Shown here piece after piece: positions 1 to 64,000 of a DNA stretch of 64,000 nt. The position numbers and the translations under genes are program-made. The first letter of the stretch is position 1, and each line of letters starts with the position of its first letter. This stretch comes from Bacteroides stercoris ATCC 43183 (GTDB lineage Bacteria > Bacteroidota > Bacteroidia > Bacteroidales > Bacteroidaceae): contig NZ_CP102262.1 in the NCBI RefSeq assembly GCF_025147325.1, positions 3,844,001 to 3,908,000 on the forward strand. Direction: 5' to 3'. The notes beneath the pieces were generated by a model, which made no database searches, was not told the DNA's origin, and saw only the letters and a list, made by a program, of their open reading frames with translations.

Positions 1-28
1 GCTAAGCCTTGCCTTTATTCTGTAACGG

Positions 29-1168
29 TTATTTCTTTCCGTACATTCTTTCGTAGTACTTCTGATAATCGCCGCTGGTAACTTCTTCCACCCAGTCCTG
101 ATTATTCAGATACCATTCGATGGTCTTAACGATACCCACTTCAAATTTTGTTTCGGGATACCAGCCTAAGGCATCCGTTATCTTGGTGGGGTCGATGGCA
201 TAACGCTGGTCATGACCGAGGCGGTCCTTCACGAACGTTATCAGATCTTCGTTTATCCAACTGATGTCAATCTGTCCGTCGGCATCTTTCACTTGCTTTT
301 TCAGGACTGCACGGTATTTCGGTTCCTCTTCCATGAGACGGCGGATAGTAGCGATAGTCAGTTTCACAATCTCCAGATTGGTCTTTTCGTTATGGCCGCC
401 TACGTTATAAACCTCACCTTCCACGCCTTTGCGCACCACAAGGTCGATGGCTTTGCAGTGGTCTTCCACGTACAGCCAGTCGCGTACATTGCTGCCGTCA
501 CCGTACACCGGCAGGTTCTTGCCTTCAAGGATATTCTTTATAATCAGCGGAATCAGTTTTTCCGGGAAGTGATACGGGCCGTAGTTATTGGAACAGCGGG
601 TAATGGTGACAGGCATTTTGTAGGTATCATGATAGGCCATCACCACCATATCGGCACTGGTCTTGGAAGCGCTGTACGGGCTATGCGGACACAGTGGGGT
701 CTTCTCCGTGAAGAAGCCTTCCGCTCCCAGCGAACCGTAAACCTCGTCCGTAGATACCTGATGATAGCGCACTCCGTTACGCCAGGTAGGATAGCCTGAC
801 TCGTCCTTACCCGTCACCCATGCACGACGGGCGGCATCCAGCAGATTCTGAGTACCCAGAATGTTGGTCATAAGGAACAGTTGCGGATTCTCGATACTAC
901 GGTCTACATGACTTTCAGCTGCGAAGTTCACCACATAATCGAATTTATATTTGGCAAACAGTTCATCGGCAAGGATACGGTCGCAGATGTCGCCTTTCAC
1001 GAAGAAGCAACGTTCATCATCGATGTCCTTGGCAATAGTACCTAAATTGCCCGCATAGGTCAGGGCATCCAATATTACAACTTTTATATCGTCGTGCTTT
1101 GCCAGAATATACTTTATATAATTAGCTCCGATAAAACCGGCAGCACCGGTTACAAGATAAGTCTTCAT
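29..1168 (-). CDS. rfbB: dTDP-glucose 4,6-dehydratase
   Basis: Converts dTDP-glucose to dTDP-4-keto-6-deoxyglucose, the second step of dTDP-rhamnose and related sugar synthesis, in the cytoplasm. It is an extended short-chain dehydrogenase: the NAD-binding GAAGFIG lies at residues 8-14, the catalytic Thr-Asp-Glu at 140-142, and the YxxxK pair at Tyr165 and Lys169. The 379 residues are slightly longer than many RfbB proteins (about 350) but typical for Bacteroides. It lies just downstream of rfbA on the same strand, 54 bp away, so the two are probably co-transcribed and feed surface polysaccharide synthesis. No rfbC or rfbD is visible before the window edge. Confidence 0.96.
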   Translation of the reverse strand: MKTYLVTGAAGFIGANYIKYILAKHDDIKVVILDALTYAGNLGTIAKDIDDERCFFVKGDICDRILADELFAKYKFDYVVNFAAESHVDRSIENPQLFLMTNILGTQNLLDAARRAWVTGKDESGYPTWRNGVRYHQVSTDEVYGSLGAEGFFTEKTPLCPHSPYSASKTSADMVVMAYHDTYKMPVTITRCSNNYGPYHFPEKLIPLIIKNILEGKNLPVYGDGSNVRDWLYVEDHCKAIDLVVRKGVEGEVYNVGGHNEKTNLEIVKLTIATIRRLMEEEPKYRAVLKKQVKDADGQIDISWINEDLITFVKDRLGHDQRYAIDPTKITDALGWYPETKFEVGIVKTIEWYLNNQDWVEEVTSGDYQKYYERMYGKK

Positions 1169-1222
1169 AAATTAAAAATTGAGAATTAAAAATTAAGAAA
1201 TAGAGAAGTCACATGTTTCTTG

Positions 1223-2095
1223 TCAGCGGTACGAGTCTGCAAGTTCCATCAGATATTTGCCGTATTCGGTTTTTCCAAGCTGTTCACCGAGACGATGGAG
1301 CTGGTCTACATCTATCCAGCCTTTGCGCCATGCTATCTCCTCAATACAGCTCACACGGAACCCCTGACGGTTCTGTATGGTGGCAACGAAATTGCTTGCT
1401 TCGAGCAGGCTGTCGCAATTACCCGTATCCAACCAGGCGAATCCACGTCCGAAGAGTTCCACTTTCAGCGTTCCTTCTTCCAGATAAAGACGGTTGAGGT
1501 CGGTTATTTCATATTCACCGCGGGCAGAAGGCTTCAAGGCGGCGGCCTTTTCCGTTACAGTAGAATCGTAGAAGTACAAACCGGGAACCGCATAATTGCT
1601 CTTGGGCTGTGCCGGCTTCTCTTCCAGAGAAATGGCTTTGCCGTCGGCATCGAACTCTACCACGCCGTATGCACGCGGGTCTTTTACATAATAACCGAAG
1701 ATACATGCACCCTTCTCGATAGAAGCGGCACGCTTCAACATGGCGGAAAAGCCCTGACCATAGAACATATTATCGCCCAGAATAAGGCATCCCGGCTCAC
1801 CGTTCAGAAATTCCGCTCCAAGCACGAAAGCCTGTGCCAGTCCGTTGGGCTTTTCCTGTATCTTATAAGAAAAAGACATGCCAAGCTCCTCGCCTGTTCC
1901 TAACAAATCGCGAAACATGGGTAGGTCGCGCGGAGTGGAGATAATCAGCACTTCACGTATTCCCGCCAGCATCAATGTGGAAAGGGGGTAGTAAATCATG
2001 GGTTTGTCGTAGACCGGCATAATCTGCTTGGAGATAGCCTTTGACAATGGATAGAGACGAGTGGCGCTGCCACCTGCAAGAATAATTCCTTTCAT
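1223..2095 (-). CDS. rfbA: glucose-1-phosphate thymidylyltransferase
   Basis: Joins dTTP and glucose-1-phosphate to give dTDP-glucose and pyrophosphate, the first step of dTDP-sugar synthesis. The N-terminus carries the nucleotidyltransferase signature GGSATRLYP (residues 8-16) followed by KQIMP, as in RmlA. The 290 residues match the short RmlA class exactly. First gene of an rfbA-rfbB unit on the minus strand; a TACATTTGA box lies about 26 bp upstream of its start. Confidence 0.97.
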
Positions 2096-2120
2096 ATTTC
2101 AGTTCTTTATTGGATTGACT

Positions 2121-2129
2121 TCAAATGTA
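2121..2129 (-). promoter_or_regulatory. candidate -7 box of rfbA
   Basis: On the minus strand this reads TACATTTGA, matching the Bacteroides -7 consensus TAnnTTTG, and it lies 26 bp before the rfbA start codon. No clear -33 TTTG was identified. Confidence 0.5.
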
Positions 2130-2229
2130 GAATAAAATAAGAAGGAGGACAATGCCCCACGGCTCTCGTTGCTATTCAGGGCACAAAGTTCTGAAAAAGT
2201 TCTGACATGACAAAATAATAAAGTCAAAA

Positions 2230-2721
2230 TCAGCCGGCAAGCTCTATGACTTCAAGGTCTTTGAACACGCCGTTATCCACAACGAAACGCACCATGGTAC
2301 GCACTTTATGAAAGCCGTAAATGCCCGCTGCGCCAGGGTTTATATGAAGCATGCCCAATGTCTTGTCGAACTTCACCTTCAATATATGCGAATGACCGCT
2401 GATGAACAGCTTGGGCGGATGCACCAGAATGCTTCCCTGTATGGACGGATCGTATTTGCCGGGATAGCCGCCGATATGTTTCATCAGCACCTCGGCGCCG
2501 TCTACCGTAAAGCGGAGCACCTGCGGATAGAGCCGGCGCAGATCCTGCCCGTCTATGTTGCCATACACCGCACGGAACGGACGGAAAGCCGCCAGCTTCT
2601 GTGCCACTTCCAACGTACCGATGTCACCTGCATGCCATATTTCATCGCACGGCTCGAAGTACTGCAAATACTTCTCATCCCAATACCCGTGCGTATCCGA
2701 CAGTAAACCAACTTTTGTCAT
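2230..2721 (-). CDS. YfcE/MJ0936-type metallophosphoesterase
   Basis: A small calcineurin-like phosphoesterase of 163 residues. The metal-binding blocks appear in order: SDTHG (residues 8-12), HAGD (30-33), GNID (54-57) and GHSH (109-112). Relatives hydrolyse phosphodiesters or cyclic nucleotides with two metal ions, but the natural substrate here cannot be told from sequence. It is divergently transcribed from the polyphosphate kinase gene with promoters only a few bases apart. Confidence 0.88.
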   Translation of the reverse strand: MTKVGLLSDTHGYWDEKYLQYFEPCDEIWHAGDIGTLEVAQKLAAFRPFRAVYGNIDGQDLRRLYPQVLRFTVDGAEVLMKHIGGYPGKYDPSIQGSILVHPPKLFISGHSHILKVKFDKTLGMLHINPGAAGIYGFHKVRTMVRFVVDNGVFKDLEVIELAG

Positions 2722-2740
2722 TTTTCATTTGTTTATGTGT

Positions 2741-2760
2741 GCAAAGGTAGCTATATTTGG
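2741..2760. promoter_or_regulatory. back-to-back promoters of phosphoesterase and ppk
   Basis: The minus strand reads TACCTTTGC at 2741-2749, 20 bp before the phosphoesterase start. The plus strand reads TATATTTGG at 2752-2760, 21 bp before the ppk start. Both fit the Bacteroides -7 element TAnnTTTG. The boxes are only 2 bp apart, so polymerase occupancy of one should interfere with the other. Confidence 0.65.
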
Positions 2761-2781
2761 AAAATAAACCTAATCTTATTT

Positions 2782-4872
2782 ATGGAGAGCAGATATTTCA
2801 AGCGCGACATCAGTTGGTTGTCATTCAACTACCGGGTATTGCTGGAAGCGGAAGACGATACACTGCCGCTGTACGAGCGCATCAACTTTATATCCATATA
2901 CTCGTCCAACCTGGAAGAGTTCTACAAAATACGTGTGGCCGACCATAAGGCCATTGCCACCGGCGCCGCACACAGCGATGAAGAGAGTGTGCAGTCCGCC
3001 ATGCAACTGGTGTCCGAAATCAACGAAGAGGTGAACCGCCAACTGGAAGAGCGTATCCGCATCTACGAACAGAAAATACTGCCTGCCCTGCGGCAACAGC
3101 ACATCATCTTCTACCAAAGCCGCAACGTAGAGCCTTTCCATAAAGAATTCCTGCGGAGCTTCTTCCGGGAAGAAATCTTTCCGTATCTCTCTCCCGTACC
3201 TGTCAGCAAGGACAAGGTAATATCGTTCCTGCGCGACAACCGCCTGTACCTTGCCATACGACTGTATCCGAAAGGAGACAAGGGCACAGAGGGACAAGCA
3301 AACAAAGGAAGAACTCCCCAATACTTCGTGATGAAGCTGCCCTACAGCAAAGTGCCCCGCTTCATCGAGCTGCCCAAGCACGGGAAGAACTACTACCTGA
3401 TGTTCATCGAGGACATCATCAAAGCCAATATCGACACGATATTCCCCGGCTACGATGTGGACAGCAGCTACTGCATCAAGATTTCGCGGGATGCGGACAT
3501 ACTGATAGACGAGTCCGCCAACACATCCGAAATTATAGAGCAGGTGAAAAGCAAAGTGAAAAAACGCAAGATAGGAGCCGTCTGCCGTTTTGTGTACGAC
3601 CGCGCCATGCCCGACGATTTTCTGGACTTCCTTGTAGATGCCTTCCGCATCAACCGCCAGGAACTGGTTCCGGGCGACAAACACCTCAATATGGAAGACC
3701 TGCGGCATCTGCCCAATCCGAACAATGCCGTGCGCCCCATCCGCAAGCCTCAGCCCATGAAGCTGACCTGCCTGGACGAGCGGGAGTCCATCTTCCGGTA
3801 TGTGGAGAAAAAAGACCTGCTGTTGCACTACCCGTACCACTCTTTCGAGCACTTCATCCATTTCCTGTACGAAGCCGTACACGAACCCACCGTGCGCGAA
3901 ATCATGGTAACCCAATACCGCGTTGCGGAAAACTCCGCAGTTATCAACACCCTGATAGCCGCCGCACAGAACGGTAAGAAAGTAACCGTTTTCGTAGAGC
4001 TGAAAGCCCGTTTTGACGAGGAGAACAACCTTGCCACCGCCGAGATGATGAAAGCCGCCGGTATCAATATCCTGTTCAGCCTGCCCGGACTGAAGGTACA
4101 TGCCAAAGTAGCCCTTGTGCTGCGCCGCGACAGACAAGGCCACAAACTGCCCAGCTATGCCTACATCAGCACCGGAAACTTCAACGAAAAGACCGCCACG
4201 CTCTATGCCGACTCCGGTCTGTTCACCTGCAACCCCATACTCGTAAACGACCTGCACAACCTGTTCCGCACTTTTCAGGGCAAGGAAAATCCCGTGTTCC
4301 ACCGCCTGCTGGTGGCACGCTTCAACCTGATTCCCGAACTGAACCGCCTCATCGACCATGAAATAGAACTGGCGAAAAGCGGAAAACAAGGAAGGATTAT
4401 ACTCAAAATGAACGCCCTGCAAGACCCCGCCATGATAGACCGCCTGTACGAAGCCTCGCAGGCCGGAGTCAGGATAGACCTTATTGTACGGGGTATCTGC
4501 TGCCTCATTCCCGGACGGAAGTACAGCCGTAACATCCGTGTAACACGTATTGTGGATACATTTCTGGAACATGCCCGCGTGTGGTACTTCGGCAACGGCG
4601 GGAAGCCGAAACTTTTCCTCGGTTCGCCGGACTGGATGCGCCGGAACCTGTATCGCCGCATAGAGGCTGTAACCCCAATTCTGGACCCGGATTTGAAACG
4701 GGAACTGTCGGACATGCTTTCCATCCAGCTCTCGGACAAGCGCAAAGCCTGCTTTGTGGACGACCACCTGCGTAACCGCTGGAAATCAGCCCGTCCGCAA
4801 AAGGAGAAAGTACGGGCGCAATATACTTTCTACGAATACCTGAAAAGCGGAGAACTGAGAGTGGAAAGCTGA
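2782..4872 (+). CDS. ppk1: polyphosphate kinase 1
   Basis: Reversibly transfers the ATP gamma-phosphate onto polyphosphate chains. The 696-residue length and order (N-terminal domain with FKRDISWLSFN, head domain, two C-terminal phospholipase D-like domains) fit PPK1. The phosphohistidine lies in GLKVHAK at about residue 440, close to E. coli His435, and the TGNFNEKTA block follows. The start at 2782 is chosen because FKRDISWLSFN then sits at the normal distance from the N-terminus; an in-frame ATG at 2737 would lie upstream of the -7 box. A phosphate carrier gene follows 90 bp downstream, so uptake and storage of phosphate are adjacent. Confidence 0.96.
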   Translation: MESRYFKRDISWLSFNYRVLLEAEDDTLPLYERINFISIYSSNLEEFYKIRVADHKAIATGAAHSDEESVQSAMQLVSEINEEVNRQLEERIRIYEQKILPALRQQHIIFYQSRNVEPFHKEFLRSFFREEIFPYLSPVPVSKDKVISFLRDNRLYLAIRLYPKGDKGTEGQANKGRTPQYFVMKLPYSKVPRFIELPKHGKNYYLMFIEDIIKANIDTIFPGYDVDSSYCIKISRDADILIDESANTSEIIEQVKSKVKKRKIGAVCRFVYDRAMPDDFLDFLVDAFRINRQELVPGDKHLNMEDLRHLPNPNNAVRPIRKPQPMKLTCLDERESIFRYVEKKDLLLHYPYHSFEHFIHFLYEAVHEPTVREIMVTQYRVAENSAVINTLIAAAQNGKKVTVFVELKARFDEENNLATAEMMKAAGINILFSLPGLKVHAKVALVLRRDRQGHKLPSYAYISTGNFNEKTATLYADSGLFTCNPILVNDLHNLFRTFQGKENPVFHRLLVARFNLIPELNRLIDHEIELAKSGKQGRIILKMNALQDPAMIDRLYEASQAGVRIDLIVRGICCLIPGRKYSRNIRVTRIVDTFLEHARVWYFGNGGKPKLFLGSPDWMRRNLYRRIEAVTPILDPDLKRELSDMLSIQLSDKRKACFVDDHLRNRWKSARPQKEKVRAQYTFYEYLKSGELRVES

Positions 4873-4962
4873 GAGAGAAGTTTGTAACATTTCTGTAACA
4901 TATATGACATTTCCCTGCAACACGAAACACGTTCCTTTGCAACCGGAAATAAAATACATGTT

Positions 4963-7206
4963 ATGGAAACTATCTACTTATGCATTGTCATCTTCCTGTT
5001 CGTCCTCGCGGTCTTCGACCTCGTCGTGGGTGTCAGTAATGATGCGGTTAACTTTCTACAATCTGCTGTCGGAGCCAAAGCAGCATCTTTCAAGACGATA
5101 CTGTTTATAGCAGGTATCGGCGTATTCATCGGCGCTGCCCTCTCCAACGGCATGATGGACATTGCCCGTCACGGTATCTACCAGCCGGAGCATTTTTATT
5201 TTGCGGAAATCATGTGCATCCTGTTGGCAGTGATGCTGACAGACGTGGTACTGCTGGATGTATTCAACACCATGGGAATGCCGACGTCCACCACCGTATC
5301 CATGGTCTTTGAGCTGCTGGGCGGAACCTTTGCCCTCGCCCTCATCAAAGTGTACGGTAGCGATACGCTCGGGTTGGGCGATCTTATCAACACAGACAAG
5401 GCATTGTCCGTTATCATGGCGATATTCGTATCCGTAGCCATCGCCTTCTTCTTCGGTATGCTGGTGCAATGGCTGGCACGTATCGTCTTCACCTTCAACT
5501 ATACCAAAAAGATGAAGTACAGCATCGGTATCTTCGGCGGTATCGCAGCTACTTCCATCATCTACTTCATGCTGATAAAAGGTTTGAAGGACAGTTCTTT
5601 CATGACTCCCGAAAACAAGTACTGGATACAGGAGAACACTGCTATGCTCATCGGCTGCTTCTTCGTGTTCTTCACCATATTGATGCAGGTGCTGCACTGG
5701 TGCAAGGTAAACGTATTCAAGATAGTGGTGCTTCTGGGTACCTTCGCCCTCGCCCTCGCCTTTGCCGGCAACGACTTGGTGAACTTCATAGGTGTGCCCC
5801 TTGCCGGTTACTCCTCTTTCATCGACTATACGACCAACGGCACTGCTGCAGGTCCCGACGGCTTCCTGATGACCTCACTGCTCGGCCCTGCCAAAACACC
5901 GTGGTACTTCCTTATCGGTGCGGGCGCCATCATGGTATATGCGCTGTGCACATCCAAGAAAGCACACAATGTAATCAAGACTTCCGTCGACCTCTCCCGC
6001 CAGGACGAAGGTGAAGAGAGCTTCGGCAGCACTCCCATAGCACGTACACTGGTACGTTTCAGTATGACGATAGCCAACGGACTTTCCAAAGTGATGCCCG
6101 AAAGCGGCAAACGCTGGATTGAGACCCGTTTTCAAAAGGACGAAGCCATCATTGCCGACGGTGCGGCGTTCGACTTGGTACGTGCCTCCATCAATCTGGT
6201 ACTTGCCGGCCTGCTCATTGCCCTGGGTACTTCATTGAAACTCCCGCTCTCCACCACTTACGTTACTTTCATGGTGGCTATGGGTACTTCCCTTGCCGAC
6301 CGCGCCTGGGGACGCGACTCCGCCGTGTTCCGTATCACCGGCGTACTGAGCGTTATCGGTGGCTGGTTCATCACTGCCGGAGCGGCGTTTACCATTTGTT
6401 TCTTCGTTACCTTCGTAATTCATTTCGGCGGTACAATTGCTATCATCGCCCTTATCGGTCTGGCAGTATTCATGCTGATACGCAGCCAGGTAATGTACAA
6501 GAAGCGCAAAGAGAAGGAAAAAGGAAACGCTACCATCAAGCAACTGATGCAGAGCACAGACAACATGGAGATTCTGGAATTGCTGCGCAAGCACACCCGT
6601 GAGGAATTGGGCAAAATACTGGAATTTACGGAAGATAACTTCGAACGCACCGTTACCGCTTTCCTTCACGAAAACCTGCGCGGACTGCGCCGGGCAATGG
6701 GTTCCGTGAAGTTCGAGAAACAACTGATTAAACAGATGAAACGTACCGGTACGCTTGCCATGTGCCGCCTGGACAATAATACGGTGCTCGAAAAAGGACT
6801 TTACTACTATCAGGGCAATGACTTTGCCAGCGAACTGGTATATAGTGTGGGACGTCTTTGCGAACCGTGTCTGGAGCATATCGACAATAACTTCAAACCG
6901 CTCGACACCATCCAGAAAGGCGAGTTTGCCGATGTAACGGAAGACATCGTTTACCTGTTGCAGGTGTGCCGCCACAAGCTGGAGAACAACAACTACAATA
7001 ACTTCGAAGAAGATATACACAAAGCCAACGACCTGAACGGCCAGCTCGCCCACCTGAAACGCGAAGAGTTACAGCGCATTCAAAGCCAGTCCGGCAGCAT
7101 TAAGGTAAGCATGGTGTATCTGACGATGATACAGGAAGCACAGAATATTGTGACCTACTCCATCAACCTGATGAAGGTGAGCCGAAAATTCCAGGCGGAA
7201 GAGTAA
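4963..7206 (+). CDS. Pit-family inorganic phosphate transporter with PhoU-like tail
   Basis: A cytoplasmic-membrane symporter for inorganic phosphate. Both duplicated Pit signatures are present: GVSNDAVNFLQSAVG from residue 23 and FAGNDLVNFIGVPLAGY from residue 267. About ten to twelve hydrophobic segments fill residues 1-510. The remaining ~220 residues are hydrophilic and helical, starting near residue 526, and look like a PhoU-type domain fused to the carrier, as often found in Bacteroidota. It follows ppk1, suggesting linked phosphate import and polyphosphate storage. The long C-terminus may gate transport; that role is inferred. Confidence 0.92.
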   Translation: METIYLCIVIFLFVLAVFDLVVGVSNDAVNFLQSAVGAKAASFKTILFIAGIGVFIGAALSNGMMDIARHGIYQPEHFYFAEIMCILLAVMLTDVVLLDVFNTMGMPTSTTVSMVFELLGGTFALALIKVYGSDTLGLGDLINTDKALSVIMAIFVSVAIAFFFGMLVQWLARIVFTFNYTKKMKYSIGIFGGIAATSIIYFMLIKGLKDSSFMTPENKYWIQENTAMLIGCFFVFFTILMQVLHWCKVNVFKIVVLLGTFALALAFAGNDLVNFIGVPLAGYSSFIDYTTNGTAAGPDGFLMTSLLGPAKTPWYFLIGAGAIMVYALCTSKKAHNVIKTSVDLSRQDEGEESFGSTPIARTLVRFSMTIANGLSKVMPESGKRWIETRFQKDEAIIADGAAFDLVRASINLVLAGLLIALGTSLKLPLSTTYVTFMVAMGTSLADRAWGRDSAVFRITGVLSVIGGWFITAGAAFTICFFVTFVIHFGGTIAIIALIGLAVFMLIRSQVMYKKRKEKEKGNATIKQLMQSTDNMEILELLRKHTREELGKILEFTEDNFERTVTAFLHENLRGLRRAMGSVKFEKQLIKQMKRTGTLAMCRLDNNTVLEKGLYYYQGNDFASELVYSVGRLCEPCLEHIDNNFKPLDTIQKGEFADVTEDIVYLLQVCRHKLENNNYNNFEEDIHKANDLNGQLAHLKREELQRIQSQSGSIKVSMVYLTMIQEAQNIVTYSINLMKVSRKFQAEE

Positions 7207-7254
7207 GGACATTCCTTTATCAACCGAAAGTTAAGCAATATACATTTTGCTAAG

Positions 7255-7434
7255 AGGTTGTCAAAACTAAAATGAGCCTCTGAAAAGTTACAGATTGTAA
7301 TTATAACCTTTAAAAGGGTCGTATCATAACTCTCAAAGTGGAGTTTGATACAACCCTTTCCTCAATTCTTTCAGAATGTGCAAATTTCAAGTTAAAAATT
7401 TATCTCCTCAAAGTTGAATTTTGACACACTCCCT
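7255..7434. repeat. inverted-repeat element with TGTCAAAA ends
   Basis: A ~180-bp non-coding element between the convergent pit and cca genes. The left end reads GGTTGTCAAAACTAAAAT and the right end ATTTTGACACACTCCCT, which are inverted copies. Inside is a second hairpin, AAGGGTCGTATCAT with its partner TTGATACAACCCTT around 7315-7362. Similar ends occur at 52257-52415. It may act as a bidirectional terminator or be a small non-autonomous mobile element. Confidence 0.65.
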
Positions 7435-7459
7435 GTTTTTTTCCATAGAGTGCCGGAGC

Positions 7460-8884
7460 CTATTTCAGCCCCATTTTTTCCGCCCGTTGCAGCATAAACG
7501 CGCGGGCAGCTTCATACTCATTGGGAATGACGCCGTCCAATATGGCATCCTTGATAGCACTCTTCAATGCACCCACTTGCTGGCAGGGGGGGAGATTGAA
7601 TGTTTTCATAATCTCCTCACCGCTGACAGGAGGCTGGAAGTTACGGATACGGTCGCGCTCTTCCAAGTCCTTCAGTTTCTGACGCACCAGTTGGAAGTTG
7701 TTCAGAAAGCGCTGCTTGCGCTCCATATTCTTGGAAGTGATATCGGCCTCACACAAGGTCATGAGGTCGTCTATATCATCGCCAGCCTCAAACAGCAGGC
7801 GACGTACGGCCGAGTCGGTCACCACATCATCCGCTATCACTATGGGACGCATGTGTAGCCCTACCAGCTTCTGCACGTATTTCATCTTCTCATTCATGGG
7901 AAGCTTCATTCTCCGGAAGATATCGGGTATCATCTTCTCGCCGATGAAGTTATGGTTGTGGAATGTCCATCCGGCACGAGGTTCCCAGCGTTTGGTCGCC
8001 GGTTTGGCTATATCGTGCAGAAGGGCTGCCCAGCGCAGCCAGAGGTTATCGGTCTTTTTGCTGATATTATCGAGCACTTCGAGTGTATGGTAGAAGTTGT
8101 CCTTATGCGCTCTGCCATTACGGGTTTCAACGCCTTGCAAGGCAACCAGTTCCGGGAAGATGAGCTGCAACAGGCCCGAACGGTCCAAGTCTATAAATCC
8201 TTTGGACGGGACGGGAGAGAGCAGAATCTTGTTCAGCTCGTCTGCAATGCGCTCTTTGGATATGATGGAGATGCGCTCTTTGTTGCGGCATAAGGACTCG
8301 AACGTATCATCGTCGATATAGAAATTCAGTTGGGTGGCAAAGCGGATACAACGCATCATGCGCAGAGGGTCGTCGCTGAAGGTTATGTCCGGGTCGAGCG
8401 GCGTGCGGATGGTCTTCTCCTTCATGTCCGCCATGCCGCCGAAGGGGTCTACCAACTCGCCGTAACGCTGACTGTTCAGGCAGACCGCCAAGGCATTGAT
8501 AGTAAAATCCCGGCGGTTCTGGTCGTCTTCCAGCGAGCCGTCCTCAACAATCGGTTTGCGCGAATCGTGCGTGTAGGACTCTTTACGTGCACCCACAAAC
8601 TCCACTTCCGTGCCGTGATACTTCAACTGCGCCGTCCCGAAATTCTTGAAAACAGAAAGATGCGCGCCGCGCCCCAAACGCCTGGCAAGCGCCTCGGCCA
8701 TTGCAATGCCGCTGCCCACTACTACCACATCGATGTCTTTGGAAGGACGCTGCAGGAATATGTCGCGCACGTAGCCGCCGACTACGTAGCACTCCAGTCC
8801 CAATTCATCCGCTGTTTCGGAAATCCGCTTAAATATGCTGTCACTGAAACGCTGCTTCAGTTCTTCTGTCGTCAATTCAATCAT
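7460..8884 (-). CDS. cca: CCA tRNA nucleotidyltransferase with HD domain
   Basis: Adds or repairs the 3' CCA end of tRNAs. The class II nucleotidyltransferase head has GGYVRD at residues 36-41 with the catalytic acidic pair at Asp50 and Asp52, then RRDFTIN at 124-130. An HD phosphohydrolase domain follows, with His290-Asp291 in ALLHDIAKP. The 474 residues fit the HD-containing CCA/poly(A)-polymerase-like family common in Bacteroidota. Poly(A) polymerase activity is the main alternative. The enzyme is needed because at least the tRNA-Ser in this window does not encode CCA. Confidence 0.92.
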
Positions 8885-8908
8885 TTGTCAATAAATCATT
8901 TTGAGGGT

Positions 8909-8940
8909 GCAAAGATACGGATATTATTTTTTATTTTTGC
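8909..8940. promoter_or_regulatory. divergent promoters of cca and the lipoprotein gene
   Basis: The minus strand reads TATCTTTGC at 8909-8917, 25 bp before the cca start. The plus strand reads TATTTTTGC at 8932-8940, 18 bp before the lipoprotein start at 8958. Both match the Bacteroides -7 pattern. Confidence 0.6.
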
Positions 8941-8957
8941 CCCCACTAACATCAAGA

Positions 8958-9797
8958 ATGAAAATTATGAAGAAAGCAGCATTCCTTGCGTGCCTCTGCT
9001 GCACGCTCTTCTCTTGCAGCAATGTAGAGAAAAAAGCAGGAGAGAAACTCCAGGCAGCCCGCGAAGCGTTTGAACGCGGAGATTACAGCGAAGCGAAGAT
9101 TCAGATTGACAGCATCAAGATACTCTATCCGAAGGCCTTTGAAACACGCCGCGAGGGTATCGGACTAATGCAGCAGGTGGAACTGAAAGAACAGGAGAAA
9201 ACGCTGGTCTACCTCGACAGTATGCTCCAGGAAAAACAAAAAGAGGTGGATGCCATCAAGAAGAATTATACTTTCGAGAAAGATGCCGAATATCAAAAAA
9301 TCGGCAATTACCTGCATCCCTCACAAGTAATAGAAAAGAACCTGCACCGCTCTTACCTGCGTTTTCAGGTAGATGAAACCGGAGTGATGAGCATGACTTC
9401 CATCTATTGCGGCCCGCATAACATCCATCACCTCGCAGTGAAAGTCACCGTACCCGACGGCAGTTTTGCCGAAACCCCGGCTTCCAAAGACAGCTATGAA
9501 ACGACCGATTTGGGCGAGAAGATAGAGAAAGCGGACTATAAGCTGGGCGAAGACGGTAATGTAATCGCTTTCCTCAATCTGAACAAAGACAAGAATATCC
9601 GCGTACACTATCTTGGCGAACGTTCCTATGCCACTGTCATGACACCGAACGACCGCAAGGCGGTGGCAGCTGTCTATGAACTGGCGCAACTGCTGTCTTC
9701 CATCACGGAAATCAAGAAGAATATGGAAGAGGCCAACCTGAAGATTGAGTTCGTAAAACGCAAAATGCAGGAAAGAGAAAGTAAGAAGACGGAGTAA
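8958..9797 (+). CDS. coiled-coil lipoprotein of unknown function
   Basis: Not recognised as a named family. The start is placed at 8958 (a second ATG follows at 8967) because this gives a clean lipoprotein signal: a hydrophobic stretch ending in LFSC with Cys20 as the acylated residue. The mature part begins with a short TPR-like helical pair (residues ~28-65), continues with a charged coiled coil up to about residue 110, has a central beta-rich segment, and ends in another Lys/Glu-rich coiled coil. It probably sits on a membrane facing the periplasm. An in-frame ATG at 8901 is rejected because it precedes the -7 promoter box. Confidence 0.8.
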   Translation: MKIMKKAAFLACLCCTLFSCSNVEKKAGEKLQAAREAFERGDYSEAKIQIDSIKILYPKAFETRREGIGLMQQVELKEQEKTLVYLDSMLQEKQKEVDAIKKNYTFEKDAEYQKIGNYLHPSQVIEKNLHRSYLRFQVDETGVMSMTSIYCGPHNIHHLAVKVTVPDGSFAETPASKDSYETTDLGEKIEKADYKLGEDGNVIAFLNLNKDKNIRVHYLGERSYATVMTPNDRKAVAAVYELAQLLSSITEIKKNMEEANLKIEFVKRKMQERESKKTE

Positions 9798-9840
9798 CAA
9801 ATCTGAAGATATGCCGGTTACGCACTATTCAGGGTACTAT

Positions 9841-9938
9841 TTTTAGGCACGGATTACGCAGAATTACGCGGATTACACGGAAAAAGAATAAAATAAATCC
9901 GTGCAATCCGCGTAATTCTGCGTAATCCGTGCCTAAAA
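9841..9938. repeat. 40-bp-stem inverted repeat with GGCACGG core
   Basis: Starts TTTTAGGCACGGATTACGC and ends with the inverted copy GCGTAATCCGTGCCTAAAA. The two arms are about 40 bp with one mismatch, around an A-rich loop near 9881-9898. It lies between convergent genes and ends in an A/T run on both strands, so it can terminate both. It shares its core with repeats at 42170-42244 and 52300-52383. Confidence 0.85.
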
Positions 9939-9968
9939 AAACATCAATCACTACCCAACACCCTTCTC

Positions 9969-11459
9969 CTATAGATTAGGATTCGCATTCGTCTCCTTTT
10001 CCGGAATGGCATACAAATAATACACACTGTTCGGCACAAACTTCGTTCCGTCGGGAAAGGAAGTAAACCAATGACCTTCGGGGTTATATTCCCTATAAGT
10101 ATCTCCCTGCTGCCAGCAATCGTACGTTTTCTCCGCTTCCTCCTTCGTCAACGGCATGCGTTCTACCGAACGTTGCGTACGGAGAATATCGGTAATGCCG
10201 AATCCCTCACCCCACAATTCGCGGCGGCGTTCCAGCAGAATATCATCGACAAGCCGTTCCTGCGTCTTGCCTGCCAGATCATAATCGGCAAGTCCGCGGG
10301 CATTACGCAATGTGTTCAACGGCTTCACGGCTTCCTCCAACCGTCCTTCACGAGCCAGTGCTTCCGCAGCTATCAGATACATCTCGGCGGAACGCATCAC
10401 GACGATATCACCGGTCTGGTCGGCACGGATGCGGAACTTGCGATAACCCAAATAGCCTTCGCGCATCCACTGGAACAGCTCCAGACGGATATCCCCCGCT
10501 TCGAAAATGTCCTTAAAATGCGGGTCGGCCATAAAACTGTTATACGCATCAGGGGTCACCACATCAATATAATAGAAATTATAACTGGCGTCGGACTGAC
10601 TCACAGATTGGGGATGCCCCCACATCCATTCGGTATTGGATATGTCGTTAAAGCCCATATACGTTTTGGCATCCGTCATCAAAGTATATCCTTCAGCCGC
10701 CTCAAGTGCAGCCCCGGCGGCTTCATTCCATTGTCCGGTAAGCAAACAGGCACGTGCCAGCAATCCGTTGACAACGCTTACATCCGGCTTGAACTTGGAT
10801 TTATCGTCCGGACGGACATACCCTTCAAGAAGCTCCTTAGCCTTATTCAGGTCTTTGAATATCTGCGTATATATCTCTTCCAGGGTAGCCTTCCCTTTGG
10901 GCTCTGTCGTAGAGGCGGTAGGTTCCGTATAAAGAGGAACAGCCGGTGCGGAAGGGTCTTTCAGGTAAGTAAACTGGTAGTGCTGAGCCAGATGCAGATA
11001 ACAGAAAGCCCGCAAAGCGTAGGCTTGCCCCTGGGAATGGCGGAAATCGGCCGTATTATCATCACCGGTCGCGGTAATGGAAATGGCGGTATTGCAATTG
11101 TCAATAGTCTTGTACATCAGATACCAGGCAAATGCGGTGCGGTTGTTGGCCGGCATCCCCACATCGTTAAACTGGTAGGATGAGTTGAAACCATACATTG
11201 GACGCGACACCACATCGTCCGCCATCATGTCGTCCTGCAACATCAGGGCACGATAGCCGATATTGGCATACGTACTGCTGTACTCAAACAAGTTATACCA
11301 TGCACCGTTGAAGATACGTCCGGCATTGGAAGGTACGGGGACGATCCCCGAATCTACGGCGTCCGTAGGTTTGTTGTCGAGAAAGTCTCCGCTGCACGAG
11401 GACAAGACGGATAATAATCCCACTGCGAGGATTGCTGTATTTTTAAGGAAAGTATTCAT
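9969..11459 (-). CDS. SusD-like nutrient-binding lipoprotein
   Basis: An outer-membrane lipoprotein that captures oligosaccharides or other nutrients at the cell surface for its SusC partner. The start at 11459 gives a signal peptide with lipobox LSSC, Cys22. An N-terminal TPR-like region (AYALRAFCYLHLAQHY near 11000-11040) and the C-terminal RagB/SusD part with RSAEMYLIAAEALAREG and LLERRRELWGEG are typical. The gene sits 13 bp after susC-like. No glycosidase, sulfatase or protease gene is adjacent, so the ligand cannot be named. Confidence 0.94.
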   Translation of the reverse strand: MNTFLKNTAILAVGLLSVLSSCSGDFLDNKPTDAVDSGIVPVPSNAGRIFNGAWYNLFEYSSTYANIGYRALMLQDDMMADDVVSRPMYGFNSSYQFNDVGMPANNRTAFAWYLMYKTIDNCNTAISITATGDDNTADFRHSQGQAYALRAFCYLHLAQHYQFTYLKDPSAPAVPLYTEPTASTTEPKGKATLEEIYTQIFKDLNKAKELLEGYVRPDDKSKFKPDVSVVNGLLARACLLTGQWNEAAGAALEAAEGYTLMTDAKTYMGFNDISNTEWMWGHPQSVSQSDASYNFYYIDVVTPDAYNSFMADPHFKDIFEAGDIRLELFQWMREGYLGYRKFRIRADQTGDIVVMRSAEMYLIAAEALAREGRLEEAVKPLNTLRNARGLADYDLAGKTQERLVDDILLERRRELWGEGFGITDILRTQRSVERMPLTKEEAEKTYDCWQQGDTYREYNPEGHWFTSFPDGTKFVPNSVYYLYAIPEKETNANPNL

Positions 11460-11472
11460 TGTTAACAGTGAT

Positions 11473-14400
11473 TTAGAATGAAACATTAAGCCCGCCCGAA
11501 ATGGAACGCATGGCAGGATAACGGTAATAGGTCAGTCCTGTGATGCCCTGCTCCGGGTCCAGTCCCTGATTCTTGGAGAAAGTCAGCAGGTTGTCCGCCT
11601 GTACAAAAAGTTGCAGGCTGTTCAGGCTGATTTTCTTTATCAACGGCTGCGGGAAGTTGTAGGACAGCGTGATGTTCTTCATCCGCAGATACGAATTGTT
11701 GAACAGATTGCGGGTGGAGTTGGAGTTCCAGTTATTGGACACTGTTTTCAAGGCCGGCACGTCCGTGTAGCGGTTTTCCGGCGTCCAGCGTTTCAGTATC
11801 TCGGTAGACCAGGCACGTCCCGGATTGCTTCCGTTGCTCCACAGCATCGTAATGTCACGGTCTACGATATAACCGCCTATGCTGTAGGCAAAGATGGCGG
11901 ACAACTCAAAGCCCTTGTATGAGAAAGCGGTGTTGAACCCGCCATACACCTTAGGGAGCGAGGATTTGTCCACATAGTAATAATCAGCCTGAGCATAGTC
12001 ATTGGTGGTGGTGCGTCCGGTGATATTGCCCTGCTCATCCTTCACGTTCTTATACCACAGCGGGTCGCCGTTGTCCGAGTCTACCCCTGCCCATTCGCGC
12101 AGATAGAAGTCATAGACCGAACGCCCTTCCTTCAGGCGGGTAACTCCGGTAACGGGCATGTCTTTCAGCGGAAGGTCGGTCACCACGTTCTTGTAGTGCG
12201 TAAGGTTGACTCCCATACGCCACATAAAGTCACGGGTGTGTATAAGCGTTCCTTTGAGGTCTATTTCAAAGCCCGTATTCTTTAAAGCACCTATATTCTC
12301 GTCCATAGAAGTATAACCCAGGGAAGTTGCCAACGGACGGGAATACAGCAGGTCTTTGGAACGGCGCTGGAAGAAATCGAACGAACCGGAGAAACGGTTA
12401 TCGAACAATGAAAAGTCGATACCTACATTGAGGTTGAGGTTAGTCTCCCATTTCAAATCGGGCGTTGCAAGACGGTCGGACACCAAAGCATTCTCACCTG
12501 CCTGTGAAACGATAGAATACAGTCCGCTGCTGGCATAATACGTACCCAGGTTGTCATTGCCCTGCGCGCCATAACTGGCTTTTAAGGTCAGGGCGGAAAG
12601 CCAGTCGGCGGTATTCTGCATGAACGCTTCGCGGTCTATGCGCCACGAAGCTCCCAACGACCAGAAATTGCCCCAGCGTGTACCCGGTGCGAAACGCGAG
12701 GAACCGTCGCGACGGTAGGAAGCGGAGAAGAAATACTTGCTCCGGTAGTCATATTGGGCATTGATAAGATAGCCTAACAGTGAATAATCGATGCGATAGC
12801 CCGTGCCTGCGGTTACAAGCGAACCGACAGCCAGTTCCGGCATATCGGGCACAGCCATGTTGCTTCGTGCCGCCTGCAACACATCGTAACGGTAAGAGTA
12901 AGCCTCTTGTCCGGCAAGGATATTGAAGTGATGCTCGCCGAAAGTCTTATCGTAGGTCACGATGTTATTCCATGTCCAGGAGAAGGTACGGGTATATTCG
13001 CGGCTTGCTCCGCCGCCCGTATTGACGGCAGGACCAATTTTGGGATTGGTATAATCCAGCGTATTGTAGTCTATCAGGTCGAAGTTGAAGCTGGTCTTGA
13101 ATTTCAACCCTTCAAGGAAAGTGACCTCAAGGAAAGTACGTCCGGAGAACTCGTCCCGCATACGCTCGGATTTATCATTGGGTAAGGTTGCAGGCAGGTT
13201 CCAGTTGGCTGTAGCGCCCGACGGCCGGTAGGAACCGAAGTCGTAAATCCGCTTTCCTTCCGAGTCGAGTTTGTATGTACCGTCGGCATTCATCTCATAC
13301 ACAGGATAAAAATCGGGCATTAAACGTCCGGCGTTAATGACATTGCTCGTCTTGGCATCGGACGAAACCGGATAGTTCTGTATGGAGTGGGCATAGCTCA
13401 TATTCACACCGCCGCGCAACCAACGGGTTATCTCGCTCGAAATGTTGGAACGCAAGTTGAAGCGTTGGTAGCCGGACTCAAGGGCAATACCCTTGTCGTT
13501 CAGATAGCCGGCCGAGAAATAGTACTGGTTGGTCTTTCCGCCACCGGAAACATTCAATCCGACTTCCGTACGCAATGCCTGTTGTTCCATTTCCTTCTGC
13601 CAGTCCACATTCCAAAGCGGAGTAGCGCCGGCAAGCAGTTTGCCGTCCGTACCTACAGGTTGCGGATAGTTGGGTCCGTAGGGATTAGGACCGCCGCCCA
13701 TCAGCTTGCCTACCAGGTCTTTCGAGGCTTGGGCAGCTGCGGTCTGCGGAGTATATTTATCCGAATTCAGAGCATATTGGTTGCGCAAAGCTTCCCAATA
13801 GAGTTCGAAGTACTGATTGGTTCCGACACGGTCGTAATCGCGGATAGCCCGGTTGGAACCACCGAAGCTGGCATTGATGCTGACCGTGGTTTTCGAGTCG
13901 GTATGTCCCTGCTTGGTAGTTATGATAATGACACCGTTGGCTCCCCGCGAACCGTAGAGAGCAGCCGAAGCGGCATCTTTCAGTACCGTCAGCGAAGCTA
14001 TATCTTCCGGATTAATGGAGTTGATGCTACCGTCGAAAGGGACGCCGTCCACCACATAAAGCGGGGCGCTCGACGCATTGATAGAGCCGATACCGCGAAT
14101 ACGTATTTCAGCATCCGTACCCGGCTGGCCGCTGGGAGCACTTGCCTGAAGTCCGGAAACCGTACCTTCGAGCGCACGCGACACATTGGACACCTGCATC
14201 TTGGCAATCTCGCTCCCCTTTACCGTGGAAGCCGCTCCCGTAAAGCTATACTTCTTGGCAGTGGCATAAGCCACTACCATTACCTCATCCAGTTGTTCGC
14301 TGTCCGGAAGCAATTCCGCATTGACAACTGTGCGTCCATTGACTTTCTGTTCTGTAGTTTTCAGTCCGATAAAGCTAAAGACCAGCGTACCGTCCGCCGG

Positions 14401-14601
14401 TACGGTAAGGGTATATTTCCCGTCAACGTCAGTTACCGTTCCGTTGTGAGTACCTTTCACCAATACCGATGCTCCCGGCAAAGGTTCTCCTTCCGACATC
14501 ACAACGCCCGATACACGGATATCACCGTCTGCTGAAGCCTGTAATGCTGCCACGAAGAATATAAACAGTGATATTAACAAAAAGCGCAGTTTACTATTCA
14601 T
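11473..14601 (-). CDS. SusC-like TonB-dependent outer-membrane transporter
   Basis: Forms the outer-membrane channel of a SusCD complex and imports ligand using TonB energy. Order of parts: signal peptide (residues 1-24), carboxypeptidase-D-like domain (about 28-108, GVVMSEGEPLPGASV), plug domain with VRGIGSINASSAPLYVVDGV-like features in RIRGIGSINASSAPLYVVDG, then a long beta barrel ending in the aromatic Phe required for assembly. The 1042 residues are normal. Two TTTTGTTCAG direct repeats lie just upstream. The next upstream gene encodes a receiver-only regulator; whether it controls this pair is unknown. Confidence 0.95.
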   Translation of the reverse strand: MNSKLRFLLISLFIFFVAALQASADGDIRVSGVVMSEGEPLPGASVLVKGTHNGTVTDVDGKYTLTVPADGTLVFSFIGLKTTEQKVNGRTVVNAELLPDSEQLDEVMVVAYATAKKYSFTGAASTVKGSEIAKMQVSNVSRALEGTVSGLQASAPSGQPGTDAEIRIRGIGSINASSAPLYVVDGVPFDGSINSINPEDIASLTVLKDAASAALYGSRGANGVIIITTKQGHTDSKTTVSINASFGGSNRAIRDYDRVGTNQYFELYWEALRNQYALNSDKYTPQTAAAQASKDLVGKLMGGGPNPYGPNYPQPVGTDGKLLAGATPLWNVDWQKEMEQQALRTEVGLNVSGGGKTNQYYFSAGYLNDKGIALESGYQRFNLRSNISSEITRWLRGGVNMSYAHSIQNYPVSSDAKTSNVINAGRLMPDFYPVYEMNADGTYKLDSEGKRIYDFGSYRPSGATANWNLPATLPNDKSERMRDEFSGRTFLEVTFLEGLKFKTSFNFDLIDYNTLDYTNPKIGPAVNTGGGASREYTRTFSWTWNNIVTYDKTFGEHHFNILAGQEAYSYRYDVLQAARSNMAVPDMPELAVGSLVTAGTGYRIDYSLLGYLINAQYDYRSKYFFSASYRRDGSSRFAPGTRWGNFWSLGASWRIDREAFMQNTADWLSALTLKASYGAQGNDNLGTYYASSGLYSIVSQAGENALVSDRLATPDLKWETNLNLNVGIDFSLFDNRFSGSFDFFQRRSKDLLYSRPLATSLGYTSMDENIGALKNTGFEIDLKGTLIHTRDFMWRMGVNLTHYKNVVTDLPLKDMPVTGVTRLKEGRSVYDFYLREWAGVDSDNGDPLWYKNVKDEQGNITGRTTTNDYAQADYYYVDKSSLPKVYGGFNTAFSYKGFELSAIFAYSIGGYIVDRDITMLWSNGSNPGRAWSTEILKRWTPENRYTDVPALKTVSNNWNSNSTRNLFNNSYLRMKNITLSYNFPQPLIKKISLNSLQLFVQADNLLTFSKNQGLDPEQGITGLTYYRYPAMRSISGGLNVSF

Positions 14602-14644
14602 TCCGTTAAATTTTGGTTAGACTTCATTAACAAAAGAATAGAAA

Positions 14645-14676
14645 TTTTGTTCAGAACCTGCTTAATTTTTGTTCAG
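14645..14676. promoter_or_regulatory. TTTTGTTCAG direct repeats upstream of susC-like gene
   Basis: Two identical 10-bp copies occur at 14645-14654 and 14667-14676, exactly 22 bp apart, about two helical turns. They lie 44-75 bp before the susC-like start in a 201-bp intergenic region. They are candidate regulator-binding sites; the regulator is unknown. Confidence 0.4.
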
Positions 14677-14802
14677 CATTCTTTAGAGAATTCTTTGTGA
14701 GGATGTTTTTCTGTCTTTATGAGGAGTATAGCAAGCTATATAACTCTTTAATCAAAATATAAACAAGCCCTAAGATACAGTTATCTTTTCATTGCGGAAA
14801 GC

Positions 14803-15204
14803 CTACCATTCCAGTCGGGGAAGGTAACTGCTCAAGCAGTTGCGCAAGGTGCTCAATGTAATGGGCTTTACCAATACTTCCGAAGCACCGCTCTTTATGG
14901 CATTTTCACGGTCGGTAGAGAAAGCATAGGCCGTTTGCATGATAACAGGCAATGTTCCGCCTTCCCGGCGTATAATTTGCGTAGCTTCCAAACCATTCAT
15001 TACAGGCATCTTAATATCCATCAGTATTGCATCCGCCCTGTCACGGTATTCACGAAACAAAGAGACAATCTCCTCACCGTTCTTCGCCCACATTATCTCA
15101 CACTTTCTCCCTATAATAGCCTTTATCAACTTAAAGTTACTATCATCGTCTTCCGCAACAAGGATGAGCGGACGGTAATCTACCGATTGATTATCGATTT
15201 CCAT
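14803..15204 (-). CDS. stand-alone response regulator receiver protein
   Basis: A 133-residue protein made only of a REC domain. The phosphate-accepting Asp63 lies in LMDIKMP, the acidic pocket is Asp20-Asp21, and the conserved Thr and Lys occur in MQTAY and VLVKP. There is no DNA-binding or enzymatic output domain, so it would act by protein-protein contact, like CheY or a detached receiver of a hybrid kinase. The start at 15204 is chosen because it puts the first beta strand (LILVAEDD) at residues 13-20. No partner kinase is in the window. Confidence 0.85.
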   Translation of the reverse strand: MEIDNQSVDYRPLILVAEDDDSNFKLIKAIIGRKCEIMWAKNGEEIVSLFREYRDRADAILMDIKMPVMNGLEATQIIRREGGTLPVIMQTAYAFSTDRENAIKSGASEVLVKPITLSTLRNCLSSYLPRLEW

Positions 15205-15258
15205 AACCTGTATTATTGTTTGTCCGAGACAAAGGTATAAAAAATAATATATTTGCAT

Positions 15259-15267
15259 TATCTTTGC
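15259..15267 (+). promoter_or_regulatory. -7 box of ABC-F gene
   Basis: Reads TATCTTTGC, 23 bp before the start at 15291. A second match, TATATTTGC, lies at 15248-15256, so two overlapping promoters are possible. Confidence 0.6.
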
Positions 15268-15290
15268 ACCTTATTTTTAAAAACGACATA

Positions 15291-16925
15291 ATGATTTCTA
15301 TTGACGGACTCGCCGTAGAATTCGGCGGCACAACCTTATTCAGTGACATATCCTTCGTAATCAACGAAAAAGACCGTATCGCCCTCATGGGAAAGAACGG
15401 AGCCGGAAAAAGTACATTACTTAAAATACTCGCCGGAGTGCGGCAGCCCACCCACGGCAAAATCTCCGCACCGAAAGATTGTGTCATCGCCTATCTGCCC
15501 CAGCATCTGATGACAGAAGACGGACGTACCGTCTTTCAGGAAACGGCACAGGCCTTTGCCCACCTGCACGAGATGGAAGCAGAGATAGACCGCATGAACA
15601 AGGAACTGGAGACCCGTACCGACTATGAAAGCGACAGTTACATGGAGCTTATCGAACAGGTGTCTGCCCTAAGCGAGAAGTTTTATGCCATCGATGCCAC
15701 CAATTACGAAGAGGACGTTGAAAAGGCATTGCTCGGCCTCGGATTCACCAGAGAGGACTTCAACCGCCAGACAAGCGATTTCAGCGGTGGCTGGCGCATG
15801 CGCATCGAGCTTGCCAAACTGCTGCTGCAAAAACCTGACGTACTGCTGCTGGACGAGCCTACCAACCACCTCGACATCGAGTCCATCCAATGGCTGGAAG
15901 AGTTCCTTATCAACAATGGGAAAGCCGTCATCGTCATCAGCCACGACCGCAAATTTGTGGATAACATCACGACCCGTACCATTGAAGTGACTATGGGACG
16001 AATCTACGACTATAAAGTAAACTACTCCAAATACCTGGAGCTCCGCAAAGAGCGGCGCGAACAGCAACAAAAGGCATACGACGACCAACAGAAGTTCATC
16101 GCCGAAACCAAAGAATTCATCGAGCGCTTCAAGGGAACCTATTCCAAAACCCTGCAAGTGCAGAGCCGCGTCAAGATGCTGGAAAAGCTGGTGCTTCTGG
16201 AAGTGGACGAAGAAGATACTTCGGCATTGCGGCTGAAATTCCCGCCCTCGCCGCGCTCCGGCAATTATCCGGTGATTATGGAGAACGTAGGAAAGACATA
16301 CGGCGACCATGTCGTGTTCAAGAATGCCAACCTCACTATAGAGAGAGGCGACAAAGTGGCTTTCGTAGGCAAGAACGGCGAAGGTAAGTCCACATTGGTA
16401 AAATGTATCATGGGAGAAATAGAACACGAAGGAACGCTTACCATCGGACACAATGTACAAATAGGCTATTTCGCCCAAAACCAGGCATCCTTGCTGGATG
16501 AGAACCTGACCGTATTCCAAACCATCGACGACGTAGCCAAAGGAGAAATCCGCAACAAGATTCGCGACCTGCTGGGAGCTTTCATGTTCGGCGGACCGGA
16601 AGAGTCCATGAAGAAAGTGAAAGTGCTGTCCGGTGGCGAGCGCACACGCCTTGCCATGATTAAGCTGCTGCTGGAACCCGTAAACCTGCTAATTCTGGAC
16701 GAGCCTACCAACCACCTGGACATGAAGACCAAAGATATTCTGAAACAGGCACTCATGGACTTCGACGGTACACTGATACTTGTGAGCCACGACCGTGACT
16801 TCCTGGACGGACTGGTGAGCAAAGTGTACGAGTTCGGCAACAAGCGGGTGACCGAGCACCTGAGCGGCATCTATGAATTCCTCGAGAAGAAGAAAATGGA
16901 TTCGCTTCGCGAACTGGAACGGTAA
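15291..16925 (+). CDS. ABC-F family ATPase
   Basis: A cytoplasmic protein with two ABC nucleotide-binding domains and no membrane segment, the ABC-F arrangement. Domain 1 has Walker A GKNGAGKST, signature FSGGWRMR and Walker B LLLDEPTNHLD. Domain 2 has GKNGEGKST, LSGGERTR and LILDEPTNHLD. A charged, coiled-coil linker (RKERREQQQKAYDDQQKF) sits between them. The 544 residues fit housekeeping ABC-F proteins that act on the ribosome (EttA/YbiT type). Antibiotic resistance is possible in this family but nothing here specifically points to it. The start at 15291 follows the promoter boxes. Confidence 0.92.
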   Translation: MISIDGLAVEFGGTTLFSDISFVINEKDRIALMGKNGAGKSTLLKILAGVRQPTHGKISAPKDCVIAYLPQHLMTEDGRTVFQETAQAFAHLHEMEAEIDRMNKELETRTDYESDSYMELIEQVSALSEKFYAIDATNYEEDVEKALLGLGFTREDFNRQTSDFSGGWRMRIELAKLLLQKPDVLLLDEPTNHLDIESIQWLEEFLINNGKAVIVISHDRKFVDNITTRTIEVTMGRIYDYKVNYSKYLELRKERREQQQKAYDDQQKFIAETKEFIERFKGTYSKTLQVQSRVKMLEKLVLLEVDEEDTSALRLKFPPSPRSGNYPVIMENVGKTYGDHVVFKNANLTIERGDKVAFVGKNGEGKSTLVKCIMGEIEHEGTLTIGHNVQIGYFAQNQASLLDENLTVFQTIDDVAKGEIRNKIRDLLGAFMFGGPEESMKKVKVLSGGERTRLAMIKLLLEPVNLLILDEPTNHLDMKTKDILKQALMDFDGTLILVSHDRDFLDGLVSKVYEFGNKRVTEHLSGIYEFLEKKKMDSLRELER

Positions 16926-17003
16926 ACTTTCATTAACTTACTTCCCGCAACAAACAAACAGTTCCTATTGTTTCATTGCCACAAATTCCTAATTACGAAT
17001 GAA

Positions 17004-18383
17004 ATGAAACAATATGACGCTATCATCATAGGGTTCGGCAAAGGCGGAAAACTGCTGGCTGCCGAACTCGCCAACCGCAACTGGAAAGTGGCAATCATCG
17101 AACGTTCTCCGCAGATGTACGGGGGAACATGTGTGAATGTAGGGTGTATACCCACCAAAGCGCTGATTTACGAATCGGAACAGGCCGAACGGCTCTACCG
17201 GGACGACTACGGCAATCAGGCCAAATATTATGCACTCGCCATAAGGCGGAAAAACAAGCTCGTATCATTCTTGCGGGACAAGAATCACGAGCGTATCAAG
17301 GAGCACCCCAATATTACGTTGTATGACGGTACGGCATCTTTTGTATCCGACGATACGGTAAAGGTCGTCTCGCACGATAAAAAGGAAATTCTCCTTAAAG
17401 GAAAGGAAATTTTTATCAATACGGGAGCTACCCCTATCCTGCCCGCCGTGAAAGGAATCGACGCAAGCAAGCATGTATTCACCAGCGAAACGCTACTCCA
17501 ACAGAGCAAACTTCCCGGACGCCTGCTCATTCTCGGCGCCGGCGCTATCGGAATGGAGTTTGCCACCATGTATGCGGGGTTTGGAAGCAAAGTCACGTTA
17601 CTGGAAACGGGCAGCCGCTTTATGCCCAAAGCCGACCGGGACATTGCGGAATCCATGCTGGAATCTCTGAAAAGGAAAGGCATCGAGATACGTTTGAACG
17701 CCTATGCCCTGTCCGTATACGACACTGCCGATGGCATAACATTGACCTATACGGACAATTCCGACAATACCCCCTATTTTTGGGAAGGAGACGCATTGCT
17801 GCTTGCCACCGGACGCAGACCGATGACCGACGGCCTCAACCTGCACGCAGCCGGCATACGGACCGACACCCGGGGAGCTGTCATCGTCAATGAACATCTT
17901 CAGACCACCGCCCCGCATATATGGGCTATGGGAGACGTAAGAGGCGGAGCCTTGTATGACTATTTATCCTTGGATGATTTCCGCATTATCACCAACCGGT
18001 TATTCGGCAATAAAAAGCGAAAGACCGATGACAGGATTCCGGTTCCATATGTCATTTTTACAGATCCGCCGTTGGCGCATATCGGCATGACCGAAGAGGA
18101 AGCCGTAAAACGCGGTTATTCGCTTCAAGTGTCCCGGTTGCCGGCTGCCGCCATACCGCGTGCCCGTACCTTGCAGCAGATAGACGGTATGATGAAAGCC
18201 ATTGTCAACGCACATACGGGACGCATAATAGGCTGCACCCTGTTTTGTATCGATGCGCCCGAAGTCATTAATTTAGTATCGCTTGCCATGAAGAATGATT
18301 TGCATTACAGCATTCTGCGGGATTTCATCTTTACGCATCCCAGTATGAGCGAAGGATTAAATGATTTATTCAAGGCTTTTTAG
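17004..18383 (+). CDS. RclA-like FAD/NAD(P) disulfide oxidoreductase
   Basis: A 459-residue flavoprotein of the pyridine nucleotide-disulfide oxidoreductase family. It has the FAD-binding GFGKGGK (residues 10-16), redox-active Cys43 and Cys48 in GGTCVNVGCIPTK, a second nucleotide fold with GAGAIGMEFA, and a C-terminal dimer domain with HPSMSE. The N-terminus (IIIGFGKGGK then MYGGTC) resembles E. coli RclA, a hypochlorite-induced Cu(II) reductase, more than dihydrolipoamide or mercuric reductase. No lipoyl partner or merA metal-binding domain is nearby. It lies just upstream of a His/Cys-rich protein and metal efflux genes, which supports a metal or oxidant role; substrate is inferred. Confidence 0.85.
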   Translation: MKQYDAIIIGFGKGGKLLAAELANRNWKVAIIERSPQMYGGTCVNVGCIPTKALIYESEQAERLYRDDYGNQAKYYALAIRRKNKLVSFLRDKNHERIKEHPNITLYDGTASFVSDDTVKVVSHDKKEILLKGKEIFINTGATPILPAVKGIDASKHVFTSETLLQQSKLPGRLLILGAGAIGMEFATMYAGFGSKVTLLETGSRFMPKADRDIAESMLESLKRKGIEIRLNAYALSVYDTADGITLTYTDNSDNTPYFWEGDALLLATGRRPMTDGLNLHAAGIRTDTRGAVIVNEHLQTTAPHIWAMGDVRGGALYDYLSLDDFRIITNRLFGNKKRKTDDRIPVPYVIFTDPPLAHIGMTEEEAVKRGYSLQVSRLPAAAIPRARTLQQIDGMMKAIVNAHTGRIIGCTLFCIDAPEVINLVSLAMKNDLHYSILRDFIFTHPSMSEGLNDLFKAF

Positions 18384-18392
18384 CATCTTGGG

Positions 18393-18425
18393 TTTGGCAG
18401 TTAAGTGATTAACTTCTATCTTTGC
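18393..18425 (+). promoter_or_regulatory. full promoter of the His/Cys-rich protein gene
   Basis: TTTG at 18393-18396 and TATCTTTGC at 18417-18425 with a 20-bp spacer, a close match to the Bacteroides -33/-7 consensus. The start codon follows at 18446. Confidence 0.7.
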
Positions 18426-18445
18426 GACCAATCAAAGAGAGAGGG

Positions 18446-18853
18446 ATGAAAACGAAAAGGTACATTGCATACTTTCTGTTCTTCATCAGCATGATTATGC
18501 TGATAGTACCTGTCATTCCCCATCATCACCACGAAGACGGCATAATCTGCATGAAAAACGACCTGCCGTCCGACGGGTGCTGCCAGCATCAGGGCCCTTG
18601 CAGCGAACATTGCTGCTGCGACACCGGATGTATGACCACCCATTTTTTCCAACAGACACCCAACTCGGACAACAGTAACCTACATCCGTGTTTCGTGTGG
18701 GTGAACACATTATTTACCGAACCGCTTCTCAAACTCCTGGCTCTGCCCGAGGAAACGGGTATCAGGCAAGAGTTTGTCTACCTGGAATCTCTTCACGGCA
18801 CGTTCATCACACGTGCCACAGGGCTTCGTGCGCCCCCTTCCGTCCTTGCTTGA
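18446..18853 (+). CDS. small His/Cys-rich exported or membrane protein
   Basis: Family not recognised with certainty. The 135-residue product has an N-terminal hydrophobic segment (residues 5-24) followed directly by PHHHHEDG, then a Cys cluster with CC, CSEHCCCDTGC spread over residues ~36-66. Such a cluster looks suited to binding copper, silver or zinc outside the cytoplasm. The C-terminal half is ordinary. It has its own good promoter and precedes an RND efflux operon by 113 bp, so a metal-sensing or metal-scavenging role is a fair inference but unproven. Confidence 0.75.
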   Translation: MKTKRYIAYFLFFISMIMLIVPVIPHHHHEDGIICMKNDLPSDGCCQHQGPCSEHCCCDTGCMTTHFFQQTPNSDNSNLHPCFVWVNTLFTEPLLKLLALPEETGIRQEFVYLESLHGTFITRATGLRAPPSVLA

Positions 18854-18924
18854 CCGATAGTTGCCGGAAACGGTTATCCTGCCGGCACAGGAATGTATGC
18901 AACCCGGTTGCACCGACCATTCTC

Positions 18925-18933
18925 TAATTTTGC
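18925..18933 (+). promoter_or_regulatory. -7 box of the RND efflux operon
   Basis: Reads TAATTTTGC, 33 bp before the adaptor gene start, matching TAnnTTTGC. It suggests the efflux genes can be expressed separately from the preceding small protein. Confidence 0.5.
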
Positions 18934-18966
18934 ATTTCCAAACAAGTAAGGACAAAAACAATTATC

Positions 18967-20193
18967 ATGAAGAAAATTCTATTCATGGGAGTCATAGGAT
19001 TATTCCTGTTAGGCTCCTGCAACAGCAAGTCCGGTGAAGGACACAATCACGAAACGGAAGAACACGCCCATGCGGGACATGACCACGAAGGGCACGACCA
19101 TGAAAACGAAGGTCCCGGACACCACCATGACGACGGACACCACCACGGTGAGGAAGCCGTTGCCGCACATAGCGACGAAATCATATTGCCCCCGGCCAAA
19201 GCGCAGGCTGCCGGAGTAGCCGTAAGCACCATCGAACCGGACGTTTTCAATCAGGTGATTAAAACCAGCGGGCAGGTTATGGCCGCACAAGGCGACGAAA
19301 GCGTTGCCGTAGCTACCGTGGCAGGTGTCGTTTCTTTTCACGGAAAAGTCATAGAGGGCATGAGTGTCGGCAAAGATACTCCCCTCGTTGTGCTGTCGTC
19401 CAAGAATATGGCGGACGGCGACCCCGTACAAAGAGCGCGCATCGCTTACGAAACAGCCCGAAAAGAGTATGAACGGATGAAAGAACTTCTCCCCAATAAA
19501 ATCGTTTCGGAGAAAGACTTTGCTCAAGCCCGACAGACGTATGAGAATGCCCGTATCAGCTATGAAGCCGTTGCCAAGAACCATTCGGCCCAAGGGCAGG
19601 CAGTAACCTCTCCCATCAGCGGATACGTGAAAAACCTGTTGGTAAAGGAAGGCGATTATGTAACCGTGGGACAGCCGCTCGTAAGCATCACTCAAAACCG
19701 CAGACTGTTCCTGCGCGCCGATGTTTCGGAAAAATACTATCCGTATCTCCGCACCATCGGTTCCGCCAACTTCTGCACTCCCTACAACAATAAGGTATAT
19801 GCTCTGAAAGACCTGAACGGCCGCCTGCTCTCTTACGGAAAGGCATCGGGCGACAACGGTTATTATGTGCCCATCACTTTTGAATTCGACAACAAAGGGG
19901 ATATCATTCCCGGCTCATTTGTCGAGATATTCCTGCTCTCCTCGCCTATGGAGAATGTTATTTCGCTCCCCCATACGGCTCTGACCGAGGAACAAGGCAG
20001 CTTCTTCGTATACCTGCAAGTGGATGAGGAAGGATACAAGAAACAACTGGTCACTCTTGGAGCCGATAACGGCGAACGGGTACAAATCCTTTCCGGAGTC
20101 AAGGCAGGCGACAAAGTGGTGACTCAAGGCGCTTATCAGGTGAAACTTGCAGGCGCTACCAATGCAATTCCGGCACATAGCCACGAACACTAA
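18967..20193 (+). CDS. heavy-metal RND efflux periplasmic adaptor
   Basis: Membrane-fusion subunit linking an RND pump to its outer-membrane channel (CusB/CzcB type). It is a lipoprotein: LLGSC with Cys18. Residues ~24-62 contain 14 histidines in HxH and HHH groups, a metal-binding tail. Then come the first half-lipoyl segment, an alpha hairpin (about residues 155-200), the second lipoyl half and beta-barrel parts. The 408 residues are normal. The pump gene follows 11 bp downstream and an outer-membrane factor after that, forming a complete tripartite exporter. Confidence 0.93.
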   Translation: MKKILFMGVIGLFLLGSCNSKSGEGHNHETEEHAHAGHDHEGHDHENEGPGHHHDDGHHHGEEAVAAHSDEIILPPAKAQAAGVAVSTIEPDVFNQVIKTSGQVMAAQGDESVAVATVAGVVSFHGKVIEGMSVGKDTPLVVLSSKNMADGDPVQRARIAYETARKEYERMKELLPNKIVSEKDFAQARQTYENARISYEAVAKNHSAQGQAVTSPISGYVKNLLVKEGDYVTVGQPLVSITQNRRLFLRADVSEKYYPYLRTIGSANFCTPYNNKVYALKDLNGRLLSYGKASGDNGYYVPITFEFDNKGDIIPGSFVEIFLLSSPMENVISLPHTALTEEQGSFFVYLQVDEEGYKKQLVTLGADNGERVQILSGVKAGDKVVTQGAYQVKLAGATNAIPAHSHEH

Positions 20194-20204
20194 ACAGTAC
20201 AGTC

Positions 20205-23200
20205 ATGTTAAACAAGATAATACATTTCTCTCTTCAGAACCGCATACTGGTGCTGGTGGCATCGGTACTGCTGCTGATAGGCGGTACGTATACCGCAATG
20301 CACACGGAAGTGGATGTGTTTCCCGACCTGAATGCGCCAACCGTGGTTATCATGACCGAAGCCAACGGTATGGCAGCCGAGGAAGTGGAACAGTTGGTTA
20401 CTTTTCCTGTTGAAACGGCTGTAAACGGTGCTACGGGAGTACGACGGGTACGTTCCTCTTCCACCAACGGGTTTTCCGTTGTATGGGTTGAGTTCGACTG
20501 GGAAACGGATGTCTACCTGGCACGCCAGATTGTAAGCGAGAAACTGGCGGTTGTCAGCGAGTCCCTTCCCTCCAATGTAGGCAAGCCTACGCTTGGCCCG
20601 CAATCGTCTATCTTAGGCGAGATGCTGATTGTAGGACTTACCGCCGACTCGACTTCCATGCTCGACCTGCGCACCATAGCCGACTGGACTATCCGTCCGC
20701 GCCTTCTTTCTACCGGCGGCGTGGCGCAAGTTGCCGTACTTGGCGGCGACATCAAAGAGTATCAGATTCAACTCGACCCGGAACGGATGCGGCATTATGG
20801 CGTAACCCTTACCGAAGTGATGAACGTTACGCGTGAAATGAATCTGAACGCCAACGGCGGAGTGCTTTATGAATACGGAAACGAATACATCGTGCGCGGT
20901 GTCATCTCCACCGACCGGGTGGAGCAACTGGCAAAGGCTGTTGTCAAATTGCAGGACGGCAGTGTCCAGCCCGCAACGTCCAATGCTCCGTATTCCGCTT
21001 CCCCCATTTTGCTGGAAGACATTGCCGATGTACGTATCGGAGCCAAACTGCCGAAGCTGGGTACGGCTTCCGAACGCGGCAAGCCCGCCGTACTGCTGAC
21101 CGTAACCAAGCAACCCGCCACAAGCACGCTTGAACTGACCGACAAACTGGAAACATCCCTCAAGGACTTACAGAAGAACCTGCCGCCCGATGTAAAAGTC
21201 AGCACCGATATTTTCAGGCAAAGCCGCTTTATAGAAAGTTCCATCGGCAACGTACAGAAATCACTGTTTGAAGGCGGTATATTCGTTGTTATCGTACTGT
21301 TTCTGTTCCTTGCCAACGTACGGACTACCGTAATCTCGCTGGTGACGCTCCCCTTATCGCTGATAGCTTCGCTGCTGGCGTTGCACTATATGGGATTCAC
21401 CATCAACACAATGAGCCTCGGCGGTATGGCTATCGCCATCGGTTCGCTGGTGGACGATGCCATTGTCGATGTGGAGAACGTGTACAAACGCTTGCGGGAA
21501 AACCGGATGAAACCGGAAGCGGAACGCCTGCCGATACTGGAAGTCGTATTCAACGCTTCCAAAGAAGTGCGTATGCCTATCCTGAACTCCACGCTCATCA
21601 TCGTGGTAAGCTTCGTTCCTCTGTTTTTCCTGAGCGGCATGGAAGGCCGTATGCTTGTACCTTTGGGCATTGCCTTCATCGTGGCATTGGCAGCTTCTAC
21701 GGTTGTGGCACTGACGGTGACACCTGTATTGTGCTCCTACCTGCTGGGCAAAGAAAAGATAAAAGACGAAAAGCATTCCACCGGCGATTCGCCCGTAGCA
21801 CGCAAGATGAAAGAGTGGTACGGTGCAGCGCTTGCTTTTGTGCTGGGTCATAAGAAGAGCGTATTGGGCGGAACCATCGGTCTGTTTGCAGTGGCGCTTG
21901 CCTGCTTCTTCACATTGGGACGCTCGTTCCTGCCGCCGTTCAACGAAGGTTCGTTCACAATCAACATATCATCCCTGCCGGGCATTTCACTGGAAGAGAG
22001 CGACAAGATGGGACATCGTGCCGAAGAACTACTGCTTTCCATCCCCGAAATACAAACCGTAGCCCGCAAGACGGGACGTGCCGAACTGGATGAACATGCC
22101 TTAGGCGTGAACGTATCGGAAATCGAAGCTCCGTTCGAGCTGAAAGACCGTTCGCGCAGCGAGCTGGTGGCCGATGTACGTGAAAAGCTGGGTACGATTG
22201 TAGGCGCCAATGTGGAAATCGGCCAGCCTATCAGCCACCGTATCGATGCCATGCTGTCGGGTACGAAAGCCAATATAGCCATTAAGCTGTTCGGCGACGA
22301 TTTGAACCGCATGTTCGCTTTGGGCAATGAGATAAAGAATACCATTCAGGACATTCCCGGCATTGCCGACCTGAACGTGGAGCAACAGATTGAACGTCCG
22401 CAGCTTATCATCGCTCCCAAACGGGAAGTGCTTGCCAAATACGGCATCTCCTTACCGGAGTTTTCGGAGTTTGTCAACGTATGCCTTGCCGGCGAAACCG
22501 TATCCCAGGTATATGAAAAAGGAAAAAGTTTCGACCTCACCGTACGCGTAAAGGATGATTTGCGGGATGAGATGGAAAAGATACGTAACCTGATGCTCGA
22601 TACCGGCAACGGACAAAAGATACCGTTGAACTATGTAGCGGAAGTACGCTCGGCAATGGGACCTAACACTATCAGCCGCGAGAACGTGAAACGGAAAATC
22701 GTAATCTCCGCCAACGTTGCCGACCGCGACCTGCGCAGCGTGGTAAACGACATACAAGAGCGTGTGGACGCCTCGATAAAACTGCCGGAAGGCTATCACA
22801 TCGAATACGGCGGCCAGTTTGAAAGCGAACAGGCTGCAAGCCGCACGCTGGCTTTGACTTCATTCATGTCTATCGTAGTGATATTCCTGCTGCTGTACCA
22901 TGAGTTCCGTAGCGTAAAGGAAAGTGCGATTATCCTTATCAACCTGCCTTTGGCACTGATTGGCGGTGTATTCGCCCTGCTCGTCACAACGGGCGAAGTC
23001 AGTATTCCGGCTATCATCGGCTTTATCTCGCTCTTCGGTATCGCCACCCGAAACGGTATGCTGCTCATCAGTCATTACAACCACTTGCAGCAGGAAGAGG
23101 GATACGGTGTGTACGACAGCGTGATACGCGGTTCGCTGGACCGTTTGAATCCTATCCTGATGACGGCACTGTCCAGTGCGCTTGCATTGATTCCGTTGGC

Positions 23201-23351
23201 ACTCAGCGGCGACCTGCCCGGCAATGAAATACAAAGTCCCATGGCAAAAGTTATTCTGGGCGGATTGCTGACTTCCACTTTCCTGAACGGTTTCATCATT
23301 CCGATTGTTTACCTGATGATGCACGGAAAGAAAGAAGAGATGCATCCGTAA
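20205..23351 (+). CDS. CusA/CzcA-family heavy-metal RND transporter
   Basis: Proton-driven inner-membrane pump of a tripartite exporter. The 1048 residues include a first transmembrane helix near residues 10-30, large periplasmic loops, and the TM4 motif with VDDAIVDVENVYKRL, where the Asp pair and Glu fit heavy-metal (HME) RND pumps rather than drug pumps. The second half repeats the fold (QAASRTLALTSFMSIVVIF onward). Ion specificity cannot be fixed; Cu/Ag or Zn/Co/Cd are the options, and the neighbouring Cys/His-rich and RclA-like genes lean towards copper. Between adaptor and outer-membrane factor genes. Confidence 0.94.
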   Translation: MLNKIIHFSLQNRILVLVASVLLLIGGTYTAMHTEVDVFPDLNAPTVVIMTEANGMAAEEVEQLVTFPVETAVNGATGVRRVRSSSTNGFSVVWVEFDWETDVYLARQIVSEKLAVVSESLPSNVGKPTLGPQSSILGEMLIVGLTADSTSMLDLRTIADWTIRPRLLSTGGVAQVAVLGGDIKEYQIQLDPERMRHYGVTLTEVMNVTREMNLNANGGVLYEYGNEYIVRGVISTDRVEQLAKAVVKLQDGSVQPATSNAPYSASPILLEDIADVRIGAKLPKLGTASERGKPAVLLTVTKQPATSTLELTDKLETSLKDLQKNLPPDVKVSTDIFRQSRFIESSIGNVQKSLFEGGIFVVIVLFLFLANVRTTVISLVTLPLSLIASLLALHYMGFTINTMSLGGMAIAIGSLVDDAIVDVENVYKRLRENRMKPEAERLPILEVVFNASKEVRMPILNSTLIIVVSFVPLFFLSGMEGRMLVPLGIAFIVALAASTVVALTVTPVLCSYLLGKEKIKDEKHSTGDSPVARKMKEWYGAALAFVLGHKKSVLGGTIGLFAVALACFFTLGRSFLPPFNEGSFTINISSLPGISLEESDKMGHRAEELLLSIPEIQTVARKTGRAELDEHALGVNVSEIEAPFELKDRSRSELVADVREKLGTIVGANVEIGQPISHRIDAMLSGTKANIAIKLFGDDLNRMFALGNEIKNTIQDIPGIADLNVEQQIERPQLIIAPKREVLAKYGISLPEFSEFVNVCLAGETVSQVYEKGKSFDLTVRVKDDLRDEMEKIRNLMLDTGNGQKIPLNYVAEVRSAMGPNTISRENVKRKIVISANVADRDLRSVVNDIQERVDASIKLPEGYHIEYGGQFESEQAASRTLALTSFMSIVVIFLLLYHEFRSVKESAIILINLPLALIGGVFALLVTTGEVSIPAIIGFISLFGIATRNGMLLISHYNHLQQEEGYGVYDSVIRGSLDRLNPILMTALSSALALIPLALSGDLPGNEIQSPMAKVILGGLLTSTFLNGFIIPIVYLMMHGKKEEMHP

Positions 23352-23408
23352 TGGCTCCGGACAGCCATCCCGTTATAACGATCAATAAATAATTTAATAA
23401 CAGAAGAT

Positions 23409-24638
23409 ATGAAGCAACTATTTATATTCACCGCCACCATCCTCGCCTGCATGGGGATGAGGGCGCAGGAAACCGGCATTGACTCCGTGCTTCGCCAGAT
23501 AGAAGCCAACAACAAGGAGTTGCAAGCCAATGCACAACTTATCTCATCACAGAAGCTGAAGAGCAGGACCGAAAACAACCTGCCGGATCCCACCCTCTCA
23601 TATGCCCATCTCTGGGACTCTAAAAACAGCGGCAAAACCGTAGGGGAAATGGTGGTTTCCCAAAGCTTCGACTTTCCCACCTTATACATAACAAGAGGAA
23701 AGATGAACCGTCTCAAAACCGGAGCACTGGATGCACAGGCGGCAACCATGCGCCAGCAGATATTGCTGCAAGCCAAAGAAGTGTGCCTGGACATCATCAT
23801 GCTGCAACACCAGCAGGAGTTGCTCGATGCACGGCTGAAGAATGCAGAGGAGCTGGCCGCCATGTATGCCAAACGGCTGGCTACGGGAGATGCCAATGCC
23901 CTGGAAACAAATAAAATCAATCTGGAACTGTTGAACGTACGTACCGAATCGCGCATGAACAGTACTGCCCTGAACAATAAAATCAAGGAACTGCTGGTAC
24001 TGAACAGCAACCAGCCGCTTACTCCCGGACGTCCCTTCCCCGACGGCCCCACCGTACCTACCGCCAAAGCCCTCGGACTGACGGACTATCCCCTGGTTCC
24101 GTTGCCAACCGATTTCCATCGGGTATGCAGCGAACTGCTTGCCGCCGATCCCTCTCTGCAATCATTCGACAGCGAAAGCGCCGCAGCCCGCAAGTTCATC
24201 TCAGCAAGCAAGCAAGGGTGGCTGCCGAAACTGGAGTTGGGCTATCGTCGCAATACCGAATCGGGACATCCGCTGAACGGTGTTGTCGTAGGCTTCTCTT
24301 TCCCGCTGTTCTCAAATAAAGGAAAAGTGAAGATAGCCAAAGCCCAAGCCATGAACATCGACTTCCAGAAAGATAATGCAAGAGTAAAAGCAAGCTCCGA
24401 GTTATGGCAGCTCTACGAAGAAGCCCGTAACCTGGACGCTTCCATGCAGGAATACAAACGGACCTTTCAGGAACAGCAGGACCTGACTTTACTGAAACAG
24501 GCTCTTGTAGGCGGACAAATCAGTATGATAGAGTATTTCGTCGAAGTTTCGGTCGTTTACCAAAGCAAAACAAATCTCCTGCAACTGGAAAACCAATACC
24601 AGAAAGCAATGGCGCGGATATATAAGAACGAACTGTGA
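23409..24638 (+). CDS. TolC-family outer-membrane efflux protein
   Basis: Outer-membrane channel of the preceding RND pump. A signal peptide ending MGMRAQE (cleavage near residue 20) is followed by two OEP repeats rich in long helices, for example around residues 110-185 and 300-400. The 409 residues are short for the family but common for CzcC-like proteins of Bacteroidota. It lies 57 bp after the pump gene. The convergent rRNA methyltransferase gene ends only 16 bp away, leaving no room for a separate terminator. Confidence 0.92.
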   Translation: MKQLFIFTATILACMGMRAQETGIDSVLRQIEANNKELQANAQLISSQKLKSRTENNLPDPTLSYAHLWDSKNSGKTVGEMVVSQSFDFPTLYITRGKMNRLKTGALDAQAATMRQQILLQAKEVCLDIIMLQHQQELLDARLKNAEELAAMYAKRLATGDANALETNKINLELLNVRTESRMNSTALNNKIKELLVLNSNQPLTPGRPFPDGPTVPTAKALGLTDYPLVPLPTDFHRVCSELLAADPSLQSFDSESAAARKFISASKQGWLPKLELGYRRNTESGHPLNGVVVGFSFPLFSNKGKVKIAKAQAMNIDFQKDNARVKASSELWQLYEEARNLDASMQEYKRTFQEQQDLTLLKQALVGGQISMIEYFVEVSVVYQSKTNLLQLENQYQKAMARIYKNEL

Positions 24639-24654
24639 TGAAGGTGGAATCAAG

Positions 24655-26133
24655 TCAAGAATGCACTTTCACCACCGTCTCCGGCAAATAGCCGCTACGG
24701 ATACGCCACTCCTGCGGATAAAGATTATTGGCACGGTTACCTATATTCTTGACAAAGCCGAGAGGCACATGCTTATATGTCAGCAAAACAACTCCGCGAG
24801 GGGCTGCATCCGAAAGGGTGACAGCCTCTTTGCGTAAATAGGCAATGGCCTGTTCATACGATATTTCTTCACAAGGGAAAGCATCCGATACCAATATCCC
24901 GCTCACAGCCAAGGCATGACAGGGAATCCAATCCTTGCCTTTCTGTCCGGCAATCTCCAATCCAGCCTGTACAATACGTAAGGACGACTGCAATGCAGAC
25001 AGTTCCGGAAGATAACATTTTGGGAAAGCGCTGACATTGCCGCCTTTCTGGATAAACTCATACTTATCCGCAGTAAAAATCCACTTCTGCAATATCGCAA
25101 GCTGCTCCTTGGAAAGTCCCGGAGTTTGCTTCCCTTTTCCCTGGACTTTACGTCCTTTTTCCCTGGACTTTTCTACTCTGAGCCCTGGAGTTTCAGGAGC
25201 AATTGCCAGGGAAATGAGTTGCTTATCCCCGGAGTTTCGGACGCTCATGCCCGGCTTCCGGAGAACTGCCAGAAAGAAGCCTTCTCCCTGCGTCTTATGA
25301 GGCAGGAAACGATAAACAGGAAAGGATTCTCCCTGCAACAAATTACCCGTTATATTCCACTCTTCCGCAACATCGAGCGGAAGCACCTCTGCACCGAATT
25401 CATCCCTTATCCAACGGATGTTTTCTTCGTTTTCCTTTGTGTTATAAGTACAAGTGCTATATATCAGTATGCCGCCCGGTTTCAGACAAGGCCAGATATC
25501 CGCAATAATTCTCCGCTGCCGCTGCCGGCAGATTTCCACATTCTCCGGGTTCCACTCGCTTATGGCAACAGGGTCTTTGCGGAACATACCCTCACCGGAG
25601 CAGGGCACGTCCGTCAATATCACGTCGAAGAAATCTTCCAGCGGTGTAAAGTCCGACGGATCGCTATTGGTAACCACCACATCGGGATGCCCCCACTTGG
25701 TCAGATTCTCGGCAAGTATCTGAGAGCGGTTGCGGATAACCTCATTGGCTATCAGCAGACTATTGTCGGGAAGGAGGCTTCGGATATGCGTCGACTTACC
25801 GCCCGGAGCGGCGCAAAGGTCGAGCATCACTACCGGTTCCTCACCCATATACTGCTTCAGAGCCTGTTCAACAAACATGGACGAAGCTTCCTGTACATAA
25901 TAACAGCCCGCATGGAACAAGGGATCAAAAGTAAATGTCGGGCGTTCTTCCAGGTAAAAACCGGAAGTACACCAGGGAACGGCATGTTCTCCGGAGCGGA
26001 AAGCAAAAGGTTTCAGCGGATTCAACCGGATGCTGACGGATTGCTCCGATTCCAGAGAAGTCACTAATTCCTTATAATCCTCATCTCCCAAAAGAGTGCG
26101 GGTATAGTCTGCAAAAGAAACGGGTAGTTCCAT
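24655..26133 (-). CDS. rsmF: RsmF-like rRNA cytosine-C5 methyltransferase
   Basis: Transfers a methyl group from S-adenosylmethionine to cytosine C5 in rRNA (NOL1/NOP2/sun family). SAM-binding MLDLCAAPGGKSTH is near residues 108-121, and the catalytic and release cysteines lie in DVPCSGEGMFRKD and STCTYN. A C-terminal RNA-binding part with GNRANNLYPQEWRIRSGY fits RsmF rather than RsmB. The 492 residues include a low-complexity linker (genomic 25119-25215) rich in Lys, Arg and Gly and made of repeated DNA words. The exact target base is inferred from family. Confidence 0.88.
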   Translation of the reverse strand: MELPVSFADYTRTLLGDEDYKELVTSLESEQSVSIRLNPLKPFAFRSGEHAVPWCTSGFYLEERPTFTFDPLFHAGCYYVQEASSMFVEQALKQYMGEEPVVMLDLCAAPGGKSTHIRSLLPDNSLLIANEVIRNRSQILAENLTKWGHPDVVVTNSDPSDFTPLEDFFDVILTDVPCSGEGMFRKDPVAISEWNPENVEICRQRQRRIIADIWPCLKPGGILIYSTCTYNTKENEENIRWIRDEFGAEVLPLDVAEEWNITGNLLQGESFPVYRFLPHKTQGEGFFLAVLRKPGMSVRNSGDKQLISLAIAPETPGLRVEKSREKGRKVQGKGKQTPGLSKEQLAILQKWIFTADKYEFIQKGGNVSAFPKCYLPELSALQSSLRIVQAGLEIAGQKGKDWIPCHALAVSGILVSDAFPCEEISYEQAIAYLRKEAVTLSDAAPRGVVLLTYKHVPLGFVKNIGNRANNLYPQEWRIRSGYLPETVVKVHS

Positions 26134-26153
26134 AGGTTTTACTTTTTAAATAC

Positions 26154-26162
26154 GCAAAGGTA
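26154..26162 (-). promoter_or_regulatory. -7 box of the rRNA methyltransferase gene
   Basis: Minus strand reads TACCTTTGC, 20 bp before the start codon, a perfect match to TAnnTTTGC. Confidence 0.6.
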
Positions 26163-26279
26163 GTATAAATATTTTGCGGTTGATAATAGCTTTTCTAAAA
26201 AAAATGTCGTCTCTTTGCAACTTTCCAAGCAAATGGGTACGTCTAACACACAAAGAAACCTATAAAAACAAAAAACAGC

Positions 26280-26963
26280 ATGATTATGAAACGCATTATC
26301 TTCGCACTGACAACCGCCTTAATGCTTTGCACATTGGCACAAGGAAAGAACCGGACCGTTACGGAGAATGACAGTCTGGGAAACAAACAAAGAGTCATAG
26401 AATTGAAGGATACCGTGATTGACGGAAAAGCCGTTACGGACACCCTTAGCATCATGACTTACGAAAACAGTTCAAACAGTAACTCAGAAAGTGACGATGA
26501 TTACAAGCATCATAGCAGTGCTTACGATTTCGGCTGGAATATCGGACATGCCACGAGAGACGCAGTCATTGCGATTACAGCCATTGTGTTCGTTTTCGGC
26601 TTTCCTTTAATCATCGTATTCATCATCTTTTTCTTCCGCTACAAAAACCGGAAGGCCAAATACCGCCTGGTGGAACAAGCATTAGCCAGCGGACAACCGC
26701 TGCCGGAAAATCTGTTTAAAGAAGCCGATTCGACAGATATCCGCAGTAAAGGAATCAAGAATGTGTTCGTCGGTATCGGGCTGTTCATATTCCTCTGGGC
26801 CATTACCGAAGAATTCGGACTTGGCTGCATAGGCCTGCTTGTCATGTTCACAGGCTTCGGACAGCTCGTCATCTACTATACGCAGCAAGACAGAGCCCCT
26901 AAAAGCAATGATAAATCCGATAATGCAAGAACCGTCTTTCCGGAAAAGAATGCAGAAAAATGA
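26280..26963 (+). CDS. membrane protein with DUF6249-like domain
   Basis: First gene of a three-gene set with a sigma factor. The 227-residue product (an alternative ATG is at 26286) has a signal peptide, a hydrophilic segment to about residue 75, one hydrophobic helix near 98-121 (IVFVFGFPLIIVFIIFFF), a cytoplasmic stretch with ALASGQPLPENLF, and two more hydrophobic helices near 157-200. The ALASGQPLPE segment recurs in Bacteroidota proteins annotated DUF6249. It overlaps the sigma factor by 4 bp (ATGA), so translation is probably coupled. A signal-sensing role is possible. Confidence 0.75.
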   Translation: MIMKRIIFALTTALMLCTLAQGKNRTVTENDSLGNKQRVIELKDTVIDGKAVTDTLSIMTYENSSNSNSESDDDYKHHSSAYDFGWNIGHATRDAVIAITAIVFVFGFPLIIVFIIFFFRYKNRKAKYRLVEQALASGQPLPENLFKEADSTDIRSKGIKNVFVGIGLFIFLWAITEEFGLGCIGLLVMFTGFGQLVIYYTQQDRAPKSNDKSDNARTVFPEKNAEK

Positions 26964-27508
26964 GTCAGCTCAATGATATATCGTTAGTCGCACAGGTCGT
27001 GGTGTTTCGCAACACCAGGGCCTTCGACCGGTTAGTAGGAAAGTACCAGTCGTCCGTACGGCGTTTTTTTCTGCACCTGACTTGTGGCGACAGCGAATTG
27101 AGCGATGACCTGGCGCAAGATACATTCATTAAAGCATACACCAATCTCTCCTCATTCAAAAACCTGTCCAGTTTCTCCACCTGGCTCTACCGTATTGCTT
27201 ATAATGTATTTTATGATTATCTTCGCACCCGTAAGGAGACCGACAGTCTGGAAACACTCCGGGTAGACGCTCAATACAGTACGCAGCAAAACGACATAGG
27301 GCGGCACATGGACATTTACCGTGCGCTGAATATGCTGAAAGAAACAGAACGGACCTGTATCACTCTTTTTTATATGGAAGACCAAAGTATAGAGAAGATT
27401 GCAGACATTACCGGCTACCCGACAGGAACAGTAAAAAGCCACCTGTCGCGGGCCAAAGAAAAAATGGCTACCTACTTAAAACAAAATGGTTATGACGGAA
27501 AACAATGA
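26960..27508 (+). CDS. ECF-type RNA polymerase sigma factor
   Basis: A 182-residue sigma-70 family factor with region 2 (about residues 20-85, DDLAQDTFIKAYTNL and FSTWLYRIAYNVFYDYLR) and region 4 (about 120-175, with ITGYPTGTVKSHLSRAKEKM as the DNA-binding helix-turn-helix), and no region 3. It should direct polymerase to a small regulon in response to an envelope signal. Overlaps with both neighbours indicate one transcript with the DUF6249-like and DUF5056-like membrane proteins, of which the latter may restrain it. Confidence 0.93.
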   Translation: MSQLNDISLVAQVVVFRNTRAFDRLVGKYQSSVRRFFLHLTCGDSELSDDLAQDTFIKAYTNLSSFKNLSSFSTWLYRIAYNVFYDYLRTRKETDSLETLRVDAQYSTQQNDIGRHMDIYRALNMLKETERTCITLFYMEDQSIEKIADITGYPTGTVKSHLSRAKEKMATYLKQNGYDGKQ

Positions 27509-27818
27509 TAAACTCCTGATTGATTTCTTTGCCGAAAACCGGCAGGAAATACCCGACAATGGCTTCACCCGCCGTGTGATGCGCCATTTGCCCGACCGTA
27601 CCCGACGGATTTCACAAGTATGGGTTACGTTCTGTTTCATGCTGGCATTAGTGCTGTTCTTTGTTTTCGACGGATTGCAACAGGTATTGGGTACACTTCG
27701 TGAAACACTCACCGCCGCTGTTCAAAACGGAGTCACCGAACTTGATCCCAAATCTTTATTGGTTGCAGGCATAGTATTACTCTTCCTGCTCTATCGCAAA
27801 ATATGTTCATTGGCTTAA
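27486..27818 (+). CDS. DUF5056-like small membrane protein, possible anti-sigma factor
   Basis: A 110-residue protein; ATG codons at 27486 and 27492 are both possible starts and both overlap the sigma gene. Residues 1-45 are hydrophilic with NRQEIPDNGFTRRVMRHLP, resembling Bacteroides DUF5056 proteins. Two hydrophobic helices follow (about 46-65 and 90-107). A short cytoplasmic head followed by membrane helices, encoded directly after an ECF sigma factor, is the usual layout of an anti-sigma factor. That function is inferred from position only. Confidence 0.75.
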   Translation: MVMTENNDKLLIDFFAENRQEIPDNGFTRRVMRHLPDRTRRISQVWVTFCFMLALVLFFVFDGLQQVLGTLRETLTAAVQNGVTELDPKSLLVAGIVLLFLLYRKICSLA

Positions 27819-27883
27819 ACGCTTTGGAAATCGCAAACGGTAATTTCCTCATAGAATAAATAAACTTCCTTACAGAACAATAC

Positions 27884-27928
27884 AATCAACCCCTACCTTG
27901 TTAATAAAAGGTAAGGGTTGATTTTTTT
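27884..27928 (+). terminator. intrinsic terminator after the sigma-factor operon
   Basis: Arms AATCAACCCCTACCTT and AAGGTAAGGGTTGATT form a near-perfect 16-bp stem followed by a run of seven T, 66 bp after the DUF5056-like gene. Confidence 0.85.
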
Positions 27929-27961
27929 ATAAACAAATGAACATATCTCAATGATATATTG

Positions 27962-27970
27962 TATATTTGC
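27962..27970 (+). promoter_or_regulatory. -7 box of the phospholipase D gene
   Basis: Reads TATATTTGC, 32 bp before the proposed TTG start codon; a perfect TAnnTTTGC match. Confidence 0.6.
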
Positions 27971-28002
27971 GAACTCATAAAACTAAATAAACTTATAAAG
28001 TT

Positions 28003-29232
28003 TTGAGACAGATTTCATTCATCATATTATTTACATTTTTTATTGGAAGCGTCCGAGCGCAAAGTACCAGCGATTCTCTTGTAATGAACTACATGCAAGA
28101 TATGGAAATACCGCTGACTTACAACAATAAAGTCGAACTATTGATGACCGGTCGTGAAAAGTTTATTGATTTATTCGAAACTATCCGCCATGCCCGGCAC
28201 CACATTCATCTGGAATATTTCAATTTCCGTAACGACTCCATCGCCAATGCCCTTTTCGATTTACTGGCAGAAAAGGTAAAAGAAGGTGTAGAGGTACGTG
28301 CCATGTTCGATGCGTTCGGCAACTGGTCCAATAACCAGCCGTTGAAAAAACATCATTTGCAGGCGATAAAGGCACGCGGCATCGAACTCGTCAAGTTCGA
28401 CCCCATCACCTTTCCCTATATCAACCATGCCATGCACCGCGACCACCGGAAGATAGTGGTTATCGACGGAAAAATCGGCTATACGGGCGGGATGAATATT
28501 GCCGACTATTACATCAACGGCTTGCCTAAAATCGGTAAATGGCACGACATACACATGCACATAGAAGGGGATGCCGTACGTTACCTGCAAGGTATCTTCC
28601 TGACTATGTGGAACAGGGAAACCGGACAACACATCGGCGGTCCGGCATACTTCCCCAACCTGCCCCAATTTCCGGACAGTATAGCCGAGGAGATTGCAAT
28701 AGTAGACCGCACCCCGCGGGAAACACCCCGGTCTATCAGCCATGCCTATGCCGTTTCGATAGAAGCTGCTCAAAAAAATATCCAGATAGTAAACCCCTAC
28801 TTCGTTCCGACGAAATCCATCCGTAAGGCTATCAAGAAAGCGTTAAAGAAAGGTACGGAAGTGGAGATTATGATACCGGCTGTATCGGATATTCCCTTTA
28901 CGCCCGAAGCCTCTTTTTATATCGCACATAAATTGATGAAACGGGGAGCCAAAATTTACTTGTTCAAGGACGGATTTCACCATTCCAAAGTAATGATGGT
29001 AGACAGCACTTTCTGTACGGTAGGCACTGCAAACCTCAACAGCCGCAGCTTGCGCTACGATTATGAGACCAATGCTTTCATCTTCGACCCTTCAACAACG
29101 AACCAGTTGAACAGCATGTTCGAGAGGGACAAAAAGAACAGTACCTTGCTCACGCCCGAGATGTGGAAAAAGCGCTCCGGCTGGAAAAAGTTTCTCGGCT
29201 GGGTAGGAAATCTGCTGACTCCTTTCCTGTAA
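28003..29232 (+). CDS. phospholipase D family protein, cardiolipin synthase-like
   Basis: Two phospholipase D motifs are present: HRDHRKIVVIDGKIGYTGGMN and HHSKVMMVDSTFCTVGTANLN (HxKxxxxD in each). This fits a cardiolipin synthase or a related phosphatidyl transferase. The 409 residues begin with an apparent signal peptide (SFIILFTFFIGSVRAQS), so the enzyme would act outside the cytoplasm, unlike ClsA, which has two N-terminal membrane helices. The start is TTG: no ATG lies between the upstream in-frame stop at 27988 and the signal sequence. Located alone between a terminator and thyA. Confidence 0.87.
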   Translation: MRQISFIILFTFFIGSVRAQSTSDSLVMNYMQDMEIPLTYNNKVELLMTGREKFIDLFETIRHARHHIHLEYFNFRNDSIANALFDLLAEKVKEGVEVRAMFDAFGNWSNNQPLKKHHLQAIKARGIELVKFDPITFPYINHAMHRDHRKIVVIDGKIGYTGGMNIADYYINGLPKIGKWHDIHMHIEGDAVRYLQGIFLTMWNRETGQHIGGPAYFPNLPQFPDSIAEEIAIVDRTPRETPRSISHAYAVSIEAAQKNIQIVNPYFVPTKSIRKAIKKALKKGTEVEIMIPAVSDIPFTPEASFYIAHKLMKRGAKIYLFKDGFHHSKVMMVDSTFCTVGTANLNSRSLRYDYETNAFIFDPSTTNQLNSMFERDKKNSTLLTPEMWKKRSGWKKFLGWVGNLLTPFL

Positions 29233-29272
29233 ATCTTATAGCGCAAATTTTCAATATACCGAGAACTTTGCC

Positions 29273-29281
29273 TACCTTTGG
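29273..29281 (+). promoter_or_regulatory. -7 box of thyA
   Basis: Reads TACCTTTGG, 23 bp before the thyA start at 29305. Confidence 0.55.
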
Positions 29282-29304
29282 CAAGGCTTTTAATAAGTAA
29301 CTCC

Positions 29305-30099
29305 ATGAAACAATATTTAGACTTACTCAACCGTGTACTGACTGAAGGCATAGAAAAAAGCGACCGTACCGGAACCGGTACAATCAGCGTATTCGGACAC
29401 CAGATGCGTTTCAATATGGACGAGGGCTTCCCTTGTCTGACTACCAAGAAACTTCATTTGAAATCCATTATCCACGAACTGCTCTGGTTCCTGAAAGGCG
29501 ATACAAACGTAAAATACCTGCAAGAGAACGGGGTACGCATCTGGAATGAATGGGCCGATGAGAATGGAGATTTGGGGCATATCTACGGTTACCAATGGCG
29601 TTCGTGGCCAGATTACAAAGGCGGAACCATCGACCAAATCAGTGAAGCGGTGGAAACAATCAAGCACAACCCCGATTCACGCCGTATCATAGTGAGTGCC
29701 TGGAACGTCGGCGATTTGGACAACATGAATCTGCCGCCTTGCCATGCATTCTTTCAGTTTTATGTAGCCAACGGACGACTCAGTCTGCAACTTTACCAAC
29801 GCAGCGCGGATATTTTTCTGGGAGTACCTTTCAATATCGCATCGTATGCATTGCTCTTGCAAATGGTAGCCCAAGTTACGGGATTGAAAGCCGGAGATTT
29901 TGTACATACCCTGGGAGATGCACATATCTATCTGAACCACTTGGAACAAGTGAAACTCCAACTGAGCCGTGAGCCGCGGGCACTTTCACAAATGAAAATA
30001 AATCCGGATGTAAAGAACATATTCGATTTCAAGTATGAAGACTTTGAATTGGTCAATTACAATCCTCACCCGCATATTGCCGGAAAAGTAGCAGTATAG
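29305..30099 (+). CDS. thyA: thymidylate synthase
   Basis: Makes dTMP from dUMP using methylene-tetrahydrofolate, which becomes dihydrofolate. The 264 residues equal E. coli ThyA in length, and the catalytic cysteine in [12 protein letters not shown] is Cys146, the same number as in E. coli. [19 protein letters not shown] and [12 protein letters not shown] are family hallmarks. The start at 29305 is chosen by promoter position and the MKQYLDLL N-terminus. Dihydrofolate reductase follows 51 bp downstream and recycles the product. Confidence 0.98.
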
Positions 30100-30150
30100 G
30101 AAAGAGAGCATCTTCTATCATTAAAAGACCACTTGATTACATCAGACAAT

Positions 30151-30639
30151 ATGATTAGCATTATCGCCGCAGTAGACCGACACATGGCTATCGGTTATGA
30201 AAACAAACTGTTATTCTGGCTTCCCAATGACTTGAAACGTTTCAAAGCGCTTACTACCGGGAACACCATCATCATGGGACGGAAAACATTCGAATCACTC
30301 CCTAAAGGAGCTTTGCCAAACCGACGCAATATTGTATTGTCTACCCGTCCCGACACCCTATGTCCGGGTGCGGAAATCTTTCCTTCTCTTGAAGAAGCTT
30401 TGAAGCACTGTGAACAGGATGAACAAATCTATATTATAGGTGGAGCCAGCGTATACCGCCAGGCTTTGCCATTGGCAGACGCACTCTGCCTGACAGAGAT
30501 AGATGCCGAAGCTCCTCAAGCAGATGCCTACTTTCCGGAAGTATCCCCTGAAATATGGCAAGAAAAAAGCAGGGAATCCCATCCTATAGATGAAAAACAT
30601 CCCTGCCCTTATGCTTTTGTCAATTATATCCGCCGATAA
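30151..30639 (+). CDS. folA: dihydrofolate reductase
   Basis: Reduces dihydrofolate to tetrahydrofolate with NADPH. The 162-residue product starts MISIIAAVDRHMAIGYENKLLFWLPNDLKRFK split by the substrate-pocket Asp in LPNDLKRF; further motifs are GNTIIMGRKTFESLP and IYIIGGASVYRQAL. Start at 30151 gives the normal short N-terminus. Partner of thyA in one transcript. It converges with an Lrp-type gene with only 9 bp between stops. Confidence 0.97.
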   Translation: MISIIAAVDRHMAIGYENKLLFWLPNDLKRFKALTTGNTIIMGRKTFESLPKGALPNRRNIVLSTRPDTLCPGAEIFPSLEEALKHCEQDEQIYIIGGASVYRQALPLADALCLTEIDAEAPQADAYFPEVSPEIWQEKSRESHPIDEKHPCPYAFVNYIRR

Positions 30640-30648
30640 CCGGTAGGA

Positions 30649-31125
30649 TTATTCATCCACATCGTCTATCACTATCGGCATCTGACGTTTAATTGCCTCG
30701 TGGAATGAAATCAACGTTTCCGTACGAGACAACCCCAACGGTTGCAATTTATCATGAATAATGCTCAGCAAATGATGATTGTTCCGTGCATACAGCTTAA
30801 TAAACATATCGTATTTACCGGTAGTAAAGTGACATTCCACGATTTCAGGAATGGCTTCCAGCGCTTTTGTCACGGCATCAAAAGTTGCGGGATCTTTTAA
30901 ATAGATTCCGATATACGCACAAGTCTCATATCCTATCTTTTCCGGATCTATGACATATTCCGACCCTTTCAATATACCCAGATTTGTCAGTTTCTGAATA
31001 CGTTGGTGAATAGCTGCTCCGGATACATTACAAGCTCTGGCAACTTCGAGGAAAGGAATACGCGCATTATCGGCAATCAGCTGCAATATCTGCTCGTCTA
31101 AAGTATCCAATTGATGATGTCCCAT
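30649..31125 (-). CDS. Lrp/AsnC-family transcriptional regulator
   Basis: A 158-residue regulator with an N-terminal helix-turn-helix (about residues 5-55, ARIPFLEVARACNVSGAAIHQRIQKL) and a C-terminal ligand-binding RAM domain (about 70-150). Members bind amino acids and act as octamers or dimers. The start at 31125 is preferred over one four codons upstream because MGHHQLDTLDEQIL matches family N-termini. Its target is unknown; the divergent M64 peptidase gene is the nearest candidate. Confidence 0.9.
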   Translation of the reverse strand: MGHHQLDTLDEQILQLIADNARIPFLEVARACNVSGAAIHQRIQKLTNLGILKGSEYVIDPEKIGYETCAYIGIYLKDPATFDAVTKALEAIPEIVECHFTTGKYDMFIKLYARNNHHLLSIIHDKLQPLGLSRTETLISFHEAIKRQMPIVIDDVDE

Positions 31126-31282
31126 TTCTAATCTCAATAATTAATTAAATAAATTATTTTACCGTATTCCGCTACGGCAATGTGCAAAGTTAGCGATTTT
31201 TTCATGAATAAAAATACGAATTATAACTTTTCTTGCTAAAAAGAGAATAATCATACATGCAGGGGAATACAGACAAAAATCG

Positions 31283-31290
31283 TATATTTG
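31283..31290 (+). promoter_or_regulatory. -7 box of the M64 peptidase gene
   Basis: TATATTTG located 18 bp before the start codon. Confidence 0.55.
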
Positions 31291-31308
31291 TGAAATGATT
31301 AAATTATT

Positions 31309-32592
31309 ATGGACATGAAAAAGCATATCTTATTCTTACTCTGTTTAATAGCCGTAGCATCTACCCGCGCACAAGTCTTTGCCGACCATTTTGCAGATAA
31401 AACCCTTCGCGTCGATTATATCTTTAACGGCAATGCATCCGGGCAAGCTATCTGTCTGGACGGGTTATCCGCTCTCCCCACCTGGGCAGGAAGAAAGCAT
31501 CATCTGGCAGAACTCCCGTTGCAAGGCAACGGACAGATTGTTATGCGCAATGCAGCCAGCGGAAAGACTATTTATACTACCTCTTTCTCCTCACTCTTCC
31601 AGGAATGGCTGGAAACGGACGAAGCCCGGAATGTAACTAAAGGATTTGAAAATACATTTCTCCTTCCCTACCCTCTTCAGCCGGTTGAAATAGAAATAAC
31701 CCTGCTCGACCCACGCCGCAATGTCCGCGCGTCCATGAAACACATCGTGCATCCAAACGATGTATTGATAGAGCAAAAAGGAAATTCACACATCACACCG
31801 CATAAATACCTGCTGCACAACGATAGTCCGGAAAAGTGCATCGATGTAGCTATTCTTGCAGAAGGATATACACTCCAAGAAATACAGACATTCTATGAAG
31901 ATGCAGATATCGCTTGCAAAAGCATTTTCGACCACGAACCTTTCAAATCCATGAAGAAACGGTTCAATGTAGTAGCCGTAGCCAGTCCTTCCACAGATAG
32001 CGGAGTCAGCGTGCCAAGATTGAACGAGTGGAAACATACTGCCTTCGGTTCACATTTCAGCACGTTCTATTCCGACCGTTATTTAACAACATCACGCGTA
32101 AAAGCAATTCATGATGCTTTAGCCGGAATACCCTATGAACACATTATCATATTGGCTAATACAGAAGAATATGGTGGTGGCGGTATCTATAACTCATACA
32201 CCCTCACAACAGCCCATCATCCGATGTTCCGGCCGGTAGTAGTACATGAATTCGGACACAGTTTCGGCGGACTTGCCGATGAATACTTCTATGATAATGA
32301 TGTTATGACCGATACCTACCCCTTGGATATAGAACCGTGGGAGCAGAACATCAGTACACAAGTGGACTTTGCAGCCAAGTGGAAGGACATGCTTAGTGAA
32401 AATACTCCCGTTCCCACTCCGGCAGAGGTAAGCGAAAACTATCCGACAGGCGTGTATGAAGGCGGCGGTTATTCAGCGAAAGGGATCTTCCGACCGGCAG
32501 AGAATTGCCGCATGCGCACCAATGAATATCCGGCTTTCTGCCCTGTGTGCCAACGCGCTCTTCGCAGAATTATTGAGTTTTATACCGAATAA
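31309..32592 (+). CDS. secreted M64-family metallopeptidase
   Basis: A 427-residue exported zinc peptidase. Signal peptide HILFLLCLIAVASTRAQV is followed by an N-terminal beta domain (about residues 25-155) and the peptidase domain. The zinc motif HEFGHSFGGLADEY starts at about residue 313, with the two His, the Glu base and the DEY extension typical of family M64 (IgA peptidase group). Several gut Bacteroides have such proteins. Whether IgA or another glycoprotein is the substrate cannot be read from sequence. A GNAT gene follows 25 bp downstream. Confidence 0.9.
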   Translation: MDMKKHILFLLCLIAVASTRAQVFADHFADKTLRVDYIFNGNASGQAICLDGLSALPTWAGRKHHLAELPLQGNGQIVMRNAASGKTIYTTSFSSLFQEWLETDEARNVTKGFENTFLLPYPLQPVEIEITLLDPRRNVRASMKHIVHPNDVLIEQKGNSHITPHKYLLHNDSPEKCIDVAILAEGYTLQEIQTFYEDADIACKSIFDHEPFKSMKKRFNVVAVASPSTDSGVSVPRLNEWKHTAFGSHFSTFYSDRYLTTSRVKAIHDALAGIPYEHIIILANTEEYGGGGIYNSYTLTTAHHPMFRPVVVHEFGHSFGGLADEYFYDNDVMTDTYPLDIEPWEQNISTQVDFAAKWKDMLSENTPVPTPAEVSENYPTGVYEGGGYSAKGIFRPAENCRMRTNEYPAFCPVCQRALRRIIEFYTE

Positions 32593-32617
32593 AAAACAAA
32601 TTTTAAAGAACCTGCTT

Positions 32618-33151
32618 ATGATTAAATTTCAACGCATCACCACCACAGATGCAGCCTTGTACAAGTACATGGAGCAGTTGATGACTGCTTCTTTCCCTTC
32701 TGAAGAATATCGTCCATTGGAAGAATTGCGTAATTATACAGATAGCAAACCGCATTTTTACTGTAACATTATTCTCCATCAAAATACTCCGGTAGGCTTT
32801 ATTACCTACTGGGATTTCGGACATTTCTGCTATGTAGAGCATTTTGCCATTGACCCGTCTCAACGCAATGGAGGCCATGGCAAAAACGTTTTAAACCAAT
32901 TATGTCACCAGCTAAAGAAACCCATTATCCTGGAAGTGGAAATGCCGGAAGAAGAAATGGCAATACGCCGAATCAATTTCTACAAACGGCAAGGTTTTAC
33001 ATTATGGGAAAAGCCGTACATGCAACCGCCTTATAAATCCGGAGATGATTACCTTCCCATGCTATTAATGGCTTATGGCGATTTAGAATGCGATAAAGAC
33101 TTCGAACAGGTTAAAAAGTGCATCTATCGGGAAGTATACAATACTAAATAA
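32618..33151 (+). CDS. GNAT-family N-acetyltransferase
   Basis: A 177-residue acetyltransferase. The acetyl-CoA-binding motif A is FAIDPSQRNGGHGKNVLNQL. The sequence upstream of the start at 32618 in the same frame overlaps the M64 gene and looks non-protein-like, so the ATG at 32618 is used. Substrate unknown. Probably in the same transcript as the M64 peptidase; a bidirectional terminator follows. Confidence 0.85.
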   Translation: MIKFQRITTTDAALYKYMEQLMTASFPSEEYRPLEELRNYTDSKPHFYCNIILHQNTPVGFITYWDFGHFCYVEHFAIDPSQRNGGHGKNVLNQLCHQLKKPIILEVEMPEEEMAIRRINFYKRQGFTLWEKPYMQPPYKSGDDYLPMLLMAYGDLECDKDFEQVKKCIYREVYNTK

Positions 33152-33190
33152 ATAGGAAACTCATTCTTTTAAGGTTCCCATACATAAGAA

Positions 33191-33226
33191 AATAAAGGTC
33201 GCTTGTAAAAACAGGCGACCTTTATT
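33191..33226. terminator. bidirectional terminator between GNAT and exbD genes
   Basis: Arms AATAAAGGTCGC (33191-33202) and GCGACCTTTATT (33215-33226) form a perfect 12-bp stem. It lies between genes converging from both sides. Confidence 0.8.
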
Positions 33227-33246
33227 CAATATAGTCTGAACTAACT

Positions 33247-33711
33247 TTACTGACGCGGCTGCGCAGAATAGTTAATCTTCAATGCATACGCTTTACGAAG
33301 AGCCTCTTTGATATCTGTTACGATACCCATTTTCGTATCTTGGTCAACTTTCAAAGACACTGTCATCTGCGGCTGATCCTCTTCCTTCATACTGGCACGT
33401 TCACCAATAATATAGTCTTGGATTGCTGCAACTTCAGCATAACTGTCATTCAACTGGATACGGCTTTCATTACCTAATTTCTTACGGAATTCAGCAGTAG
33501 GTTTTCCTACATAGATAAACGTAACCAAAGACTTCTTTTCAAGTTTTTCCAACTCTGTAGCTTGCGGAACCTTAAACTCAACCTTTAATGTTACCTCACG
33601 CATAGTTGTTACAATCATGAAGAAGAACAACAGGGTGAAGATAAGGTCAGGCAGAGAAGAAGTGTTCAACGCCGGCATTTCTTTTTTACCAGTCTTATTA
33701 AATTTTCCCAT
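33247..33711 (-). CDS. exbD: ExbD/TolR-family transport protein (second copy)
   Basis: A 154-residue inner-membrane protein with one N-terminal transmembrane helix (LPDLIFTLLFFFMIVTTM; about residues 19-37) and a periplasmic domain. The helix carries the channel Asp of LPDLIFTLLFF, needed for proton-driven ExbB-ExbD-TonB action. Its start overlaps the stop of the preceding exbD gene by one base (TAATG). Last gene of the exbB operon. Two different ExbD proteins per operon are usual in Bacteroidota. Confidence 0.93.
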   Translation of the reverse strand: MGKFNKTGKKEMPALNTSSLPDLIFTLLFFFMIVTTMREVTLKVEFKVPQATELEKLEKKSLVTFIYVGKPTAEFRKKLGNESRIQLNDSYAEVAAIQDYIIGERASMKEEDQPQMTVSLKVDQDTKMGIVTDIKEALRKAYALKINYSAQPRQ

Positions 33712-34301
33712 TACTTCTTATCTCCGTATTTTTTAGGTTCTGCCTCAGAGATCTTCTGAGGATAAATGTCACGAATTGCTTTTTGTTGATCGTCATTCAA
33801 ATCAACATAGTTCTTTTGCCATTTTTCCTGAGCCAACTCATCACGTAACTCATTGTATGCTGCAACCAGCTCGTTTTGTACAGCAAGATATGCCTTATAA
33901 GAAGAACCACGGTCGCAACGCAAAGAAATTACATGCTTTTCCGTAATCATCATGTTACCAAAGAAAGGAATATCCTTTGCATGTTTTTCCGGTTTGGTTT
34001 CATCGTTATACGGATTGGCAATAAATTCTTTTGCTTTAGCACGTAACTGATCTGTTGTGATATAATCGTTTCCGCACATCAACTGGTCGTTCATATTCAG
34101 GAAGACCTGCAACACATTGCGTTCCTTCAACTTAATATCGTCATTCTTTTGGTTCTGCTCCGGTGGTGGCGGCAAACGTCTTGCCAAACCACGGTCAGTA
34201 TCCATTGACGTTGTAATCAAGAAGAAGATCAACAACAGGAAAGCAATATCCGCCGTAGAACTTGAGTTAATATCAGGAACTTTTCTTTTTCCTTTTGCCA
34301 T
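33711..34301 (-). CDS. exbD: ExbD/TolR-family transport protein (first copy)
   Basis: 196 residues with a basic N-terminus (KGKRKVPDINSSSTADIAF), one transmembrane helix with the proton-pathway Asp in STADIAFLLLIFFLITTSM, a Pro-rich stretch RRLPPPPEQ, and a periplasmic domain longer than in the second copy. Part of an exbB - small membrane protein - exbD - exbD operon that powers TonB-dependent transporters such as the SusC protein in this window. Confidence 0.93.
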   Translation of the reverse strand: MAKGKRKVPDINSSSTADIAFLLLIFFLITTSMDTDRGLARRLPPPPEQNQKNDDIKLKERNVLQVFLNMNDQLMCGNDYITTDQLRAKAKEFIANPYNDETKPEKHAKDIPFFGNMMITEKHVISLRCDRGSSYKAYLAVQNELVAAYNELRDELAQEKWQKNYVDLNDDQQKAIRDIYPQKISEAEPKKYGDKK

Positions 34302-34336
34302 TGTAATTACTCTTTAAATTGAGTTATCTCAATTGA

Positions 34337-34822
34337 TTATGATAATTTCTTCTTAATACTACTAAAGATGATAGCAAGCACTGTTGCACCAAACAGGATG
34401 TAGATAGAATAAAGGAACATATCAGTGATCTTCAACCAGAACGGAACATTGTCCGTACCGTCATAACCCGGGATATTAAGCGGTTCATCACTACCCATAG
34501 CCCATGCTATAACAACAACTGCAACCAATACGATTACACCGATCAAAGACTTCAATGCATTTCCCGGATTATCTTTCAAGGCAGTTCCGAACTGGAACAG
34601 GAAAGCAGCCACTGTAGCAACGACAGCGATACCAAACAAACCGTACATCAAGAAGAGCAGTGCATCGGTTTGGGCGGGTTGCCACATTTCAGAGTCAACG
34701 CTCATAAGTACTGCATCGCCCTGAGCATCTCCACCGAAGTAGAACAAGCCCAACACTACCAGAATGGCAGCGAACATTACGTACAGTACGTAGTATGATA
34801 CTTTATATGATAACTTAGCCAT
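34337..34822 (-). CDS. four-helix membrane protein of the exbB-exbD operon
   Basis: Not a named family to me. 161 residues with four predicted transmembrane helices (about 8-29, 53-77, 88-108 and 131-155) and short loops. It lies 5 bp after exbB and 35 bp before the first exbD, so it is made together with the TonB motor. A structural or regulatory part of the ExbB-ExbD complex is a plausible inference. Confidence 0.8.
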   Translation of the reverse strand: MAKLSYKVSYYVLYVMFAAILVVLGLFYFGGDAQGDAVLMSVDSEMWQPAQTDALLFLMYGLFGIAVVATVAAFLFQFGTALKDNPGNALKSLIGVIVLVAVVVIAWAMGSDEPLNIPGYDGTDNVPFWLKITDMFLYSIYILFGATVLAIIFSSIKKKLS

Positions 34823-34827
34823 TTTAC

Positions 34828-35637
34828 TTATTTTTTGTATTTCAAGTCATATTTGATAACCATATCCAACAGTGAGATAGAAGAATCTTCCATTTCGCTG
34901 GTCAAAGCTTCAATCTTAGACAGGATATAGTTATAGAATACCTGCAGAATCAAAGCAACGATCAAACCGAAGATAGTTGTAATCAAGGCAACCTTCATAC
35001 CACCTGCTACAACCGTCGGAGAGATATCACCTACTTGTTGGATCTTATCAAATGCCTGCACCATACCGATTACAGTACCCAAGAATCCTAATGACGGAGC
35101 CATTGCGATAAACAGTGTGATCCAAGAGCAACCTTTTTCCAGGTAACCAGCCTGTACACCACCGTAAGATACAACTGACTTTTCAACTACATCGATACCC
35201 TGATCGATTCTCATCAAACCCTGATAGTAGATAGAAGCGATAGGACCTCTTGTGTTGCGTGCAATGTCTTTGGCAGCTTCAACATCACCTTTTTCCAAAG
35301 CAGCTTCGATAGCGGCAATAAACTTCTTGGTGTTGATTTCAGCCAAACTCAGGTAAATGATACGCTCGATACAGAAAGCAAGACCGATAACCAATGCGAT
35401 GGCAACCAAACTCATGAAAGATGCAGTACCTTCAATAAATTTAGTCTTGATTTCTTTGTGAATACCGCCTTCTTCAGCTACAACAGGAGCGGCAGCTTCA
35501 TCAGCAGGAGCTGCTTGTGCTGCAGGAGCAGCTTGTTCTGTTTGTTCAGCAGCAGGAGCATCTTGAGCCTGAGCAAGTTGAGTTGAGCCAAATGTTAAGA
35601 CTCCCATCACAGCAACAATTGCAAATAACTTTTTCAT
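34828..35637 (-). CDS. exbB: MotA/TolQ/ExbB proton channel protein
   Basis: Inner-membrane core of the TonB motor. Residues 1-24 look like a signal sequence, followed by an Ala/Pro/Glu-rich segment (about 25-60), then helices near 75-95, 165-190 and 210-235. The conserved MotA/TolQ/ExbB block is APSLGFLGTVIGMVQAFDKI. The 269 residues exceed E. coli ExbB because of the N-terminal extension, normal in Bacteroidota. First gene of a four-gene operon; tRNA-Ser lies 80 bp upstream on the same strand. Confidence 0.94.
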   Translation of the reverse strand: MKKLFAIVAVMGVLTFGSTQLAQAQDAPAAEQTEQAAPAAQAAPADEAAAPVVAEEGGIHKEIKTKFIEGTASFMSLVAIALVIGLAFCIERIIYLSLAEINTKKFIAAIEAALEKGDVEAAKDIARNTRGPIASIYYQGLMRIDQGIDVVEKSVVSYGGVQAGYLEKGCSWITLFIAMAPSLGFLGTVIGMVQAFDKIQQVGDISPTVVAGGMKVALITTIFGLIVALILQVFYNYILSKIEALTSEMEDSSISLLDMVIKYDLKYKK

Positions 35638-35717
35638 TGTGTGTCTAATTTTTAAGATTAATTAATTAAATTACTTATTATGTTTATTTATTGTTCTTCT
35701 CTTATTTTAAAACTTCG

Positions 35718-35805
35718 CGGAGAGACGGGGATTCGAACCCCGGATACCCTTTAGGGGTATACACGCTTTCCAGGCGTGCCTCTTCAACCACTCGAGCATC
35801 TCTCC
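35718..35805 (-). tRNA. tRNA-Ser (anticodon GGA)
   Basis: 88 nt. The acceptor GGAGAGA pairs with TCTCTCC, the discriminator is G, the T arm is CGGGGTTCGAATCCCCG, and a long variable arm (ATACCCCTAAAGGGTAT) is present as in tRNA-Ser. The anticodon loop reads CTGGAAA, giving GGA. No CCA is encoded after the discriminator. Confidence 0.96.
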
Positions 35806-35967
35806 AATCAACATCTGTTCTGAAATCGGGTGCAAATTACAAAAAAAATGCGAACCGCGAGCGTTTTCAGCTACAAATGTATTCTTTTTTTTGTTCTTCC
35901 ACTGCATTCTCAAAGTTTTATCCACAAGAAAATCTCAAAATTAATAAACTTTAAAATCTTCGGAACG

Positions 35968-36747
35968 TTATTTGAGCATTCCAAACACTTTTAAAGCGTT
36001 TTCAGAAGTGATACCGCCTATTTCTTCAGGCGAATTTCCGTATATTTCCGCTACTTTTAACAGAGTATCCTTTACATTCGCACTCTCGTTTCTTTTACCC
36101 CGGTTCGGCACGGGAGTTAGATAGGGAGAATCGGTTTCAAGAACAATCCGTTCCAAGGGGATATTTTGCAAAACTTCCGGCAATCCCGATTTCTTAAATG
36201 TCACCACACCGTTAATCCCAATGAAGAAATTAGAAAACTCCAGCATACGGAATGCCTCTTCCCGTGTTCCCGTAAAACTATGGAAAATCCCCCTTAGAGA
36301 AGACGTTTTATACGGTTTCAATATATCATATATATAGTCGAACGCCTCCCGGCAATGAATCACTACGGGTAATCCATACTCCAACGCCCACCGCACCTGC
36401 CGTTCAAAGGCAATCTGCTGTTCCTTCAGGTAAGTTTTATCCCAATAAAGATCCATGCCTATTTCACCGATTGCGACATAACCGTCCGGCATTGCCAGAT
36501 GTCCGGCCACAACAGCCAGTTCCTTCTCATAACCGGCATCCACAGAAGTGGGATGCAGCCCTATCATCGGAAAACAATACCCCTTGTACTCCGAACAGAC
36601 CTTAAGCATGGGTTCAATAGTGGTACTGTCTATATTGGGCATAAAAATATGGGTGACTCCTGCTTCCCGGGCGCGCATCATCACCTGCGGCAAATCCGAT
36701 TGGAAGTCCTCCAAAAAAAGGTGGGAATGTGAATCTACTAATTTCAT
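35968..36747 (-). CDS. tatD: TatD-family metal-dependent hydrolase
   Basis: A 259-residue TIM-barrel nuclease. Metal-binding motifs appear in order: DSHSHL (4-9), GEIGMDLYW, VVIHCREA, HSFTG and TDSPYLTP. Family members have 3'-5' exonuclease or quality-control deoxyribonuclease activity. Its start overlaps the stop of the upstream gene by 4 bp (ATGA), so the two are translationally coupled. Confidence 0.93.
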   Translation of the reverse strand: MKLVDSHSHLFLEDFQSDLPQVMMRAREAGVTHIFMPNIDSTTIEPMLKVCSEYKGYCFPMIGLHPTSVDAGYEKELAVVAGHLAMPDGYVAIGEIGMDLYWDKTYLKEQQIAFERQVRWALEYGLPVVIHCREAFDYIYDILKPYKTSSLRGIFHSFTGTREEAFRMLEFSNFFIGINGVVTFKKSGLPEVLQNIPLERIVLETDSPYLTPVPNRGKRNESANVKDTLLKVAEIYGNSPEEIGGITSENALKVFGMLK

Positions 36748-37451
36748 TTTGCAATCTCTTCTTTTTCACCGGTACGGTAATAATAAATCAAGCCATAAGC
36801 GCGACACAACTCCAGACGTTTTTCATTCGGCATAACCTCTGCGTATTTCCGCTCCACCTGGTTCCAGATATCCAGAATCAGAGCATCGGCTTCGGAGCGC
36901 ATGGAAGCAAGAGCTTCCAGACTGCGCGCCGTCAGCGCCTGCAAGTTCCTCTGTCTCTCGTAGCTCTCCATGAAAATATCATAATGTACCCTGACTTTGG
37001 CAATGGTAGGATTATAAATAGGAATTCCGCCCTGAGAAATGCGCCGGCTCTCGCCTTCCACTATTTTACGTCCCCACTCTGCAAGGGCTGCCTCCGTAGA
37101 CAAATCCGGAACATTATTGTTTCTCATATCCAAGCCGTAGAACTCCTTATGAACGGTACGCACCTCCGAACGAATCACTGCCAGATTCAGTACCTGGATA
37201 AAATGCGATATGTAAAGACGGGCAGTCTTTACATTTGCCTGATGCTTACGTCCCGCCTTTGACTGACGCTCAAAACATTCCACATAATACGAATGCGCCG
37301 CTTCAAACTTTACCAGGAAATTCCGGGCATCCGTAAGTACCTTCAGAGACACAGCCAAATCATACACATTATATGTGTCACCTTTGGCAACAACGGCTTT
37401 CAACGCACGTATTCTTGCCTGATCTGTATTTGGTAATCTTCTGTAAGGCAT
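36744..37451 (-). CDS. conserved Bacteroides protein of unknown function
   Basis: Not recognised. 235 residues, soluble and largely helical, with no signal peptide or membrane segment. Basic blocks include SKAGRKHQANVKTARLYISH and RQRNLQALTARSLEA; it ends in YGLIYYYRTGEKEEIAK. Located between polyprenyl synthetase (19 bp upstream) and tatD (4-bp overlap) in one operon. Confidence 0.75.
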   Translation of the reverse strand: MPYRRLPNTDQARIRALKAVVAKGDTYNVYDLAVSLKVLTDARNFLVKFEAAHSYYVECFERQSKAGRKHQANVKTARLYISHFIQVLNLAVIRSEVRTVHKEFYGLDMRNNNVPDLSTEAALAEWGRKIVEGESRRISQGGIPIYNPTIAKVRVHYDIFMESYERQRNLQALTARSLEALASMRSEADALILDIWNQVERKYAEVMPNEKRLELCRAYGLIYYYRTGEKEEIAK

Positions 37452-37470
37452 TCTTATCGGCTACTGACAA

Positions 37471-38445
37471 TTACACTTCCCGGTACATCAACTCCTTTAT
37501 AAGCTTATCCAGTTCTCTTTTCCTCTCAGCCGTCACATTCACGGCAGCCAGGCTTTCCAAAGCCTTGTTGTTGTATTCCGACATTTTGTTTTCACAAAGG
37601 AGTTTAACCCCTATCCGGTTATACAAACCGGTTACAGCCTCTATCTTCTCAGCCGGGTCAAAGTCCGTAACGGTTATCCAATGCTTCAATTGCGTAGCCT
37701 GCTCCTTATCCGCATGTTCCAAAGCCTTTATCAACATATAGGTTTTCTTGTTGCACAGGATATCCCCACCTATATTTTTACCAAATACGGCAGTATCACC
37801 GTACACATCCAGCAAATCGTCTTTCAGCTGAAAAGCGACACCCATATTCATGCCAAAGTCATACAGCCGTTCCGCATCTTCAGCAGAGGCACCGCCCAAC
37901 AATGCTCCGATTTTCAAACTTGCCGCCAGCAGCACGGATGTTTTCAGACGAATCATCTCCAGGTATTCCTCCTCCTTCACATCGCTCCGCTGCTCAAAAT
38001 CCATATCCATCTGCTGACCTTCGCAAATTTCAAGAGCCGTCAGGCTGAACAAATCCATCACGGCCTTCAAGTGTTCGGCCGGACATTGCGCCATAAACTG
38101 ATAAGCCAGCACCAGCATTGCGTCACCCGAAAGGATAGCCGTATTATCATTCCATACCTTATGCACCGTTTCTTTTCCGCGGCGTTTATCGGCACGGTCC
38201 ATCAGGTCGTCATGCAGCAATGTATAATTATGATAGACCTCGATGCCTGTTGCCGGTGAGAATACCGGTCTGACATCTTCCTTATAAAGATTATAAGCCA
38301 TCAGCATCAGCACGGGGCGGATTCTTTTTCCACCCATGGACAAAACATAGGCAACCGGGTCGTACAACCCTTTCGGAGTACGTTCAAACTGCAAATCCGC
38401 AATATGGGAATTTATTTTATCGAGAAGTTCGGAAGCTGTAAACAT
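37471..38445 (-). CDS. trans-polyprenyl diphosphate synthase
   Basis: Elongates allylic diphosphates with isopentenyl diphosphate. The first aspartate-rich motif is DDLMDRADKRRG and the second is DDLLDVYGD. GGKRIRPVLM is the substrate-binding block. The residues just before the first motif (YHNYTLLHDD) suggest a medium to long chain product. The 324 residues fit geranylgeranyl to octaprenyl synthases, which supply quinone tails. ispH in the same window belongs to the same isoprenoid route. Confidence 0.92.
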   Translation of the reverse strand: MFTASELLDKINSHIADLQFERTPKGLYDPVAYVLSMGGKRIRPVLMLMAYNLYKEDVRPVFSPATGIEVYHNYTLLHDDLMDRADKRRGKETVHKVWNDNTAILSGDAMLVLAYQFMAQCPAEHLKAVMDLFSLTALEICEGQQMDMDFEQRSDVKEEEYLEMIRLKTSVLLAASLKIGALLGGASAEDAERLYDFGMNMGVAFQLKDDLLDVYGDTAVFGKNIGGDILCNKKTYMLIKALEHADKEQATQLKHWITVTDFDPAEKIEAVTGLYNRIGVKLLCENKMSEYNNKALESLAAVNVTAERKRELDKLIKELMYREV

Positions 38446-38476
38446 AAGTATTTCAAATTAGGAATGGCAGAGAATG

Positions 38477-38505
38477 AAAAGAGGCTGCCTAAAAGCAACC
38501 TCTTT
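38477..38505 (-). terminator. terminator downstream of tonB
   Basis: Stem AAAGAGGTTGC / GCAGCCTCTTT on the minus strand (one mismatch), then T residues. It separates tonB from the polyprenyl synthase gene. Confidence 0.7.
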
Positions 38506-38542
38506 ACGCGATATTTAAATATATTAACTAAAAAAAACAAAA

Positions 38543-39229
38543 TTACTGCAAGCGGAACATCACAGGCACTGTGTATTTAACACGTACCGCTTTACCACGC
38601 TGCATACCCGGTTTCCATTTCGGCATGGAGCTGATCACACGGATTGCCTCTTTATCCAAATACGGGTCAACACCTCTAAGCACTTTAGCATCTACGATAC
38701 TACCGTCTCTGTTAACAACGAACTGTACGGTTACACGACCTTGAGTTCCGTTTTCCTGAGCGATAGTAGGATATTTGATGTTCTTGCTCAAATACTGCAT
38801 CAAACCAGCCATACCACCATTAGGGAATTCCGGCATCTGTTCTACTACCTCGAAGATAGTTTGTTCTTCCGGTTCTTCCTCTTCAACAGCTACGGGAACA
38901 TATTTGATTTCCACAGCCTGATTGGTTTCTTCAGATGTAGCTATCGTGGTTTCCTCCACATCTGCGTCGTCATCCACGATTGTCAGGGTTTCTGCAATCG
39001 ACGGAGCTTCGGGGGGCGGTGGAGCCACCTGCTCGGGTTGTTCCGTAATCGGAATGATTTCCTCTTCAAATACAAGGTCGGTAATTGCCTGGCTCGTATC
39101 AATCTTGATATCACGTTTTGTCCATTCGAATGCAACGAACATAAACGCGAGCACAATCACGTAACCGACAAGCAGCCAAGTCGACTTTTTGTTCTCCAAG
39201 TCTGCCTTAGGTGTCTTTTTAATTTCCAT
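38543..39229 (-). CDS. tonB: TonB energy-transducing protein
   Basis: 228 residues: a short cytoplasmic N-terminus, one membrane helix (about 17-37), an acidic/proline linker with APPPPEAPS, and a C-terminal TonB domain (about 135-228, VTVQFVVNRDGSIVDAKVL, then SMPKWKPGMQRGKAV). It carries energy from ExbB-ExbD to outer-membrane receptors. It is transcribed on its own, 2.9 kb from the exbB operon, with a promoter upstream and a terminator downstream. Confidence 0.94.
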   Translation of the reverse strand: MEIKKTPKADLENKKSTWLLVGYVIVLAFMFVAFEWTKRDIKIDTSQAITDLVFEEEIIPITEQPEQVAPPPPEAPSIAETLTIVDDDADVEETTIATSEETNQAVEIKYVPVAVEEEEPEEQTIFEVVEQMPEFPNGGMAGLMQYLSKNIKYPTIAQENGTQGRVTVQFVVNRDGSIVDAKVLRGVDPYLDKEAIRVISSMPKWKPGMQRGKAVRVKYTVPVMFRLQ

Positions 39230-39265
39230 AATTTATACTATAATTATTAGTGTTTCTCATTTTGG

Positions 39266-39274
39266 GCAAATATA
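39266..39274 (-). promoter_or_regulatory. -7 box of tonB
   Basis: Minus strand reads TATATTTGC, 36 bp before the tonB start codon. Confidence 0.6.
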
Positions 39275-39409
39275 GCACTTTTCCCACGATTGTTCTTGCC
39301 CGGCTGTGTTTTTTTACACAATAAACAAGGCATTTTTATTTTTTTAATTCTTCAAAAGCCTTCGTCAGCTTTTGTAGCGCAAAAGTAACGAGATATTTTA
39401 AAAATACCG

Positions 39410-39417
39410 TATCTTTG
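39410..39417 (+). promoter_or_regulatory. candidate -7 box of cmk
   Basis: Reads TATCTTTG, 81 bp before the cmk start; implies a ~75-nt leader. Confidence 0.45.
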
Positions 39418-39498
39418 GCAAGAATTTTAAATGAAACGTTCAAAAAAATCTACCGAGAGAGAGATTCCTATATAAATTATGGTATAAAATCATTTCAT

Positions 39499-40188
39499 AT
39501 GAAAAAGATAACAATCGCAATCGACGGCTTCTCTTCGTGCGGAAAAAGCACAATGGCCAAGGACCTCGCCCGTGAAATCGGCTATATTTATATCGACAGC
39601 GGAGCCATGTACCGTGCCGTCACTTTATATAGTATGGAGAACGGTATCTTCACAGCCGAGGGCATCGATACGGAAAAACTGAAAAAGCAGATCAACAGCA
39701 TCCGCATATCCTTTCAGCTGAACCCGGAAACGGGACGTCCCGACACCTACCTGAACGGCATCAATGTGGAAAAGAAAATCCGCACAATGGAAGTATCCTC
39801 CCGCGTCAGTCCCATTGCCGCCCTCGACTTTGTGCGCGAAGCAATGGTGGCCCAACAACAGGAAATGGGCAAAGCCAAAGGCATTGTCATGGACGGTCGC
39901 GACATCGGCACTACCGTATTTCCGGATGCCGAACTTAAGATATTCGTAACTGCCTCTCCCGAAATCCGTGCACAGCGCAGATACGATGAACTGAAAGCCA
40001 AAGGAGAGGAAGCCGGTTTCGACGAAATCCTGGAGAATGTGAAGCAGAGGGATTATATAGACCAGAACAGGGAAGTGAGTCCGCTCCGCAAAGCCGACGA
40101 CGCACTGCTGCTCGACAACAGCCACATGACCATTTCCCAACAAAAGGAATGGCTGGCAGAACAGTTCGAAAAAGTGTGCAAATCATAA
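39499..40188 (+). CDS. cmk: cytidylate kinase
   Basis: Phosphorylates CMP and dCMP with ATP. The 229-residue protein has P-loop [31 protein letters not shown], and the catalytic [12 protein letters not shown] block. The start at 39499 gives the [11 protein letters not shown]-terminus typical of Cmk. ispH follows 16 bp downstream in the same direction. Confidence 0.96.
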
Positions 40189-40204
40189 CGCAAAAAGCTG
40201 CAAT

Positions 40205-41068
40205 ATGGCAAAAGTGGAAATAGACGAAGGTTCCGGCTTCTGCTTCGGGGTAGTTACCGCAATCAATAAAGCAGAAGAAGAGTTATCCAAAAGCGGAACA
40301 TTATACTGTTTGGGAGACATTGTGCACAACAGCCGTGAAGTGGAGCGCTTGAAAGCAATGGGGCTTATCACCATCAACCACGGGGAGTTCAACCGCCTGC
40401 ATAATGCCAAAGTTTTATTGCGGGCACACGGCGAACCGCCCGAAACCTATATAACCGCCAGGCGCAACAATATTGAAATAATCGACGCCACTTGTCCGGT
40501 GGTTCTCCGCTTACAAAAGAAAATCAAGCAGGAGTATATCCAGGAAGACAATGAGGACAAACAAATCGTCATATACGGAAAGAACGGACATGCAGAAGTC
40601 CTGGGACTGGTGGGGCAAACCACAGGAAAAGCAATTGTTATAGAAAAGCTGGAAGAAGCCAAGTCACTGGATTTCAGCAAGAGCATACGCCTCTACTCGC
40701 AAACCACCAAGTCGCTGGATGAATTTCAAAAAATCGTGGAATACATAAAAGAACATATATCCTCCGATGTCACTTTCGAATATTACGACACCATATGCCG
40801 GCAAGTAGCCAACCGCATTCCCAACATCCGGAAATTCGCAGCTTCGCACGATTTGGTATTCTTCGTCAGCGGCAAGAAAAGTTCCAATGGAAAAATCCTG
40901 TTCAACGAATGCAAGAAGGTAAATCCCAACTCGCACCTTATCGACAGTGCGGAAGAGATAGACAACCGGTTACTCATTGGCACAGAGTCCATTGGTATTT
41001 GTGGAGCCACTTCCACTCCCAAATGGCTGATGGAAGAAATATCCAAGGCAATAAAATCACGAATTTAA
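40205..41068 (+). CDS. ispH: 4-hydroxy-3-methylbut-2-enyl diphosphate reductase
   Basis: Last step of the methylerythritol phosphate pathway, giving IPP and DMAPP. The three [4Fe-4S]-ligating cysteines occur in SGFCFGV, DATCPVV and GICGATSTPKW. The 287 residues fit IspH without the RpsA-like extension seen in some bacteria. Probably co-transcribed with cmk, an association common in many bacteria. Confidence 0.96.
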   Translation: MAKVEIDEGSGFCFGVVTAINKAEEELSKSGTLYCLGDIVHNSREVERLKAMGLITINHGEFNRLHNAKVLLRAHGEPPETYITARRNNIEIIDATCPVVLRLQKKIKQEYIQEDNEDKQIVIYGKNGHAEVLGLVGQTTGKAIVIEKLEEAKSLDFSKSIRLYSQTTKSLDEFQKIVEYIKEHISSDVTFEYYDTICRQVANRIPNIRKFAASHDLVFFVSGKKSSNGKILFNECKKVNPNSHLIDSAEEIDNRLLIGTESIGICGATSTPKWLMEEISKAIKSRI

Positions 41069-41079
41069 AAAGCTTTTGT

Positions 41080-41088
41080 TATCTTTGC
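41080..41088 (+). promoter_or_regulatory. -7 box of pfkA
   Basis: Reads TATCTTTGC, 47 bp before the pfkA start, only 12 bp after the ispH stop. Confidence 0.6.
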
Positions 41089-41135
41089 GAGCAGATTTTT
41101 TAAGGTAATTATTAACACTAAATAAAGAGATTGTT

Positions 41136-42116
41136 ATGGGAACAATTAAGTGTATCGGTATTTTAACATCGGGCGGCGACGCTCCGGGAATGAATGCGGC
41201 TATCCGTGCGGTAACACGTGCGGCTATCTACAACGGACTTCAGGTTAAAGGCATATATAGAGGTTACAAAGGCTTAGTAACCGGTGAAATCAAAGAATTC
41301 AAGAGCCAGAATGTAAGTAACATCATCCAATTGGGCGGTACTATCCTGAAAACAGCGCGCTGTAAAGAGTTTACCACGCCCGAAGGACGGCAGATAGCAT
41401 ACGATAACATGAAGAAAGAGGGTATCGATGCCCTGGTGGTTATCGGTGGCGACGGCTCTCTGTCCGGTGCACGCATCTTTGCGCAAGAATTTGATGTGCC
41501 CTGTATCGGTCTGCCGGGAACCATCGACAACGACCTGTACGGAACGGATACCACAATCGGTTACGACACCGCCCTGAATACGATTTTGGATGCCGTAGAC
41601 AAAATCCGCGACACCGCAACTTCTCACGAACGTCTTTTCTTCGTCGAGGTTATGGGACGCGATGCCGGTTTCCTTGCCTTGAACGGCGCTATCGCATCCG
41701 GAGCCGAGGCTGCCATCATACCGGAATTTAGCACGGAAGTGGACCAATTGGAAGAGTTCATCAAGAACGGTTTCCGGAAGTCTAAGAACAGCAGCATCGT
41801 GCTCGTTGCCGAAAGTGAACTGACCGGTGGTGCAATGCACTATGCGGAACGTGTGAAAAACGAATATCCCCAATACGACGTACGCGTCACAATCCTCGGA
41901 CACTTGCAGCGTGGCGGCAGTCCTACGGCACACGACCGTATCCTTGCCAGCCGATTGGGTGCTGCCGCAATCGACGCCATCATGGAAGGACAACGTAATG
42001 TGATGATAGGCATAGAACACGATGAAGTGGTTTATGTACCTTTCACGAAAGCCATCAAAAACGACAAGCCGATCAAGAAAGACCTGGTTAATGTACTGAG
42101 GGAACTTTCCATTTAA
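41136..42116 (+). CDS. pfkA: ATP-dependent 6-phosphofructokinase
   Basis: Commits fructose-6-phosphate to glycolysis. The 326 residues include the ATP-site [12 protein letters not shown] and GGDGSLSGA, and the catalytic [19 protein letters not shown]. The Gly after GGDG and the [11 protein letters not shown] sequence fit the ATP-using bacterial type (PfkA) and not the PPi-dependent enzyme that Bacteroides also have. A large inverted repeat follows at 42170-42244. Confidence 0.95.
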
Positions 42117-42169
42117 TAAAGTCCCGATAGGATAAACCCAAGAGGGCCGAAGTGATTTTAACATTTTCT

Positions 42170-42244
42170 TTCAGGCACGGAGTGCACAGATTTCATGGTT
42201 CTTGCAAACCGGAACCGTGAAATCCATGCACTCCGTGCCTGAAA
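42170..42244. repeat. inverted repeat with GGCACGG core after pfkA
   Basis: Left arm starts TTCAGGCACGGAGTGCA and the right arm ends TGCACTCCGTGCCTGAA. About 32 bp per arm with a few mismatches, loop around TTGCAAACC. Between convergent pfkA and the SDR gene, so a likely two-way terminator. Same core as 9841-9938 and 52300-52383. Confidence 0.85.
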
Positions 42245-42308
42245 AATTATCATAATGCAAGAGGTTCTTTAAATTTTCCTCAACAAGTGTTCTATCCGTT
42301 TTTTGGAT

Positions 42309-43148
42309 TTATAACCACTTCTCCACAATCTTCTCCGTCCTGTTCCACAACTCCTGCATCTGCACATGGCGGGTATACTTCCCGGAAAGATGCTTGGGAC
42401 GGCAACTCGCATTTAAAGTTCCCGTACGTTTTCCGGCATCCTCATCCAGCAGCAGATGAACGGCTGTTGCAGCTCCTTGCCGGGGAGTACGGATAAAAGG
42501 CCGGAATAAGATATCTGTCAGCGGGTCGAACCACATGTGCATCGTTATTATATCGGTAGATACGATACCCGGATCGGCCGCATTCACCACAATCCCTTTT
42601 TCCTTGACCCGATTCGCCAGATTAACGGTAAACAAGGTCAGAGCCAGTTTCGTATTGCTATAAACAGGAATGCGCCAGAAACCTCCTCTCTTTCCAAGAT
42701 GGAAGAAATCCGGAAAGTCGAGACGCCCTATGGCATAAGTACAAGACACCATATTGACAATACGGCTCCCCTTTTCCATCAGAGGAATAAGTTTGCGTGT
42801 CAACAAATAAGGAGCAACATAATTAACACTCACCGTACGTTCCAAACCATCCTCAGTGATGTGACGCCCTGTTTCCATTGTTCCGGCATTATTCATCAGC
42901 AGACTGACGGTATCCCCCCTTTTCAACATTCTTTCGGCAAAAGCCGCCACAGATGCAAGCGAAGCTAAGTCAATGCCCAATACCTCAATATATGGGTTAC
43001 CGGTGTCATGCACCAGCATATCCTTTACCCTTTCCGCTTTTTCCGGACGGTAACAGGCCATGATTATTTTATATCCGGCTGTAGCCACAGCACGGGTTAT
43101 TTCCGTTCCCATACCACCGTCTGCACCGGTTATGATAGCAAGTTTCAT
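42309..43148 (-). CDS. short-chain dehydrogenase in steroid-type operon
   Basis: A 279-residue classical SDR. Cofactor motif TGADGGMG at residues 7-14, NNAG at 86-89, Asn109, and the catalytic triad Ser135, Tyr163, Lys167. Arg34 after the second strand (ACYRPEKAER) suggests NADP(H) preference. Overall layout resembles retinol dehydrogenase/RDH-like SDRs. It lies 40 bp after the flavin reductase gene in an operon with a steroid 5-alpha-reductase homologue, so a 3-hydroxysteroid dehydrogenase is a good inference; direction and 3-alpha/3-beta choice are unknown. The ATG at 43148 is used; an upstream TTG is less likely. Confidence 0.85.
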   Translation of the reverse strand: MKLAIITGADGGMGTEITRAVATAGYKIIMACYRPEKAERVKDMLVHDTGNPYIEVLGIDLASLASVAAFAERMLKRGDTVSLLMNNAGTMETGRHITEDGLERTVSVNYVAPYLLTRKLIPLMEKGSRIVNMVSCTYAIGRLDFPDFFHLGKRGGFWRIPVYSNTKLALTLFTVNLANRVKEKGIVVNAADPGIVSTDIITMHMWFDPLTDILFRPFIRTPRQGAATAVHLLLDEDAGKRTGTLNASCRPKHLSGKYTRHVQMQELWNRTEKIVEKWL

Positions 43149-43188
43149 GTTTACCAAGTATAAATTGCCAATAATAAGAAAGATTCAA

Positions 43189-44412
43189 TCACCCCTTCGC
43201 TTCTATTTTCTCTATCTCCTTTTTCAAGCAGGCAGGCAGTTCTTCCTGCAAATGCTGATGGCAAGCCATTTCTATGGAATACATCCGGGCTATGCAGTAA
43301 TTACTATGCCTACAGCTGCAACGGGCATTCTCCTCCTTGCGCATACGGTTCACAAAGCCCGGTTCGTTGAGCAGGGCGCGTGCCATCTGTACAGCCTCAA
43401 AACCATTGTCCAGCACCTCATCTATCTTGGCACGCGACACCAGTCCGCCTACATATATCAACGGCATCTTCAGCTCTGCACGGAACTTCAGGGCGTCTTC
43501 CAGGAAATAGGCCTCTTTGAATGGCACAGACGGTATCATCCACCTGCCCGCCATGCGTACTCCATACTTCAGCCACCAGCATGTCATATAATGTGTCATG
43601 CTGCGAATCGGCATTTCCCCACGCATCACATACATAGGCGCTTTACTTACAAAACCGCCGCTCAATACCAATCCATGTGCACCCGAGCATTCAAGACGCT
43701 TGGCCACTTGCATCGTCTCATCTATCTCCATGCCTCCCCGGAAACCGTCACGCATGTTCATCTTCACAAGCACTGCCATATCGCTGCCGGCAGCCTTCAT
43801 CACTTCATCCATCACCATATCCATAAAGCGCATGCGGTTTTCCAGAGAACCGCCAAATTCATCTTTGCGATGATTGGTCGAAGGCGAAAGGAACTGGCTG
43901 ATAAGGTAGCCATGTCCGGCATGAATTTCCACTGCATCAAATCCCGCCTCACGGGCCAGATTCACCGCCTTTCCGTAAGCACGTGCCATCTCCGGCAGTT
44001 CACCGGCACGCAAACCACGCACAAAAGTAGGTGAATACAGGTTGAAGCCGCTGCTGGCACCGACCGGGGTACACCCGCAAATACTCTTATGGGACATGTT
44101 TCCGCAATGCCCCAACTGGATTCCGGCAGCAGCACCTTCCGCATGTATCGCATCGGTCAGCTTGCGAAGCCCCGGAATTATTTCAGGGCGCATCCACAAC
44201 TGGCGGTCAAAAGAAAGCCCGCTCTGAGTAACAGCCGCATAAGCCACAGTAGTCATACTGATGCCTCCTGCCGCAACCGAACGGTGATAATCGAGCAACA
44301 TGTCCGAAGGGGCATTTCCGGGACACATACTTTCAAAAGCAGCCGAACGGATGGTACGGTTGCGCAATGTCAGCGGTCCGAAAGTAACCGGAGTGAATAA
44401 TTTTGATTCCAT
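43189..44412 (-). CDS. Old Yellow Enzyme-family reductase, candidate 3-keto-steroid ene-reductase
   Basis: A 407-residue FMN enzyme of the NADH:flavin oxidoreductase family, TIM-barrel domain only. Key positions: GHCGNMSH (101-108), HAGH at 164-167 with Tyr169, then SPSTNHRKDEFGGSLENR (176-193), and GGLVSR/ARALL for phosphate binding. Cys365, Cys367, Cys373 and Cys384 could hold an Fe-S cluster as in BaiCD/BaiH and dienoyl-CoA reductase, though their spacing is unusual. It lacks the C-terminal FAD/NAD domain of BaiCD. Being next to a 5-alpha-reductase homologue suggests reduction of a steroid double bond (for example delta-4, 5-beta type). Start at 44412 is set by MESKLFTPVTFG. Confidence 0.88.
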   Translation of the reverse strand: MESKLFTPVTFGPLTLRNRTIRSAAFESMCPGNAPSDMLLDYHRSVAAGGISMTTVAYAAVTQSGLSFDRQLWMRPEIIPGLRKLTDAIHAEGAAAGIQLGHCGNMSHKSICGCTPVGASSGFNLYSPTFVRGLRAGELPEMARAYGKAVNLAREAGFDAVEIHAGHGYLISQFLSPSTNHRKDEFGGSLENRMRFMDMVMDEVMKAAGSDMAVLVKMNMRDGFRGGMEIDETMQVAKRLECSGAHGLVLSGGFVSKAPMYVMRGEMPIRSMTHYMTCWWLKYGVRMAGRWMIPSVPFKEAYFLEDALKFRAELKMPLIYVGGLVSRAKIDEVLDNGFEAVQMARALLNEPGFVNRMRKEENARCSCRHSNYCIARMYSIEMACHQHLQEELPACLKKEIEKIEAKG

Positions 44413-44450
44413 GTGATAGTTTCCTGATTTATGATTTATGGTTTGTCCTT

Positions 44451-45221
44451 TCAATAGATATAAGGTATGATACGCTTGCGTTTTCCTACCGCCTCATCAC
44501 CGAATTCTTTCCGGTAACGGCCGTAAATGGCATTGGCACGGGGAACGAGATTGGCAAAAGTCCACCACACAAACACCCATGCGGCAGGCGAAGCAGTAAG
44601 TATGGCAAAACCGGTCCATTCTACCAATTCACCGAAATAGTTGGCAGAAGTGACATAGCGATAAAGACCTTTCTCAGGAAGGTAATGATTCGTGTCGCCC
44701 GGCTTACGCAAATGGCGAATCACATGGTCGGCATGAAGATTGATAAGCATACCGGCAAAAAATAACAGAAGCCCCGACCACGCATGAGTCTTCAGCAAAT
44801 AAGTCCAACCACCGGAATACATCCCTTCGGAAGCAAAGTAAAACAGACCGCCAGCCTGCATCATTCCGTTCAGTACATTAAATACAATGCCCATCATCAT
44901 AATAGTTACCGGCATCCGGCTTTTTCCTTTCAGCAGAAAAGGAAAAATAAACGACCTTTGGAAGTAGTGTAGCTGGAACAGCAGAAAGAAAAGATATACC
45001 GGCACGGCAAAGCCTGCCCCGCTCCTGCCCCACAACCAAAACATAACGATAAAGACCGGCGCTTCCATCAATACCCACGCCGCCTTGTTACTAATGGAAT
45101 ATCCCCACGATGCGGTACGGAACATCCCATATCCGGCTTTGACGAAATAAAGAGCGATGAATACAAAAAGCGCAATGACGCACATCACTCCCAAAAACAG
45201 ATGAAACCCTTCTTCGCTCAT
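44451..45221 (-). CDS. steroid 5-alpha-reductase (SRD5A) homologue
   Basis: A 256-residue membrane enzyme with six to seven helices. It is strikingly like the human steroid 5-alpha-reductases: GMLINLHADHVIRHLRKPGD (157-176) followed by YVTSANYFGELVEW (189-202). Residues matching the human SRD5A2 active site are Glu53 and Tyr86 (substrate) and Asn161, Asp165, Asn194, Glu198 (NADPH). The C-terminal IIPYIY also fits. The family reduces the delta-4 double bond of 3-keto steroids using NADPH. First gene of a three-gene operon with the flavin reductase and SDR (38- and 40-bp gaps). The true substrate, bile acid or hormone, is inferred. Confidence 0.9.
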   Translation of the reverse strand: MSEEGFHLFLGVMCVIALFVFIALYFVKAGYGMFRTASWGYSISNKAAWVLMEAPVFIVMFWLWGRSGAGFAVPVYLFFLLFQLHYFQRSFIFPFLLKGKSRMPVTIMMMGIVFNVLNGMMQAGGLFYFASEGMYSGGWTYLLKTHAWSGLLLFFAGMLINLHADHVIRHLRKPGDTNHYLPEKGLYRYVTSANYFGELVEWTGFAILTASPAAWVFVWWTFANLVPRANAIYGRYRKEFGDEAVGKRKRIIPYIY

Positions 45222-45240
45222 GTTCTTTTGTTTAAGTGTG

Positions 45241-45249
45241 ACAAATATA
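45241..45249 (-). promoter_or_regulatory. -7 box of the steroid-type operon
   Basis: Minus strand reads TATATTTGT, 19 bp before the 5-alpha-reductase start. No operator is obvious around it. Confidence 0.55.
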
Positions 45250-45359
45250 GGGAAAACCTGTAACAATCAAATCGTTTTCCCGCAGCAATTATCAAAAACA
45301 TACAGAAACGGATAACGCAAAGAGCGTGGATGTTTATCCGTTCCGCCACGGGAAAATGA

Positions 45360-45406
45360 ATAAGGTATCGCTGTCCGGCTTTCCAACCGCAACAACGATA
45401 CCTTAT
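45360..45406 (-). terminator. possible terminator after citrate synthase
   Basis: Arms ATAAGGTATCG and CGATACCTTAT form a perfect 11-bp stem around a 25-base loop, 39 bp past the gltA stop. No long T run follows, so termination is uncertain. Confidence 0.4.
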
Positions 45407-45444
45407 ACGACCCGGCAATCCGAGGTCTGTGCTTTGAAACGGAT

Positions 45445-46788
45445 CTACCGCTTCTTAATAGGAATGTATGCTACTTCTTCCAATACATTCTTATATGCCG
45501 GACGAATAATGCGCTTACCTTCGAAGTTCAACTCTTCATTACGATGTGCACACCAGCCCACGATACGCGCCATGGCAAACAGCGGAGTAAATATTTCCTG
45601 CGGCAACCCGATCATTTCATATACGAAACCGGAGTAAAAATCCACATTGCTCGAAACCGTCTTGCCGTTGTTCTTCACACGGCCGAAAACTTCGATGGCT
45701 CGTTCTTCCAGCAATTCAAGGAAAGCAAACTCACGCTCTTTCCCTTTCTCGCGGGCAAGGTCGCGGGCAAGTTCCTTTAAAAGTATGGCACGAGGGTCTG
45801 AAATGGTATAGACGGCATGTCCGATACCGTATATCAATCCCGTCTTGTTATATACCTCCTTGTTCAGCATACGGGTGAAATAAGTGTCAATCTCGTCTAC
45901 ATTCGTCCAATCCCGGATATTCTCCTGCAAATGGTGGAACATGTCGGTAACCTGGATATTGGCGCCACCGTGAAGCGGGCCTTTCAGGGAACCGATGCCC
46001 GCAGCGATAGCAGAATAGGTATCAGTTCCGGTAGAGGACGTTACGCGTACGGTGAACGTAGAGTTGTTACCGCCGCCGTGCTCCGCCTGCAACACCAGCA
46101 ACAGGTCAAGGGTACGGGCATCCAGTTCCGTATAATCCTTTTTCAGCATATACAGGAAATTCTCCGCGAGAGAAAGATTCTCCTGCGGATGCCGGATATG
46201 CAACGAACGGCCGTGAGTGGCATGGCGAAGCATATTGAAAGCATAGGCTATGATGGTGGGGAACTTCGAAATAAGGTCTATGCTCTGGCGCATCAGATTA
46301 TCGCGCGACGTATCATCGGCATTCGGGTCAAAGCGGTACATCTCGAGCACGCTTCGCGCCAGGATATTCATTATATTATTCCCTTCAAGCTCGATGATGT
46401 TCATCTTCGTTTTCTGTTCCAACGGCATATTATCGTTAATCAGCTCACGGAAAGAAGCCAGTTCTTCCCTGTCGGGCAAACGGCCTGAAAGCAGCAGATA
46501 CGCCACTTCTTCAAAGCCGAAACGTTTCTCTTTGAGAATGGCATGTGCCAAATCCTCAAGGTCGTAGCCACGGTAGAACAATTTGCCCGGAATAGGCTTC
46601 AGACCTCCGCCCGGAATGCGCTCGTACCCCACTACGTTGCCAATCTTGGTGAGCCCAACCAGCACACCTGTACCGTCTTCATTACGCAATCCGCGCTTCA
46701 CATCAAACTTCTTGAACAGTTCGTTCTCAATCCGGGTCGCTTCTTTCAGGTCTTCGGAAAGTTTGTAAATCAAATATTCTTTCTTCAT
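45445..46788 (-). CDS. gltA: citrate synthase
   Basis: Condenses acetyl-CoA and oxaloacetate. The 447-residue protein has LKPIPGKLFYRGYDLEDLA near residue 83, catalytic His in GPLHGGAN and GIGHAVY, and Asp in the C-terminal NVDFYSG. It is last in an acn-icd-gltA operon with only 7 bp from icd, so the three enzymes make 2-oxoglutarate for glutamate synthesis. 2-Methylcitrate synthase is less likely given the partners. Confidence 0.95.
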   Translation of the reverse strand: MKKEYLIYKLSEDLKEATRIENELFKKFDVKRGLRNEDGTGVLVGLTKIGNVVGYERIPGGGLKPIPGKLFYRGYDLEDLAHAILKEKRFGFEEVAYLLLSGRLPDREELASFRELINDNMPLEQKTKMNIIELEGNNIMNILARSVLEMYRFDPNADDTSRDNLMRQSIDLISKFPTIIAYAFNMLRHATHGRSLHIRHPQENLSLAENFLYMLKKDYTELDARTLDLLLVLQAEHGGGNNSTFTVRVTSSTGTDTYSAIAAGIGSLKGPLHGGANIQVTDMFHHLQENIRDWTNVDEIDTYFTRMLNKEVYNKTGLIYGIGHAVYTISDPRAILLKELARDLAREKGKEREFAFLELLEERAIEVFGRVKNNGKTVSSNVDFYSGFVYEMIGLPQEIFTPLFAMARIVGWCAHRNEELNFEGKRIIRPAYKNVLEEVAYIPIKKR

Positions 46789-46795
46789 AATATTT

Positions 46796-47977
46796 TTATT
46801 TTTTCTGGTTTATGGGGGAATTATTTGCGGAAGCTTCTATCCTGTTCACGATTTCCCGTGTAAAAGCCGATGTAGACAACGGGACACCACCCTGCATGAA
46901 GCGGGCCAAATCGACTGTAGCACGACCTTCTGTGAAACTGTTCTCCAGTGCTTCCTCTATCAGCAAGGCGGCCTCTTTCCAACCCAGATGTTCGAGCATC
47001 ATCACCGCCGAAAGAATCATGGAACACGGATTCACAATGTCTTTTCCGGCAATATTGGGAGCCGTGCCATGAGTGGCCTCAAAAATGGCATGTCCCGTCC
47101 TGTAATTAATGTTGGCTCCCGGAGCGATACCGATGCCGCCCACCATAGCAGCCAACTGGTCGGAAATATAATCACCGTTCAAATTCAGAGTGGCAATGAC
47201 CGAGTATTCTTCGGGAACAAGCAAGGTATTCTGCAAAAAGGCATCGGCAATGCAATCCTTGACAACAAGACGTCCCTCCGCTATATCTTTTCCAAACTCA
47301 CGCTCCGCCAGCTCATAGCCCCATTTCTTGAAGCCGCCTTCGGTAAACTTCATGATATTGCCTTTGTGTACCAGCGTTACAGAGGGCAGACCGTTTTCGA
47401 GCGCATAACGGCAAGCCGCACGCACCAGCCGCTCCGTTCCCTCTTTAGACACAGGTTTCACGCCAAAAGATGAAGTTTCGGGAAAACGCACCTTGGTCAC
47501 GCCCATCTCATCATGCAGGAAGCGATAGAACTTTTCGGCTTCCGGTGTTCCGGCTTCCCATTCGATACCGGCGTAGATATCTTCCGTATTCTCACGGAAT
47601 ACGCACATGTTTACCTTCTGCGGTTCTTTCACCGGCGAAACTACGCCTTTATACCAACGCACGGGACGCAGGCACACATACAAATCGAGTGTCTGGCGCA
47701 ACGCCACGTTCAGCGAACGGATACCGCCGCCGACCGGTGTAGTCAACGGCCCCTTAATACCTATTTTATAAGTGCGGAATGCTTCCATCGTTTCTTCCGG
47801 CAACCAGGAACCCGTTTCATTAAATGCCCGCTCACCTGCCAGCACTTCTTTCCATCCGATACTCCGGCTGTCTCCATAGGCTTTCTTCAAGGCTGCATCC
47901 ACCACAGCCTGCATGGACGGAGTGACCTCTGCCCCTACTCCGTCACCTGTAATAAAAGGTACAGTAATCTTTTCCAT
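46796..47977 (-). CDS. icd: isocitrate dehydrogenase
   Basis: Oxidatively decarboxylates isocitrate to 2-oxoglutarate. 393 residues with [12 protein letters not shown], the substrate loop with [13 protein letters not shown] and [14 protein letters not shown], and the metal-binding block [21 protein letters not shown]. The [14 protein letters not shown] sequence and the [10 protein letters not shown] block indicate the isocitrate rather than isopropylmalate branch; NADP is likely. It lies between acn (3 bp) and gltA (7 bp). Confidence 0.95.
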
Positions 47978-47980
47978 ATT

Positions 47981-50224
47981 CTATCGTGCATTTAATGCAG
48001 AGCCGGCACGGAACCAGCCTATCTGCTGTTCATTATACGTATGTTGTACTTCGAAGCTTTCCTTGCTGCCGTCCTCGTGATGAAGCACCACTTTCAGGTT
48101 ACGTCCCGGAGCAAAGTCTTTCAAGCCGACAACGGAAAGCAAGTCATGCTCCCGAATTTTATCATAATCCGCCTTATCGGTAAAGGTCAGCGCCAGCATG
48201 CCCTGTTTCTTCAAATTCGTCTCGTGGATACGTGCAAAGCTCTTTGCCAGTATGACACGTACATTCAGGAAACGCGGTTCCATAGCGGCATGTTCACGGC
48301 TGGAACCCTCGCCATAGTTTTCTTCGGCAACGACAATCGAAGGAATCCCTTCGGACTTATACAGTTTGGCTGTACCGGACACCGTTCCGTACGTATTTGT
48401 AGAACGGTTCCACACTTTATTCGTTTCTCCGTTAAAGGCATTGACAGCCCCCATCAGCATATTATCCGAAATATTCTCCAAATGCCCGCGGAAACGAAGC
48501 CACGGACCTGCCATCGAGATATGATCGGTGGTACACTTACCCTGCGTTTTAATCAGCAGAGGCATATTCAGCAAATCCTCTCCGTCCCAAGCCGGGAAAG
48601 GAGCAAGCAGTTGCAGGCGTTGCGACTGGGGAGCCACCGCAATATCCGTCTTTGCATGGGAAGGTGCGATATATCCCTCGCTCCCTGCCGTAAATCCTTC
48701 CGGCGGCAGCTCTTCGCCTATCGGTTCGGAGAGTTTAACCTGTTCGCCATCGGCATTGAGCAATGTATCTTTCAGCGGATTGAAACACAAATCTCCGGCA
48801 ATGGTCAATGCCATTGTCAGCTCGGGAGAGGCTACAAAGGCATACGTATTCGGATTTCCATCCGCACGCTTGGCAAAGTTCCGGTTGAAAGAAGTCACAA
48901 TAGAATTCTTACGAGTAGGATCATCGGTCACACGCTTCCATTGTCCGATACAAGGGCCGCAGGCATTTGCCATAATTGTAGCGCCTATTTTTTCAAAAGC
49001 GTCAATCATACCGTCACGCTCTGCGGTTGCACGTATGCGTTCCGAACCCGGATTGACAATCAGCGGAGCAGCCGCACGCAACCGCTTCTCTGTTACCTGA
49101 TGCGCCAAAGACACCGCACGGCTCAAATCCTGGTAGGATGAATTGGTACAGGAACCGATAAGCCCTACCTCCATCTTACAGGAATAGCCGTTCTTCAAAA
49201 CCTTCTCGGCAAACTCCGAAACAGGCGTGGCGGCATCCGGAGTAAACGGTCCGTTGATATAAGGCTCCAATGTGGAAAGGTCTATGTCGATAATACGGTC
49301 ATAGTATTTCTCCGGATTGGCAACTACTTCATCATCGGCACGAAGCCCTTCGGCAACGGCAGTAGCCATATCTGCCACTTCCGCACGTCCGGTAGCTTTC
49401 AGATAGGCAGCCATACGCTCATCATAAGGGAAAAGAGAAGTCGTAGCTCCCACTTCCGCACCCATGTTGCAAATCGTAGCCTTTCCGGTAGCTGAAAGTG
49501 AAGCAGTACCCGGACCGAAATATTCGATAATGGCATTTGTTCCGCCTTTTACAGTCAAAATTCCTGCCAGTTTCAAGATAACATCTTTAGGAGCAGCCCA
49601 TCCGTTTAATTTTCCAGTGAGGCGCACGCCAATCAAGCGGGGCATCTTCAACTCCCATTCCATACCTGTCATCACATCCACCGCATCAGCACCGCCGACA
49701 CCGATAGCCACCATTCCCAAACCGCCGGCGTTCGGGGTATGAGAATCGGTACCTACCATCATGCCGCCGGGAAAAGCATAGTTTTCCAACACCACCTGAT
49801 GGATGATACCTGCCCCGGGTTGCCAGAAACCGATACCGTAACGGGAAGAAACATCCCGAAGAAAATTATACACCTCCTCATTCGTTTTGGTTGCAGTGGC
49901 AATATCTTCTTTCGCTCCTTTATAAGCCTGAATCAGATGGTCGCAATGTACGGTCGAAGGAACAGCCACCTCATCACGTCCTGCATTCATAAACTGTAAT
50001 AATGCCATCTGTGCAGTTGCATCCTGCATAGCCACACGGTCGGGCCGGAAGTTCACATAGTCTTCGCCGCGTTTATAGTCTTTCACATTCTTCTCATCGT
50101 ACAAATGAGCATACAAGATTTTTTCCGCTAAAGTCAACGGACGTTGCAATATCGTCCGAATGCGTTCTATTTTCCCCTCATAAAGTGTATAAAACGCTTT
50201 AAGCATTGCTAAATCATATACCAT
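47981..50224 (-). CDS. acn: aconitate hydratase
   Basis: Interconverts citrate and isocitrate with a [4Fe-4S] cluster. Cluster cysteines appear in [13 protein letters not shown] and [27 protein letters not shown] and the C-terminal swivel domain with [20 protein letters not shown] are also present. The 747 residues match the mitochondrial-type enzyme. Start at 50224 is chosen over one 8 codons upstream because [12 protein letters not shown] is the usual N-terminus. First gene of the acn-icd-gltA operon. Confidence 0.96.
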
Positions 50225-50343
50225 AACCACTCTTTTTAAAAAATTCAATATTGTAAATATTACAAATTAATACAATAAACAAATCATAATAAGGAAAAGT
50301 TTAACAAAATAAAGCATTTCTTCCCCTAAAGGCTGAGATTTAT

Positions 50344-50352
50344 TACCTTTGC
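50344..50352 (+). promoter_or_regulatory. -7 box very close to the helicase start
   Basis: Reads TACCTTTGC and ends just 4 bp before the ATG at 50357. If used, the transcript would be nearly leaderless. Confidence 0.5.
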
Positions 50353-50356
50353 AGGT

Positions 50357-52252
50357 ATGAAAGAACAAGATACAAACAGTCCTATTATACACCTCCAACG
50401 ACAACAGCTTCTGTTGCGTATGGAATATGAATACGAAAAAGAAGAATTCAAGCGACAAACAGAGAACATGGGCGTCGCCCGAAAAGTCAAGCGGGGAGTT
50501 TGCTGGTATCCTGCCTCACCGGGTCGAAGTTACTATAACTCGTTGAATCAATTAGTAATAGAAATCACACATACCGAGAACCTCGATATAGAACATAACT
50601 TTGAGTTCGGACGCCCTGTCTGTTTCTTCCGTCAATCTACCGACGGTAAAATCACTTACTTCAATTTTACAGCCACCGTCAGTTATGCTGACGAAGCACG
50701 CATGGTAGTGATTATGCCCGGTGCCGGAGCTATTATGGATATACAATCCGCAGATAATCTCGGAGTCCAGCTTTATTTCGACGAAACTTCTTACCGCACG
50801 ATGTTCGAGGCACTGGAAGATGTCCTGCGTGCAAAAGGCAACCGGCTTGCCGAATTGCGGGATATCCTGTTGGGTACGGTCAAAACCGGTTTCCGTGAGC
50901 TTTATCCAGTACGCTTCCCCTGGTTGAACTCCACTCAGGAGAGCGCCGTCAATAAAGTGCTATGCGCCCGCGATGTAGCCATTGTACACGGGCCTCCGGG
51001 AACAGGCAAAACCACCACGCTTGTAGAAGCCATCTACGAAACCCTGCACCGCGAACCCCAAGTATTGGTATGCGCCCAAAGCAATATGGCTGTCGACTGG
51101 ATTTCCGAAAAGCTGGTGGACAGAGGCGTGAATGTGCTACGAATCGGCAACCCCACACGCGTCAACGACAAAATGCTCTCTTTCACTTATGAACGCCGTT
51201 TCGAAAATCATCCGCTTTATCCCGAATTATGGAGTATCCGTAAAGAACTGAGGCTACTGGGCGGTAAATCCCGCCGCGGCAGTTACGATGAACGCGAAGG
51301 GATACGCAACCGTATGAGCCGTCTGCGTGACCGTGCCACCACATTGGAAATACAAATCAATAGTGAGTTGTTCGACAGCGCCCACGTCATAGCCTCCACA
51401 CTTGTAAGCAGCAATCACCGCCTTTTAAATGGACGCCGTTTCGGCACACTGTTTATCGACGAAGCCGCCCAAGCCCTGGAAGCTGCCTGCTGGATAGCCA
51501 TCCGTAAAGCAGACCGTGTAGTATTGGCAGGAGACCATTGCCAGCTTCCGCCTACCATCAAATGTTACGAAGCCGCACGTGGCGGGCTGGAACGGACTTT
51601 AATGGAAAAAGTCGTAGCCGGCAAGCCGTCTGCCGTATCTTTATTGAAAGTACAATACCGCATGCACGAAGACATCATGCGCTTCTCATCAGACTGGTTC
51701 TATGGCGGAGAGCTGGAAGCTGCTCCCGAAATACGTCACCGGGGAATATTGGATTGGGATACTCCCGTTACATGGCTCGACACATCCGAAATGGATTTCA
51801 AGGAAGAATTTGTCGGAGAAACCTTCGGGCGTATCAACAAAGAGGAAGCAGGCTTATTGCTGAAAGAGCTGGAAGCGTACATCCAACGGATAGGCGGAAA
51901 CCGGATTCTCGAAGAACGTATCGACTTCGGACTCATCTCACCTTACAAGGCACAAGTGCAATACTTGCGGGGAAAAATAAAAGGCAGCGCTTCGCTACGT
52001 CCCTACCGCAGTCTGATAACAGTCAATACCGTCGACGGATTTCAGGGACAGGAACGTGATGTAATCTTTATCAGTCTGGTACGTGCCAATGAAGAAGGAC
52101 AGATCGGCTTTCTGAACGATTTACGCAGAATGAATGTGGCGATAACAAGGGCACGCATGAAATTGGTTATCCTGGGAGAAGCGGCTACGCTAAGCCACCA
52201 TGCTTTCTACAAGAAACTGCTTGAATATGTAAGGACAATTAATGATAAGTAA
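50357..52252 (+). CDS. superfamily 1 DNA/RNA helicase (IGHMBP2/Upf1-like)
   Basis: A 631-residue ATPase. Motif I GPPGTGKTTT, motif II IDEAAQ, motif III AGDHCQLPPT, motif IV near LKVQYRMH, motif V TVDGFQGQERD, motif VI RMNVAITRAR. The order and the DEAA box place it with Upf1-like SF1B helicases. An N-terminal beta domain (about residues 30-150) is typical. The ATG at 50357 is so close to the promoter box that an internal ATG at 50420 should be considered. Confidence 0.93.
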   Translation: MKEQDTNSPIIHLQRQQLLLRMEYEYEKEEFKRQTENMGVARKVKRGVCWYPASPGRSYYNSLNQLVIEITHTENLDIEHNFEFGRPVCFFRQSTDGKITYFNFTATVSYADEARMVVIMPGAGAIMDIQSADNLGVQLYFDETSYRTMFEALEDVLRAKGNRLAELRDILLGTVKTGFRELYPVRFPWLNSTQESAVNKVLCARDVAIVHGPPGTGKTTTLVEAIYETLHREPQVLVCAQSNMAVDWISEKLVDRGVNVLRIGNPTRVNDKMLSFTYERRFENHPLYPELWSIRKELRLLGGKSRRGSYDEREGIRNRMSRLRDRATTLEIQINSELFDSAHVIASTLVSSNHRLLNGRRFGTLFIDEAAQALEAACWIAIRKADRVVLAGDHCQLPPTIKCYEAARGGLERTLMEKVVAGKPSAVSLLKVQYRMHEDIMRFSSDWFYGGELEAAPEIRHRGILDWDTPVTWLDTSEMDFKEEFVGETFGRINKEEAGLLLKELEAYIQRIGGNRILEERIDFGLISPYKAQVQYLRGKIKGSASLRPYRSLITVNTVDGFQGQERDVIFISLVRANEEGQIGFLNDLRRMNVAITRARMKLVILGEAATLSHHAFYKKLLEYVRTINDK

Positions 52253-52256
52253 TGGA

Positions 52257-52415
52257 AAAGAGGGTATGTCAAAACTAAAATTCGCTTGCCATTTGTTTCT
52301 TTTCAGGCACGGATTACACGGAAAAACACAGGTTTTCTTTAGATCTTCTTCCGTGAAATCCGTGTAATTCCGTGCCTAAAAGGAATCATCAAGCGTATTT
52401 TGACACACCCCCTTT
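52257..52415. repeat. nested inverted repeats between the helicase gene and ilvC
   Basis: Outer ends AAAAGAGGGTATGTCAAAA and TTTTGACACACCCCCTTTT are inverted with 17 of 19 matches. Inside lies a second hairpin (52300-52383) with the GGCACGG core. The outer ends resemble those of 7255-7434, so two repeat families are stacked here. Confidence 0.75.
52300..52383. repeat. GGCACGG-core hairpin inside the larger element
   Basis: CTTTTCAGGCACGGATTACAC opposite GTGTAATTCCGTGCCTAAAAG; arms about 20 bp with small bulges. Located between convergent genes like the other two copies; probable bidirectional terminator. Confidence 0.75.
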
Positions 52416-52441
52416 TGTCATTCTCCGATTTACACCGGGAA

Positions 52442-53485
52442 TCAGTTGTTTTCCGGACGGAGTTTGCGAACCATTACGGCTGTCTGCCACATTTCGCTTT
52501 CACGCAATGCTTTCAGCTCTTCGTTCAGTTTCTCGCGATAGTCGGGTTTGGAATTGCTGTCGATGGAAATCTGGGCTTCGTTACCGGACTTCACGCTCTG
52601 ATACAGTTTCTGTACAACCGGCTTGATAGCATCGTGGAACGGGCCCATCCAGTCGAGTGCCCCGCGTTGGGCAGTAGTGGAACAGTTGGCATACATCCAG
52701 TCCATACCGTTCTTTGCAAACAACGGCATCAATGACTGGGTCAGCTCTTCAACCGTTTCGTTGAACGCTTCCGACGGAGTATGGCCGTTTTCACGCAACA
52801 CCTCGTACTGAGCCAACAGCAATCCCTGGATAGCACCCATCAAAGAACCGCGTTCACCGGTCAGGTCGGAAGTTGCTTCACGGATGAAAGTAGTTTCAAA
52901 CAGATAACCGGAACCGATGCCGATACCCAATGCAAGCGTTCTGTCCAAAGCCTTGCCCGTAGCATCCTGATAGATAGCGTAAGAAGAGTTCAAGCCACGG
53001 CCTTCGAGGAACATTGTACGCAGTGACGTACCCGAACCTTTGGGGGCAACCATAATAACATCAATATCCGTGGGAGGAACCACACCCGTACGGTCGCTCC
53101 AGGTAATAGCGAAACCGTGAGAGAAGTAAAGAGCCTTTCCAGGAGTCAAGAACGGCTTGATAGTAGGCCATACGGACATTACAGCCGCATCCGACAACAG
53201 ACACATAACGATAGTACCTTTCTGGCAAGCATCCTCGATGCTGAACAACGTCTCGCCCGGAACCCATCCGTCTGCAACCGCTTTCTCATAAGTCTTACCC
53301 TGACGCTGGCCTACGATAACGTTGAAGCCATTGTCGCGCAGGTTGCAAGCCTGACCGGGACCCTGTACACCGTAACCGATAACTGCGATTGTCTCATCCT
53401 TTAAAATCTCACGTGCCTTTTCCAAAGGAAACTCTTCGCGGGTCATTACATTTTCAATAACACCGCCAAAATTCAATTGTGCCAT
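52442..53485 (-). CDS. ilvC: ketol-acid reductoisomerase
   Basis: Isomerises and reduces acetolactate or acetohydroxybutyrate with NADPH, second step of valine and isoleucine synthesis. 347 residues: Rossmann motif GYGVQGPGQACNLRDNG (about 38-54), metal-binding GERGSLMGAIQGLL and C-terminal helical domain. It is the class I (short) form. Final gene of the ilv operon, 52 bp after the thioesterase gene. Confidence 0.96.
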   Translation of the reverse strand: MAQLNFGGVIENVMTREEFPLEKAREILKDETIAVIGYGVQGPGQACNLRDNGFNVIVGQRQGKTYEKAVADGWVPGETLFSIEDACQKGTIVMCLLSDAAVMSVWPTIKPFLTPGKALYFSHGFAITWSDRTGVVPPTDIDVIMVAPKGSGTSLRTMFLEGRGLNSSYAIYQDATGKALDRTLALGIGIGSGYLFETTFIREATSDLTGERGSLMGAIQGLLLAQYEVLRENGHTPSEAFNETVEELTQSLMPLFAKNGMDWMYANCSTTAQRGALDWMGPFHDAIKPVVQKLYQSVKSGNEAQISIDSNSKPDYREKLNEELKALRESEMWQTAVMVRKLRPENN

Positions 53486-53537
53486 TTTTTAGTTTTAATT
53501 TTTATTTGTGGCTTATGCCAACCGATTGATTAATAAA

Positions 53538-54287
53538 TTATTTCTCTACAAATATCACTTTAGAACGGCAAACCGCTTCGCCGCCATTCTTTCTTACTTC
53601 TATATCATACGTGCCGTTTCCTACATAGTCCTTATAAAAGGTAAGCTCGTCACCGTAATAGCTCTCCGCCACATATGCCATTTCGAAACGGCGGATGCGG
53701 CTCTCCTTATACAACTCTATCGGAAACAAATCAAGAATATGCTCGATATAGCGAATGCTGTTCACATGTCCGTTAATATCAATATCGCTATATTTGGCAT
53801 TCAGGGAAGAAGCCGGTTCCGTAGAAGTCACTTTTATACGCGATGGCTTCTCGATGGGGCAAGGCTCGTCGCACACATAATCCACGATACTGCCGCCATG
53901 CAAAGCCAGCAGGTCGGCGGGTTTACGGGTATTGAGGCTAATCATCGCCCATACGGAACGGGCATACCCTATCTTCTTTCCGTCTTTGTCGATAATGGCA
54001 AAGTTACGGTCGGTGAAGAGACGGTACACGTTTTCCACCCACGTCCGGATAGAAAAATCCTCGTATTGATACGGCATTTCATCCAACTCGACAGCCAGGC
54101 GGGAAAGCACCCACGTATAATTGTCCTCATTCAAGGTAGCAATACCGAAACCGCGTTCCGTGGCATGAAACCCTGCACAGTTCAGCAGATGGTTGCCAAG
54201 CACACCCATTGTCAGGCGGCCGGTAAAGTCCACATGGAACGGTTCGGCTACAAATTTATAAGTTCCTATCTTATTATTCTCACTCAT
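53538..54287 (-). CDS. acyl-ACP thioesterase inside the ilv operon
   Basis: A 249-residue two-hotdog protein of the acyl-ACP thioesterase (FatA/B-like, bacterial) family. The first hotdog has VDFTGRLTMGVLGNHLLNCAG, and the second YSDIDINGHVNSIRYIEHILD, where Asn and His are the usual catalytic residues. It releases free fatty acids from acyl carrier protein. Its start overlaps the ilvN stop by 4 bp (ATGA), so it is translated together with branched-chain amino acid enzymes. Chain specificity unknown. Confidence 0.88.
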   Translation of the reverse strand: MSENNKIGTYKFVAEPFHVDFTGRLTMGVLGNHLLNCAGFHATERGFGIATLNEDNYTWVLSRLAVELDEMPYQYEDFSIRTWVENVYRLFTDRNFAIIDKDGKKIGYARSVWAMISLNTRKPADLLALHGGSIVDYVCDEPCPIEKPSRIKVTSTEPASSLNAKYSDIDINGHVNSIRYIEHILDLFPIELYKESRIRRFEMAYVAESYYGDELTFYKDYVGNGTYDIEVRKNGGEAVCRSKVIFVEK

Positions 54288-54847
54288 AGTCCTTCTTGTT
54301 CTTTACTCCGGCGGTATTTTGCTTCACGGTCCGCCAGATATTCGTTTACGCGTTCAAAACAGCTTGTCGTGATGGCCACGCGGCCGGAACGTACAAATTG
54401 GAGTACGCACTCCAAAGCACTCAGCTCTTCATAGAGGTTGGTTATCTCCTCGCTCATGCCGTTCTTTTCTACAATGGAGAACACGGAATTCACCTCCACG
54501 ATACGCGCGTTGTATTTACGGATGATTTTGGACACTTCCGGTTTCTCTTCCAGTATGGGGGTCGTTATCTTATACAGCGCAATCTCATGCTGGTAGATTT
54601 CATCGTCCGTGAAATAGTGCGCCTGCAGCACATCTATTTTTTTGGTGATTTGCTTCGTCACCTTTTCGATAGTATCCTTATCCGTCCAGGCTGTAATGGT
54701 ATATTTATGTACCCCCTTGATAGAGGATGCCGAAACGTTCAAACTCTCGATATTGATTTGCCGGCGGGTAAATACAGCCGTTACCTGATTCAGCAAACCT
54801 GCAAAGTTTTCCGAATGAACGATGATTGTATATAATGTCTTGTCCAC
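54284..54847 (-). CDS. ilvN: acetolactate synthase small (regulatory) subunit
   Basis: A 187-residue regulatory subunit with an N-terminal ACT domain (residues 3-75, SENFAGLLNQVTAVFTRRQI and INIESLNVS) that binds valine for feedback inhibition, and a C-terminal domain. It pairs with IlvB. It follows ilvB by 27 bp and overlaps the thioesterase gene by 4 bp. Confidence 0.94.
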   Translation of the reverse strand: MDKTLYTIIVHSENFAGLLNQVTAVFTRRQINIESLNVSASSIKGVHKYTITAWTDKDTIEKVTKQITKKIDVLQAHYFTDDEIYQHEIALYKITTPILEEKPEVSKIIRKYNARIVEVNSVFSIVEKNGMSEEITNLYEELSALECVLQFVRSGRVAITTSCFERVNEYLADREAKYRRSKEQEGL

Positions 54848-54874
54848 GTTGGTTTAATTATAATTCATAATTCT

Positions 54875-56569
54875 CTAACATTCCAGCAACATCTGGTTCA
54901 CCGAGCCGCCCGGCGGTGTCATCGGCATCACATTTCCTTCCTCCTCTACGCAAGCTTCCAGCAGGAACGGGCCGTCTGTTGCAATCATCTCACCGATGGC
55001 TTTCGCCAATTCCTCGCGGGTAAATACCCGACGTGCCGGAATTTCGTAGGCGGAAGCAATCTTCATATAGTCGGGATTCATCATCGGAGTGAACGAATAG
55101 CGGCGGTTGAAGAACATGGCCTGCCATTGACGAACATTACCGAGGAAGTTATTGTTCAGCAAAATCATCTTGACGGGCGCTTTCTGTTCCATTACCGTAC
55201 CCAGCTCCTGCAGGTTCATCTGCAAACCGCCGTCACCCATAAAGACGCAAACCGTGCGGTCGGGGCGACCGAAAGTAGCGCCGATAGCGGCAGGAAGACC
55301 GAATCCCATTGTGCCCAAGCCGCCGGAAGTGACGATGCTGCGTTCCTTGCTATACTTAAAGTAACGGGCGGACATCATCTGGTTCTGACCTACATCCGTC
55401 ACCAAAACAGCCTCATTGTCCGTAGCCTCGCTGACGGCACGCACCACTTCGCCCATACTCAACTTATCTCCTGCCGGATGCAGTTCGGGACGGATAACCT
55501 TCTCCTCTTCCATCTGCTCGTAGGGCAGGAAGCTGTCCAGCCACTCTTTATGTCCGGCAGGTTTCAGCAATTCGGTTACTGCGGCAAGAGTCTCCTTACA
55601 GTTGCCCAATACGGCTACATCCGTCTTTACGTTCTTGTCTATCTCCGCCGGGTCGATGTCGAAGTGGATTATTTTTGCCTGCGACGCATACGTAGCCAGT
55701 TTGCCCGTAACACGGTCGTCAAAGCGCATACCCACTGCAATCAGCACATCGCATTTATTGGTATTGATATTCGGTCCCAGATTGCCGTGCATGCCCAGCA
55801 TGCCTTTGTTCAGAGGATGAGCCGTGGGCAATGCGGAAAGCCCCAGCAGCGTACATCCCGCAGGCATATCCGCCTTTTCGATGAAAGCACGCAATTCGTT
55901 CTGCGCATTGCCGAGTTCCACGCCCTGCCCCACCAATACCAACGGACGCTCCGCCGCATTTATCAGTTCGGCGGCTTGTTGTATGGCTTCCGGTTCCATT
56001 TCGGGCACAGGCAGATAACTGCGTACATAATCCACTTCGACAGGCGTGTATTCCGTCTTATCCACCTGGGCATTCTTGGCAAAATCCAGCACCACCGGAC
56101 CGGGACGTCCGCTCCGTGCGATATAGAAAGCGCGTGCCACCGCCCATGCCACATCTTCCGCACGGCGAATCTGGTAACTCCACTTCGTGATAGGCTGCGT
56201 AATGCCTACCAAATCCACTTCCTGAAAGGCATCCGTTCCGAGAAATCCCGTAGCCACCTGTCCGGCAATGACAACAACCGGCGTGCTGTCTATCATGGCA
56301 TCTGCAATACCTGTAATGGTATTCGTAGCACCCGGACCGCTGGTAACCAGACATACGCCGACCTCGCCCGACACACGTGCAAAGCCTTGTGCGGCATGAG
56401 TAGCCCCCTGTTCGTGGCGAACCAGGATGTGATTCAAATTCTTCCGGTGATCGTACAAGGCATCGAATACCGGCATGATGCTGCCACCCGGATAACCGAA
56501 AATGGTCTTTACTCCCTGATGCTCCAGAGAGCGCATCAATGCTTCTGCGCCTGTTATTAAGTTTTCCAT
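54875..56569 (-). CDS. ilvB: acetolactate synthase large subunit
   Basis: Thiamine diphosphate enzyme that makes acetolactate from pyruvate (or acetohydroxybutyrate with 2-oxobutyrate). The catalytic Glu is in VRHEQGATHAAQGFAR (about residue 50), and the ThDP/Mg motif is GDGGLQMNLQELGT with NNNFLG. 564 residues is normal. It lies 38 bp after ilvD and 27 bp before ilvN. Confidence 0.96.
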   Translation of the reverse strand: MENLITGAEALMRSLEHQGVKTIFGYPGGSIMPVFDALYDHRKNLNHILVRHEQGATHAAQGFARVSGEVGVCLVTSGPGATNTITGIADAMIDSTPVVVIAGQVATGFLGTDAFQEVDLVGITQPITKWSYQIRRAEDVAWAVARAFYIARSGRPGPVVLDFAKNAQVDKTEYTPVEVDYVRSYLPVPEMEPEAIQQAAELINAAERPLVLVGQGVELGNAQNELRAFIEKADMPAGCTLLGLSALPTAHPLNKGMLGMHGNLGPNINTNKCDVLIAVGMRFDDRVTGKLATYASQAKIIHFDIDPAEIDKNVKTDVAVLGNCKETLAAVTELLKPAGHKEWLDSFLPYEQMEEEKVIRPELHPAGDKLSMGEVVRAVSEATDNEAVLVTDVGQNQMMSARYFKYSKERSIVTSGGLGTMGFGLPAAIGATFGRPDRTVCVFMGDGGLQMNLQELGTVMEQKAPVKMILLNNNFLGNVRQWQAMFFNRRYSFTPMMNPDYMKIASAYEIPARRVFTREELAKAIGEMIATDGPFLLEACVEEEGNVMPMTPPGGSVNQMLLEC

Positions 56570-56607
56570 ATCTATTTATTATTGTTTTTCGGGTACGGAA
56601 TTCCCAA

Positions 56608-58410
56608 TTATTCTATCAGTCTCACAGCCCCTTTATCAGCCGAGCTTACCATACTTGCATACGCTTTCAATGCTTTCGACACCTGGCGGTCGCGGGTTAC
56701 CGGCGTCATGGGACGGGCAGCCAGCTCCTCATCCGTCAGTTTCACATTGATAGAGCGGTTCGGTATATCTATTTCGATGATGTCACCGTCCTGAATCTTA
56801 CCGATATTGCCTCCGGCAGCAGCTTCGGGAGAGATATGTCCGATGCTCAGTCCGGAAGTGCCGCCACTGAAGCGTCCGTCGGTAATCAGCGCACACTCCT
56901 TGCCCAAATGACGGGATTTGATATACGAAGTGGGATAAAGCATTTCCTGCATGCCCGGACCGCCTTTCGGACCCTCGTGGGTAATGACAACGACATCGCC
57001 GCTGACAACCTTTCCACCCAGAATACCGTCGCACGCTGCTTCCTGCGAATCGAATACTTTGGCAGGACCGGTAAACTTCCAGATGCTTTCATCCACTCCC
57101 GCCGTTTTTACCACGCAGCCGTCCTGCGCTATATTTCCTTTCAGTACAGCCAGTCCGCCGTCCTTGCTGTAAGCATGCTGCAGGTCGCGGATACAACCTT
57201 CGGCACGGTCGGTGTCCAATTCCTTATAATAAGTATCCTGCGAACCGAGTGCCAGATTAAACTTTCCGGCAGCGGCACTGGAATATTTCCTGACCGCCTC
57301 CTCACAGACGTTCGGGCCGGTGATGCAATACCTGTCTATCTCCTCGGCCAGCGTCATTCCGTCTACGCGGCGTACGGCCGTGTCCACCAATCCGCCTTTG
57401 GCAAGTTCGCCCATAATGGCAACGATGCCGCCGGCACGGTTTACATCCTGTACATGATATTTTTGGGTATTGGGAGCAACTTTACACAGGCAGGGCGTTT
57501 TGCGCGACAGCATATCTATGTCGTCCATCGTGAAGTCCGCTCCGGCTTCATGGGCCACCGCCAGCAGGTGAAGCACCGTATTGGTAGAACCGCCCATTGC
57601 AATATCCAGCGTCATCGCATTCAGGAACGCCTCGCGGGTGGCAATGCTGCGGGGGAGCACACTTTCGTCTCCTTCCTCATAATACTTATAAGCGTTTTCA
57701 ACAATCAGCCTGGCAGCGTCCTTAAACAGTTGCTTGCGGTTTGCATGGGTAGCCACAATCGTACCGTTACCCGGAAGAGCCAGTCCGATAGCTTCGTTCA
57801 GGCAGTTCATGGAATTGGCGGTAAACATACCCGAACAGCATCCGCAGGTGGGACAGGCATGCTGTTCAATCTTGGCAACATCCGCATCGCTCACGCTGTT
57901 GTCGGCCGACTTAATCATTGCATCAATCAAGTCGAGATGCTGTCCGTTCCACTCCCCGGCTTCCATAGGACCGCCGGAAACGAACACCGTAGGGATGTTC
58001 AGCCTCATCGCAGCCATAAGCATACCCGGAGTAATCTTGTCGCAATTGCTGATGCACACCATGGCATCCGCCTTATGCGCATTTACCATATACTCCACGC
58101 TGTCGGCTATGATGTCGCGCGAGGGCAACGAGTACAGCATACCGTCATGCCCCATCGCAATGCCGTCGTCAATGGCAATCGTATTGAATTCGGCGGCAAA
58201 GCAGCCTTGCTTTTCTATCTCTTCCTTTACAAACTGACCTATCTCGTGCAGATGCACATGTCCCGGCACAAACTGGGTAAAAGAGTTGACTATCGCGATT
58301 ATGGGCTTTCCCATCTGTTCATTCTTCATGCCGTTGGCCGTCCACAACGCGCGGGCACCTGCCATACGGCGGCCTTGTGTGCTGAACGAACTGCGTAACT
58401 GATGTTTCAT
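56608..58410 (-). CDS. ilvD: dihydroxy-acid dehydratase
   Basis: Third step of valine/isoleucine synthesis. 600 residues with Fe-S cysteines in [12 protein letters not shown] and [16 protein letters not shown], as in IlvD, and the catalytic [17 protein letters not shown] region. First structural gene of the ilv operon; preceded by a leader peptide and attenuator, so its expression should rise when charged branched-chain tRNAs run short. Confidence 0.96.
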
Positions 58411-58430
58411 CTTATCTGTCTCCTTTTATG

Positions 58431-58464
58431 AAAAAAGCCTTTCTCACCGTAATGAGAAAGGCTT
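58431..58464 (-). terminator. attenuator terminator of the ilv operon
   Basis: Minus strand AAGCCTTTCTCA, loop TTACGG, then TGAGAAAGGCTT: a perfect 12-bp stem followed by T residues, 21 bp before ilvD. The left arm can also pair with TGAGAAAGGTT at 58499-58509, giving an antiterminator. Confidence 0.88.
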
Positions 58465-58498
58465 ACTATAAATATCTTTACCGTACAAATACATACAC

Positions 58499-58509
58499 AA
58501 CCTTTCTCA
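58499..58509 (-). promoter_or_regulatory. antiterminator arm of the ilv attenuator
   Basis: Minus strand TGAGAAAGGTT overlaps the leader stop codon TGA. It complements the terminator's first arm (AAGCCTTTCTCA). A ribosome finishing the leader would mask it, letting the terminator form; a ribosome stalled upstream leaves it free. Confidence 0.75.
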
Positions 58510-58581
58510 CGCTCTTGATGCCACCACCACGACGCGAATAATATGCAGGACTGCCAGGTTTATGGATGTATGCAGGTTCAT
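58507..58581 (-). CDS. ilv operon leader peptide
   Basis: A 24-codon reading frame, ATG to TGA, upstream of the ilv attenuator. The second half is LHIIRVVVVA, so six of nine codons from 13 to 21 are Ile or Val, with further Leu, Ile and Val codons before (five before the block at positions 3, 7, 9, 11 and 12). The stop codon lies in the antiterminator arm. This is the pattern of ribosome-mediated attenuation by charged tRNA-Ile/Val. The product itself probably has no other role. Start is 42 bp below the -7 box. Confidence 0.82.
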   Translation of the reverse strand: MNLHTSINLAVLHIIRVVVVASRA

Positions 58582-58623
58582 AACTAAATTATCTTTATTA
58601 TTCTCTTATCCGTTATTTATGCT

Positions 58624-58655
58624 GCAAAGGTAAATGCTTTTTTATAATCTCCAAA
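58624..58655 (-). promoter_or_regulatory. promoter of the ilv operon
   Basis: Minus strand TTTG (58652-58655) and TACCTTTGC (58624-58632) with a 19-bp spacer, matching the Bacteroides -33/-7 consensus. The leader peptide starts 42 bp downstream. Confidence 0.7.
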
Positions 58656-58845
58656 CAAATTGAAGAAAAAAAAGATATAAACATGAATAATCGTAAGGAA
58701 ACCGTGCTTTAAAATCTTATTTTATCACTTGACGGTTATCCATAAAACGATTCGGATACTTTGCAGAAGTAATGCCAAACACTTACAAAGCACTTAATAA
58801 TCTGAAAATTACCGGGACGCTTCCTCTCCCGAAGCAAAATATTCG

Positions 58846-58854
58846 TATCTTTGC
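58846..58854 (+). promoter_or_regulatory. -7 box of the FKBP gene
   Basis: Reads TATCTTTGC, 52 bp before the ATG at 58907. The rest of 58656-58845 is A/T-rich and shows no other feature to me. Confidence 0.6.
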
Positions 58855-58906
58855 GCATTGTCAAAACAGACAATGCAGTATTTACTAATAAAGAAATAAC
58901 AAATTA

Positions 58907-59470
58907 ATGGAAACAGTAGAAAACAAGTACATCACCTTAGCATATAAGTTGTACACAATCGAAAACGGAGAAAAAGAGTTCACAGAAGAAGCTCCCGCAG
59001 AGCACCCGTTCCAATTCATATCGGGACTGGGCCTCACATTGGAATCTTTCGAAAACCAGGTGAAAGACCTGAACAAAGGCGATAAATTCGACTTTACAAT
59101 CAAAGCCGAAGAGGCTTACGGCGAGTATGACGAGGAGCATGTCATCGACCTCCCCAAAAACATCTTCGAGATAGAAGGCAAGTTCGACAGCGAACGCGTA
59201 GTAGAAGGCGCCGTAATCCCCTTGATGACCTCGGAAGGCCAACGTATCAACGGAAGCGTAGTCGAAGTAAAGGACGATGTAGTAGTAATGGACATGAATC
59301 ACCCCCTGGCAGGCTGCGACCTGAACTTCGTAGGTGAAATCACTGAAAACCGTCCTGCCACCAACGACGAACTGTCGGAAATGGCACGCATGATGAGCGG
59401 CGGCGGATGCAGCGGCGGATGCGGTGGCGGATGCAACTGCGGAGACTGTAGCAGCGAATGCTGTAGTTAA
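58907..59470 (+). CDS. SlyD-type FKBP peptidyl-prolyl isomerase with Cys-rich tail
   Basis: Cytoplasmic proline isomerase and chaperone of 187 residues. The FKBP core (residues ~5-75 and ~115-150) is split by an IF flap, as in SlyD: FDFTIKAEEAYGEYDEEHV then the flap. The C-terminal 25 residues hold eight cysteines in a Gly-rich tail (SGGCGGGCNCGDCSSECCS), which replaces the His-rich tail of E. coli SlyD and should bind Ni, Zn or similar ions. Its gene is followed by an inverted 14-bp iteron array. Confidence 0.9.
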   Translation: METVENKYITLAYKLYTIENGEKEFTEEAPAEHPFQFISGLGLTLESFENQVKDLNKGDKFDFTIKAEEAYGEYDEEHVIDLPKNIFEIEGKFDSERVVEGAVIPLMTSEGQRINGSVVEVKDDVVVMDMNHPLAGCDLNFVGEITENRPATNDELSEMARMMSGGGCSGGCGGGCNCGDCSSECCS

Positions 59471-59471
59471 C

Positions 59472-59630
59472 GGTTAGTGATTAAGGGTTAGCGATTAGTG
59501 GTTAGTGATTAAGAGGTGGTGATTTGGTTTATCAATGGCACATATTCATAATGCTGCGATTAATCGCTAACCATTAATCACTAATCATTCCCCCTTAATC
59601 ACTAATCGCTAACCCCTAATCACTTACTTG
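59472..59630. repeat. inverted array of 14-bp iterons
   Basis: Left side: GGTTAGTGATTAAG (59472-59485), GGTTAGCGATTAGT (59486-59499), GGTTAGTGATTAAG (59500-59513). Right side (about 59557-59625) has the same units inverted, with several copies. The arms can fold into a long hairpin between convergent genes; the right arm contains the stop codon of the cysteine desulfidase-like gene. Confidence 0.8.
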
Positions 59631-60921
59631 TCATTATTTCCAGGACAACTTTGTCGGTTTCATTCATTCCTTTGGAGCCTATCTTCGTGAGGTTTCGGAT
59701 ACTTTGGTCTACATCTTCATCAATAATTCCTTCAACGGAAGTAACGCAACGGTTTTCCATTGCCATGATGGCGGAGAGGACGGCGGTAGAGACGCCGGTA
59801 GTTACTTTCAAGGCGCAACTGGGTTTGGCGCCGTCGCAAATCATTCCGGTAAGGTTGGCAATCATGTTCTGAACGGCAAAGGATACTTGTTCGTAAGTAC
59901 CGCCCATGAGCCAGGTAATGCCGCAACTGGAGCCGGTGGCGGCTACTACGCAACCGCACAGGGCAGACAGACGTCCCAGACTTTGCTTGATATAAATCAC
60001 GGTCAGATGGCTGAGCATGAGGGCACGGATCAACTCTTCTTCCGATTTGCCATTCTCCTCGGCATAGACCAGCACGGGCAATGTAGCGGAAATACCCTGG
60101 TTTCCACTGCCCGAATTACTCATTACCGGTATCATAGCACCTGCCATACGGGCATCGCATGCACCGGACGTATAAGAAAGGATATGGGAGAATACGCTGT
60201 CGCCCAAAATCTTGTGTTCATAATTGCCACGTAACATTCTGCCCAGTCCATGACCGTAGTTCCCGTCGAAAGAACGTTCGGCGGCGGCTTTATTCAAACG
60301 GGCGGTTTCAAGGATAAAACGGATTTCGTCCAGCGGGGCATTCATGGCAAAGTCATATACCTTCCGCAAGGTCAGGCCTGCGACTTGCGCCTCCTCTTCT
60401 CCGCAACCCGCACTTTGCTTGTTTAAAAGGACATCGCCGTTACGGGCTATATATATAAAGGTGGTATGGCCGCCGGCTATAATGGCAGTGGCTTTATTCC
60501 CGCCTGATTTGCAGCACACCTCGATATAAAGCTTTTCCGTGATATTCTTTTTCAGCGATATATCAATGCGTTTTTCGCCGATAAAGCGTTTTCCCTCTTC
60601 TACGGCGGCAGGATTGCTGTCTTTCAGCACTTCCAACTGATACTCCGACTTGCCTATCAGCGCTCCCAGGGCTATAGCTATGGGCAGTCCAATCATACCT
60701 GTGCCGGGAATGCCCACTCCCATTGCGTTCTTCAGGATATTGGCACTCAACAAGACATCTATTTTCTCCGGCTTTGCACCCAAGGTTTCGGTTGCTTTCG
60801 CCACACATAAGGCAACAGCAATGGGTTCCGTACAGCCAATGGCAGGAACTACTTCGCGCTGTACCAAAGCAATTATTTGTTTTCTTTCGGCTTCAGTCAT
60901 ACCATATATATTTTTATTCAA
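59620..60921 (-). CDS. L-cysteine desulfidase / UPF0597 family protein
   Basis: A 433-residue member of the CyuA/YhaM (UPF0597, serine dehydratase alpha-like) family, which releases sulfide, ammonia and pyruvate from cysteine using an Fe-S cluster. Hallmarks are AIGCTEPIAVALCVAKA near residue 28, GTGMIGLPIAIALGA, SNSGSGNQGISATLPV and MICDGAKPSCALK. An ATG at codon 8 (MTEAERKQ) is an alternative start. No dedicated transporter is adjacent. Hydrogen sulfide production in the gut would follow if this function is right. Confidence 0.85.
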   Translation of the reverse strand: MNKNIYGMTEAERKQIIALVQREVVPAIGCTEPIAVALCVAKATETLGAKPEKIDVLLSANILKNAMGVGIPGTGMIGLPIAIALGALIGKSEYQLEVLKDSNPAAVEEGKRFIGEKRIDISLKKNITEKLYIEVCCKSGGNKATAIIAGGHTTFIYIARNGDVLLNKQSAGCGEEEAQVAGLTLRKVYDFAMNAPLDEIRFILETARLNKAAAERSFDGNYGHGLGRMLRGNYEHKILGDSVFSHILSYTSGACDARMAGAMIPVMSNSGSGNQGISATLPVLVYAEENGKSEEELIRALMLSHLTVIYIKQSLGRLSALCGCVVAATGSSCGITWLMGGTYEQVSFAVQNMIANLTGMICDGAKPSCALKVTTGVSTAVLSAIMAMENRCVTSVEGIIDEDVDQSIRNLTKIGSKGMNETDKVVLEIMTSK

Positions 60922-61012
60922 TCTTTATACAAAGATATACGGAATAACAAATAAATACCAGAGTTTACCGCACTTTTTTCTTCTTGTATCTGTTATTACA
61001 AAATAATAGCGT

Positions 61013-61021
61013 ATTTTTGCA
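61013..61021 (+). promoter_or_regulatory. -7 box of the PCMD lipoprotein gene
   Basis: Reads TATTTTTGC, 45 bp before the start at 61067. Confidence 0.55.
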
Positions 61022-61066
61022 AACTGCTAAACTGTATTTATTTATCAACATTCAAAAAAGAAGGAT

Positions 61067-62200
61067 ATGAATTTTAAGAAGTGGACTACTGCTCTCATGC
61101 TTGCCTTAGCCGTTTCGTCCTGCATACAAGACGAAGCGCTCAACTCCGAAGCAGCCATTGACGCCTGTACAGGCGCGGATGTACAATTGGCTCACATCAA
61201 CAGTGACTCTAAAGAAATAAACATATATGTACATAAAGGGGCAAACCTTGCCAAACAGCAACTGCTGTTTACGCTGCCCGACGGTGCTACCATCAAGGCA
61301 GACGAACATTCACCGAATGACATCCTTAACAATTACGATTTCAGCAACGAGTCTCACTCCCGCACCTTCACCGTCACTTCCGAAGACGGCGAATGGACCG
61401 CTACCTATACCGTAAAAGTAGTACCTGCCGAAATGCCGGAAACATTCCATTTCGAAGACCTGCTCCCCTCTGCCGGTACCGAATACGACATTTTCTACGA
61501 ATTCGAACCCGGAACTTCAACCAGTGTTTCACGCGTAGCGCAATGGTCCAGCGGCAACCCCGGCTACAAACTTACAGGCATGACAGACAACCGCACCGGC
61601 TATCCTACGCAGCAGGTTGCCGACGGCTACCGCGGCAACGGACTGAAACTGACCACTTGCGACACCGGAAGTTTCGGAGCCATGGTGCAAATGTATATTG
61701 CCGCCGGAAACCTGTTTATCGGTTCCTTCGACCTGGCAAACGCACTGAAAGATCCTCTGCGTGCCACCAAGTTCGGCATACAGTATTACAAACGCCCCAT
61801 AGCGTTGAAGGGTTACTTCAAATTCAAGGCAGGAGAAGTTTATACCGATGAAGGCGAAGTACAGAAAGACATGAAAGACCGTTTCGACATTTACGCCATA
61901 CTGTACGAAGCAAACGAGAACTCCTTTATGCTGGACGGCAGCAACAGCCTGACTTCCGAAAACATTGTAGCCAAAGCCCAAATCAGTGAAGCGGCTGCTG
62001 TAGAAACCGACGAATGGACAGCATTCGAGTTACCTTTCGAACCTATGAACGGTAAAGAGATAAACAAGTCGAAACTGCAAAACGGAAAGTACAAATTAAG
62101 CATCGTCCTCTCCTCCAGCGTGGAAGGTGCGTACTTCAAAGGGGCAGTCGGCAGCACATTATACGTAGACGAATTAGAACTTATAAGCGAAGAAATCTGA
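61067..62200 (+). CDS. PCMD-domain lipoprotein
   Basis: A 377-residue surface or periplasmic lipoprotein: lipobox VSSC with Cys19. Residues ~30-125 form an Ig-like/cadherin-type domain with TYTVKVVPAE, and residues ~130-377 form the PCMD (putative carbohydrate metabolism domain) module, with ATKFGIQYYKRPIALKGYF and TLYVDELEL. The same module recurs in the truncated gene at 63486. The porin gene starts 9 bp later, so the two are expressed together. Carbohydrate binding is inferred from the domain name only. Confidence 0.88.
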   Translation: MNFKKWTTALMLALAVSSCIQDEALNSEAAIDACTGADVQLAHINSDSKEINIYVHKGANLAKQQLLFTLPDGATIKADEHSPNDILNNYDFSNESHSRTFTVTSEDGEWTATYTVKVVPAEMPETFHFEDLLPSAGTEYDIFYEFEPGTSTSVSRVAQWSSGNPGYKLTGMTDNRTGYPTQQVADGYRGNGLKLTTCDTGSFGAMVQMYIAAGNLFIGSFDLANALKDPLRATKFGIQYYKRPIALKGYFKFKAGEVYTDEGEVQKDMKDRFDIYAILYEANENSFMLDGSNSLTSENIVAKAQISEAAAVETDEWTAFELPFEPMNGKEINKSKLQNGKYKLSIVLSSSVEGAYFKGAVGSTLYVDELELISEEI

Positions 62201-62209
62201 TTATAGAAT

Positions 62210-62995
62210 ATGAAAAAGCATCATTTTATTTGCACGATAGCCGTACTGCTGGCAATGGTAGCCAACGTACAGGCACAAGAAGAGAGAAACAAAAGTCTTA
62301 TCAACTCCTATCTGCACGGTTGGGAATACAACATTAAAGCCGGATTCAATATCGGCGGTACATCTCCCATTCCCCTGCCCAAGGAGATACGCAAGATAGA
62401 CAGCTACGCACCGGGAATCGCCATTGCCATCGAAGGTAATGCCACCAAGTGGTTCGACGAAAAGAAAAAGTGGGGACTTACCCTGGGACTGCGGTTGGAG
62501 AACAAGAACATGACTACCGAAGCCACCGTAAAGAACTACGGTATGAAAATCATCAATACCAACGGCGGAGAGCTGGCAGGTCTTTGGACGGGTGGAGTCA
62601 AAACCAAAGTGAAAAACTCCTATCTCACCATTCCCATCCTTGCCGACTACCGCATCAGCAAGCGCTGGATAGTATCGGCAGGTCCGTACTTCTCCTATCT
62701 GCTGGAAGGCAACTTCTCCGGACACGTGTACGAGGGTCACTTGCGCACACCCGACCAGACCGGTTCCAAAGTGGAGTTTACCGGTGAAAGCATCGCAACT
62801 TACGATTTCTCCAACGAGTTGCGTAAGTTCCAGTGGGGTATCCAATTTGGGGGCGAATGGAAAGCGTTCAAGCATCTCACCGTGCATGCCGATGTAACGT
62901 GGGGATTAAACAATATCTTCCAGAAAGACTTCGATACGATAACGTTTAATATGTATCCTATCTATCTGAACTTAGGATTTGGGTATGCATTCTAA
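62210..62995 (+). CDS. outer-membrane beta-barrel (porin family) protein
   Basis: 261 residues with a signal peptide (cleavage after VANVQA, near residue 23) and alternating amphipathic strands typical of an eight- to twelve-stranded barrel, ending in LNLGFGYAF with the C-terminal Phe of outer-membrane proteins. It follows the PCMD lipoprotein by 9 bp. Substrate or partner unknown; the pair may form a surface unit. Confidence 0.85.
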   Translation: MKKHHFICTIAVLLAMVANVQAQEERNKSLINSYLHGWEYNIKAGFNIGGTSPIPLPKEIRKIDSYAPGIAIAIEGNATKWFDEKKKWGLTLGLRLENKNMTTEATVKNYGMKIINTNGGELAGLWTGGVKTKVKNSYLTIPILADYRISKRWIVSAGPYFSYLLEGNFSGHVYEGHLRTPDQTGSKVEFTGESIATYDFSNELRKFQWGIQFGGEWKAFKHLTVHADVTWGLNNIFQKDFDTITFNMYPIYLNLGFGYAF

Positions 62996-63089
62996 ACAAG
63001 ATTTTTTCGTTTTTTGTCGTCACTCGTCACTTTTCGTCTTAATGCATTAAGGACGAAGGTGTTATCTGGTGACGACAAGCTTATATACA

Positions 63090-63119
63090 GTGACGACCGA
63101 TTTTTGGTCGTCACTTTTT
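63090..63119 (+). terminator. terminator of the PCMD-porin operon
   Basis: GTGACGACC, loop GATTTTT, GGTCGTCAC, then TTTTT. A perfect 9-bp stem, 94 bp after the porin stop. Confidence 0.85.
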
Positions 63120-63145
63120 CATTTTATACGAGGGTATTCCGTTAG

Positions 63146-63226
63146 TATCAACACTTGGTAGTTAAAATACCAATGCTTGGTACATGAGATACCGCTACGT
63201 GGTATTTGGAGTACCAATGTTTGGTA
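63146..63226. repeat. four 15-bp dyads with exact 22-bp period
   Basis: TATCAACACTTGGTA (63146), TACCAATGCTTGGTA (63168), TACCGCTACGTGGTA (63190) and TACCAATGTTTGGTA (63212). Each is 15 bp, mostly palindromic (TACCA...TGGTA), with 7-bp spacers. The period is two helical turns, so all dyads face the same side of the DNA. Function unknown. Confidence 0.7.
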
Positions 63227-63253
63227 CTTATATTATACATAACATACTGTATC

Positions 63254-63316
63254 CTCTCAAGTAGAACTTTATGATGCTAAAGTTGACCTTTACAACTCTC
63301 AAGTAGCCCTTTACAA
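63254..63316. repeat. three 21-bp tandem repeats
   Basis: CTCTCAAGTAGAACTTTATGA (positions 63254-63274), a diverged middle unit TGCTAAAGTTGACCTTTACAA split over 63275-63295, and CTCTCAAGTAGCCCTTTACAA (63296-63316); a partial fourth copy starts CTCCCAA. Units agree best in the CTCTCAAGTAG and CTTTACAA parts. Confidence 0.55.
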
Positions 63317-63409
63317 CTCCCAAACAATCCAATAGCTTATGGAAATTAGATAGACAACCCTATATAGGATTTTAATAATAATCAATCAACTTCGCTTAGG
63401 ACGACACAT

Positions 63410-63457
63410 ATTAAATATAAAGGATACTTCTTCACAGAAGTATCCTTTATATTTAAT
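63410..63457 (-). terminator. 22-bp perfect hairpin after the second PCMD gene
   Basis: Arm ATTAAATATAAAGGATACTT and its inverted copy flank a TCAC loop; the stem is 22 bp without mismatch. It lies 29 bp downstream of the minus-strand PCMD stop, as expected for a terminator. Confidence 0.7.
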
Positions 63458-63485
63458 ATCAATTACTTTAACCGAAAGGATCTAA

Positions 63486-64000
63486 TTACTCTTTTATCAA
63501 TTCAAAATCATCAACAATCAATGTACTACCCGGAGCACCCCAAAACTTATCACCATCCTTACTTGAAGAACAAGCAATAGTCATACGATATTTTTTATTG
63601 GTATCATACTGCTTTTTCCATTCCAAAGGTAACTCAAACTTTTTCCAATCAGTTTGAGCACCACCAATCAATTGTCCAATAGCAGCAATACGGCTTGAAG
63701 TATAAATATTCTTTTCCTCTTCATCTGTACCGGTTAGACAATCAGACCAGCCTATTTCATCATAAGCAGTTGTTTCATATAAAACTACGCTAATCATAAA
63801 TTCATCAACTTTAGTTTCGTCTACTACAGCTTCATGGCAATGTTCTTTATATGGTTTGGTATTTACAATATAATATACATCACCAGGAGTATATTTATAC
63901 CATCCTCGCAAAGAAATAGGTTTTTCTTTGCAGGGGATACCAAATTTAGTGCTATTTAAGGTATTAAATATATCAGTCTTAAATTTTCCTAGAAATAAAG
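63486..64000 (-). CDS. PCMD-domain protein, 5' part outside the window
   Basis: The frame is open to the window edge, so this is the C-terminal 171 residues of a longer gene. TKFGIPCKEKPISLRGWYKY aligns with TKFGIQYYKRPIALKGYFKF of the PCMD lipoprotein at 61067, and both end in a TLIVDDFELI or TLYVDELELI motif. A second, diverged PCMD protein is therefore encoded nearby in the opposite direction. Its signal peptide cannot be seen. A TTG at 63909-63911 should not be taken as the start. Confidence 0.85.
   Translation of the reverse strand, partial: LFLGKFKTDIFNTLNSTKFGIPCKEKPISLRGWYKYTPGDVYYIVNTKPYKEHCHEAVVDETKVDEFMISVVLYETTAYDEIGWSDCLTGTDEEEKNIYTSSRIAAIGQLIGGAQTDWKKFELPLEWKKQYDTNKKYRMTIACSSSKDGDKFWGAPGSTLIVDDFELIKE

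What the first reader, a model, noticed from the sequence alone, without database searches (positions are those of the whole stretch)
42309..45221. Candidate steroid or bile-acid reduction operon with a human-like 5-alpha-reductase
Three minus-strand genes with 38- and 40-bp gaps encode an SRD5A homologue, an Old Yellow Enzyme reductase and an SDR. The first has the human active-site equivalents Glu53, Tyr86, Asn161, Asp165, Asn194 and Glu198. The second has HAGH and four C-terminal Cys, as in Bai-type ene-reductases. The SDR has an intact Ser135/Tyr163/Lys167 triad. Known: a similar set (5AR, 5BR, 3-beta-HSDH) makes isoallolithocholic acid from 3-oxo-delta-4-lithocholic acid in Odoribacteraceae and Parabacteroides. 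Inferred: this Bacteroides can reduce delta-4-3-keto steroids and epimerise C3.
Basis: partly seen in the sequence, partly recalled or inferred. Interest (0 to 1): 0.92.

Follow-up and report, generated by a model that had tools for sequence, protein, structure and literature searches.

The report
Known gut steroid-reducing operon, another Bacteroides
Three neighbouring genes in a gut Bacteroides probably flatten and reduce bile acids or related steroids; the same kind of gene set is already reported from Bacteroides, and what is less ordinary is that the first enzyme's active site differs from the human one it was said to match.

Summary
In detail: three minus-strand genes (SRD5A homologue, Old Yellow Enzyme, SDR) lie at the stated coordinates with 38- and 40-bp gaps. 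They form one operon with a Bacteroides-type promoter motif in front, and are kept or lost together in the genus (87 of 158 genomes have all three, 62 none). The SRD5A model fits PbSRD5A and human SRD5A2 far better than any other structure listed. The system is not new: reviews credit Bacteroides and Parabacteroides with this 5AR/5BR/3-beta-HSDH set, which makes isoalloLCA. Extra details: the OYE aligns best with Fe-S-type enzymes but lacks their FAD/NAD domain, five genomes keep SRD5A plus SDR without the OYE, and six loci of other families carry a second SDR. Substrate, cofactor and stereochemistry are untested. New member of a known kind.

The parts
44451..45221 (-). SRD5A-type membrane reductase, 256 aa (5AR); motif M52-E53-Y86
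43189..44412 (-). Old Yellow Enzyme barrel plus short Cys-containing C-terminus, 407 aa (putative 5BR); H164/H167/Y169; C103, C367, C373, C384 invariant
   Evidence: PF00724 188 bits; nearest NCBIfam models mycofactocin OYE and BaiCD, far below cut-off; AF2 pLDDT 91.7; full-length match to TMADH/NCR/DCR; conservation
42309..43148 (-). Short-chain dehydrogenase, 279 aa (putative 3-beta-HSDH); S135/Y163/K167
   Evidence: PF00106 107.3 bits; triad invariant in 79 of 79 rows
45242..45271 (-). Bacteroides-type promoter motif TTTG-N18-TATATTTG ending 20 bp before the SRD5A ATG
   Evidence: core TAnnTTTG within 150 bp of SRD5A in 55 of 80 loci against 7.2 expected, full motif in 14 of 80 against 0.08; core before OYE 4 of 72 (4.7 expected), before SDR 1 of 66 (2.5 expected). 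The consensus itself is recalled
42175..42255 (.). Very stable hairpin between the convergent SDR and pfkA ends; possible transcript end, but no run of T follows the stem on either strand
   Evidence: -43.6 kcal/mol, z -8.9; flanks read; not listed by the terminator scan
45340..45440 (-). Hairpin after citrate synthase, possibly ends the upstream transcript
   Evidence: -42.6 kcal/mol, z -4.8; not listed by the terminator scan

Best explanation
A three-gene operon for A-ring processing of 3-keto steroids, most likely bile acids. The FMN enzyme (OYE) interconverts 5-beta-3-keto and delta-4-3-keto forms. The membrane SRD5A protein adds hydride from a nicotinamide cofactor to the alpha face of C5, giving the flat 5-alpha-3-keto steroid. 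The SDR reduces the 3-ketone, most likely to the 3-beta alcohol. The net product from 3-oxo-LCA would be isoalloLCA. Shown here: gene identities, operon structure, co-inheritance, predicted fold, retained Glu/Tyr pair and SDR triad. Inferred: substrates, direction of the OYE, stereochemistry, cofactor.
Against: Gln56, whose A/L mutants abolish SRD5A2 activity (PMC7815742, section 9 read), is Met here. Three NADPH contacts differ; mutations in the NADPH contacts of PbSRD5A impaired activity (PMC7815742, section 8 read), and human H231R is listed with reduced activity (PMC9966410, passage). No sequence of a biochemically tested gut 5AR/5BR/HSDH was in hand for direct comparison. 33 of 93 good genus genomes lack the SRD5A gene. 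The 60 best solved relatives shown for the SDR (of 360) are general SDRs, none named an HSDH. Two of the 63 compact loci have broken OYE frames (L058, L069).
Confidence: 0.75

Rival explanations
1. The operon acts mainly on neutral steroids (hormones, plant or cholesterol-derived enones) rather than bile acids; same chemistry, other natural substrate.
For: SRD5A fold is that of hormone reductases; five genomes keep SRD5A plus SDR without OYE, which suits substrates that are already delta-4-3-keto. A review lists Bacteroides 5-alpha-reductases in an androgen table, citing the bile-acid paper Sato 2021 (PMC12789469). PMC11545266 (passage) says that Bacteroides species likely used progesterone, citing a 1982 study.
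Against: The activities that reviews report for Bacteroides homologues are on bile acids; no assay of these proteins on hormones was seen in the listings and passages.
Confidence: 0.3
2. The SRD5A-SDR pair reduces a polyprenoid, as human SRD5A3 with DHRSX does in dolichol synthesis, and the OYE is an accessory ene-reductase.
For: The SDR's best NCBIfam models (PRK06196, PRK06197; below cut-off) are a group that, by recall, lies near retinol-type SDRs such as DHRSX; what look by reading like ispH and polyprenyl synthase genes lie within 8 kb.
Against: All three genes are absent from 62 of 158 genus genomes, unlike a core lipid step. No SRD5A3 was compared, so the subfamily itself was not tested.
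Confidence: 0.06
3. General enone detoxification: a set of promiscuous reductases with no dedicated steroid role.
For: OYEs and SDRs are often promiscuous (general knowledge, no call).
Against: Three-gene co-inheritance and a membrane SRD5A fold with conserved Glu/Tyr.
Confidence: 0.1

Closest known systems
Bacteroidales isoalloLCA gene set 5AR-5BR-3-beta-HSDH (Sato 2021, Li 2021; primary papers not held, known here through reviews and recall)
   Same: Same three enzyme classes side by side, in Bacteroides, Phocaeicola and Parabacteroides
   Different: Identity to the tested proteins could not be measured; gene order and neighbours of the published clusters not seen
PbSRD5A (7c83) and human SRD5A2 (7bw1)
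   Same: Fold, Glu/Tyr pair, 10 of the 13 residues named as hydrogen-bonding NADPH in PbSRD5A
   Different: Gln of QEY is Met; Arg34/Lys35 of loop 1, Tyr177/178 and His230/231 are Met33, His179 and Ile232
BaiCD, OsrB-type and FadH-type Fe-S ene-reductases
   Same: OYE barrel and C-terminal Cys region; full-length fold match to DCR, NCR, TMADH
   Different: No FAD/NAD domain (407 aa against profile length 642); HxxH pair as in YqjM; one of the four Cys is not conserved
BaiP/BaiJ allo-bile-acid reductases of Firmicutes (PMC9645264)
   Same: Same reaction type
   Different: The paper states that they differ from the membrane-associated Bacteroidetes enzymes (abstract and passages)

Membership tests
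SRD5A / Steroid_dh superfamily (PF02544) | Pfam model above curated cut-off | tested here: met
   124.5 bits against 22.6
SRD5A / Steroid_dh superfamily (PF02544) | SRD5A membrane fold | tested here: met
SRD5A with the QEY motif (PbSRD5A, human SRD5A1/2) | Glu57 and Tyr91 | tested here: met
   E53, Y86; 128 of 128 rows
SRD5A with the QEY motif (PbSRD5A, human SRD5A1/2) | Gln56 | tested here: not met
   M52; Met in 128 of 128 Bacteroidales rows, three loci counted twice
SRD5A with the QEY motif (PbSRD5A, human SRD5A1/2) | delta-4-3-ketosteroid 5-alpha reduction | not testable with these tools
   needs an assay
Bacteroidales isoalloLCA operon | 5AR, OYE and SDR genes co-located | tested here: met
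Bacteroidales isoalloLCA operon | orthology to the tested P. merdae, Odoribacter or B. theta proteins | tested here: inconclusive
   those sequences were not in hand; syntenic homologues in P. vulgatus and P. faecalis
Bacteroidales isoalloLCA operon | conversion of 3-oxo-delta-4-LCA or 3-oxoLCA | not testable with these tools
   needs an assay
BaiCD | NCBIfam NF041087 cut-off and full length | tested here: not met
   182 bits against 825; best stretch covers profile 3-261 of 642
BaiCD | four conserved Fe-S cysteines | tested here: inconclusive
   three invariant, C365 in 72 of 84; a cluster cannot be seen with these tools
Classical SDR | Ser-Tyr-Lys triad | tested here: met
   S135, Y163, K167 in 79 of 79 rows
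3-beta-HSDH | 3-beta stereospecificity on steroids | not testable with these tools
   needs an assay
SRD5A3/DHRSX polyprenoid pair | membership of the SRD5A3 subfamily | not tested
   no SRD5A3 sequence or structure was compared

The most novel reading that the evidence does not exclude
The gut Bacteroidales SRD5A clade is a distinct 5-alpha-reductase type. Met replaces the catalytic Gln (shared with the divergent Bacteroidales rows and with two loci from outside the order), and on a long, well-supported stem branch the clade mostly lost three NADPH contacts (Lys/Arg of loop 1 to Met/Ile, Tyr178 to His, His231 to Ile/Val/Leu). It may have switched cofactor preference (for example to NADH) or hydride supply in anaerobes, working beside an Fe-S-type OYE stripped of its FAD/NAD domain.
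Probability: 0.2. Interest if true: 0.55.

Novelty: new member of a known kind. Interest (0 to 1): 0.35.

Why it matters
IsoalloLCA is reported to promote Treg cells (review passage) and to inhibit C. difficile and other Gram-positive bacteria (review passage). This locus adds another Bacteroides lineage with the gene set and gives residue-level tests (Met52, Met33, His179, Ile232) of how far rules from human SRD5A2 carry over to gut enzymes. The OYE-less and four-gene variants predict which lineages can start from 5-beta steroids and which might handle both C3 epimers.

Full report
OBSERVATION. Pfam assigns Steroid_dh, Oxidored_FMN and adh_short well above cut-off; NCBIfam gives no match for the first at E 0.001 and only sub-cut-off matches among those shown for the others. 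The window is part of a single-contig 4,007,931-bp genome that holds one match to the SRD5A gene. Nearest named relatives are Bacteroides species (B. propionicigenes 87%, B. gallinarum and B. rodentium 83%, best 80 of 203 kept). No call names the species; from memory I would place it near B. stercoris/B. eggerthii.

OPERON. A TTTG-N18-TATATTTG element ends 20 bp before the SRD5A start. The core TAnnTTTG (consensus recalled) occurs within 150 bp upstream of SRD5A in 55 of 80 loci (7.2 expected from shuffles) and the full element in 14 of 80 (0.08 expected), against core 4 of 72 (4.7) for OYE and 1 of 66 (2.5) for SDR (the 80 include the window itself, and loci with under 150 bp upstream are left out). 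Stable hairpins lie after citrate synthase and between SDR and the convergent pfkA. The second has no run of T after it on either strand, and the simple terminator scan listed neither. In 63 of 80 fetched loci the three genes are in compact order (SRD5A-OYE gap up to 1600, OYE-SDR up to 300 bp); in 26 of the 63 the SDR start, as chosen by my script, overlaps the OYE end by 1-14 bp. The other 17 comprise contig ends (L019, L044, L049), SRD5A without a found partner (L013, L072, L075, L077, L080), SRD5A plus OYE without a nearby SDR (L046, L047, L048, L050, L055, L056, L079), one whose SDR frame was not read cleanly (L074) and one with SDR but no OYE (L081).

CO-INHERITANCE. In 158 genomes of the genus SRD5A is found at E 0.001 in 95, OYE at E 1e-60 in 89 and SDR at E 1e-50 in 94. 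All three are in 87, none in 62, and nine are partial. Of the nine, five (G047, G074, G076, G077, G079) have SRD5A directly followed by SDR with no OYE; G084 has SRD5A only. In G026 the OYE match begins at the first base of its contig, and in G123 the OYE ends within about 240 bp of a contig end, so these two may be assembly gaps. In G133 the SDR match starts at base 2 of another contig, but its SRD5A contig (L013) runs on for 3 kb without an OYE. SRD5A and OYE are on one strand within 3 kb in 87 of 88 genomes with both (in G087 they are on different contigs), OYE and SDR in 87 of 87. Relatedness was not corrected for.

WIDER DISTRIBUTION. In the order, 94 of 392 sampled genomes have SRD5A at E 1e-30, in 97 places: the own one, 55 at 46-73% identity and 41 at 33-43%. 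In a phylum sample of 198, only the own genome and two others match at E 1e-10. I fetched 20 of the 41 divergent places; 0 of 20 have OYE or SDR nearby at E 1e-8. I fetched 20 of the 55 closer ones; 14 of 20 have OYE next to SRD5A and 6 do not (L109, L117-L121). Six of the 14 (L104, L106, L107, L108, L111, L114) carry, by reading, a second and different SDR between OYE and the SDR homologue: a four-gene form. The own genome has no close copy of that second SDR (best 31%).

SDR. Ser135, Tyr163 and Lys167 are invariant in 79 of 79 rows (three duplicates dropped). The best models are PRK06196/PRK06197, below cut-off. One SDR gives a 3-alcohol of one face; epimerisation from 3-alpha needs a partner enzyme, which could come from another bacterium or from one of the genome's other SDRs.

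LITERATURE. [quoted passage not shown] PMC12697870 Bacteroidetes gene clusters with 5BR, 5AR and 3-beta-HSDH; PMC11271093 Bacteroides making isoalloLCA with these enzymes; PMC12692668 Table 1 5AR of P. goldsteinii, B. theta and A. onderdonkii; PMC12789469 Table 3 B. dorei and others, citing Sato 2021; PMC10672800 Bacteroides among the genera that make isoalloLCA. Hence the capacity is already described for the genus. The passages read do not mention the Met-Glu-Tyr motif, the OYE-less form or the four-gene form, but I made no search aimed at those points, so I do not claim that they are unpublished.

VERDICT. A real and well-organised operon, best read as the known Bacteroidales steroid/bile-acid A-ring reduction set; a new member of a known kind.

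Noticed in passing
L027 (B. clarus) and L028 (B. cutis): In one search their SRD5A genes pair (100/99) outside the window's four-row SRD5A group (99/98), while B. clarus SDR pairs with B. propionicigenes inside the window's group (100/92) and its OYE is 95% identical (SRD5A 74%): possible replacement or recombination of the first gene. In the larger tree, without B. cutis, B. clarus SRD5A sits beside B. fluxus.
   Followed up: partly
L104, L106, L107, L108, L111, L114: Four-gene form SRD5A-OYE-SDR-SDR in other families. In the two extra SDRs scanned (L106, L108) the best NCBIfam model is mycolate_SDR, below cut-off.
   Followed up: partly
G047, G074, G076, G077, G079 (L122-L126): SRD5A directly followed by SDR with the OYE missing, gaps 27-130 bp.
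   Followed up: partly
G078, G097, L058, L069: Decayed copies: split or stop-containing SRD5A or OYE matches.
   Followed up: no
G015, G126: Two complete-looking operon copies in one genome; G126 is a fragmented 72%-complete assembly and may be a mixture.
   Followed up: no
window 42175-42255: Very stable hairpin between convergent SDR and pfkA (z -8.9) with no run of T after it.
   Followed up: partly
window 45445-50248: By reading, citrate synthase, isocitrate dehydrogenase and aconitase genes lie upstream on the same strand; the first two are also upstream of the operon in several relatives.
   Followed up: no
G000:C1:2981755-2982612: CBAH-family gene (the family of bile salt hydrolases) elsewhere in the genome, 160.6 bits; the family also rings in 4 of 14 control genomes, B. 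subtilis among them.
   Followed up: no
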